Part shown: positions 1-41,374 of the stretch, piece by piece
Layout: every line of letters begins with the position of its first letter
Numbering within the stretch: position 1 is the first letter of the stretch
From: Singulisphaera sp.
GTDB taxonomy: Bacteria > Planctomycetota > Planctomycetia > Isosphaerales > Isosphaeraceae
Reading direction: 5' to 3'
Length of the DNA: 41,374 bases
NCBI GenBank assembly: GCA_027451445.1
Contig: DAIDJG010000007.1
Coordinates: forward strand, 1-41,374
Translations under genes and position numbers: made by a program
The notes under the pieces: model-generated
Told to the model about the DNA's origin: nothing
Seen by the model: only the letters and a program-made list of their open reading frames with translations
The model's database searches: none

Positions 1-3644
<3,644 letters not shown>

Positions 3645-4115
3645 GTCTTCGCGCTCCTCAAAGGGAGAAAGATGGGCGCGGGCAACCAGAGAAATCTTGC
3701 GTGAGGGGATGCTGCACGTCAAGAGCCGCCGGAGGCCCGAATCAACCAAGCGGTCCGGCCCGGACGGAGCGCACCCAGGGTGCGACTCGATCACGAAGCC
3801 GGGAGAACGGATGTCAATCGTGGGGCGAAACCGTCTCCGCCGCCCGCGCGCCGAGACACCCCAGCATCCGGCCTACCAAGCGGCCGGCGCCAGGGCGAGA
3901 TGAATCCTAAGGTTAGGGACGGCCTGCCCCAAGGCACGTGCGTGGATTCGTGACAAGGGGCCGCCGGAAAACGGGAACAGACTACTGGAGCCGATGTCAA
4001 ATGCCGGATGGCGGATTGCGGAGAGAAAATGGCAAACGCTGGGTGGCAGTAGGTTTATGCCATCTACCATCTTGCATCTGCCATTCTGCATCTGCCATCT
4101 ACCATCCCCGTGGCG
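3645..4115. other. rplL-rpoB intergenic region
   Basis: 471 bp without a convincing gene. Reading on the minus strand (toward rpoB) it holds the imperfect hairpin repeat listed separately, a perfect -35-like TTGACA near 3807 without a good -10, a TTGACG with a poor CAAGAT-like -10 (17-bp spacing) near 3720, and a short palindrome GCACCC-A-GGGTGC near 3770. An internal promoter for rpoB is possible but not shown by the sequence. Confidence 0.5.
4006..4107. repeat. degenerate CATCTGCCAT-type imperfect hairpin repeat
   Basis: The right half (about 4059-4107) is a run of CATCTACCAT, GCATCTGCCAT and TGCATCTGCC units. The left half (about 4006-4050) carries the complementary GGATGGCGGA and AATGGCAAA type units, so the whole can fold into a long imperfect hairpin. 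A related block lies at 11242-11332, downstream of the sigma-factor gene. Two unlinked copies with the same 10-12-nt word suggest a dispersed intergenic element of this genome rather than chance. Confidence 0.6.
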
Positions 4116-4526
4116 TCACTTGATCTTGACCGTACCGCCGGACTCTTCGAGTTCCTTCTTGATCTTCTCGGCCTCTTCCTTGGGAATGCCGGTCTTGACG
4201 TCCTTGGGCGCTCCTTCGACCAGATCCTTGGCCTCTTTGAGGCCCAGGCCCGTCAGGGCGCGAACGACCTTGATGACGCCGATCTTCTTGTCAGCGGCGA
4301 AGGCTTCGAGCGACACGGTGAACTCGGTCTGAACTTCCTTCTTCTCCTCCTGCACCGGTCCAGGACCGACCGGGCCGACCGCGACCGCGGCAGCGGCGGG
4401 CTTGATCCCGTGCACGACTTCAAGGTAGTCGCCAAGGGCCTTGGCCTCGAGGACGGTCAGCTTGACGATTGAATCACCCAGGCTCTTGATGTTGTCGGCG
4501 AAGTTCGTTGCTTCGGCAGTGGACAT
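4116..4526 (-). CDS. rplL: 50S ribosomal protein L7/L12
   Basis: Stalk protein L7/L12, present in several copies on the large subunit bound to L10; it recruits and stimulates the translational GTPases. 136 residues, slightly longer than the usual 120-130. The order is an N-terminal dimerisation helix (residues 1-35), an Ala/Gly/Pro hinge (about 43-60) and the C-terminal factor-binding domain with [20 protein letters not shown] and the closing GGTVKIK. An AAAGGA lies 11-12 bases before the ATG. It follows rplJ after 162 bp holding two equal-stem hairpins and precedes rpoB, as in most bacteria. Confidence 0.98.
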
Positions 4527-4561
4527 GTGACTTCAGATCCTTTCCTTATCGCTCTCAAAAG

Positions 4562-4630
4562 GGTGCGTAGCGCACCAGAGTCGTTGGGTCTCAGGGATTG
4601 GTCAGCAACACGCGGTGCGTCGGTCGCACC
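4562..4630 (-). promoter_or_regulatory. paired equal-stem hairpins in the rplJ-rplL spacer (possible attenuator)
   Basis: Two hairpins use the same stem: GGTGCG / CGCACC at 4614-4619 / 4625-4630 (5-nt loop) and at 4562-4567 / 4571-4576 (3-nt loop). In the minus-strand transcript the second is followed by CUUUUG, so it looks like a weak terminator just ahead of rplL. As the four arms are interchangeable, a 5' arm of the upstream hairpin could pair with the 3' arm of the downstream one. Control by attenuation or RNA processing is inference. Confidence 0.5.
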
Positions 4631-4688
4631 AAACCATAAATGACTGCTCGTGAGGCACCCGCATCGACGCCTCGGGGATCCGTGAAGA

Positions 4689-5264
4689 TCAAGCTCCCTC
4701 AGCCGGGGCGCTCTCGCCCTCCCCGGATGGTGTGCTCTCGCCCTCTGCGCCCGGGGCGCCCTCGGACATGGTTTTCAACTGGCTCATCAGGCCAGCCGCG
4801 GGCGCATTGGCCAGCGACACGATACGACCGGCCGGAGCCAGGGCCAGACTGACCACGCGGCCGATCAGTGCCTCGCGACTCGGCAGCTTGGTGATGTCCT
4901 CGACCTGGGCCGGACCGATGACGACGCCGTCAACCGCCCCGCCCTTGATCTCGGGCTTCTTCAGTTTCTTGACCTGGTCCCAAATCTCCTTCGCCAGCTC
5001 CGCGACGCCCGCTCCTCCCCAGACGGCGACCGACGGGCCTTCGAGGTACTTCGAAATCCCCCCGATCCCCATGTCCGTGAAGACGCGACGCGCGAGCGAG
5101 TTCTTGAGGGCTCGGACCTTGATCGACTTCTTGCGCAGGTCGCGCCTGAGCTGGTGCTCGGCGATCGCGTCCAGGCCCTTGAGGTCGAGGATCAAGACCG
5201 ACCGGTCCCCATTGAGGTCCGTCTTGAACTGGTCCATCATCATTTCTTTGACGTACTTGCTCAT
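4689..5264 (-). CDS. rplJ: 50S ribosomal protein L10
   Basis: L10 anchors the L7/L12 dimers on 23S rRNA to form the stalk, and in many bacteria represses its own operon. 191 residues. The N-terminal RNA-binding domain is seen in MSKYVKEMMMDQF, RSVLILDLKGLDAIAEHQLR and KVRALKNSLARRVF; residues about 140-168 give the hydrophobic helix that carries L12 (ALIGRVVSLALAPAGRIVSL). The C-terminal tail is unusual in being an acidic Gly/Glu/Ser/Pro-rich stretch (from about 170) instead of a short end. No strong ribosome-binding site stands before the ATG at 5264. It lies between rplA and rplL. Confidence 0.97.
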   Translation of the reverse strand: MSKYVKEMMMDQFKTDLNGDRSVLILDLKGLDAIAEHQLRRDLRKKSIKVRALKNSLARRVFTDMGIGGISKYLEGPSVAVWGGAGVAELAKEIWDQVKKLKKPEIKGGAVDGVVIGPAQVEDITKLPSREALIGRVVSLALAPAGRIVSLANAPAAGLMSQLKTMSEGAPGAEGESTPSGEGESAPAEGA

Positions 5265-5298
5265 AGCTATATCGATCCGGCGAACCGGCCCCCTTCGG

Positions 5299-5982
5299 TT
5301 ACGCCACCACCCGGATGCCCGGGCTCATGGTGGCCGAGATGGTGACCGACCGGATGTACGTCCCCTTGGCGGTGGCCGGTTTGACCGTGCGCAGGTGGTT
5401 CAGAAAACTCTGGATGTTTTCCAGCAGTTGTTCTTCGGAGAAGCTCAATTTGCCGACCGACGCGGCGACGTTGCCACCCTTGTCGTTGCGGAACTCGATC
5501 TTGCCGGCCTTGAATTCCTTGACGGCCGCGGTGATGTCCGTGGCGACGGTGCCCGACCGCGGCGAGGGCATGAGCCCGCGAGGGCCGAGCACGCGGCCCA
5601 ACGGACCGACGATGCCCATCATGTCCGGCGTGGCCAGGGCGACGTCGAAGTCCATCACACCCTGTTTGATCTTCTGCGCGAGGTCGTCCCCGCCGACGAT
5701 GTCGGCACCAGCCGCCAGCGCCTTCTCGGCATTGTCGCCTTGCGCAAACACCGCGACGCGCACCGTCTTCCCGATGCCGTGCGGCAGTGCGACCGAGCCA
5801 CGCACGTTTTGATCGCTCTGTCGCGGGTCGATCCCAAGGTTCGTCGACACTTCGACCGTCTGGTCGAACTTCGTCGTGCCGAACGCCTTGAGCTGCTTCA
5901 CCGCTTCAGGGAGCGTGAGCGGGTCAGTGATTTTCAGCTTCTCGCGCAACGCGCGATAGCGCTTCGAACGATAACGAGCCAA
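5299..5982 (-). CDS. rplA: 50S ribosomal protein L1
   Basis: L1 of the large subunit stalk on the E-site side, moving with tRNA release. The chosen start is TTG at 5982, because AAAGGAGC at 5991-5998 stands 9 bases before it and the protein then begins [12 protein letters not shown], the usual L1 N-terminus; this gives 227 residues, the normal length. An open frame extends to an ATG at 6054 but the extra residues are not L1-like. Family motifs seen: the [20 protein letters not shown] block, [21 protein letters not shown], and the C-terminal [13 protein letters not shown]. The gene is followed closely by rplJ, but unlike most bacteria it is separated from rplK by about 500 bp containing other elements. 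Confidence 0.96.
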
Positions 5983-6057
5983 AGTAACGCGCTCCTTTCC
6001 GGAGGGCTGCCGCCGACAATTCTTGCCCTGGCCAGCGGGCGGTCGCACTGGCACTGA

Positions 6058-6115
6058 GTAGGGTGGGCTTTGCCCACCGCACCCTATTGACCATGGTGGG
6101 CAATGCCCACCCTAC
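6058..6115. repeat. REP-like double palindrome (GTAGGGTGGGC family)
   Basis: Two 21-nt arms, 6058-6078 and 6095-6115, are inverted copies matching at 20 of 21 positions. Each arm is itself a hairpin (GGTGGGC-TTT-GCCCACC and GGTGGGC-AAT-GCCCACC), so the region can fold as two small hairpins or one long one. It looks like a REP/MITE-type intergenic element. It lies between the HicB-like gene and rplA inside the ribosomal protein block. Confidence 0.85.
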
Positions 6116-6140
6116 GAGAGACGAACAAACAACAACTGCT

Positions 6141-6296
6141 TCATAATTCTTCCATCATCATCCGATAAGCGTCTCGAATATTCTCCTTGAGTTCCTCCAA
6201 GGACTCCGCTTGGCTGAACACGCCGGGGATTTCGATCAACCGTCCGACGTACCAGCCATCGTCGATCCAATACTCGAGGGAATACAGGCGACGCAT
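6141..6296 (-). CDS. small HicB-like (UPF0150-type) protein
   Basis: A 51-residue protein beginning MRRLYSLEYW and ending YRMMMEEL. It has the partial RNase H-like fold seen in HicB antitoxins: a first beta strand, then DDGWYVGRLIEIPGVFSQAE and the helix SLEELKENIRDAYRMMMEE, matching the family pattern of strand, D/E-G-W-y-V, e-x-PGV-x-S-q-g, helix. An AGAGGA lies about 10 bases before the ATG. There is no HicA-like toxin on either side: upstream is a tRNA, downstream a REP-like palindrome. It also lacks the C-terminal DNA-binding domain of full HicB. So it is an orphan HicB-like protein inserted between rplK and rplA; its function is unknown. Confidence 0.8.
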   Translation of the reverse strand: MRRLYSLEYWIDDGWYVGRLIEIPGVFSQAESLEELKENIRDAYRMMMEEL

Positions 6297-6351
6297 GGTT
6301 TAACTTCCTCTCCCGAAAGCCGCTGCGCGAGCGCCGCGACGTTCCTTAGAG

Positions 6352-6423
6352 TAGGCGGCAAGGGAATTGAACCCATCTCTGGCTCTTATAAGGAGCCTGC
6401 TCTCACCGCTGAGCTAGCCGCCC
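6352..6423 (-). tRNA. tRNA-Ile with anticodon UAU
   Basis: 72 nt. Acceptor GGGCGGC pairs with GCCGCCU (one G-U at 1:72), discriminator A73. D-arm GCTC/GAGC with G18G19 retained; anticodon stem GGCTC/GAGCC with loop CTTATAA, so anticodon UAU, reading AUA. The T-loop TTCAATT is normal but the T-stem has a U-U mismatch at 50:64. The known IleRS identity positions of E. coli are kept (C4-G69, U12-A23, C29-G41, A37, A38, A73). No CCA is encoded. Confidence 0.8.
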
Positions 6424-6486
6424 GTCGCGAGCTGGCGACGGGCGCGTATGAAGAACGGCGACGTCCTTTCGTCCCTCTTCATGAGG

Positions 6487-6912
6487 TTACCCTTTGATCT
6501 CAACGCCCATGCTGCGCGCCGTGCCGGCGATGACGCGGCAGGCGTGCTCGATGTCGCGAGCGTTGAGGTCGTTGAACTTGGTCTCAGCGATCTTCCGAAC
6601 TTGCTCCATGGTGACCGTTGCCACCTTGGTCTTGTGCGGCTCAGCCGACCCGGACGCGATACCCGCGGCCTGCTTCAAAAGGACGGCGGCGGGGGGACTC
6701 TTGGTGATGAACTCGAAGGAACGGTCGTTGTAGATCGTGATCTCGACGGGGATGGTCGTCCCCTTCATCTCCTTCGTCCGCTCGTTGAACTGCATCACGA
6801 ACTGACCGATATTCACGCCGTGCTGGCCGAGCGCCGGTCCAACCGGAGGAGCAGGGGTCGCCTGTCCGCCGGGGCACTGGAGCTTCACTTTCGCCGTCAT
6901 TACCTTTGCCAT
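6487..6912 (-). CDS. rplK: 50S ribosomal protein L11
   Basis: L11 binds the GTPase-associated centre of 23S rRNA and is the target region for thiostrepton; it also mediates the stringent response through RelA. 141 residues, the normal length. Seen are the N-terminal proline-rich switch ([19 protein letters not shown], with conserved prolines near residues 22 and 26), the linker [14 protein letters not shown], and the C-terminal RNA-binding domain ([32 protein letters not shown]). It begins 110 bp after nusG, as usual. Downstream it is followed not by rplA directly but by a tRNA-Ile and a HicB-like gene. Confidence 0.98.
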
Positions 6913-7022
6913 GGACCGATCGCCTTACTTCAGAGGAGTGCTGGGTATTCCCAATAACAGATGGCATGGACCTGATGACGGGTTCGCGCTCGTCCGTCCC
7001 GAGGCTCGCCATCCGCCTTCCG

Positions 7023-7751
7023 TCAAATACGTTCCACCTGCCAGTATTCAAGATCGACCGGCGTCGGCCGATTGAAAATGATGAGCATCACCTTGACCAG
7101 GCCGCGTGCTTCGATGACCTCCTCGACAGACCCTTCGAAGTTCTCGAACGGCCCGTCCTTGATCTTCACGCGATCCCCGCGCTCGACGTTGATCCGAACG
7201 CGTGCGGGCTCCTCGGCCTTGGTCGTTTCGAGGTTCAACATCTTGTTGACCTCTTCACCCGTCATCTTGGTGGGCGTGCCATGCGCTCCGACGAAGTCGC
7301 CGACTCCGGGGGTTTCGCGCACGACGAACCAGGTCTTCTCGTTCAGCTCCATCTCGACCATGATGTAGCCGGGGTAGGTCTTGCGCTCGACGATGCGTTT
7401 CTTGTTGTTGCGGATCTCGGTGATCTTTTCGGTCGGCACCACGATCCGTCCGAAGTAGCGCTGAAGGCCCTGGATCTTGACCCGGCGCTCCAGGGCGTCG
7501 CGAATGGTGTCCTCGCGCGAACTCTGGACCTTCAGGACGTACCACACCAGCTCGATCTTCTCGTCGTCGTCATCCACCGCGACCGAGGCAGGCGGGGTGG
7601 GGGGACTGGGAGGCGGGGCGCTCGCTGTGGGAGCGGGCTGGGCGGTGCCGCCATCCGGAGTCTGTTCCTCCACGACGACGTGCGCCTCCGGCGCATCGGG
7701 TTCATCGGGCTCAGAGGCCGGATCGGGAATCTCGTCGGTCGGGTCACTCAT
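7023..7751 (-). CDS. nusG: transcription termination/antitermination factor NusG
   Basis: Elongation factor that binds RNA polymerase through its NGN domain and Rho or ribosomal protein S10 through its KOW domain. The ATG at 7751 gives MSDPTDEIPD and 242 residues, longer than the usual ~180. Residues 1-65 are an acidic, then proline/alanine-rich disordered extension ending in DDDD. The NGN domain starts at WYVLKVQSSRED (about 70-81) and includes KTYPGYIMVEMEL; the KOW domain follows with RGDRVKIKDGPFENFEGSV (about 191-209) and ends at YWQVERI. An in-frame upstream ATG at 7805 exists but its residues are not NusG-like. Order secE-nusG-rplK is the universal one. Confidence 0.97.
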   Translation of the reverse strand: MSDPTDEIPDPASEPDEPDAPEAHVVVEEQTPDGGTAQPAPTASAPPPSPPTPPASVAVDDDDEKIELVWYVLKVQSSREDTIRDALERRVKIQGLQRYFGRIVVPTEKITEIRNNKKRIVERKTYPGYIMVEMELNEKTWFVVRETPGVGDFVGAHGTPTKMTGEEVNKMLNLETTKAEEPARVRINVERGDRVKIKDGPFENFEGSVEEVIEARGLVKVMLIIFNRPTPVDLEYWQVERI

Positions 7752-7877
7752 GCGAAACCAAAGAAAAAAAGGGAACAACCTCCCGGGTTGCGGTCTCAAC
7801 GCCAAGCACGCTGTACGGGAAGAGGAGAGAGCCTGAGCTCTCGCGTAGGCATGGGGACGAGGATATTCCGCGAACGT

Positions 7878-8405
7878 TCAGCCGCTCGAGCCGAGACTGC
7901 CGCTGCTGTCTTTGAACCTCAGGACGCCAATTACCTGAAGCAACTTCGACCACACCCAATCCACACCGAACAGAAACACCGCCATCAACAGCACCGTGAT
8001 CAACACGACCGACGTCGCGCGCTGAAGGTCGTCGCGGCTCGTCCACGAGACCTTGTTCATTTCGGCTTCCGTGGCGATCAGAAACTCGACGAACGGCGGA
8101 TATTGAACCAGCCGGAAGACGGCCCAACCAAGCAGCGCTCCAACCGCGACCGGCACCCCGTACCGCGTCGGCATCGAAGTACTGATCAAGGTCTCGTGCA
8201 GGCGCCACAGTCCAAGCACCACGAGCACACCCAGCCCCAACGCGGTGTAAAGCCGGGCGTACCAACCCTGCCTCGGCTTGTACAACTCGGTGCTAACCAG
8301 GTTACCGACGAACTGCGACACGCGGCGCGACGTTGCGCTGGCCGGCTTCCCTTTTGAGGGCTTCGCTGATTTGGACGCCTGAGCGTCATCTTTCACTTTG
8401 CCCAT
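7878..8405 (-). CDS. secE: preprotein translocase subunit SecE, extended
   Basis: SecE clamps the SecY channel. 175 residues from the ATG at 8405 (MGKVKDD), or 181 from an ATG at 8423; neither has a strong ribosome-binding site. Ordinary SecE is 60-130 residues. Here a Lys/Ser-rich segment (1-35) is followed by two extra membrane helices ([15 protein letters not shown] about residues 56-70, and [18 protein letters not shown] about 82-100), then the conserved SecE core: amphipathic helix [20 protein letters not shown] and the last membrane helix [20 protein letters not shown]. Position between tRNA-Trp and nusG confirms the identity. Confidence 0.93.
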
Positions 8406-8525
8406 GTTCCCATCCGCCCCCATGTCAAGCAATGCACTCGTTGAATCACCGCTGGGCCGGTGTGACCGGCTTGCTGCGCTTCTTTCCCGGGGGCTCGGCA
8501 GCGCCGGGATCTCCCGAATCCGAAG

Positions 8526-8598
8526 CACGAGCGGAGGGAATCGAACCCCCAACCGCCGGTTTTGGAGACCGGTGCTCTACCAATTGAGCTACGCTCGT
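8526..8598 (-). tRNA. tRNA-Trp (anticodon CCA)
   Basis: 73 nt. Acceptor ACGAGCG/CGCTCGT, discriminator G73, D-arm GCTC/GAGC, anticodon stem CCGGT/ACCGG with loop CTCCAAA, T-arm GGGGG-TTCGATT-CCCTC. No encoded CCA. Location just upstream of secE is the common bacterial one. Confidence 0.96.
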
Positions 8599-8700
8599 AA
8601 CCAGCCTGCCTGCGGTCGCATTCGGCAGGGGGAAAAGCCCTTCACAATACCGGACGGCCCGCACGCCCGAACTCGCCGAACGGGCCTGCGGACCCGCGTT

Positions 8701-8853
8701 TTACTTCTTGCGCGACTCTTTATGCGGAACGTGCTTCCGCTCGCGCCGGCAATACTTCTTCAGCTCGAGGCGCTCCGCCCCCCGGGTCTCTTTTTGGACC
8801 CGATAGTTGCGGTCGCCGCAGCCCGTGCATTCCAGCCACACATACTCACGCAT
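8701..8853 (-). CDS. rpmG: 50S ribosomal protein L33, three-cysteine variant
   Basis: 50 residues from the ATG at 8853 ([19 protein letters not shown]). The L33 pattern is clear: E-C-x2-C-x-DRNY, then [14 protein letters not shown] and HKESRKK. Zinc-binding L33 proteins have CxxC twice; here the first pair is complete but the second reads C-R-R-E, so one ligand is replaced by Glu. The frame extends upstream to 8952 but the extra residues are not L33-like. It lies between tuf and tRNA-Trp, as in many bacteria. Confidence 0.93.
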
Positions 8854-8911
8854 CAGCCGAATCCCCTGTCGCTCGCGGTGTCTCTGAGTGGTCCCCCCGA
8901 CAAACTCAAGC

Positions 8912-8950
8912 GCGGCCCCGAGTTTTCCCGAGTATCGGGAACGGGGCCGC
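8912..8950. other. nested hairpin in the tuf-rpmG spacer
   Basis: Outer stem GCGGCCCCG / CGGGGCCGC (8912-8920 / 8942-8950, 9 bp perfect) encloses an inner stem TTCCCGA-GTA-TCGGGAA (8925-8931 / 8935-8941). Only a few bases between stems are unpaired. No U-run follows the outer stem on either strand, so an RNA-processing or mRNA-stabilising structure is more likely than a terminator. Confidence 0.7.
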
Positions 8951-8963
8951 ACATCTCAAACCT

Positions 8964-8992
8964 GCCAAAAGAGCCGGCCGGGGGCGGCCGGC
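8964..8992 (-). terminator. Rho-independent terminator after tuf
   Basis: An 8-bp perfect GC stem GCCGGCCG / CGGCCGGC (8973-8980 / 8985-8992) with a 4-base loop is followed in the minus-strand transcript by CUCUUUUGG. It starts 30 bp after the tuf stop codon. Confidence 0.75.
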
Positions 8993-9021
8993 GGCAAGCG
9001 CCGCGATCGGCTCAAACACCA

Positions 9022-10230
<1,209 letters not shown>

Positions 10231-10358
10231 GGCTCTGCTTTACGCCTCGCGGCATCCCTGGGGTCAAGTCTAAGGGTTTCGATTCGTTTCGTTACGCTTT
10301 CGGCCGCCCCGGAACAAATCCCGGAAGACACCCGACACTTTGGGCATGACGCCCAAAG

Positions 10359-10431
<73 letters not shown>

Positions 10432-10554
10432 ATCATCTCTTTGCGTTTTCGACTGATTCGCTCCATTCGATCCGTCGCTGGCTTGGCCCGGGAAGCCGGC
10501 CCATCCGTTTTACGACGCGGGAGGCCGTTCGACCACCCCCACGCCACGCCCGAG

Positions 10555-10625
10555 AGCGGGTGATGGGAATCGAACCCACGTAGCCTGCTTGGAAGGCAGG
10601 TACTCTACCATTGAGTTACACCCGC
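10555..10625 (-). tRNA. tRNA-Gly (anticodon UCC)
   Basis: 71 nt. Acceptor GCGGGTG/CACCCGC, anticodon stem CCTGC/GCAGG with loop CTTCCAA, T-arm GTGGG-TTCGATT-CCCAT, discriminator U73 as usual for tRNA-Gly. No encoded CCA. Confidence 0.96.
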
Positions 10626-10687
10626 GTGCTGACTGCGATTTCGTGTGACATCGGTGTGCCCTTTCCTCCTGCGAGGAACGGCGGGAG

Positions 10688-10769
10688 TGGGTGGAGCAGG
10701 ATTCGAACCTGCGAAGGCAGAGCCACCAGATTTACAGTCTGGCCCCTTTGGCCGCTTGGGTATCCACCC
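10688..10769 (-). tRNA. tRNA-Tyr (anticodon GUA)
   Basis: 82 nt class II tRNA. Acceptor GGGTGGA/TCCACCC, anticodon stem CCAGA/TCTGG with loop CTGTAAA, long variable arm (TGGCTCTGCCTTC), T-arm GCAGG-TTCGAAT-CCTGC, discriminator A73. Confidence 0.96.
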
Positions 10770-10853
10770 GTTATGAGCGAGCGAGCGTCCACGGGACCGT
10801 CGCATCTCTCCGATTCGTTGCACTCAACTCCTGAGACAGCCGGCTACCTGCAG

Positions 10854-10926
10854 AGCTGGCGGTGAGAGTCGAACTCACAACCGTCGGTTTACAAAACCGG
10901 TGCTCTGCCGGTTGAGCTACGCCAGC
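10854..10926 (-). tRNA. tRNA-Thr (anticodon UGU)
   Basis: 73 nt. Acceptor GCTGGCG/CGCCAGC, loop TTTGTAA with anticodon UGU, T-arm GTGAG-TTCGACT-CTCAC, discriminator U73. The anticodon stem has one C-A mismatch at 27:43. First gene of the tRNA-tuf transcription unit. Confidence 0.94.
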
Positions 10927-10951
10927 AACCACTAAGGCCGTGAAATTCCCT

Positions 10952-10979
10952 ACTATACCGCCGCGATCGTCGGAAGCAA
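10952..10979 (-). promoter_or_regulatory. sigma-70 type promoter for the tRNA-tuf unit
   Basis: On the minus strand TTGCTT (10979-10974), 16 bp, TATAGT (10957-10952). The expected transcription start is near 10945, about 20 bp before tRNA-Thr(UGU). It is the only promoter-like pair seen just upstream of the cluster. Confidence 0.6.
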
Positions 10980-11330
10980 GGGGATTTTCCCCTCGCCGCG
11001 AAAATCTAGGGCCGGCGGCACAGGATTCGACACAGCGCTAGCAGACCCGGTTCACCACTGCCGGAGAGAGCGACAACGACCGTCCCCCTCACGGGCACTC
11101 AACGCCAGCAAAGGGATGCGGTCGAGTCCATGAAACATCTTCTCACATTCGGCGGGAAAGAGTTTAGCCGGAAGCGCCGCATCCGGGCAAGAGGAGACGG
11201 AGATTCTTCCTAGCGCTTTTCCGCTAGCGGACGTTACGGACGGATGGAGAACGCCAATTGGCAGATGCGACGGGACAGACATAATCTGACCCCCGTCTTG
11301 CATCTGCCATCTCGCGTCTGTCGGTTCGCA
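10980..11330. other. intergenic region between tRNA cluster and sigma gene
   Basis: About 350 bp with no convincing gene. Its first part (10980-11240) shows nothing recognisable; the last 90 bp are the hairpin repeat listed next. Confidence 0.5.
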
Positions 11331-11332
11331 TC
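11242..11332. repeat. second CATCTGCCAT-type imperfect hairpin
   Basis: Left arm words GGCAGATGCGA and GACAGAC (about 11260-11280) are complementary to right-arm words GTCTTGCATCTGCCAT and GTCTGTCGGTTCGCATC (about 11295-11332). It shares the word GCATCTGCCAT with the block at 4006-4107. It lies right after the sigma-factor stop codon on the minus strand and may act as its 3' structure. Confidence 0.55.
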
Positions 11333-13004
11333 AGAGCATCGGCAGTTCCAGCTTTTCTTCACTGGCGATCCGACGCAGCTTGTCCTGGGCTCGCGATTCG
11401 ATTTGCCGGACGCGTTCCTTCGTGATCCCAAATTCCTTGCCGAGCTGCTCCAGCGTCTGCTCATGCACACCGCCGATGCCGTAGCGGCTGATGATGATCC
11501 GCCGCTCGCGATCGTCCAGGCGGCCTAGCATTCCTTTCACCGCGTCTTGCCGTTGCCGCTGCGCCTTTTCCTGTTCGTGCTCGTCGGACCGGTTGTCCGC
11601 GGCGGCCTCGAACATTTCTTCATGACCTGTGACGAACCGATCGCGACGATAATTCTCCTCGGGAATCGTCCGGGCGAAGTTCTTCATGATCGCCCAGGAG
11701 GCATACGTGCTGAACTTGTTGCCTCGGGAGAAGTCGAATTTTTCGACCGCCCGGATCAGCGACATGTTGCCGTCGGACACGAGCTCGAAGAAGTTATTGC
11801 TCGGGCCGACGTGCCGCTTGGCGATCGAGACGACCAGCCGCAGGTTCGAGCGGATGATCTGGTTCTTGACCGCGAGCGCCTCTTCTTGAAGCCGCTCGAT
11901 CTCGTCGAGCTCGCTGGTCTTGGCCCGTGTCGGATCCACCTTTTCACGCAGCGCATTGGCCAGGAACTTGAGGTAGTTCATCTTGCGGAACAGGTGTGCC
12001 TCCTGTTCGCGGGCCAACAGCGGGACCTCGTACAGACTCGCCAGGTACGGAGGCAGACCCTTGGGTGGCTTCGTGCGCCGGGGCCCTTTGCCGTCGATGG
12101 GGTCGGGCATCGGACCGAGAAGAGTCGCACGCAGCGCGGGATCGTCGAAGCTGGGATGCGGCATGAACTCGAGCTTGGTGCTCAAGATACGGCGTGCACG
12201 CATTTCATTGATGACGCGGTAGATGCTCGACCGGGTGCGGTTGAACTGACCGGCGAGCAACTCCACCGAGACACCCATGCGGTAACGGCTGTAGATCTGT
12301 CCCTTGGCGTCCTCGTCCAGCGGGCCGTTCGAGGGGGGAAAGATCGCGCGGTCGGGGTGATCGCGGTCGTACATCTTCAGAGTCATGCGAACCGTTTCGG
12401 TTGAACGTTCCATTTTCCGTGCGATCCTCCGCGCGATCTCGACCAGGCCTCCCCGGCCGACGAGCGCCATGCGACGGGCGCGGCGGACGATCTCGTCCCG
12501 TTCCGCGTCGGTCAGTTGTCGGAAGCGGCTCCCTCGGTCAACCTGCTCACGGTGTGCGTCGACAAACCGCCCCAGGCTCGACTCCAGGAAACCCACCTTG
12601 GTCCGCCCTTGAATCAGGAATCTGCGGGCCACCAACCCTTGCCGTCGCCAACGCGAGACCGTACGGGGGGTCACGTTGAAGCGCCGACTTACCTCGTCAA
12701 CAGTCAGGACCGGTTCCGAAGCCTGTTCGACCGATTGGCCCAACGTCCCGGAAAGGTCTTCCACAAAGAGACGGAGATCGTGTCGAACTTCCTCGCCCTC
12801 GAGCACCAATGCAGGCGCTCCTTCGGGGCGATATCCAGTGATCCGAAAACACAAGTATTCGTAGGGATAACATTTTTTGGCATCGATCTCACTCAGCAGA
12901 GTCTCGGCCCGCTCGATCTGCTCAACGCGCCTCTCTTTGGGCGCGTAGCGGGCTTGTTGTTCCTTCAACTGCTTCAGCGCTGGATGGCTATAGCTGTTAC
13001 TCAT
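11331..13004 (-). CDS. sigma-70 family factor with N-terminal multi-HTH extension
   Basis: Predicted sigma factor, 557 residues from the ATG at 13004 (MSNSYSHPAL); a second ATG at 13034 adds ten residues. The C-terminal half has sigma regions 1.2 (319-352), 2 (NLRLVVSIAKRHV from 387; DGNMSLIRAVEKFDFSRGNKFSTYASW to 437) and 4 (LEQLGKEFGITKERVRQIE, about 518-536). Region 2.4, which reads the -10, differs from RpoD: TYASWAIMKNFAR in place of TYATWWIRQAITR, so W434 is Ala and Q437 is Lys in E. coli numbering. Region 3 is short and not RpoD-like. The N-terminal half carries a MerR/excisionase-like HTH (LTVDEVSRRFNVTPRTVSRW, 100-119) and two further HTH-like segments (about 165-210 and 230-270). 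Function beyond sigma activity is unknown. Confidence 0.9.
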   Translation of the reverse strand: MSNSYSHPALKQLKEQQARYAPKERRVEQIERAETLLSEIDAKKCYPYEYLCFRITGYRPEGAPALVLEGEEVRHDLRLFVEDLSGTLGQSVEQASEPVLTVDEVSRRFNVTPRTVSRWRRQGLVARRFLIQGRTKVGFLESSLGRFVDAHREQVDRGSRFRQLTDAERDEIVRRARRMALVGRGGLVEIARRIARKMERSTETVRMTLKMYDRDHPDRAIFPPSNGPLDEDAKGQIYSRYRMGVSVELLAGQFNRTRSSIYRVINEMRARRILSTKLEFMPHPSFDDPALRATLLGPMPDPIDGKGPRRTKPPKGLPPYLASLYEVPLLAREQEAHLFRKMNYLKFLANALREKVDPTRAKTSELDEIERLQEEALAVKNQIIRSNLRLVVSIAKRHVGPSNNFFELVSDGNMSLIRAVEKFDFSRGNKFSTYASWAIMKNFARTIPEENYRRDRFVTGHEEMFEAAADNRSDEHEQEKAQRQRQDAVKGMLGRLDDRERRIIISRYGIGGVHEQTLEQLGKEFGITKERVRQIESRAQDKLRRIASEEKLELPML

Positions 13005-13777
13005 CCCCGTGCCCTTCTCCCTTCCGCCGCGCATTAAGCAATTTCGCCTCTTTTACCCAACCTCTTAAGCCAGAGAACGCATCGAAGTCTTTTGAATGAA
13101 CCAGCAATCGCGGTCGTTGCCTTTTCACTACGCTTTACGCAAGTCTTCGGTTCTTGAGGACACCCAATCACTCATTTTTTGGAAGTCGCTGAACGCTAAC
13201 CGATGGAGTAGGCCATGGCGCCACGGGTTCAGTCCCAATAGGTAATACGCAAATGAAGTGCCCTGGGATCGCGCCAATACATCGGCCACTCCGAGCGACG
13301 TCTTGCTCTCATCCGGTTAAGAATCGAGCGCCTGTTTCAAACAGACGTTTCAATCTATCGTTTTGTTCGCGCCCCGCGTCGAATTATTGCGAATCTTGAA
13401 TTTTTTAGGACCCGCGTCGCACAGGTTGTAAGTTCATCTCCTGACTAGGGAAGGAGATCAGTCGACGAAGCCGGAACGGGTTCTCTGCGGAGGTCACCTT
13501 TGCGCCCGATGGCGAGTCAGCTCTGACTCTTCAGATCTAAGCGGAACTGCGAGACAAGACCGTGCGCAATCGACGGGTCACGGACGAGCTCAAAATCTGA
13601 GGGACATCTCTTTGACGCTCTCGGGGTACAATGTGTTTCGCAGGTTCTCCGAATTTCTTGAGATTTACAACGAGTTGTGCTTTGGATCGAGGCGAAATTG
13701 ACAGCCCACGCCTGCCCCCACTAAAGTGGGCAAGGCAATCGGCCGCAACCATTCGCCGGGCAAGAGGGAGGCTAAGG
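13005..13777. other. 773-bp intergenic region between divergent genes
   Basis: No convincing gene on either strand. It is less GC-rich than its surroundings around 13340-13420 and should hold the promoters of both the sigma gene and the secreted-protein gene, but I see no clear pair of promoter boxes. A hairpin TGCCC..ACT / AGTGGGCA is present near 13711-13731, 50 bp before the 13778 start codon. Confidence 0.5.
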
Positions 13778-15142
13778 ATGGCTGGAATCCGGTGTTGCGC
13801 GATCGGGTTTGCACTGCTGGCGATCGGGGGAATCGAGCTCGCCGCGGCGGAACCGATCGTGCTCCGAGAACGGGTCCGCGAGGGAGCGACTCGGGTGACT
13901 TCCTCCCTGAAGGCGGACGGCCTCTTCATCCCCCATTCCCCTGCCGGAACGCCCGAGGCCAAAGCGGCGAAACCCCTACTTCTCAAGGTGGAAACGCGGC
14001 TCGACTTCGCGGAGCGAGTCGTTCCCAGCAAGGCCCCTGCACAAGGGGCGAGGGCCGTGCGCTGGGTGCGACAGGCGGCGCTCGCGATCAACGGCGAAGT
14101 TCGCCCCCAGTCGCAGGTCTTGCGATCCGACGTGGCGCTTCTCGTAGCCGAGCGTCGGGATGGCAAGGTTGTTGTCGTCAGTCCCTCCGGCCCCCTCACG
14201 AGAGCTGAACTGGATCTGGTCCAGGACGTTGCTGACCCCCTCACATTCGCCGACCTCCTCCCTCGCAAACCCGTCTCCGAAGGCGACCGCTGGCCGATCT
14301 CCAACGACGGCGCCAAGGCGCTGAGCGGCTATGAGGTTCTCGCCGCGCAGTCACTCGAAGCCACCCTCGAGAAACTCGACGACGACACCGCCCATATCAA
14401 AATCAGCGGCGAAATCCACGGCGCGTCGTACGGCAGCGGCGAGGGATCGGTCAAGGCTTCGTGTGTCGTTTTGTTCGATCGTAAGGCAGAACTTATCAAT
14501 GAGTTACGTCTGGAACGAAGCGAGAAGCGAAAGCCGGGCGAGGTCGAGGACGGGCTGGACGTCAAGAGCACCCTGGTCGTGGAGCGTCGTGACACCGATC
14601 CGCCGGCGCCCCTGGCCGACGACGCGTTGGCGCAGGTGCCACTCGAGATCGACGCCCAACGACTTTTGCTCGTCCAGATCGGCCCCGAAGGAAAGTACAC
14701 GCTCCTGCACGACCGTGACTGGCACGTTTACCAGGAGACAGCCCGGCAAACGGTCTTGAAGCGTCTGGACCACGGCGAGGTGGTCGCCTATTGCAACCTG
14801 GCGGCAGGCCCGAACGCCGGTAAGGGGCGCCACCAGGAGCTCCGCCAGTTCCGTGACGACATCCGCAAAGCGCTCGGCGAGCGGTTCCAACAGTTCCTCG
14901 GCGAAGGGGAAGTCGATGGCGACCCAGCAGGCGGGTTCCGCTACAAGGTGGGCGTCCAGGGCCACCAGGGGAAGCTTGGGGTCCTCTGGGATTACTATCT
15001 CGTCGCGAGCCCCGAAGGAGATCAGCTTCTCATCACCTTCACCATGTCCGACGCAAGCGTAAAGGCATTCGGCGATCAGGACACGCAGCTCATCGGCTCG
15101 CTGCGCTGGCAGGAGGCGAACGAGCCCGCCTCGAAACCTTGA
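13778..15142 (+). CDS. secreted protein of unknown function
   Basis: 454 residues from the ATG at 13778, which has GGGAGG 7 bases upstream; the frame is open further upstream but without a start of equal quality. A signal peptide (MAGIRCCAIGFALLAIGGIE, cleavage likely after LAAA) points to export. The mature part has two regions: an N-terminal one (to about residue 275) with SEGDRWPISNDGAKALSGYE and VEDGLDVKSTLVVERR, resembling beta-rich planctomycete secreted proteins, and a C-terminal one with YTLLHDRDWHVYQETARQTV and LGVLWDYYLVASPEGDQLLI ending in a GSLRW helix. I do not recognise a named family. It is followed after 54 bp by another secreted protein of the same general build, so the two probably form an operon. 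Confidence 0.85.
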   Translation: MAGIRCCAIGFALLAIGGIELAAAEPIVLRERVREGATRVTSSLKADGLFIPHSPAGTPEAKAAKPLLLKVETRLDFAERVVPSKAPAQGARAVRWVRQAALAINGEVRPQSQVLRSDVALLVAERRDGKVVVVSPSGPLTRAELDLVQDVADPLTFADLLPRKPVSEGDRWPISNDGAKALSGYEVLAAQSLEATLEKLDDDTAHIKISGEIHGASYGSGEGSVKASCVVLFDRKAELINELRLERSEKRKPGEVEDGLDVKSTLVVERRDTDPPAPLADDALAQVPLEIDAQRLLLVQIGPEGKYTLLHDRDWHVYQETARQTVLKRLDHGEVVAYCNLAAGPNAGKGRHQELRQFRDDIRKALGERFQQFLGEGEVDGDPAGGFRYKVGVQGHQGKLGVLWDYYLVASPEGDQLLITFTMSDASVKAFGDQDTQLIGSLRWQEANEPASKP

Positions 15143-15196
15143 CGGCTCGAACCGCAACCGCCAGTCCACCCCCGAGTTCGGGAAAGGGGACGCTTC

Positions 15197-16783
15197 ATGT
15201 ATCGGTGCCGAACGATCCTGTTCGCGGTCTGTTTCGTGGTGTGTTGCCGCGCGAACACGCGGGCTCAGGATCCTCCCAAAGACGACACGCCCCAACCGGC
15301 AGCCGTCAGCGTGACCGACCTGAGCACGCGCTTCCGATTCATCGAGCGTTATGCGGTCGAACCAGTCCGAGCCAAGCCGGAATTCTTGGGCCAGTATCAG
15401 GTCGCCATTCGTGAGACGATCAAGCTAGCCACGGAGAAGAAGCAGGGCGCTCCCGAACGGACCGAGAGCGGCTTCCACACGATCTTCACCGAGCGTCCCG
15501 CGAAGATCGGCATCGGGGGCGAGGTGGTCGATGCCGTCCGTCACTACGACGCCTTCCGCGCCTTGCCCGATCGCTCGAAGCCCGGCGATGCCATCCCGCT
15601 CGAAGGCCTGACACTCTGGTTCCACCCTCGCCCCGGCAAGGCGCCTCAGATCCTCTGCGTTGATGACAAGCGATCGCTACGGGAAACGGAGTTCACCATT
15701 GCCTCGCACCAGGTATTCTTGCCCGAGCTGCGCGGCCTTCTGCCGCCTGCGAGCTTGCCCGTCCGGATCAGCGATCCCTGGCGCATTTCTCGATCTGCGA
15801 CTCAGTCGCTGGTCGCCGATCCGTCGGCGGAAGGACCTGGGCTCGTCGGTAAGCTGCTCGAAATTCGCGAGGAAAAGGGAGCCGTGCCGCAGTGGGTAGC
15901 GGTCATTAGTGCCACGGGCCGGATGAATCTGGTGACCACCGGCAAGACGACCATCAACGCAGAGATCCTCTTCAGTTTCACTCCTCCGGCCACTCCTACG
16001 GCAACGGGGACACCGAAGTCCCAGCCTGCGCCTGCCAAGAATTCCGGGTCGCAATCGCGCGAGCCGATGGTTGACGCCTTCGGCTCGATCAGTGAGCTTC
16101 GGATGACACTCTCCGCCGCCTTCCCCGCGAGTCCTGACCCCAACGAGCGGCTCCGCAGGTTGTTAACGCGCGAATACATCGTCCAGCGACGCGTTTCTGC
16201 CGAAGGCTCGCCGCGCCTTCCGATACCGAGCCCGGCTCCCCAGCCGACCGAAGCGAACTCGTGGGTCATTTACTCGTCTCCCGACGCGCCGAAGGCACCT
16301 CGGTTCACCTTTCGACATCCGCAGGAGTTGTTCGTTCCTCCGGACACCCCTGCAGGAGTGGACTATGTCGGCCTCATCGACCGCTTTCCCCAGCCCCGCG
16401 ACGTCATCACCGTGCAGGTGCAATGGAAAAGCGGCAAGCCTGAAGCGGACCGCGCGTCGCGCGATCCCGAGAGCCATCGCAAGGATCTCCTCGAGGAATG
16501 GGCGAAAGAACGACTTGACGTGATTCAAGGTCCCTCCGGGTGGCTTCCCGAGGCGGACTGGGCCCCCGCCAAGATGAAGGTCTACCGGTTCGAAGCCGTT
16601 CTCAAAGGGACGACGCGCGAGACCCGCTCGGCGCCGCGACGCTCGTACAACTTCTATCTCGTCCTCTTCGGCCGCGACGAGAGCCTCGTTTTCACAGCCC
16701 AGACCGAACAAGACCCGCCAACGGCCTTCCGCAAGCAGGCAGAGGCCATTCTCAAATCGTTCCGCTTCGATCCACCGAAATGA
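15197..16783 (+). CDS. secreted protein of unknown function (tandem partner)
   Basis: 528 residues; ATG at 15197 with AAGGGG about 7 bases before. Signal peptide MYRCRTILFAVCFVVCCRAN, cleavage likely after TRA. The middle holds a Pro/Thr/Ser linker (about 260-280: PPATPTATGTP, SQPAPAKNSG). The C-terminal third (FTFRHPQELFVPP ... YNFYLVLFGRDESLVFTAQT ... AEAILKSFRFDPPK) has the strand/helix pattern of PsbP- or DUF1795-like lipoprotein domains, and its last part resembles the end of the preceding protein; this is inference from pattern only. The gene ends just before an inverted repeat that separates it from the convergent glycosyltransferase. Confidence 0.85.
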   Translation: MYRCRTILFAVCFVVCCRANTRAQDPPKDDTPQPAAVSVTDLSTRFRFIERYAVEPVRAKPEFLGQYQVAIRETIKLATEKKQGAPERTESGFHTIFTERPAKIGIGGEVVDAVRHYDAFRALPDRSKPGDAIPLEGLTLWFHPRPGKAPQILCVDDKRSLRETEFTIASHQVFLPELRGLLPPASLPVRISDPWRISRSATQSLVADPSAEGPGLVGKLLEIREEKGAVPQWVAVISATGRMNLVTTGKTTINAEILFSFTPPATPTATGTPKSQPAPAKNSGSQSREPMVDAFGSISELRMTLSAAFPASPDPNERLRRLLTREYIVQRRVSAEGSPRLPIPSPAPQPTEANSWVIYSSPDAPKAPRFTFRHPQELFVPPDTPAGVDYVGLIDRFPQPRDVITVQVQWKSGKPEADRASRDPESHRKDLLEEWAKERLDVIQGPSGWLPEADWAPAKMKVYRFEAVLKGTTRETRSAPRRSYNFYLVLFGRDESLVFTAQTEQDPPTAFRKQAEAILKSFRFDPPK

Positions 16784-16795
16784 GAAAGCCATTGA

Positions 16796-16901
16796 GCCGC
16801 AGATTGACACCGATGAAACACGGATAATTAGCCCAGAAATCGCTAGGTTTAATCAAATCTATTGGATTTTAATCCGTGTTTCATCCGTGTTAATCTGTGG
16901 C
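16796..16901. repeat. long inverted repeat (CAGATT-ACAC-GATGAAACACGGAT) between convergent genes
   Basis: Arms 16796-16826 and 16871-16901, 31 nt each, are inverted copies matching at 27 of 31 positions, with a 44-bp AT-rich centre. The right arm runs 12 bp into the end of the glycosyltransferase gene and supplies its last codons and stop. It resembles the dispersed CAGATTAACACGGATGAACACGGAT elements of several bacterial phyla and may serve as a two-way terminator. Confidence 0.85.
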
Positions 16902-18062
16902 TAAACCTCTTCCTTGCAGTGCGCCGACGAGACGGTCGTTGGCCGCTTGCCAGCGGAAGTTCTCGGCGATGGCGCGGCCGAGGTTTGTGCGGCGGGCGCG
17001 TTCGTCGGGACGATCGAGAAGCTCGCGCAGAGTGGTGATGAGGGCTTGTTCGTTCTCGGGGTTGAAGTACCAGCCTGCGACTCCGCCGATCTCGGGCAGG
17101 GCCGTTGAGTCGGCGAGCGCTACGGGAGTTCCCTGGGCCATCGCTTCGACGGCCGGAATGCCAAAGCTCTCGCAGAGCGACGGGAAGACGAGGGCCGTCG
17201 CCTCCGCATACGCGGCGCGGAGCGTTAGGCCCTGGCGATAGCCGGGCATTCGGATCAGCGCCCGCTGGCCGGCCTCAGTGGCGACTGCGTGGAGGCGCTC
17301 GGCCTCACTGTCGGAGCCCGTCCCGAGCAACACCAGGGCGAGCTCACCGCGTGCGACCTCGGGAAGTTGCAGGGCCGCACGGACCAGGCGCTCCAGGTTC
17401 TTGCGCGGCTGGAAGTTGGCAACCGAGAGAAGATAGGGCACCCCGTCCGGCAAGCCGAGGTCGGAACGGATGGAGCTGCGCTCGCGATCGGTGGCGGGTT
17501 CGAAGAACAGATCTTCCGCTCCGTTCGGCACCTGCGCGACACGTCCTCGGCATTCCGGAAACACCTCCAGGAGCCGCTCTGTGTTGAACTGAGAGACGGA
17601 GAGCACGAGGTCCGCCTGCTGGAAGATTCGGGCCAGCCGGGCGCGGAACTTGGGGCCGGATTGGAGGTTCTGGAGCACGTCGTGGCTCGTGACCGCTAAT
17701 CGCGCGCTGCGTTTCGGCAGGAAGAACTCCGCCGGGCAATAGATCCAGTCGACCGACCCCGTCCACCACTCAACCGGCGGCCAGGGGGTCACCTCGCGCC
17801 ACCAGCGGAGCACGTTGCGGGTACGAAAGGGCAACTCGAAGCGCGGGAGCCGTTCGAGAGTTTCCCAATGCGCGAGTCCATCGGGCTCGGTAATCCGTCC
17901 CGACACGACCGATACCGCAACCTCCGGCCGCTGGGCCAATCGCTCCAGTTGGGCCAGGGCGTGGCGCGTCACACCCGTGGGGGTCCGGCAGGCATCCATG
18001 TCATAGACCCAGGCGACTCGCGTTGTCGCGAGCCCCGCGCTCGGCATCGAAGCCACCGCCAT
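16890..18062 (-). CDS. GT4-type glycosyltransferase
   Basis: 390 residues. GT-B fold retaining glycosyltransferase, probably acting at the cytoplasmic side on a nucleotide sugar. The N-terminal half has the acceptor domain with VAWVYDMDACRTPTGVTRHA; the C-terminal half has LLSVANFQPRKNLERLVRA (about 210-228), LVFPSLCESFGIPAVEAMAQ (about 293-312) containing the E-x7-E motif, and PVALADSTALPEIGG. The sugar and acceptor cannot be read from sequence. It stands alone: its upstream neighbour (18089, same strand) is an unrelated zinc-ribbon protein 26 bp away, and its 3' end overlaps an inverted repeat. Confidence 0.93.
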   Translation of the reverse strand: MAVASMPSAGLATTRVAWVYDMDACRTPTGVTRHALAQLERLAQRPEVAVSVVSGRITEPDGLAHWETLERLPRFELPFRTRNVLRWWREVTPWPPVEWWTGSVDWIYCPAEFFLPKRSARLAVTSHDVLQNLQSGPKFRARLARIFQQADLVLSVSQFNTERLLEVFPECRGRVAQVPNGAEDLFFEPATDRERSSIRSDLGLPDGVPYLLSVANFQPRKNLERLVRAALQLPEVARGELALVLLGTGSDSEAERLHAVATEAGQRALIRMPGYRQGLTLRAAYAEATALVFPSLCESFGIPAVEAMAQGTPVALADSTALPEIGGVAGWYFNPENEQALITTLRELLDRPDERARRTNLGRAIAENFRWQAANDRLVGALQGRGLATD

Positions 18063-18088
18063 GCGTGCCTCGTCTCCTCAATCCGCGT

Positions 18089-18394
18089 TCAACGCCGCAA
18101 ATACCAGCCCAGAACGACGATCATACAGAGCACGAGCCCGACGAGAAACCACGTGGGTTTGCGGCTCGGCGGCAAGTCCTCCTTCGAGAGGTACATGCCA
18201 CACTCCGGACAGCGTTCCGCCTCTTCGTAAATGAACGCGCCGCAAAAAGGGCAGGGCGCCGTCTCATCATCGTCGAGGTCGTCCTCGTCGGGGTATTCGT
18301 GCTCTTCGAGGTCTTCTTCGCTATCGCGAATTGGCAAGGGAATTCCCTGTGTCGGCACGGTAACGAGGACGAGCAATCCATCCGCCAAGATCAT
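18089..18394 (-). CDS. zinc-ribbon protein with C-terminal membrane anchor
   Basis: 101 residues. An acidic stretch (about 24-45: EEDLEEHEYPDEDDLDDDE) is followed by a zinc ribbon CPFCGAFIYEEAERCPECG (CxxC-x11-CxxC, about 48-66) and one membrane helix near the C-terminus (WFLVGLVLCMIVVLGWYLRR). The tail-anchor layout places the ribbon in the cytoplasm. The start at 18394 is uncertain, as no ribosome-binding site is visible; a GTG 39 bases in is possible. Such short proteins are common in planctomycetes and have no known function. Confidence 0.75.
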   Translation of the reverse strand: MILADGLLVLVTVPTQGIPLPIRDSEEDLEEHEYPDEDDLDDDETAPCPFCGAFIYEEAERCPECGMYLSKEDLPPSRKPTWFLVGLVLCMIVVLGWYLRR

Positions 18395-18482
18395 TCAAAA
18401 AGGGTCGAGTGTGACCTCGCCGAGAATGAGGAACAGGGACCGTTCGCTTCCGCCAGAATGTAGCGCAACGCTGATGAGGCTG

Positions 18483-19007
18483 TCAATCAGACACGGATGA
18501 TGGAGTGATCGCTCTCCTCATGATCACCGCGATTTCGCCAAACTCACTTTCGCGGTCGCCCGTGAGATCATCGTAGCCGTGCTCGATATCTTCCTCGGGT
18601 CCCAGTTTGCTGCTCCATCGTCCGTGCTTCATTTGGCGCGCTGCGTGGGTCGGTTGTTTTGTCGTGGAATCGACGTAGATCGCGACTTTTTCGAAGCCTG
18701 GATCCAGCGAGGGATCATTGTCCGAACAGACTTCAAATCCTTCAGTGGCGAAAGCGGCGATGAAGGAAGCTAATGACGGTTCCTTGGAGACTCCGCTGGG
18801 CCAGTGGGCATCGCCGATGTCCGGGTCGGGCCACCACCACGCATCGGTCTTACCGACGGCCCATGCGATGCAGTTGTAAAGCTTCCCCTCGGGATCGGAC
18901 AGGGAGTCGTAGCTTGTGATCCGGAAGGAGTCTATCGTCAGCTTTGGAAACGCACGCACGATCGCCTGCTTGCGCTCCGGTTCGTCGTCCAGGGGACACG
19001 TCGTCAT
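18483..19007 (-). CDS. DUF7689-like protein, possible Cys/His hydrolase fold
   Basis: 174 residues from the ATG at 19007, which overlaps the upstream stop as ATGA. Pattern: YNCIAWAVG (C46), WWWPDPDIGDAHWPSGV, a helix SLASFIAAFATEGFEVC, then KVAIYVDSTTKQPTHAARQM (H121), GRWSSKLGPEEDIEH and a C-terminal VIMRRA. I match this from memory to the DUF7689 family. The order N-C-x-A-W helix, then a VAIYV strand and T-H-A strand is that of NlpC/P60 or CHAP-type cysteine hydrolases, so C46 and H121 could be a catalytic pair; this is inference. The frame is open further upstream to 19133, but the coupled start is preferred. Third gene of a tightly coupled set. Confidence 0.8.
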   Translation of the reverse strand: MTTCPLDDEPERKQAIVRAFPKLTIDSFRITSYDSLSDPEGKLYNCIAWAVGKTDAWWWPDPDIGDAHWPSGVSKEPSLASFIAAFATEGFEVCSDNDPSLDPGFEKVAIYVDSTTKQPTHAARQMKHGRWSSKLGPEEDIEHGYDDLTGDRESEFGEIAVIMRRAITPSSVSD

Positions 19008-19519
19008 CGCGCGATCTCTGGCGGCGCGCTGAAGCTCTTTCCCCACTCCAGCCAATGACGATTCATCTCGCGGATGTTGCCCGACGACGTCGACGGAACT
19101 GGATTTTGTCCTGTGATCCGGGGAAGGGCCCACACTAACAGACTCGGCTTCTTGGCCAGGTCGCGTAGAATGAGCGGAACAACCGCTGGCCCCATCTGCA
19201 CAAGCCGTTGGAACGCTGGATGCGACATAAGCACCTTGGGGTCCGAAGATCGGCCCATTTCGGTGAGCCAGCGGGTGGCCAGGAACCGGTATCGAACTGG
19301 AGCTGGCACTTGGAATTGTGCTAAATCGACTCTACCGCGGGCGATGCGTCCACTCGAAGGCCGACGAAGCGGGCGATCCGAGAGCGAAGGAGTTACACTT
19401 GGGAATCCCTCCTTGAAGGTGCCCAACGTTTGATAGACGCCGGGATCTTGCGGCGGCGTTTCGCTGTGAACGAAGGAGAACGCCGACTCAGGAATCTCCA
19501 CAGTGGCCGCGAGACTCAT
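19004..19519 (-). CDS. uncharacterised protein of a three-gene coupled cassette
   Basis: 171 residues; its ATG overlaps the stop of the preceding gene (ATGA at 19516-19519) and its own stop overlaps the next start (ATGA at 19004-19007). The N-terminal ~70 residues are Pro/Ser-rich and look disordered. The C-terminal half is a helical domain: FLATRWLTEMGRSSDPKVLM, HPAFQRLVQMGPAVVPLILR, LVWALPRITGQNPVP, then MNRHWLEWGKSF. I recall similar H-P-A-[FY]-Q ... WAL..ITG.NPVP proteins next to DUF7689-like ones in other bacteria, but cannot give a family name. No catalytic motif is visible. Confidence 0.75.
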   Translation of the reverse strand: MSLAATVEIPESAFSFVHSETPPQDPGVYQTLGTFKEGFPSVTPSLSDRPLRRPSSGRIARGRVDLAQFQVPAPVRYRFLATRWLTEMGRSSDPKVLMSHPAFQRLVQMGPAVVPLILRDLAKKPSLLVWALPRITGQNPVPSTSSGNIREMNRHWLEWGKSFSAPPEIAR

Positions 19520-19941
19520 CGTTCCTCCACGTTCATCGGAACGACGACAAAACGTCTCTCGAGGAGGAAGTCGTGATTCGCCAGAAGCTGGACCCGGTAT
19601 TCGCCCTGCTCCGGAAAGACGAGTCCCTCAACGACCCAGCGCGTGCTGACGACCGCAAGGGGGGCCTGGAATTCGACGCTCCTCTTAGACTCAAAGAGTG
19701 TCGCTTCCGAATCGGCGGAAACGATCTTGAGTGTCAAATCGATCTCGCCGACTCCGTCGGTCATCTCCGCGAATACAGTCATCGTCGGATGCAACGCGGG
19801 AAAAGCCCACGCGCCGATCGAACCGAAGCATCCCAAAATGGCTTGCTTCCCGGTCTCTGGCTGCGTAAGCACTTGATCGCAGATTATTAGACTTAGTACG
19901 TATGGGATTTGTTTGATTGACGGCGTGTCGACGGTTGCCAT
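19516..19941 (-). CDS. DUF6941-like protein, first gene of the cassette
   Basis: 141 residues; the ATG at 19941 follows GGGGATG-type bases with a moderate match to a ribosome-binding site. Sequence IPYVLSLIICDQVLTQPETGK, ILGCFGSIGAWAFPALHPTM, FAEMTDGVGEIDLTLKIV and FPEQGEYRVQLLANHDFLLE is the pattern I know as DUF6941: a small beta-sandwich protein without assigned function. No signal peptide or membrane segment. It leads a three-gene unit in which every junction is a 4-base ATGA overlap, so the three products are probably made in fixed ratio and may act together. Confidence 0.8.
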   Translation of the reverse strand: MATVDTPSIKQIPYVLSLIICDQVLTQPETGKQAILGCFGSIGAWAFPALHPTMTVFAEMTDGVGEIDLTLKIVSADSEATLFESKRSVEFQAPLAVVSTRWVVEGLVFPEQGEYRVQLLANHDFLLERRFVVVPMNVEER

Positions 19942-20060
19942 CGTGAATCATCCCCGCGAATCCTTAGCGGAATCTAATCCAGAGCAGGTAAACCATTATG
20001 CAGCCTCTGGTTCAAAAGTAATAGAGACCTCAAGCTCGAGCCACGGCTGACCCTGGCTCG

Positions 20061-20543
20061 GTGAGCACCTCAGAGAGCGAGACCGCCGTGCCAATCTACG
20101 TGGATGCCGACGCTTGCCCCGTCAAGGACGAGATCTATAAAGTCGCCCGACGGTATGCGATCAAGGTGTTCGTCGTCGCGAACGCGTCGATTCGCGTCCC
20201 GGCCGAGGAATTGGTCGAACTCGTCGTGGTTCGGAGCGGTTTCGACGCTGCGGACAACTGGATCGTCGAGCGCCTGGCGACCGGCGACATCGTGATAACG
20301 ACAGACATCCCCCTCGCGGAGCGAGCGCTCCTCAAAGGGGCGCGCGTGCTCGGGCCAAAGGGCCTCGAGTTCACCGAGGAGTCGATCGGCGACGCCCTTG
20401 CGACCCGCGCGCTGCTGGACATGTTGCGACAGTCGGGGACGATCGGGGGCGGGCCCGCGCCGTTCGCGAAGGAAGACCGCTCCCGATTCCTCTCGAAGCT
20501 CGATGAACTTGTGAACGCAATCCGCCGCGCCGCTCGGAAATGA
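20061..20543 (+). CDS. UPF0178 (YaiI/YqxD, DUF188) protein
   Basis: 160 residues from the GTG at 20061; a second in-frame GTG at 20088 would give a start closer to the family norm (…[20 protein letters not shown]). It has the PIN-like Rossmann pattern of the family: [66 protein letters not shown] and the C-terminal [16 protein letters not shown]. Conserved acidic residues (D in VDADACP, Dx[12 protein letters not shown]) fit a PIN-like nuclease site, though the biochemical role of the family is not established. It is transcribed divergently from the DUF6941 cassette and converges on the next gene. Confidence 0.93.
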
Positions 20544-20564
20544 CGCCTGCGGTCCGACCCCAGT

Positions 20565-22046
20565 CTATTTGGCCTTGAGTATGAGCTCGGTTGTCACACC
20601 GCCGAGCAAATCCACCGTGACCGACTTGGTTTGCTGATCTTCCGAGCCGGGGTTCGGTTGTCCATACACAACGTACCGGCCGGGGGGAACGTCCTCGAAC
20701 GCCAGCTCGTTCATCGCGTTGATGTTGCCCGACCCCGACCACTTCCCCACCGCTGCGCCCCCGACAGGATTCATGTGGACGATGTAGCCGCCGGGAGGGT
20801 TGTCCTTGAAGTCGACCTTAATCTTGATGTGGCCGGACATCGTCATCTCCAGGGTGATGTCGTCCATCGGCATCGTGATCGGCTGGCCCAATCCAGGACG
20901 GACGTAGCCCTTTTTGCGCACCCAAATCGACGCCTTCCCTGGTGGGAGGTGACTGAACTGAAAGCGGCCGTCGGCACCGGTTTTGACGGCATACTCATGC
21001 GTTGATTCGTAACGCCCTCCCGCTGTCGCCACAACGTCGTGGAACTGCAACGCGACGTCCTCGAGGGGCAAGCCCCGGTCGTCAGTCACGACGCCTGACA
21101 CAGGCGCGGACGGGAGGAGACCGCTATCGTACGAAGCCCAGGCAGGGTGGTCCTCGAACTGAGCATGCCCCGCGACTCTCGGCACGAACCCCTTGGCCTC
21201 GATGACGATACGGTTCCAGCCTGCAGGCGCTTTCTTCAGGACCCAGTGACCCTGCGCATCGGCTGTGGTCTCGGCGACGTTCACGTACCGATACCCGCCT
21301 GTTGGCAGGGTTTCGATCCGCTCCAAGCGCATTTGCGCGGCGATGGGCCGCTGGTTCGCAAGGTCAACGACCTTGCCTTCCACCACGATGCCGTCGGCCT
21401 GGGTAAAGCCATGGGCTTCGAGTCGCTGGTCGATCAGGTCGAGCCCGTCCGGCATACTCACGTCGGCCCATCGAATTCCGCCCCCCACGTAGACGTCGAT
21501 TTGTGCGGGCGGACCTTTGGCGGCTTCACGCGGATCGACTCGGTTCAGATCGGCGGGAAGGCGGCGGAGCGCTCCCCAGTTCGCGGGGACCCACACCATC
21601 AACGACCAGTCGATGGTCGCCGACGCCCGTTTGGCGGCTTCGCGGTTCGGATTGAGCCAGAAGCTATGCCCGACACCATCATGCACGACGACTCGCTTCG
21701 ACTTCACGTCGAGCTGGGAGAAGCCCGCGAGCACGGTGTTCAGGGCCTTCGCATCCCCCCGGCATTCGGAATGCCACTCGCCGCCGCCAAACGGCGGCCC
21801 TTCCCAATAGGCGACTCGACCCTCGTGGTTGAAAAGCGCAGCGGCACCCTTGGGCCAGCCTGGATCGCGGATTGGCTTGTTGCCCACGCCGCCCATGATC
21901 AACGCAAGCGCCTCGTGCCCGGGAGCACCGAGAAGCACCACGGTGAGGCACAAACTGGCTAGCGTAAACCGGTTCAGACCGCGAAGTCGACGTGGTTCGT
22001 CATCTCGGTGCCATCGAAGCACGGCGAAACGGAGGTGCCCGGTCAT
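20565..22046 (-). CDS. secreted protein with carboxypeptidase-regulatory-like domains
   Basis: 493 residues. The signal sequence starts late (FTLASLCLTVVLLGAPGHEALA about residues 27-49), so the true start may be downstream of the ATG at 22046. The N-terminal half (50-210) is of unknown type with PIRDPGWPKGAAALFNHEGR and GGGEWHSECRGDAKALN. From about 215 two or three beta-sandwich carboxypeptidase-regulatory-like repeats follow: GIVVEGKVVDLANQRPIAAQ, APVSGVVTDDRGLPLEDVAL with DGRFQFSHLPPGKASIWVR, and a last one ending with FEDVPPGRYVVYGQPNPGSE. The layout suggests an extracellular or periplasmic protein with adhesive or scaffold role. No enzyme motif is seen. Confidence 0.85.
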   Translation of the reverse strand: MTGHLRFAVLRWHRDDEPRRLRGLNRFTLASLCLTVVLLGAPGHEALALIMGGVGNKPIRDPGWPKGAAALFNHEGRVAYWEGPPFGGGEWHSECRGDAKALNTVLAGFSQLDVKSKRVVVHDGVGHSFWLNPNREAAKRASATIDWSLMVWVPANWGALRRLPADLNRVDPREAAKGPPAQIDVYVGGGIRWADVSMPDGLDLIDQRLEAHGFTQADGIVVEGKVVDLANQRPIAAQMRLERIETLPTGGYRYVNVAETTADAQGHWVLKKAPAGWNRIVIEAKGFVPRVAGHAQFEDHPAWASYDSGLLPSAPVSGVVTDDRGLPLEDVALQFHDVVATAGGRYESTHEYAVKTGADGRFQFSHLPPGKASIWVRKKGYVRPGLGQPITMPMDDITLEMTMSGHIKIKVDFKDNPPGGYIVHMNPVGGAAVGKWSGSGNINAMNELAFEDVPPGRYVVYGQPNPGSEDQQTKSVTVDLLGGVTTELILKAK

Positions 22047-22314
22047 GGTATCCCGCCTTGATTTGGAAATGCTGGCGAACGCGATTTGTCCTCGTTGGTA
22101 GTCAACGTTCGAGCGAACTGAATCTTAGAATTCGACCGCGTCTTCGAAGTTCCGACCGAATCGGAGCAACGCCAAGGCTGTTGAGAGCGATGAAAAGCCG
22201 AGCGCCGCGCCCGACTCGGGTGGACATTCTCCCAGTCCGGTCGTTACAAAGGGGTCCGCACACGAACCTTTGCGGCGCAACGAGGCGCGATCCCCCAACG
22301 GAGACGAACGCAGG

Positions 22315-23304
22315 ATGTTGGCGGAGCCGAACTATCCCTTACGCTTCGAGCCGATCCACAAGGAGTTGATCTGGGGCGGCCGCAGGCTGGAAACGGTGCT
22401 GGGCAAAACCCTTGGGCCGGGGTCCCGCTATGCGGAAAGCTGGGAACTCTCCGATCACCGCGAGGACGTCAGCCGCGTTGTGGAAGGTCCGCTCCAGGGC
22501 GCATCGCTCCGCGAGTTGATCCGGGAGCAAGGCACCGCACTGCTTGGGCCGGCACTTGGTCATCGGACCCAGTTTCCGCTGCTCGTGAAGTTCCTTGATG
22601 CCCACCAGGTCCTCTCGGTGCAGGTCCACCCGGACGATGAGCTCGGACAGAAACTTGCGAGCGACAACGGGAAAACCGAGGCGTGGGTTGTGCTCCACGC
22701 GGAACCGGGAAGCCTGATCTACGCCGGGCTCAAGCAAGGTGTGACCCGCGCGGACTTTGCGGCGGGAATCGAGACCGGGACGCTCGATTCCCTGCTGCAC
22801 CGATTTGAGCCTGCGGCCGGTGATTGCATCATGATTCCGGCGGGCACCGTCCACGCGATTGGCGCAGGCATCGTGTTGGCGGAGATCCAGCAGATGTCCG
22901 ATGCGACGTTCCGCGTCTACGACTGGGGCCGCCTGGGGGCGGACGGCAAGCCGCGACCACTGCACATCGCCGAGGCACTCGAATCCACCGATTTCGCCAA
23001 AGGGCCGGTCGATCCGCTCTCCCCGCGCGTTGAGCGTATTGCCGGGGGCGTTCGCGAACAGCTTGCACGGTGTCCGTACTTCGCCCTGGAACGGCTGCGG
23101 CTGCAGGGGCCGGCCCAGGTAGGTTCGCGCGAGCGGTTCACGATTCTGCTCGGCCTGGGAGGATCGGCCGAGGTTGGCCAGGGCGAGAACACGGTGCGAC
23201 TGGGATTTGGACAGACGCTGCTCCTGCCGGCAGCCCTCGGCCCTTGCAACGTGATTCCTTCGGGCGCGGATGAGGCGGTCGTGTTGACGTGTGTCGTGCC
23301 CTGA
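22315..23304 (+). CDS. manA: mannose-6-phosphate isomerase, class I
   Basis: Interconverts mannose-6-phosphate and fructose-6-phosphate, feeding GDP-mannose synthesis. 329 residues from the ATG at 22315 (MLAEPNYPLRFEP); the frame is open to an ATG at 22270 but those residues are not ManA-like. Begins PIHKELIWGGRRLE, typical of the short bacterial class. The zinc site is complete: QVHPDDE (Gln and His), the Glu of NGKTEAWVV and the His of PAGTVHAIGAG. The C-terminal jelly-roll part is present (ERFTILLGLGGSAEV). It may serve the glycan genes at 31-35 kb. The next gene follows after 36 bp on the same strand. Confidence 0.95.
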   Translation: MLAEPNYPLRFEPIHKELIWGGRRLETVLGKTLGPGSRYAESWELSDHREDVSRVVEGPLQGASLRELIREQGTALLGPALGHRTQFPLLVKFLDAHQVLSVQVHPDDELGQKLASDNGKTEAWVVLHAEPGSLIYAGLKQGVTRADFAAGIETGTLDSLLHRFEPAAGDCIMIPAGTVHAIGAGIVLAEIQQMSDATFRVYDWGRLGADGKPRPLHIAEALESTDFAKGPVDPLSPRVERIAGGVREQLARCPYFALERLRLQGPAQVGSRERFTILLGLGGSAEVGQGENTVRLGFGQTLLLPAALGPCNVIPSGADEAVVLTCVVP

Positions 23305-23340
23305 CCTCGAAGACGAGGCCTCGTAGTTCTGGAGTCCCGC

Positions 23341-24561
23341 ATGGCCGATGGCTCTCCGATTCCTTCGGATGCTCTTACGCTGCGACGCCTGTTTCCCTGG
23401 CTGCGCCTCATTCGGGCGTTCGGCATCGCGCTGGACCCGAAGAAGCTGATCCTCGCCGCTGTTGGGCTGATCTTGCTCCATCTGGGCGGCGCTGCGTTTG
23501 ATCGATTCTTTGGCAAGGACCAGGTGAGCCTCTCCGTCCGGCTGACCGGTGCCGAATCGGGTGGACAGTCCGCCGGTGCGGCGTGGTATCTCGGTCTGCT
23601 GGCGCGGGGGGATGTGGCACCGTCACTGGGGTTCGAAGGCGTGTGGGCGAGTTTCCAGTCCGCGCCCTGGCGATTGACGGAACCGGTTCGAATGCTGGTT
23701 GGTCCGTTTGTGCGCGCCTTCGTTCCGGAGAATCACTGGGGTGCGCTCTTCCATTCGCTCTTGTCGGCGTTGTGGGGCGTGCTCGTCTGGGGAGTGATCG
23801 GCGGAGCGATCGCGCGCATCGCTCTCTTGCAGATGACGCGTTCGGAGACGCTCAACCTTACCGGTGCCACCCGATTCGCGCTCAGGCGAAGCCCGTCGCT
23901 CATCGGCGCTCCGCTGAGCCCTTTATTGGCGATCGTCACCTTCGGGACTCTCTGCGCGTTGTTCGGTCTGCTTTACCACATCCCCGGGGGTGTTGGTCCT
24001 GCGATAGCAGGAACCCTGGGATTCCTGCCGCTGCTCGCCGGGCTCGTGATGGCCCTCGTCCTCGTGAGTCTGGCGCTCGCCTGGCCGCTGATGCCCCCGG
24101 CCGTCGCGTGTGAAGAGGAAGACGCCTTCGATGCCCTGAGCCGGTCGTATGCGTACGTAAACCAGCGCAGAGGGCATTACGCGTTCTACGTGGTCCTGGC
24201 GTGGCTGGTGGGCATTGCCGGGCTGGTGTTTGTCGATATCTTTGTTTACGTGCTCGTGCAGCTCACTCAGTGGGCTCTGAGCCTGACCGCGCCCCGCGAG
24301 CTGATCAGCAGTCTCTTCGGGCCGGGAAGCTCGACCTCGACAGCGGCTTCGCTGCACCAATTCTGGCTCGGGCTCGTCGCGCTCATGGCGCATGCCTGGA
24401 TTTACAGCTACTTCTGGAGCTCGTCCTCGATCGCTTATCTGTTGTTGCGACATGACGTTGATGGCACGCCGTTCCACGAAATCTCGCGGTCGGAGGTGCC
24501 CGCACCAACGGTCAAGGCGCCGGTACCGGCGGGAGAAACGGCGGATTCCGTGGCGCCGTAA
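23341..24561 (+). CDS. polytopic membrane protein of unknown function
   Basis: 406 residues with about six predicted membrane helices: AVGLILLHLGG (40-50), LFHSLLSALWGVLVWGVIGG (about 135-155), LLAIVTFGTLCALFGLLY (about 198-215), GTLGFLPLLAGLVMALVLVS, FYVVLAWLVGIAGLVFVDIF and LVALMAHAWIYSYFWSSSSI near the end. Between the third pair lies PPAVACEEEDAFDALSRSYA, a block resembling the glycerophosphodiester phosphodiesterase membrane-domain / DUF-type helices where an acidic motif precedes a SRSYAYVNQRR helix. No catalytic motif; I do not recognise the family. It follows manA by 36 bp and ends before a palindromic repeat. Confidence 0.8.
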   Translation: MADGSPIPSDALTLRRLFPWLRLIRAFGIALDPKKLILAAVGLILLHLGGAAFDRFFGKDQVSLSVRLTGAESGGQSAGAAWYLGLLARGDVAPSLGFEGVWASFQSAPWRLTEPVRMLVGPFVRAFVPENHWGALFHSLLSALWGVLVWGVIGGAIARIALLQMTRSETLNLTGATRFALRRSPSLIGAPLSPLLAIVTFGTLCALFGLLYHIPGGVGPAIAGTLGFLPLLAGLVMALVLVSLALAWPLMPPAVACEEEDAFDALSRSYAYVNQRRGHYAFYVVLAWLVGIAGLVFVDIFVYVLVQLTQWALSLTAPRELISSLFGPGSSTSTAASLHQFWLGLVALMAHAWIYSYFWSSSSIAYLLLRHDVDGTPFHEISRSEVPAPTVKAPVPAGETADSVAP

Positions 24562-24638
24562 CGACCTGCGTCCTGTACCCGAGGGGAGAACAGTGCGCGA
24601 TCATGTTGCGCACATCATAACTCTGATTCTCGACAATA

Positions 24639-24698
24639 CTAACCCGAAGCGAGAGCGAGGGCATTATATAATTATCCCTCGCTCGCGCGTCGGGTTAG
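24639..24698. repeat. palindromic CTAACCCG..GCGAGGG repeat, likely two-way terminator
   Basis: Arms CTAACCCGAAGCGAGAGCGAGGG (as two parts, 24639-24661) and CCCTCGCTCGCGCGTCGGGTTAG (24676-24698) are inverted copies matching at 21 of 23 positions with an AT-rich 14-bp loop. It lies between convergent genes (24561 plus, 24811 minus), the place and shape expected of a bidirectional terminator, and looks like a dispersed element. Confidence 0.85.
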
Positions 24699-24810
24699 TG
24701 TAAGAGCTCGAGCGGTTCGGCCGCGGCCGTGCCGAAATCACACTGTAAAACGCCGAGTCCGTTGTCGAGCTTCCCTCGGTCGAGACATGCGCTACGGGAA
24801 CGCAGGCCGT

Positions 24811-26091
24811 TCAGGTTCCGTCCCACGTGCCGCTGACGAGCTCGCCGCGAAACACGGTCGCCACGACGGGTAGCTCGGAGTCGAAGAGCAACGCGTGAGG
24901 ATCGCTCTCCTCCCGGTTGGGGAGGGCGACGATGGCGAGGTCGGCCGATTTGCCGACGCGGAGGCTGCCGGCCGTCGCTTCGAGGCGCAACGCCCAGGCG
25001 CCGAAGAGCGTGGCCATCGTGAGGAGAAGGTCACCCCCGAGCGATGGATCGTTCCGGTGGAGAAAGCGCGCTTCGTCGAGCACGCTCAACGACGGCGTCG
25101 AGGCGAGGCTGTCCGTCCCCAGACAGACGATCACGCCACGCTCCAGGAGCGCACGATAAGGATGAGGCGCATGGCCGAACCGAGCGTGCGTCCTCGGACA
25201 AAACGCCACAGCCACGCGATGGTCGTGGGGCGCCGCCTCGGGGCGGAGCTGCCAGAACTCGGAGGGGTCGAAGTACGTGCCGTGTGCGATCAGCCAGTCG
25301 GCGTTTCGCAGCTCACCCTTGCGGACGTAGTCCGCGGGCCGGGAACCGACTGGCTCCCACTCGTCGTCCCATGCGCCAATCTCCTCGAGAAAACGGCGCA
25401 GGGGTCCCTCACGATTTTCGAGAAGCTCGAGCTCTTCGGGCATTTCGGCCAGATGAGTGGAAAGCGGCAGGCGATTCTGCACGGCCTTGTGATAGAGCCA
25501 TCCCGCCGTGCTGTACGGAGCGTGCGGGCTAAGACCCGGTCTCACGAGGGCGGAAGCGTCGGTCTTCGGGCGGATCTTGCTGAGCCAGGCCCCGGCTTCC
25601 TCGCTCGTCTGGAGCCCTCGCGCACGGTGCAAACCGATCAGCTCGGCGAACACTACACCGCGGACCGGTGCCTGGATGACCTGTTTCCAGCTCAGCCCGG
25701 CCGTTGTCGTGTCGGCCAGCACGGTGGTCCCGGAGGCGATGGTCGACGCCAGGTTGCGCTGGACGGCGGAACGAAGGGTGTGCTCCGATCCGCTACGGCG
25801 CTGATTGATCACACGGCGCAGCCACTCGACCTCATTTTCGATGATTTCGCCCGCAGCCTCGGCCGGGGTCGCTTCCGATCGGGGTTTCAGCGGCCCGAGT
25901 TCGAGGTGCGTGTGCGCATTGACAAACCCGGGCACGATGGCCACGTTCCCGAGGTCGAAGTCCGGCCGCCCGGTAAGTGGTCCTACAGCGCCGATACGGC
26001 CGTCAAGAATCGTCAGGCCCCCTCCCTCAATCGGCGGCCCGTCCACCGGGAATACGTACCGCGCGGCAAGTGTCACGAGCTTCGATCGCAT
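24811..26091 (-). CDS. amidohydrolase, candidate aminodeoxyfutalosine deaminase
   Basis: 426 residues. Metal-dependent amidohydrolase of the SAH/MTA deaminase-like group. Metal and active-site residues seen: HxH in VNAHTHLEL (H60, H62), SPHAPYS (H190), STHLAEMPEEL (H213, E216), IAHGTYF (H270) and LGTDSLAS (D327). Two blocks, STHLAEMPEELELLEN and GTDSLASTPSLSVLDEARF, closely resemble the Helicobacter enzyme HP0267 as I remember it, which deaminates 6-amino-6-deoxyfutalosine (MqnX role). Nearby mqnA and mqnC on the same strand support this. The substrate remains inference; a guanine- or chlorohydrolase-like role is the alternative. 57 bp separate it from the upstream permease gene. Confidence 0.85.
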   Translation of the reverse strand: MRSKLVTLAARYVFPVDGPPIEGGGLTILDGRIGAVGPLTGRPDFDLGNVAIVPGFVNAHTHLELGPLKPRSEATPAEAAGEIIENEVEWLRRVINQRRSGSEHTLRSAVQRNLASTIASGTTVLADTTTAGLSWKQVIQAPVRGVVFAELIGLHRARGLQTSEEAGAWLSKIRPKTDASALVRPGLSPHAPYSTAGWLYHKAVQNRLPLSTHLAEMPEELELLENREGPLRRFLEEIGAWDDEWEPVGSRPADYVRKGELRNADWLIAHGTYFDPSEFWQLRPEAAPHDHRVAVAFCPRTHARFGHAPHPYRALLERGVIVCLGTDSLASTPSLSVLDEARFLHRNDPSLGGDLLLTMATLFGAWALRLEATAGSLRVGKSADLAIVALPNREESDPHALLFDSELPVVATVFRGELVSGTWDGT

Positions 26092-26148
26092 GGGTGCGCG
26101 GCCGTCATCGCGAGGGGAAAGGGGTGCTTCCTCCTCCGACGCCGGGGG

Positions 26149-28335
26149 TCACCCGGCGCTCAAGAGCGGCTCATGCGCGACCTGGTCTTTGCCTTCCGAG
26201 AGATCAGAAGCGTTGCTCCGGCGCAACAAGAGCGCGAGCAGTCCGGTCGACAAGAGAATGCTCAGGAGGACCAGCCAGCCATGATATAGCCCCTTCTCCG
26301 GGTTCCGATAGAGCCAATGGGCAATTCGTGCACCGACGGGGTTCGCCGTCCAGTAACCCTGCACGACCGCGAGCGAGTTGTTCACGAAGTGAAACAACAT
26401 CCCCGGCAGGATGCTGCGGCTCCGGACCGCGAGCAAGCCCAGCACCAGTCCCAGGAGTGCAGCGTTGAAGAATTGCTGGGAAAGGCTCATGAGAACGTGC
26501 ATGAAGGCAAACAACACCGACGAGATCAGGATCGCCGAGCGCTCGCGATGACCCCGTTCCAGACCAGAGAGAATAAAACCGCGGAAGGCGAACTCCTCGC
26601 ACACCGCCGGAATCAAGGCAAAGAGAATCACGGCCACACCCACGCTCGGCGCTTCTCCCATGAGACGCGCAATGGCCTCTTTGAGGTGGGCGGTGAGCGG
26701 GAAGAGCCGGCTCACGAAATCACCGAGTTCCATCACCAACGGGTTGAGCGTCAGCACCAATCCGAGCGCAAGTGCGAGGTAAGACCAGTGGGGCCAGCGC
26801 AGGCGCAGGGTCCGCCTGGGCGACGAGGTAAAGAGAACCGCCATCGCCACGGGCGGCATGAGGATGAACGCGATCTGACCGGCGGCCGTGGCCTTCAGTG
26901 AGGTCGCCAGTCCGCTCAACGCCATGTACTGCATCAGGAACCACGCGAGGCTGATCATCAGCGCGAAGCAGAAAAGCGCCTCTCCGCCGTTGGGGGTCGG
27001 CTCCTTGTCGCGCAAAAGGTGCCGCACCCAGAACCGCAGATTAAACCGTTCGGCTTCGCGGAACAGGACATCCTCGCGATGAAACTGGTCGACCGCCCAG
27101 CGCAGCGCAATGGCGCCGTAGAGCACCGTAGGGACGAGCACTGGCAAGAAGAAACGCCACGCGACTTCGTAATCGCCCAGCATCAACGCACGCAGCAACA
27201 GCGAGACCCCGGTCACCGGCAAGCAACTGTAGAAATAGTTGAGCTCGATCCCCGGCATCAGCGTGAGGAAGATCAAGGGGATGCAGACCAGGTAGAGGGG
27301 GGTCATGTAGTACTGGCCTTCCTTCATGCTCTTGGCCAGCACCGCAAGAGCGACGCAGAGCGCCGCGAAGAAAACCGATAGGGGAACCAGGAGCAGCATC
27401 ATCCAGAAAACGGAGAGCAACGACGGTGGCGCGATGACGGTTTCGACCGCATGTCCCGCTCCGTTATTCACCGCTCCCAGTTGCTTCGCAATCTGCACGC
27501 CAGTCAGGCCCATGCTCAGGATGTTGAGCAGCGCGGTGGTCATGCTTGCCAGCACGACCGTCAGGAACTTGCCGATGACGATCTCGCCGCGCGAGGCCGG
27601 GCTAATCAGCAAGGTCTCCATCGTCCCTCGTTCCTTTTCGCCGGCGCAGAGGTCAATCGCAGGATAGAAAGCGCCTGTGAGCGACATCATGACCAGCAGG
27701 AACGGAAACAGCCGTGCCCAGACGTTGACCCCTTGTTCCTCCTTCGAGGCGACGTCCTCTCCCTTGACCTGAATCGGCTCAGTGAAGGTTTTCGGCAACT
27801 GCCGCTCTTTGACGCGCGATAACACAATCTCTTCGCGCCAACGAGCCAGCACTTCCCGGACGCGCAGGTAGGTGATTTGACTGCGCTCGTCGGTGCTCTC
27901 GAAAATGATCGGGATTCCTTCCCGTTCGCTCAGCTTGTCGAGGGTCTGGCGCAGGTCCGCCGGCACGATCAACAGCGCATCGACCTCGCCCCGCCGGATC
28001 GCCGCTTTTTGCTGGGTCGGGTCGAGCCATGGTCCCGCGGCCGTTTCGGTGGAGACGAGCAGACGCTCGGCATCGGCGGGCGAATCGAAGAGCGACGGCT
28101 CGAAACCGTCACCTTTCTCGTTCAACAGCCGCGGGCTCTCCGGCAGGTTTTCGCGACCGAGGATGACAAGCTTGCGCGGCTTCTGCTCGAACTCGGCCGA
28201 GAGCTTGAGCGAGCCGAGTGCCAGCATCGGATAAAGCAGAACGGGCAGGATGAAGACCATGAACAGCGTGCGACGGTCGCGAATCTGGTCGCGTACCTCG
28301 CGCCGCACGATCACGGAGATATTGGACCAACGCAT
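26149..28335 (-). CDS. ABC-2 permease fused to CPBP (CAAX-type) membrane protease
   Basis: 728 residues. Residues 1-430 are an ABC-2 type permease like NatB: first helix TLFMVFILPVLLYPMLALG (23-41), a large external domain (about 50-205), then helices with the GEKERGTMETLLISPASRGE loop (232-251). Residues 450-710 are a CPBP intramembrane metalloprotease with all three motifs: EEFAFR (E580, E581, R585), FAFMH (F609, H613) and HFVNN (H649, N653). So both halves look intact. The partner ATPase gene lies immediately upstream. A role in exporting sodium, peptide or drug, with processing by the protease half, is inference; fused NatB-CPBP proteins are known in other bacteria. Confidence 0.9.
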   Translation of the reverse strand: MRWSNISVIVRREVRDQIRDRRTLFMVFILPVLLYPMLALGSLKLSAEFEQKPRKLVILGRENLPESPRLLNEKGDGFEPSLFDSPADAERLLVSTETAAGPWLDPTQQKAAIRRGEVDALLIVPADLRQTLDKLSEREGIPIIFESTDERSQITYLRVREVLARWREEIVLSRVKERQLPKTFTEPIQVKGEDVASKEEQGVNVWARLFPFLLVMMSLTGAFYPAIDLCAGEKERGTMETLLISPASRGEIVIGKFLTVVLASMTTALLNILSMGLTGVQIAKQLGAVNNGAGHAVETVIAPPSLLSVFWMMLLLVPLSVFFAALCVALAVLAKSMKEGQYYMTPLYLVCIPLIFLTLMPGIELNYFYSCLPVTGVSLLLRALMLGDYEVAWRFFLPVLVPTVLYGAIALRWAVDQFHREDVLFREAERFNLRFWVRHLLRDKEPTPNGGEALFCFALMISLAWFLMQYMALSGLATSLKATAAGQIAFILMPPVAMAVLFTSSPRRTLRLRWPHWSYLALALGLVLTLNPLVMELGDFVSRLFPLTAHLKEAIARLMGEAPSVGVAVILFALIPAVCEEFAFRGFILSGLERGHRERSAILISSVLFAFMHVLMSLSQQFFNAALLGLVLGLLAVRSRSILPGMLFHFVNNSLAVVQGYWTANPVGARIAHWLYRNPEKGLYHGWLVLLSILLSTGLLALLLRRSNASDLSEGKDQVAHEPLLSAG

Positions 28336-28480
28336 TAACCTGCCCCAAATGGAAAGTTTTTATCGACTTCAATAGAGCGGTCCGAGTGGACCTTAGTCGG
28401 CCGTCATACGTCGTCTTAACACCCTGATCCGGTCGCGAAAAGGGGCCGCTGTGTGGAAACGCTGAGTTCAATCCTCGTCT

Positions 28481-29278
28481 TTAATGCAGTGGATGTGCGT
28501 CCTCAACGAATTTCGGCATCGCGCTTTTTTCCTGGCGTTTCGCGTCGGCGAGCTCGACCAGGTGGAAGAACAGTTCTTCGAGGTTCGGCTGATCGTACAG
28601 CCCGAGGAGTTCGTCCGGCTTGCCGTCCGCTTGCACGTTCCCTTTGTGGATGATGGCCACGCGGGAGCAGAGTTTTTCGACCTCGTGCATCGAGTGCGTC
28701 GAAAAGATGATCGTCTTCCCAAGGTCACGCAACTCGGCGATCTTCTGAAGCACCGCGCGTGCGACAAGTACGTCGAGACCGGACGTCGGCTCGTCAAAGA
28801 TCAGGACCGGGGGATCGTGAACGACCGTCCGCGCGATCGACACTTTCTGCTTCATGCCGGTCGACATCTTGGAGCCGAGCATGTTGCGGAAGTCGTTCAT
28901 CTGAAGCCAGTCGAAGATCGTCTCCATCCGCTCTCGAAGCCGTTCGGCACCCATACCGTAGAGCAGTCCGAAATACTCCACGAGTTCCCAGGCGGTCATA
29001 CGGTCGTAGATGCCCGTGCTGGCCGACATGTAGCCGATGCTCGCCCGGACGGCCGCGGCCTCCTGCATCACGTCGTGCCCCGCAACGATCACCTTGCCGC
29101 CCGTCGGCTTGAGGACCGTGCTGAGGATGCGCAGGGTGGTCGTTTTGCCCGCACCGTTGGGGCCCAGGAGACCGAAAATCGCGCCGGGGTGACAATCGAA
29201 GCTGACATCGGCGACTGCCGAGACCCAACCCCGTTCGTAGTCGAGGAACTGCTTCGAGAGATGCTCGACGTGGATCAC
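28481..29278 (-). CDS. ABC transporter ATP-binding protein (NatA-like)
   Basis: 265 residues. Walker [14 protein letters not shown] (about 36-48), signature [11 protein letters not shown] (the STGMKQ form typical of NatA and similar exporters, about 138-148), Walker [15 protein letters not shown]-loop [14 protein letters not shown]. It starts [14 protein letters not shown]; the ATG at 29278. Its C-terminus (after 220) has a short extra helix, [20 protein letters not shown]. The gene precedes the ABC-2/CPBP fusion by 145 bp on the same strand and is almost certainly its ATPase. Confidence 0.95.
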
Positions 29279-29387
29279 GCGCGTCCTCGGTGCATGCCGC
29301 CAGTGAGACCGGACATTCAGTTCTGGGAATTCCGTACCCCATCCCTCGCCGCAAGCGGTAAGTGAACTTATCGCTTCAAATCATCAC

Positions 29388-30497
29388 CTAACTTGCCGCC
29401 ATGGCAATCGTTTCGCACTCCGGCGAGGAGTCGATACACTCGTAGAATACGTTACGCTGACGAGGAATGTAGCCTGCAACCCGGATTGCACGCCGGATTT
29501 CCTCGAGCGACAAGTAATAGACGGTTCCCGCCGATGCGACGACGTTCTCCTCGATCATGAGGCTTCCCATGTCGTTCGCCCCGAAATAGAGCGCGAGCTG
29601 GCCGATCTTCGGCCCCTGGGTGACCCACGACGATTGGATATTGGGAACGTTGTCGAGGTAGAGTCGCGACAGGGCCTGCGTTCGAAGATACTCGAACGCC
29701 CCCGCCGGAGGAATGTCGGCCATGTCGGTGTGCTCGGGCTGAAACGTCCAGGAGATGAACGCGGTCAGACCCCCGGTCTCGTCCTGAAGCTGGCGGACGC
29801 GTTCCAGGTGCTCGACCCGCTCTTCCAGGGTCTCGATGTGGCCGAACATCATGGTGGCCGTCGAACGTCCGCCGAGCTCGTGCCAGACGCGGTGGACGTT
29901 GAGCCAGTCGTCGGTGAGCACCTTTCCCCGGGTCATCGCTTTGCGCACGCGATCAACCAGGATTTCACCACCGCCGCCCGGCAGACTGCCCAGCCCAGCG
30001 TCCTTGAGCCGTTCCAGCACGGTCTTGAGGGGCATCCGGTAGAGCTTGTGGAAAAAATGAATCTCCGGCGGGCTGAAGCCGTGGATATTGATCTGCGGGA
30101 AGGAATTCTTGATGTCGCGCAAGAGATCCTCATACCACTCGAAGGGCAGGTCCGGATGAAGTCCCCCTTGCATCAGGATCTGGTCGCCGCCGAGCGCAAC
30201 GGTCTCCTCGACCTTCTTGAGCAGCACGTCGCGATCGAGCACGTAGGCCTCGGAGTGTCCCACCTTGCGGTAGAACGCACAGAAGTCACAGACGGCCGCG
30301 CAGACATTGGAGTAGTTGATATTGCGGTCGATATTGAACGTGCGGTACGGCTCAGGATGCAGCCGCCGACAAACGGCGTCGGCCGCCCTGCCTAGCGAAA
30401 GGAGGTCGGCCGAGCGCAGGAGAGCCACGCCCTGATCGAACGTAAGCCGCTCGCCCTCAATGGCTTGCTGCAAGATCGCAGCGACGGTGGAAGACAA
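29388..30497 (-). CDS. mqnC: cyclic dehypoxanthine futalosine synthase (radical SAM)
   Basis: Converts dehypoxanthine futalosine to its cyclic form in the futalosine route to menaquinone. 369 residues from a TTG at 30497, chosen because AAGGAG stands 6-7 bases before it (GGAAGGAGTTGAACTTG); an open frame begins at 30545 but its first 16 residues are not family-like. The radical SAM cluster motif is C66-x3-C70-x2-C73 in NYSNVCAAVCDFCAFYR, followed by the family blocks GGDQILMQGGLHPDLPFEWY, SLPGGGGEILVDRVR and WTFQPEHT. The start lies 41 bp inside the end of mqnA, indicating coupled translation. Confidence 0.95.
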   Translation of the reverse strand: MSSTVAAILQQAIEGERLTFDQGVALLRSADLLSLGRAADAVCRRLHPEPYRTFNIDRNINYSNVCAAVCDFCAFYRKVGHSEAYVLDRDVLLKKVEETVALGGDQILMQGGLHPDLPFEWYEDLLRDIKNSFPQINIHGFSPPEIHFFHKLYRMPLKTVLERLKDAGLGSLPGGGGEILVDRVRKAMTRGKVLTDDWLNVHRVWHELGGRSTATMMFGHIETLEERVEHLERVRQLQDETGGLTAFISWTFQPEHTDMADIPPAGAFEYLRTQALSRLYLDNVPNIQSSWVTQGPKIGQLALYFGANDMGSLMIEENVVASAGTVYYLSLEEIRRAIRVAGYIPRQRNVFYECIDSSPECETIAMAAS

Positions 30498-31284
30498 GTT
30501 CAACTCCTTCCGGTGCGAGACCCAGTGCGGCCGCCAGCCGCGCAAACTGGCGCAGGCCGGCGATCTCGGGCTCGCCCAGGTCGTACGATAACGAACGCGT
30601 CAGGTAATCATAGCAAGTCGCAACGTCCAGTCCGAGTCCCGGCCCGAACCGCCGCGCCAGTTCAGCCGCCTGGGACAACCCCTCAGCGCGGCTTCGAAGC
30701 AAGGCCTGTGGCAGGTCGCCGAGCTCGACACCCGAGCGGACGACCCAAAGCGCGAAGACAAACGGCAAGCCCGTCATCGCGTTCCAGACTTCGGCCAGGT
30801 CGACGACCTCCCAGAACGGCTCGTCGGGCGTTTTCATCGCGCGGTCGCCGATCAGGAGCACCGCATCGGCCGTGCTCTCCTGCAAGGGGACGCCCATGGG
30901 TAGTTGCTCGACCGTGGCAGGGCGGACCTGGTGCTGGTGGTCGAGCCAGATCAACGCAAGCGCCTGGCTCGTGCGCGAGCCCTCATCGAGGGCCAGCCGC
31001 TCGATCCGTTGCCAGGGCACTCGGCTGTAGAGCTTGACGCTCCGCACCGCTCCGCGCGCCGCGATCGCCAGCCCGGGGATGATTTCATGTCCCAGCGACG
31101 CCCCCCGGAGATACTCCACCGACGGGATCAGCGCCACGTCGAGATCCCCAGCCGCCAGCCGGTCGGCCAATCGGCTCGGCAGGTCCATCTCCAAGTGAAC
31201 CCCGGGCGCGAGCTCCGTCAAGCGATGGTACAGGGGCTTTGCGTTCAGGTAACTCACGGCCCCCACGCGAACGTTTGCAGTCAT
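30457..31284 (-). CDS. mqnA: chorismate dehydratase
   Basis: First step of the futalosine pathway, turning chorismate into 3-enolpyruvylbenzoate. 275 residues; ATG at 31284 with a strong AAGGAGG 7 bases before. Periplasmic-binding-protein fold: VRVGAVSYLNAKPLYHRL at the N-terminus, DLPSRLADRLAAGDLDVALIPSVEYL, LDEGSRTSQALA and VVDLAEVWNAMTGLPFVFALW, all standard MqnA blocks. A good sigma-70 promoter is 110-130 bp upstream. The gene overlaps the start of mqnC by 41 bp. The other pathway genes mqnE, mqnB and mqnD are not in the window. Confidence 0.95.
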   Translation of the reverse strand: MTANVRVGAVSYLNAKPLYHRLTELAPGVHLEMDLPSRLADRLAAGDLDVALIPSVEYLRGASLGHEIIPGLAIAARGAVRSVKLYSRVPWQRIERLALDEGSRTSQALALIWLDHQHQVRPATVEQLPMGVPLQESTADAVLLIGDRAMKTPDEPFWEVVDLAEVWNAMTGLPFVFALWVVRSGVELGDLPQALLRSRAEGLSQAAELARRFGPGLGLDVATCYDYLTRSLSYDLGEPEIAGLRQFARLAAALGLAPEGVELVFHRRCDLAASH

Positions 31285-31390
31285 GGCATTCCTCCTTCCC
31301 TGGCTCCAGAACCGAAGTCACGGAGCGAGGTTAACCCACGAGTGCTCGGACCGTTCGGTTTCGCGGGACGGGCTTTCAATTCCGATTGAA

Positions 31391-31418
31391 ATTATAGACA
31401 GGGCAGGGGCGATCGCAA
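31391..31418 (-). promoter_or_regulatory. sigma-70 type promoter for mqnA-mqnC
   Basis: On the minus strand TTGCGA (31418-31413), 16 bp, TATAAT (31396-31391), a perfect -10. Expected start near 31384, leaving about 100 nt of leader before the mqnA ATG. The spacing is one base shorter than optimal. Confidence 0.65.
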
Positions 31419-31495
31419 CCCGAATCAGGGCTGCTCCCGCATTCCAAGAGAGCTCGTTTGGCATCGATGAGCTGAAAATGAAGCAGCCCCGCACC

Positions 31496-32242
31496 TCACG
31501 AGGAGGTTACCACTCGCGCGGGGTTGCCCGCAACGCGCGCGAAGGGCGGGACGTCCTTCACCACAATCGTCCCTCTCTCGACCGTCGCCCCGGCGCCGAT
31601 CTTCACCCCTTTGAGGATGATGGCCCCCATGCCGATCCGTACGTCGTCCTCAATGACGATCGGCGAGGCACTGTCTTCGGGCGGAGGGAGACCCGCGAGC
31701 CGGTCGGAGGGATCAGTCGGGTGGCCGCTGGCATCGTAGATGCGGACCTCGGACTCGATCTGACAACGGTGGCCGATCGTGATGCGGCGGCCGATCGTGA
31801 GCTGGAAGCCGTCCCCGATCACGGTCTGATCGCCGACCTCCAACGTCGGGCGATCCGCGAAGCGCGCGGCGAAGGCGATGTCGAGGCGGCCCTCGATGTG
31901 GACATCGTCGCCGAGAAGAATGTCGCCTCGCCCTTGGATGTAAGGCACGAAGTGACCGGTCCGGAGCCGCTTGCCGTGCTGAGTGCAATAGGACTTGAAC
32001 AACGGCTCACAAACGACAACCCGGTAAACGTTCTGACAAACCCCCAGAACCGCGGCTCTCGTCCACAGGACCGGGCGGACGAGGAGCCGAGGAGATGGGC
32101 ATTCCCAGTGACTGAGTGCACTGAGCAAACCGGATCGAGATTCACCGTGTACGGCCGGACCCTTGGGGAAGCCCATTGCCAGCCTCGTTTCGTGTGCGGT
32201 CCTGTTGACGGGCCGTGAGACGGCTAAAGTGCGCGGTTTCAC
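31496..32242 (-). CDS. hexapeptide-repeat acyltransferase
   Basis: 248 residues from the GTG at 32242, which overlaps the preceding stop as GTGA; an internal ATG at 32176 with AACGAGG 7-8 bases before could be the real start (226 residues). Left-handed beta-helix protein: repeats from about residue 105 (GDILLGDDVHIEGRLDIAFA, LEVGDQTVIGDGFQLTIGRR, ITIGHRCQIESEVRI), a loop YDASGHPTDPSDR with the catalytic-type His, and IVIEDDVRIGMGAIILKGVK, IGAGATVERGTIVVKDVPPF, ending AGNPARVV, which is the O-acetyltransferase (WbbJ/CysE-like) end. Probably acetylates a glycan or precursor; it is last in the glycan cluster. Confidence 0.9.
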   Translation of the reverse strand: MKPRTLAVSRPVNRTAHETRLAMGFPKGPAVHGESRSGLLSALSHWECPSPRLLVRPVLWTRAAVLGVCQNVYRVVVCEPLFKSYCTQHGKRLRTGHFVPYIQGRGDILLGDDVHIEGRLDIAFAARFADRPTLEVGDQTVIGDGFQLTIGRRITIGHRCQIESEVRIYDASGHPTDPSDRLAGLPPPEDSASPIVIEDDVRIGMGAIILKGVKIGAGATVERGTIVVKDVPPFARVAGNPARVVTSS

Positions 32243-33177
32243 GACGTTTTCACGACCTCACGCGCCGGCTCGACGTGACGCTGGGCCCGCGTCCGCCCGA
32301 GCATGCTCTTGAGGCGGGCAACGATGCGATCCTGAAAATCCTGTGTGTGCAGCTTCGAATTCAGCGCGAGGCTGGCGATCCCGCGCAGTCCGCCGTCCTT
32401 TGCCTGGCGCTCGAACGCGGGGAGATAGTTCGTCTTGTTGCCGAACCCAAGAATGCGCCGGTCTTCCGCATCGAGATCGCCGAGGAAGGCCGCGTTGAGG
32501 ATCAGTGGATGATACCGGTAGTAGTCGACGTCCTCTTTCTGGAGCGGCACGGACGGATCGTGGTAGTTGTAGAACACGGCGTGCCGGTTTTCGAGGATCG
32601 GCACACTCTGACGGTGGATGCCCGACGTGTCGAACAGGAACGCAGTCCCCGCGCGCCCGGTCATTTCAACGACCGCCGACGGGTCGGACAGGTCCACCTC
32701 GTGATTCCGGACCGGGCGGGGCGCCTGCTGACCGTGGGAGCCCCGAATGTAGTTGAACGCCCCGCTGGTCACGTCGGTCAGGTAAACGGCGAGCTTCACC
32801 TCGCGCGGGATGAAGTTGACCACCTTCTGGTCGTACCACGCGTCGCCGTGCCAGCCGTGGAAGTCGCGCCGGGTGGGGAGCGAGCGCCAGCCTTTCGCCT
32901 CGACGAGCTCGAACGACTCGCCGATATAGTCGCGCAACGTCTGCTTGACCAGGGGGTGGAGCGCGAGATCGACGAAGCCCTGCGCCAAGGTGAGCACGTC
33001 CTGGACCATGTGCCGGTGGGGCTCGGTCTTTTCGTAACCGTCGCTGTCGTTCCAGCGCAGGTGCTTCAACCGCGCTTTGAACGCGGCTTGCATATCGGCA
33101 AGAGTCTCGGCGCTGATCAGGTCCGGTAAGAGAACGACACCATCACGTTCAAGTTGTGCGGCGAGCGAATTGGGCAT
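32239..33177 (-). CDS. phytanoyl-CoA dioxygenase-like Fe(II)/2-oxoglutarate oxygenase
   Basis: 312 residues from the ATG at 33177 (MPNSLAAQLERDGVVLLPDL). Double-stranded beta-helix PhyH family: the start matches with a-x-L-e-r-D-G-v-v-l-l-p-d, the metal site is HGD in GWHGDAWYDQKVV (H-x-D), and the second His is in LFDTSGIHRQSVPI, followed by R for 2-oxoglutarate (ENRHAVFYNYHDPS). It overlaps the upstream glycosyltransferase by 29 bp and its stop overlaps the start of the acyltransferase, so the three are one transcript. In such a context it may hydroxylate a sugar or lipid precursor, which is inference. Confidence 0.9.
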   Translation of the reverse strand: MPNSLAAQLERDGVVLLPDLISAETLADMQAAFKARLKHLRWNDSDGYEKTEPHRHMVQDVLTLAQGFVDLALHPLVKQTLRDYIGESFELVEAKGWRSLPTRRDFHGWHGDAWYDQKVVNFIPREVKLAVYLTDVTSGAFNYIRGSHGQQAPRPVRNHEVDLSDPSAVVEMTGRAGTAFLFDTSGIHRQSVPILENRHAVFYNYHDPSVPLQKEDVDYYRYHPLILNAAFLGDLDAEDRRILGFGNKTNYLPAFERQAKDGGLRGIASLALNSKLHTQDFQDRIVARLKSMLGRTRAQRHVEPAREVVKTS

Positions 33178-34327
33178 GTTGAACGACCATTTCAGGGGTT
33201 CGATAAAAGTCCAAAAAGTCCGAGAGATGCGTATCCGCGGCGAAACGTTTGACAGCAAACTCCCGCGCCGCAGCACCCATGGCGACGCGGGTCGATTCGT
33301 CATTCTGAACCAACTGTAGGGCACGGGCCAGTGCCTCGGCGTTCCCTGGCGGAACCAGCAGCCCGGTCTTGCCTTCATCGATGAATTCAGGGATGCCCCC
33401 GATCCGACTCGCAACGACGGGTAGCCCGCACGCCTGAGCTTCCAGGATCACCAGGCCCGCGGCCTCGGCCCAAAGCGAAGGGCAAACCAAACAATCCGCA
33501 GCCTGCATGTACGACTCCACATGCCGCTGAGGACCCACAAAACGGACCCGATCGCAGAGCCCAAGCTCCCGCTGGAGCGCTTGCAGAGGGATCATTTCCT
33601 CGCCTTCGCCCACAACCCACAGCTCCGCCGAGGGGGGAAGTTCCCGAAGCGCCTGGAGCGCGACGGCGACACCTTTTTCTTTGCGCAGTTGCGCCACAAG
33701 CAGGATCACGAACCGATCGTCGGCAACGCCGGCCCGCAACGCCTTGCGACGCTCCGGATCGGGCCGAAAGCGGTCGGTGTTGATGAAATACGTACAGCGC
33801 TGGACGGAATCGTTTGACTCGATCCCTCCGTTGAGGTCATTGAGCACGAAATCGCTGATGCAAAGCACCTTCTCATACCGCTTGTACAGGAGCGATTTGC
33901 CCGCCCTTTTCAATGGCGAGCGTCTGAGTGCCGTCAGCGAGCCGCGCGAAATGTGATCGGTGAAATAGTGGGAGACGCCGGGAGCGAGCAGCGAGAGCGG
34001 CCAGAGATACGGGTTTTTCAGGGGCTCGTAGAAATTCCAGTGAACGACTTCGGCGCGGTGACGCCGGATCAACCCTGCCAGGCGAAAGAGCCGGCCTGGC
34101 GTAAATTCCCGAAGATCGAGGTGCTCGATCGCCACACCGGCCTCGAGAAACTCGCTGGTGGCGGCTTCCGCTCCAGAGCAGAAGACGGGAATAAACTGCT
34201 TGGACCCGCGTTGAAACGCCTGCGCCAGGAGGAGAATCTGTTCTTCCAGCGACCCGAACTTCCGCGCGGAGTCGAGGTTCAAGGCAAACAGCACCCGGCG
34301 CAAACGACTGCCTGAATCTTCGATCAT
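33149..34327 (-). CDS. GT4-type glycosyltransferase (cluster)
   Basis: 392 residues. GT-B fold; LFALNLDSARKFGSLEEQIL at the N-terminus, acceptor domain to about 190, then LVAQLRKEKGVAVALQALRE, ELWVVGEGEEMIPLQALQRE and LVCPSLWAEAAGLVILEAQACGLPVVASR (E-x7-E as EAAGLVILE, about 283-291), with GGIPEFIDEGKTGLLVPP. Retaining transferase using a nucleotide sugar; the sugar is not readable. First gene of the cluster with the dioxygenase and acyltransferase. Start ATG at 34327; no clear ribosome-binding site. Confidence 0.93.
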   Translation of the reverse strand: MIEDSGSRLRRVLFALNLDSARKFGSLEEQILLLAQAFQRGSKQFIPVFCSGAEAATSEFLEAGVAIEHLDLREFTPGRLFRLAGLIRRHRAEVVHWNFYEPLKNPYLWPLSLLAPGVSHYFTDHISRGSLTALRRSPLKRAGKSLLYKRYEKVLCISDFVLNDLNGGIESNDSVQRCTYFINTDRFRPDPERRKALRAGVADDRFVILLVAQLRKEKGVAVALQALRELPPSAELWVVGEGEEMIPLQALQRELGLCDRVRFVGPQRHVESYMQAADCLVCPSLWAEAAGLVILEAQACGLPVVASRIGGIPEFIDEGKTGLLVPPGNAEALARALQLVQNDESTRVAMGAAAREFAVKRFAADTHLSDFLDFYRTPEMVVQHAQFARRTT

Positions 34328-34473
34328 AGGGGGGAACCTCCGATTAGCAGCGCGTTGCCGCCTTGAAGACCTCCTCGAAGGGACCCTTGGTGACGCAGAG
34401 CAACATTTGACCGAGACTCTTTTGCTGCGTTACCGCCGCTGATTATCATCTCCCTCTCTATACAACGTAGTCG

Positions 34474-35388
34474 ATGAATTCAAGTTCTGGGAAAAGCTCT
34501 ATGGCGCACAATCAAGTCGTCGTGGCGATCCCCGTCCACAAAACGAAGCTCAATGATTTCGAGCGTCTGTCGCTCTCACGCTGTGTGGCCGTCCTTGGTG
34601 CCCATCCCTTAGTGCTCGTCGCCCCGGACTCGCTCGACTGCCATGACTACCTGGTGCTGGCCCCGTCGGCGCAGGTCCAGCGGTTCGACGACCGTTTCTT
34701 CAGCTCCATTTCAGGTTACAACGAGCTCCTCACTTCGGGAATCTTCTACGAGCGATTTACGGACTTTGAATCCCTGCTCATTTACCAGTTAGACGCGCTC
34801 GTCTTCGAGGACCGACTCGCCGACTGGTGTGGCCGGGGATACGACTACGTGGGTGCACCATGGCGTCACCTCGGGCGCTGGCTGGGTGTGGGCAATGGCG
34901 GACTGAGCCTGCGAAACGTTGCCAGTAGTTTACGGGTCCTTCGGTCCACCAGGAACGAGGATGCCGCCGCCTACTGGTCGTTCTTCTGCGACTGGACGAC
35001 GTCACCCTGGCGCCGCGCGATGCAGTATCCGCACAAGCTTGCGCTCCAGATGGGGATCGGCGGGAGTGTGCAGTCGTTCTTGAAGCGCTGGGTTCGGAGG
35101 GGAGAGCCCGAAGATATGTTCTGGGGCCTCCACGCCACGCGCTTCGACCCGACGTTCCGGGTCGCGCCTTGTGAGGAAGCGCTCGAATTTGCCGTGGAGG
35201 GGGATCTGGACGTCGTCGGCCCCGTCGTCGCCCAGCACCCGCCGTTCGGCTGCCATCGCGAGTGGTTCGTCAAGGCCCTCCACCGTTACCTTCACGCCGT
35301 GGACGAGCCTCAGAACGACATCGAACGACTGATCTGGATCTTCGCGAGGCATAGCGGTCTGTCTCAAGGCGGGGCACTCGCGCTGTAG
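34474..35388 (+). CDS. DUF5672 protein (putative glycosyltransferase)
   Basis: 304 residues from the ATG at 34474 or 295 from the ATG at 34501 (MAHNQVVVAIPVHKTKLNDF). The family signature is clear: VVVAIPVHKT, RFDDRFFSSISGYNELLTSG, FESLLIYQLDALVFEDRLAD, WCGRGYDYVGAPW and VGNGGLSLRNVASSL, then PEDMFWGLHA and FGCHREW. The DALVF and GNGGLSLR parts resemble GT-A nucleotide-sugar sites, so it may be a glycosyltransferase; no enzyme has been assigned to this family to my knowledge. Divergent from the GT4 gene, sharing a 146-bp spacer. Confidence 0.9.
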   Translation: MNSSSGKSSMAHNQVVVAIPVHKTKLNDFERLSLSRCVAVLGAHPLVLVAPDSLDCHDYLVLAPSAQVQRFDDRFFSSISGYNELLTSGIFYERFTDFESLLIYQLDALVFEDRLADWCGRGYDYVGAPWRHLGRWLGVGNGGLSLRNVASSLRVLRSTRNEDAAAYWSFFCDWTTSPWRRAMQYPHKLALQMGIGGSVQSFLKRWVRRGEPEDMFWGLHATRFDPTFRVAPCEEALEFAVEGDLDVVGPVVAQHPPFGCHREWFVKALHRYLHAVDEPQNDIERLIWIFARHSGLSQGGALAL

Positions 35389-35432
35389 GCGACGAAGTCT
35401 TGATCCCAGGCGAGGCGGCGGGCAGGAACCGA

Positions 35433-36347
35433 TCACGTCGCTTCGCTCCGCGAAAACGGCTCGACGTGGACCAGTACGTCGCGGACCGCCGCAAATCCCT
35501 TGACCACGCGATCTTTGACCGCGTGGGCAATGGCGTGTCCTTCGCGAACCGTTTTCTCGGGGTCGACTTCGACGTGGATATCGACGAGATACTCCAGGCC
35601 CGTTTTACGAGCCCGAAGCTTTTCGATCCCGAGGACACCAGCGACCTGAAAGGCTTCCTGCCGGATCGCCTGGATCAGCTCCGGCTCGGCCTGCCGGTCC
35701 ATGAGATCGTGGACGTTGTCGCGGAACAGCTTCCCACCGATCCAGAACACGCTCGCGGCGACAGCCACACCAGCAGCGTGGTCGGCCCAGTGCCAGGCTG
35801 GCCCGCCCCAGTAGGCCAGGGTCACGCCCCCGAGCACCACCAGCGAGCCGAGCGCATCGAGCCGGTAATCCCAGGCCGTGGCGAGCAACGCTGCGGAACC
35901 CGTCCGCTTCGCGACAGCCCTGGCGAAGCGGAACAACGCCTCCTGGCAAGATGCTCCGAGCGCAGCAATGACCAGGGTAAAGCCGTGCGGCGCGTCATGT
36001 CGTGCATTGACGTTGCGGACCGCTTCCCACACGATCCCGGTGGCCAGGACGAGCATCACCATGGCGACGCAGAGTCCCGCGACGCTTTCCAGTCGGCTGT
36101 GTCCGTAAGGATGTTCCTGGTCCGGCGGTTTCTGCGCCAGCGAGAGAGCGCCGAGCAGGGTGGCCGAGATCAGGGCGTCGACGAGCGAGTGCACGGAGTC
36201 GGACAGGAGCGCAAACGAGTGGCCGAACAGGCCTCCAAGCAGCTTCACCATGCCCAGTGCGAGATTAACGCCGAGGCCCCATGCCGCCGCCTTGCACGCC
36301 GGTCGATAGAGCGCTGCTTCGGGCGAGCCCGTGAGCCGATCCGCCAT
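35433..36347 (-). CDS. cation diffusion facilitator transporter
   Basis: 304 residues from the ATG at 36347 (MADRLTGSPEAALYR); an upstream ATG at 36392 adds non-conserved residues. CDF (cation/H+ antiporter exporting Zn, Fe, Mn or Co). TM2 carries H-x3-D in LLSDSVHSLVDALIS and the QEHPYGHSRLESVAGL loop typical of the family; TM5 carries D-x3-D in AWDYRLDALGSL, where many CDFs have H-x3-D. The cytoplasmic C-terminal domain is present (VPGVL-like GVLGIEKLRARKTGLEYLVDIHVEV). The metal cannot be read from this mix of ligands with confidence. Convergent with DUF5672 and divergent from tatC. Confidence 0.93.
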   Translation of the reverse strand: MADRLTGSPEAALYRPACKAAAWGLGVNLALGMVKLLGGLFGHSFALLSDSVHSLVDALISATLLGALSLAQKPPDQEHPYGHSRLESVAGLCVAMVMLVLATGIVWEAVRNVNARHDAPHGFTLVIAALGASCQEALFRFARAVAKRTGSAALLATAWDYRLDALGSLVVLGGVTLAYWGGPAWHWADHAAGVAVAASVFWIGGKLFRDNVHDLMDRQAEPELIQAIRQEAFQVAGVLGIEKLRARKTGLEYLVDIHVEVDPEKTVREGHAIAHAVKDRVVKGFAAVRDVLVHVEPFSRSEAT

Positions 36348-36611
36348 ACGCGTCCCCGCGACTTCGTCGTGTCTTGGAAATCGAAATGCCACGGCAAATT
36401 GTGTCGGACGTGCTGGTCAAATCAAGCCGAGGTTTGGTAAACTGCTCCAACAGGAACGCCCCCGCCCGAATGGCCGTCCCCGAGAGGCCCAAGGCGGCGC
36501 CGCATCGAAAAGGGTTCCGGCCTCGGGATTGGCCGTTGCGACCCGCGTCTCCTTCCCACCCGCCAAAGCGCGATCGGCGCACCTCTCTGACCCCATGGGG
36601 TGGTCTTGTCC

Positions 36612-37628
36612 ATGCCTACCGACGACGATCTCTTCAACGAAGAAAAGACGATGGTCGCGATGAGCTTCGGGGAGCACATCGAAGAACTGCGCGCCCGGCT
36701 CATCCTTGCACTGCTTGGTCTCGGAGTTGGTGTGATCCTAACGTTCATCCCAGGCATCAACCTGGGAAAGCGAATCATGACCAAGATGGAGGAGCCTGCC
36801 AAAGGAGCGCTGAAGGACTTCTACTCCAATCAGGCCGCGGAGAGAGCGAAGGAAGCCAGAGAGGCCGAGCGACTGACTTCGACGACGGAAGCCCGAGTGC
36901 CCGCCGACGCGCTGGTCGAGCAGCTCCGAAAGATCGCCCCCAGCCTCAACCTCCCGCCGGCCGAAACGCTCAAGGACCAGGTCGTCACCTTGCCGATGCG
37001 CTTCGCCCAGGCGGACATGATCGACGTGATCGAGGAAGGCAGTCGGGTTCCCGAAGCCCTGATCTCGCTCGCACCGCTGGAGACCATGACCATCTTTTTC
37101 ATGGTCTGCGTAATCGCCGGACTGGTGCTGTCGAGTCCCTGGGTATTCTACCAAGCCTGGGCGTTCGTCGCCGCCGGACTCTACCGTCACGAACGTCACT
37201 ATGTCATGCGTTACCTGCCGTTTTCACTGGGTTTGTTCCTCACCGGCGTATTGCTTTGCTTCTTCTTCGTCTTGCCGATCACGTTAAGCTTCCTCCTCGA
37301 GTTCAACGTCTGGCTGGGGATCGAGCCGACTCTACGCCTCACCGACTGGATGAGCTTCGCGACGATCTTGCCGCTGGTCTTCGGCGCGTCGTTCCAGACC
37401 CCACTCGTGATGCTCCTCTTGGAGCGAATCGGCATATTCTCCGTGGACGATTACCGCTCGAAGCGGAAGATGGCCATCCTCATCATCGTCGTCGCGGGCG
37501 CGGTGCTTACACCGGGCCAGGATCCGTTTAGTCAGTGCTTGCTCGCGGGACCGATGATCTTGCTCTACGAAGTCGGCATCATCCTCGTCAGCCAGGGCAA
37601 GAAGACCCCGGCGAGTGTGGAGGTATGA
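36612..37628 (+). CDS. tatC: Sec-independent translocase TatC with a large loop insert
   Basis: 338 residues from the ATG at 36612 (MPTDDDLFNEE); a GTG at 36600 is in frame. TatC, the receptor of the twin-arginine pathway. Cytoplasmic N-terminus with FGEHIEELRARL; TM1 about 31-48. The first periplasmic loop, usually about 35 residues, is here about 105 (52-156) with a charged helical insert (AAERAKEAREAERLTSTTEA), before LAPLETMTIFFMVCVI. Later motifs hold: WAFVAAGLYRHER (Glu 194 matches E103 of E. coli), SFQTPLVML where E. coli has Glu170 and many organelle proteins have Gln, and TPGQDPFSQCLLAGPMILLYE. Its stop overlaps the next start as ATGA. Confidence 0.94.
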   Translation: MPTDDDLFNEEKTMVAMSFGEHIEELRARLILALLGLGVGVILTFIPGINLGKRIMTKMEEPAKGALKDFYSNQAAERAKEAREAERLTSTTEARVPADALVEQLRKIAPSLNLPPAETLKDQVVTLPMRFAQADMIDVIEEGSRVPEALISLAPLETMTIFFMVCVIAGLVLSSPWVFYQAWAFVAAGLYRHERHYVMRYLPFSLGLFLTGVLLCFFFVLPITLSFLLEFNVWLGIEPTLRLTDWMSFATILPLVFGASFQTPLVMLLLERIGIFSVDDYRSKRKMAILIIVVAGAVLTPGQDPFSQCLLAGPMILLYEVGIILVSQGKKTPASVEV

Positions 37629-39166
37629 GCGAAAGTAGTGGTCTCGGCATCGTCTATCTGGTCGGAGCGGGTCCCGGCGATCCGGGACTCCTGACGAGAC
37701 GAGGCGCGGAGGTCTTGCGCTCGGCGGAGGTGGTCGTTTATGACCATCTCGCGAGCGCTCGCTTGCTCGACCTCGCCCCAGCGCAGGCCCTTCGGATCTG
37801 CGCGGGGAAGTCGATCGGACACATGACTCTCTCTCAGTCGGAGATCAACGCAGCCCTCGTAGAGCATGCGCGCGCGGGCCGGCGAGTCGTCCGCCTCAAG
37901 GGAGGCGACCCGTTCGTCTTCGGCCGAGGCGCGGAGGAGGCCGAGCACCTCCGAGCCTCGGGGGTACTGTTCCAGGTCGTGCCGGGAGTCACGGCCGGCG
38001 TCGGGGTGACCGCCTACGCGGGCATGCCGGTCACGCATCGCGACATGGCGTCCGCCGTCGCATTTGTTACGGGCCACAACGATCCCGAAGCCACCGACGA
38101 CCACCATCGGCTGGATTGGTCCGCCCTGGCCCGGTTTCCGGGCACGCTGGTCGTCTACATGGGAGTGACCCGCCTTCCCAGCCTGTGCCGGACGTTGATC
38201 CGTCTCGGCAAGCCGGACACGACGCCCGCCGCCCTGGTGGAGGCTGGCACGATCGCCCGGCAACGGACGGTCACGGGCACGCTCGCCGATCTCCCGGAGC
38301 GAGTTGCCGAGGCGAAGCTCGGTCCTCCCGCGCTGCTCATCATCGGTTCGGTCGTCGACCGCCGGCCCTCGCTGCGCTGGTTCGAGGCGCTCCCGCTGTT
38401 CGGCCAGCGGATCGTCGTGACCCGACCCAGCGACGAGTCCGATCGCGCCGCCTCCGTCCTCGAAGCGCTCGGGGCCGAAGCCCTGATCGCTCCCACGGTC
38501 GCGATCCTGCCACTGGAAGACTACACGCCGCTGGATACGGCGATCGACGGCCTGTCCGAGTTCGACTGGCTCGTCTTCACATCCGCGAACGGCGTACGAC
38601 ACTTCCTCGACCGCCTGGAGATCCGAGGCCGGGACCTGCGTGCCGTGGGCCATCTGAAACTAGCAGCCATCGGCCCAGCGACCGCGGAGGCCCTCGCCGC
38701 CTGGCGACTGCGCGCCGATGTGGTACCCAACTCGTACCGCTCGGAGGCCCTCGCGGCTGCGCTGGCTGAACAGGTCGCCGGCCAACGCGTCCTGCTCGCC
38801 CGAGCCGACCGCGGCCGCACAATCCTTAAAGATGAGCTCGAGCGGCTGGCTGAGGTCATCCAGGTACCCGTCTACCGCAACACGGACGCCGAATCACTCC
38901 CTCCCGCGATCGTCGAGCGAATCGCGGCGGGATCAGTCGATTGGATAACGCTGACCAGCTCGGCCATTACGGAAAGGCTTCACGCCTTGTTGCCCGATGC
39001 TCTGCGCTCACAGGTCGGGCGTTCGATTCGGGTCGCAAGCCTCAGCCCTGTGACGACAGCGGCCGCCGAACGACTCGGCTGGACGGTTGCAGCCGAGGCT
39101 CAAACCTATACCTGGGATGGACTTGTGCAGGCGATCGCCGAGCGAGTGGGGAAGGATCGGGCGTGA
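37625..39166 (+). CDS. cobA/hemD: uroporphyrinogen-III C-methyltransferase / uroporphyrinogen-III synthase fusion
   Basis: 513 residues; ATG at 37625 overlaps the tatC stop (ATGA) with GGAGG just before. Residues 1-250 are the SUMT/CobA methyltransferase making precorrin-2: VYLVGAGPGDPGLLTRRG, RLKGGDPFVFGRGAEEAEHL, VVPGVTAGVGVTAYAGMPVT, VVYMGVTRLPSL. Residues about 258-513 are HemD, which closes the linear tetrapyrrole: RIVVTRPSDESDRAASVL, DWLVFTSANGVRHFLD, KLAAIGPATAEAL and DWITLTSSAITERLHAL. Fusion of the two is known in clostridia and several other phyla. It supplies siroheme, haem and B12. No precorrin-2 dehydrogenase domain is attached. Confidence 0.95.
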   Translation: MSESSGLGIVYLVGAGPGDPGLLTRRGAEVLRSAEVVVYDHLASARLLDLAPAQALRICAGKSIGHMTLSQSEINAALVEHARAGRRVVRLKGGDPFVFGRGAEEAEHLRASGVLFQVVPGVTAGVGVTAYAGMPVTHRDMASAVAFVTGHNDPEATDDHHRLDWSALARFPGTLVVYMGVTRLPSLCRTLIRLGKPDTTPAALVEAGTIARQRTVTGTLADLPERVAEAKLGPPALLIIGSVVDRRPSLRWFEALPLFGQRIVVTRPSDESDRAASVLEALGAEALIAPTVAILPLEDYTPLDTAIDGLSEFDWLVFTSANGVRHFLDRLEIRGRDLRAVGHLKLAAIGPATAEALAAWRLRADVVPNSYRSEALAAALAEQVAGQRVLLARADRGRTILKDELERLAEVIQVPVYRNTDAESLPPAIVERIAAGSVDWITLTSSAITERLHALLPDALRSQVGRSIRVASLSPVTTAAAERLGWTVAAEAQTYTWDGLVQAIAERVGKDRA

Positions 39167-39219
39167 GGTTGAGTGGGGGGGAACTCAAATCGGACATCGG
39201 ACCTGCGGCACTTGGTGCG

Positions 39220-39402
39220 TTAGCGCAATTCACGCAACGTCTCGACGCCCTGCCAGATCACCAGGGCACCGCCGAGGAGGAAGAGCACGTCGAGCACGAT
39301 GTTGCGCTTGAAGATGCCGGCCGCGAGATCGAGCGCGAAGATCAGGCAAATGAGACCGGCGAAGACAATCGCCACCCAGGTCAGCAGTTTTTGCAAATCC
39401 AT
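39220..39402 (-). CDS. small membrane protein, 60 residues
   Basis: Two membrane helices cover most of the protein: LTWVAIVFAGLICLIFALDL (about 7-26) and VLDVLFLLGGALVIWQGVET (about 36-55), with KRN between them and a basic end LRELR. The ATG at 39402 has CGGAG about 11 bases before. Frame, codon choice and hydrophobic pattern support a real gene; function is unknown. It converges on cobA-hemD and lies downstream of three heat shock genes. Confidence 0.7.
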   Translation of the reverse strand: MDLQKLLTWVAIVFAGLICLIFALDLAAGIFKRNIVLDVLFLLGGALVIWQGVETLRELR

Positions 39403-39524
39403 CGACAGGTTGCTCCGCGACGAGTCCCCGAGAACCCCGTTGTTTCTTCACTCTACCATACTCCGTCATGATGAGGAGTGGGAAGGGGCAGGAACCGCGG
39501 GGCAAACCTGTCGAGATAAGGCGT

Positions 39525-39986
39525 TCAGCGCGGTTGAACGGGGATCGTCCGCGGTTTCGCGGCCTCCTTCTTCGGTAGTCGGACTGTCAGCACGCCATGG
39601 TGCGACTCAGCCTGCGCCGCATCGAAGTTGACGTCGCTCGACAGTGAAACCGCACGATGGAAACAGCCCGTCGCACGCTCCTGGGCCAGGAGATTGCCCG
39701 CCGGGACGCCTCCGACCGGCTTGTCGCCTCGCAGGTTGAGCACGTTGCCCGTGACGGTCAGGTCGATCGTCGAAGGGTCAACGCCGGGCAGGTCGGCGAC
39801 CACCACGAGTTCCTCCGGCGTTTCGATCACGTCGACAGCGGGGGTCCATGCCGACGGTTCCGCGTCGGCCGCCGACGGCCCGATTCGCGCTGGGTTGACG
39901 TAGTCCTCGAACAACCGGTTCAGCTCGGTCTGCAAGCCGCTGAGCGTGGTTGCCAACTCGCGGCGCAACGGAATGAAACGGCCCAT
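39525..39986 (-). CDS. small heat shock protein Hsp20, third of a tandem set
   Basis: 153 residues from the ATG at 39986 (MGRFIPLRRELATTL), with GGAG 8-9 bases before; an earlier in-frame start at 40052 is less likely. ATP-independent holdase of the alpha-crystallin family. N-terminal arm to about residue 45; the crystallin domain runs from PAVDVIETPEELVVVADLPG to the family motif A-x-x-x-G-V-L in AESHHGVLTVRLPKKE, followed by the I-P-V tail (RTIPVQPR) that mediates assembly. It differs clearly from its two neighbours, so the set arose by old duplication or acquisition, not by a recent copy. Confidence 0.92.
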   Translation of the reverse strand: MGRFIPLRRELATTLSGLQTELNRLFEDYVNPARIGPSAADAEPSAWTPAVDVIETPEELVVVADLPGVDPSTIDLTVTGNVLNLRGDKPVGGVPAGNLLAQERATGCFHRAVSLSSDVNFDAAQAESHHGVLTVRLPKKEAAKPRTIPVQPR

Positions 39987-40087
39987 GATCCGGCTCCAAC
40001 AAGCGCGAAAGCGACCCAGTTGGCCAACATCAACCAACCAGTTCGTTCGCAAATTCGGGGCATTTCCTCACCAGGTATTCGCTGCCG

Positions 40088-40519
40088 TTACGATTTGATT
40101 TCAATCCGCCGAGTCTTCGTGCGCTCGGCCTTCGGCAACGTCAGCCGGAGCACGCCGTGCCGCAATTCCGCAGTGATCCGGCTGCGTTCGACCTCGTCGC
40201 TCAGGATGAACGACCGGTGGAAGTCACCAGCGGGGTATTCTTCGTAAAGCGTGCGCGCTCCTTCCGGAGCGGCCGACACCGTACGCGCAACCAGGGTAAG
40301 AACATTGTGTTCCAGGTGAATGCTTACCGTGTTTTCGTCGACTCCCGGTAAGTCCGCCTCCAGGATCAAACCCTCCGGACCTTCATGGATGTCGATCGGC
40401 GGGGTAAGACAAGGCCGCGCCGGTTCCCTCACAGCCTCGGTGCTTGCCGCGAGTTGCGTCTGAGATTCCGCCGGCCCCGGCCCCATCACGACTTTGACAG
40501 AATGCGGGTCCGTGCTCAC
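40088..40519 (-). CDS. small heat shock protein Hsp20, second of a tandem set
   Basis: 143 residues from the GTG at 40519, which has GGGAG about 8 bases before (TTG at 40534 is the alternative). Pro/Ala/Ser-rich N-terminal arm (to about 43), then the crystallin domain PPIDIHEGPEGLILEADLPG to AELRHGVLRLTLPKAE with the A-x-x-x-G-V-L motif, and the I-E-I tail (RRIEIKS). The spacer to the next gene upstream is 92 bp and to the next downstream about 100 bp, consistent with one operon of three. Confidence 0.9.
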   Translation of the reverse strand: MSTDPHSVKVVMGPGPAESQTQLAASTEAVREPARPCLTPPIDIHEGPEGLILEADLPGVDENTVSIHLEHNVLTLVARTVSAAPEGARTLYEEYPAGDFHRSFILSDEVERSRITAELRHGVLRLTLPKAERTKTRRIEIKS

Positions 40520-40611
40520 GTTGGCGTCTCCCAAAAACTCAAGTCAAGATTTCTTTAGTCTTTTTCGGCACTATGAATGATTCTGAGTTCCCGCCCCCGA
40601 CACCAGCTACC

Positions 40612-41052
40612 TCAGGACGACGACGCAACGGGAATCTGCCGCGGTTTAGCCCCCTCCGCCTTGGGGATCGTAACCGTCAAAATCCCCTTGGCAAAGACCG
40701 CCGACACCTTTTCGCTCTCGACTCGCTCCGGCAGCGTGATCGTCCGCGTCCAGCGCACGAACGGCCGTTCCTGGCGACGATAACTCTCATCCGAGACCCC
40801 GTCCGGACGCTTGCGCTCCCCCCGAAGGGTCAGCGTTTCGCCCGTGATCGCGAGATCGAGGTCAGCGGGTTCCATCCCCGGGAGCTGGACCGTCAACACG
40901 TACCGGTCCGCCGTGTCGTACAGGTTGAGCGGCGGATACTGGCGGACCAGGCGCCAGGTTTGAAGCGGCTCGAGGCTCTCGAACAGTCGCCCCACCTCGC
41001 GCTGAAGGTCGCGGAAAGGATCCCAACGCCGCTGCGGGTGAAGCCCACTCAT
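40612..41052 (-). CDS. small heat shock protein Hsp20, first of a tandem set
   Basis: 146 residues from the ATG at 41052 (MSGLHPQRRWDPFRDLQREV). An earlier in-frame ATG at 41127 exists, but a sigma-54 promoter at 41107-41124 would place the transcript start near 41097, after that ATG, so the later start is chosen. N-terminal arm with WDPFRDLQREVGRLFE; crystallin domain PPLNLYDTADRYVLTVQLPG, SYRRQERPFVRWTRTITLPE, and the A-x-x-x-G-I-L motif in AVFAKGILTVTIPKAE, followed by I-P-V (RQIPVASS). First gene of the stress operon. Confidence 0.92.
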   Translation of the reverse strand: MSGLHPQRRWDPFRDLQREVGRLFESLEPLQTWRLVRQYPPLNLYDTADRYVLTVQLPGMEPADLDLAITGETLTLRGERKRPDGVSDESYRRQERPFVRWTRTITLPERVESEKVSAVFAKGILTVTIPKAEGAKPRQIPVASSS

Positions 41053-41106
41053 TCCGATGGCCTCCCTGGGCCGTATGAGCGTTTGAGGAAGACGATCGAA
41101 ATACCA

Positions 41107-41124
41107 AAGCAGAGATCGTGCCAA
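41107..41124 (-). promoter_or_regulatory. sigma-54 promoter upstream of the hsp20 set
   Basis: On the minus strand TTGGCACGATCTCTGCTT. It matches the consensus YTGGCACG-N4-TTGCW at every fixed position but one (CTGC for TTGC), with GG and GC separated by exactly 10 bp, the spacing that sigma-54 requires. The start of transcription would be near 41097, about 45 bp before the hsp20 ATG at 41052. Confidence 0.75.
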
Positions 41125-41245
41125 CACGCGGATACACGCCGGGGCGTGGAGCGGCCGAGCGATCGGAAGCCAAATCTCCGTAATCTGTTAGAGCAATCCG
41201 CTTAATCCGTAACGGCCGAGCAAGCGCCACCAGGCCGCTTTACCC

Positions 41246-41315
41246 ATGGTGCCAAAAAGGCAGGCCACTCGCAAGCGATCGCAGTGCGTGACCGCGATGG
41301 TGCCAATTTGACAGG
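41246..41315. promoter_or_regulatory. two near-palindromic direct repeats, candidate enhancer sites
   Basis: Two 19-bp words, 41246-41264 (ATGGTGCCAA-AAA-GGCAGG) and 41297-41315 (ATGGTGCCAA-TTT-GACAGG), are identical at 15 of 19 positions and start 51 bp apart, close to five helical turns. Each has dyad symmetry (TGCC-AAAAA-GGCA; TGCCAA-T-TTGACA). They centre 158 and 209 bp upstream of the predicted sigma-54 start. The rest of the region 41053-41374 shows no gene. Confidence 0.65.
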
Positions 41316-41374
41316 AAGCCGCGACCGCGGGTTACCAAACGAGCTTGAGGTTCTGGTACCGCCCTTGTTGGAAG

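Follow-up and report, generated by a model that had tools for sequence, protein, structure and literature searches.

The window analyzed here, 41,374 nucleotides of DNA from a planctomycete of the genus Singulisphaera, makes up a complete contig (C7) of a genome of 10.9 Mb assembled in 622 contigs (G000). Its right end is occupied by three tandem small heat shock (hsp20) genes on the minus strand, which the initial annotation had recognized from the letters alone; all three products match the alpha-crystallin domain of Pfam (PF00011) above the cut-off. The features of this region are as follows.

39525-39986, minus strand: hsp20 gene 3, 153 aa (PF00011, E 2e-15)
40088-40519, minus strand: hsp20 gene 2, 143 aa, start codon uncertain (PF00011, E 9e-16)
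40612-41052, minus strand: hsp20 gene 1, 146 aa (PF00011, E 2e-18)
41107-41124, minus strand: sigma-54 -24/-12 promoter TTGGCACGATCTCTGCTT, GG-N10-GC, score 20.5 of 22
41250-41262: promoter-proximal dyad TGCCAAAAAGGCA, 139 bp before the TGG of the -24 element, start to start
41301-41313: promoter-distal dyad TGCCAATTTGACA, 190 bp before the same TGG and 51 bp from the proximal dyad
41332-41374, minus strand: 3' end of the upstream gene, reading ...FQQGRYQNLKLVW stop, cut by the contig end (read by eye)

The gene fragment at 41332-41374 marks the boundary of the regulatory region, and the upstream genes at two orthologous hsp20 loci (L020 and L021) have similar ends when read by eye. The consensus of sigma-54 promoters is TGGCAC...TGC, with GG and GC separated by ten nucleotides in the -24/-12 element, and TGGCACGATCTCTGCT reaches 20.5 of 22 against it on a scale of our own. 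The element runs from 41124 to 41107, that is, from -72 to -55 relative to the ATG of hsp20 gene 1 at 41052, just where a near-consensus -24/-12 element had been proposed 55 bp before the first hsp20 start; transcription of gene 1 is predicted to begin near 41097. Because the intergenic gaps between genes 1 and 2 and between genes 2 and 3 contain no -24/-12 candidate, even at 15 of 22, one promoter may serve all three genes. On the opposite strand, adjoining tatC and the hsp20 cluster, lies a gene for a fused tetrapyrrole methylase and uroporphyrinogen-III synthase (37535-39166, plus strand).

Upstream of the promoter, two 19-bp repeats had been described 51 bp apart. Their positions (41246-41264 and 41297-41315) and letters are confirmed, but the repeat is over-specified: comparison with the orthologous loci leaves as its conserved core only a 13-bp dyad, TGCCA-N3-TGGCA, whose centre is rich in A and T. 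The right half-site of this dyad resembles the -24 box itself.

A protein search with hsp20 returned 17 loci, from which seven planctomycete orthologs (L020-L026, 63-78% identical) were retained, the other ten being distant relatives. By its hsp20 relatives, the genome falls in the family Isosphaeraceae, near Singulisphaera. In each of the seven orthologs, a -24/-12 element stands 63-88 bp ahead of the ATG, together with two dyads that match at least 8 of the 10 arm bases. Four of them (L020, L023, L025, and L026) repeat the layout of the window, their dyads standing 185-190 and 133-141 bp upstream of the -24 element and 49-52 bp apart; at L024, the dyads lie 173 and 121 bp from the stronger promoter candidate, spaced 52 bp, and at L021 and L022 the two dyads are 28 and 27 bp apart. 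The three hsp20 genes stand in tandem at five of the seven loci, while two genes are seen at L025 and L026 stops at a contig end. In Singulisphaera acidiphila (L021), the -24/-12 element is doubled in tandem, the two copies being 23 bp apart and 65-88 bp before the ATG.

Neither element is striking when taken singly, and neither shows a clear genome-wide enrichment. The promoter core TGGCACGN5TGCW occurs at 10 places in the genome, compared with 27 for the reversed control, and is useless as a search motif when used alone. The dyad with at most one mismatch is found at 25 sites, compared with 17 for its control, and in S. acidiphila at 23 compared with 20; three of these 23 (L115, L120, and L123) precede chaperone genes and are accompanied by a sigma-54 site at the distance of an enhancer, the hsp20 dyads of that species being too degenerate to enter the list. 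The original 19-mer is too narrow for searching: it has 14 genomic places, two of them in the window, and among the 12 outside, one (on contig C448) is a chaperone promoter, the other 11 lying mostly outside the regions examined. The case for a regulon rests on the combination of the elements and on its conservation. A promoter together with two dyads is present in all 16 upstream regions of hsp20 (eight, counting the window) and dnaK (eight, described below), compared with none of 4,800 dinucleotide shuffles. It should be mentioned that the thresholds were set after the hsp20 set had been viewed; groES, dnaK, htpG, and groEL were then scored with the same thresholds.

When the surroundings of all 25 dyad sites were scanned for a sigma-54-like element scoring at least 19 of 22, at a distance of 85-200 bp and in the correct orientation, eight sites, making up six promoters, proved to have one. 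Given how densely such elements occur in 244.5 kb of fetched DNA of the same genome, true sites included, 0.44 would be expected (Poisson probability about 7e-6 for six). The other 17 dyad sites, which have no such partner, are probably mostly chance occurrences. The six promoters and the genes behind them are the following.

Window (C7): operon of three hsp20 genes
C448: hsp20 gene
C2: htpG
C610: second groEL
C540: groES, then groEL
C416: contig end; dnaK by synteny

The genes identified behind these promoters are chaperone genes only. The initial annotation had staked its proposal on further copies of the site before stress genes, and here they stand before other chaperone genes, in every case next to a -24/-12 element. 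The genome also has three hsp20 genes (on C36, C609, and C350) without the arrangement, which thus marks particular hsp20 copies and not the family as a whole. At htpG (locus L078), a second copy of the dyad, C2 25792-25804, overlaps the -24 element (TGCCAAATTGGTACACCGCTTGCC) and could let an activator hold off transcription there. By eye, a dyad copy also overlaps the hsp20 -24 element at L020 and L026.

The sixth site, on C416, served as a blind check of the regulon, as the gene beyond the contig end was not known beforehand. The divergent neighbour of the site on this contig is a chorismate mutase/prephenate dehydratase gene, whose ortholog was found in all ten Isosphaeraceae genomes searched. 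In eight of the ten, the gene on the other side is dnaK (by Pfam in three and by the translated start in the others), and all eight dnaK genes have a sigma-54 element with two dyads, which lie 98-116 and 142-159 bp upstream of the -24; at C416 itself these distances are 112 and 153 bp. The remaining two relatives have a different divergent neighbour, and no dyad-promoter pair was seen there. On the basis of synteny, the sixth site most likely belongs to dnaK in this genome as well.

Among the chaperone genes, groES allows the widest comparison, being present in all 40 genomes surveyed. Counted by the best match per genome (which makes L223 a miss; G012, with only a weak match, and several second copies were set aside, and L150 and L160 are represented by L238 and L236), the dyad with its promoter is found in 36 of 39 genomes belonging to seven families: 24 of 24 in the Isosphaeraceae and 12 of 15 elsewhere in the class. 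Besides L223, the misses are L159, where only the promoter is kept, and L219, whose dyad is accompanied by no promoter that reaches the threshold. The pair is seen in none of nine lower-ranking groES copies and in 0.1% of shuffled groES upstream sequences. From the start of the dyad to the -24 element, the best-scoring pair measures 119-126 bp in 28 of the 36, 88-91 bp in four, which is about three helical turns less, and 99, 110, 130, and 135 bp in the remaining four; L163 and L236 have two dyads, for which alternative counts of 119 and 88 exist, and the dyad of L222 is weak. In S. acidiphila, the spacings at groES, htpG, and groEL are 122, 123, and 92 bp, compared with 122, 121, and 91 bp in the genome of the window. 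Across the 36 groES dyads, positions 10 (G) and 12 (C) never vary, positions 1-4 (T, G, C, and C), 11 (G), and 13 (A) each agree in 32 to 35 of them, and the inner arm is looser (position 5 is A in 22 and G in 13; position 9 is T in 30). groES usually has one dyad, whereas hsp20 and dnaK have pairs.

In classical bacterial heat-shock regulons, control is exerted by a heat-shock factor of the sigma-70 family or by repressors. Sigma-54, on the other hand, is silent without an ATP-consuming activator. The arrangement described above, conserved across genera and families, agrees with the initial proposal of a sigma-54 regulon in which the repeats are the predicted activator site, and we consider it very probable that chaperone genes across the class Planctomycetia form a sigma-54 regulon driven by a single enhancer-binding protein (EBP), with the window containing the regulatory region of its hsp20 operon. 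RNA polymerase with sigma-54 would form a waiting closed complex on the -24/-12 element, and a common AAA+ EBP would bind the 13-bp dyads about 90-190 bp upstream and, upon folding stress such as heat or misfolded proteins, open the complex through DNA looping and ATP hydrolysis. The paired dyads of dnaK and hsp20 may allow cooperative loading and hence a steeper response than the single dyad of most groES genes.

Which EBP this would be is a separate question. The genome has rpoN (PF00309 match on C540, E 5e-12) and 20 matches to the EBP domain PF00158, of which 17 are strong and 11 of the strong ones have the GAFTG loop. The EBPs of Pirellula have reportedly been treated by Studholme and Dixon in 2004, a work cited in the heat-shock study of Rhodopirellula baltica. 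We compared 116 PF00158 proteins from eight genomes of six families, setting aside weak matches (3 of 20 in G000, 4 of 25 in G001, 10 of 18 in G014, 6 of 17 in G027, and those above E 1e-20 in the four other genomes). Since the groES site is kept in all eight genomes, the activator should be conserved in all eight, and among the 17 EBPs of this genome only two, L095 and L100, keep a reciprocal best match throughout the seven other genomes. L103 (six of seven), L054 (two of seven), and L097 (no reciprocal match in G034, whose groES keeps the site) were rejected. L054, a receiver-type EBP with a histidine kinase (C448, 3931-6794), lies about 4 kb from the hsp20 gene with the dyad-promoter arrangement on that contig. 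Several other EBPs of this genome deserve a mention in their own right: L093, L094, and L098 are receiver-type proteins sharing an unusual C-terminus (RCA...GLSRRS), and L059 (C113) is a 615-aa protein with an extended N-terminal region, whose start has a strong -24/-12 element (TGGCACGGAGTATGCT, 57744-57759) some 165 bp ahead of it, on the opposite strand.

L100 (C67) consists of an AAA+ domain and a Fis-type helix-turn-helix without a receiver domain (domains determined for the G000 and G031 proteins) and measures 346-411 aa across the eight genomes. Its recognition helix reads NRNTL in all eight, and the sigma-54 loop GAFTGA is intact in five, the others having GSFTGA, GAFTNA, and GAFTSA. 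In six of the eight genomes, it is preceded by a homologous open reading frame (BLASTP); of the two products of this frame tested with Pfam, the G000 protein has HEAT repeats and the G001 protein has them below the cut-off. This architecture, without receiver or sensor domain, is that of PspF, which is controlled by its partner PspA. By score, however, L100 is not PspF (280.3 bits against an NCBIfam cut-off of 443.55), and it differs from PspF in that the preceding gene encodes a HEAT-repeat protein. A sensor-less EBP needs a controlling partner, which would fit a response driven by misfolded proteins, and for this reason we favour L100 over L095, at about even chances of its being the activator. 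More tentatively, and with less than even chances, we can picture a takeover of the chaperone arm by sigma-54, in which dnaK, groESL, the second groEL, htpG, and hsp20 would be switched by L100 through TGCCA-N3-TGGCA in place of HrcA and sigma-32, and in which L100 would be restrained by the HEAT-repeat protein or by free chaperone and set free when misfolded proteins titrate that partner.

The same regulon might instead be activated by L095 (C361), a two-component response regulator whose gene is preceded by a histidine kinase gene, so that the trigger would be a phosphorylation signal and not the release of a sensor-less EBP. Besides its reciprocal best matches, L095 keeps its recognition helix, ERT-[LM]-YRK, in all eight genomes, and it resembles the AtoC, NtrC, and ZraR regulators, all scores being below the cut-offs. 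Against L095, the GAFTGA loop is intact in five of the eight orthologs; it is altered in G034 (GAFTDA) and G029 (GAYTDA) and is not recognised in G027, though groES keeps the dyad in these three genomes. L095 also has no link to chaperones, any more than L100. Looking for the activator through dyads near its own gene or through chaperone genes beside it gave nothing convincing: no dyad with 9 of the 10 arm bases lies upstream of either gene in this genome (L095 has one weak dyad, 8 of 10), the neighbours read, a minority of them put through Pfam, include no evident chaperone gene (four L095 orthologs, L241, L243, L252, and L281, lie outside this reading), and a 9-of-10 dyad at the L100 ortholog of G031 stands about 600 bp after the gene. 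Taken together, L095 is a possible activator that we think somewhat unlikely.

A further objection concerns the signal, as the sigma-54 promoters might answer to nutrients, the envelope, or the cell cycle, with heat induction coming from elsewhere. According to the available text of a study of the R. baltica heat-shock response, rpoH, rpoE, and rpoN are all present and none is regulated by heat, and the authors state that this suggests a significantly different response cascade (PMC2754498). In Chlamydia, the available passages report that rpoN falls on heat shock, although the gene for the activator, atoC, rises (PMC8762339). Control by an EBP, however, would not require heat regulation of rpoN, and the genes behind the six promoters are, htpG apart, of the chaperone kinds that R. 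baltica is reported to induce upon heat shock, namely, ClpB, GroEL, DnaJ, GrpE, Hsp20, DnaK, and Cpn10/60 (PMC2754498). We regard a different signal as rather improbable.

The palindrome before chaperone genes has a formal likeness to CIRCE, the operator of the repressor HrcA, whose consensus is TTAGCACTC-N9-GAGTGCTAA. The dyad could thus be an ordinary operator for a repressor or activator, the -24/-12 element being incidental and a sigma-70-type promoter being used. HrcA/CIRCE and sigma-32 control likewise place a common element before dnaK, groESL, and hsp20, but here the dyad lies about 88-190 bp upstream of the -24/-12 element, at a spacing that is nearly fixed within each gene family; this distance argues for an enhancer, not a blocking operator, and positive control is to be expected. 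The scanned upstream regions of groES, dnaK, and hsp20 (those of htpG, the second groEL, and C448 lay outside the scan) contain no CIRCE matching at least 14 of 18 positions; this includes the region of hsp20 gene 1, where its absence had already been remarked in the initial annotation. An operator of this kind is therefore very improbable. A class-wide loss of sigma-32 is, for its part, unlikely because rpoH is reported to be present in R. baltica. Finally, chance resemblance, which the single elements, hardly commoner than their controls, might suggest, is practically negligible given the 16 of 16 regions against none of the 4,800 shuffles, the 36 of 39 groES genes against none of the nine other copies, and a sixth site that led to dnaK with its gene not known beforehand.

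Small heat shock genes have reportedly been found with a sigma-54 promoter in Escherichia coli (ibpB) and Stigmatella (hspA). These are single genes, whereas here a set of chaperone genes has a common activator site. Chlamydia belongs to the same superphylum as the planctomycetes and likewise has a chaperone operon with a sigma-54 promoter. As far as the passages available tell, tandem sigma-66 and sigma-54 promoters precede hrcA-grpE-dnaK in that organism, the activator is AtoC, and HrcA represses the sigma-66 promoter via CIRCE (PMC8762339), an element with no counterpart in the regions scanned here. The nearest precedent is a computational study published in PLoS One in 2025, in which, according to the parts available, predicted sigma-54 promoters are enriched before the genes for GroEL, GroES, IbpA, GrpE, DnaJ, and DnaK, within the Planctomycetota mainly in the Planctomycetia (PMC12316311). 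The regulon had been called undescribed in the initial annotation, which is only partly true, as the sigma-54/chaperone link was thus already predicted; the activator site, on the other hand, does not appear in the open-licence literature searched (titles, beginnings of abstracts, and passages). The parts available of that survey treat promoter enrichment by COG and name, for the chaperones, neither a common activator site nor a spacing nor an EBP, and HSP90 (COG0326) is mentioned there for the Bacteroidia, whereas here htpG is in the set (PMC12316311). What is added here is the common enhancer with its geometry, the inclusion of htpG, and the two candidates for the activator. A search for the letters of the motif met only unrelated work on zebrafish; the passages seen of papers on D. 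vulgaris, Xylella, R. etli, and plant pathogens contain no sigma-54 chaperone regulon, and those of a paper on Geobacter IHF list one Hsp20 gene among expression values.

These observations suggest that the heat-shock response of the Planctomycetia differs from the textbook models. If true, a sigma-54 chaperone regulon would represent a different control logic, kept through seven families of a class that is hard to study. It could also explain how R. baltica induces its chaperones without regulation of rpoH, rpoE, or rpoN. Since the dyad motif is defined and L100 and L095 are named as candidate EBPs, the question can be put to a direct test.
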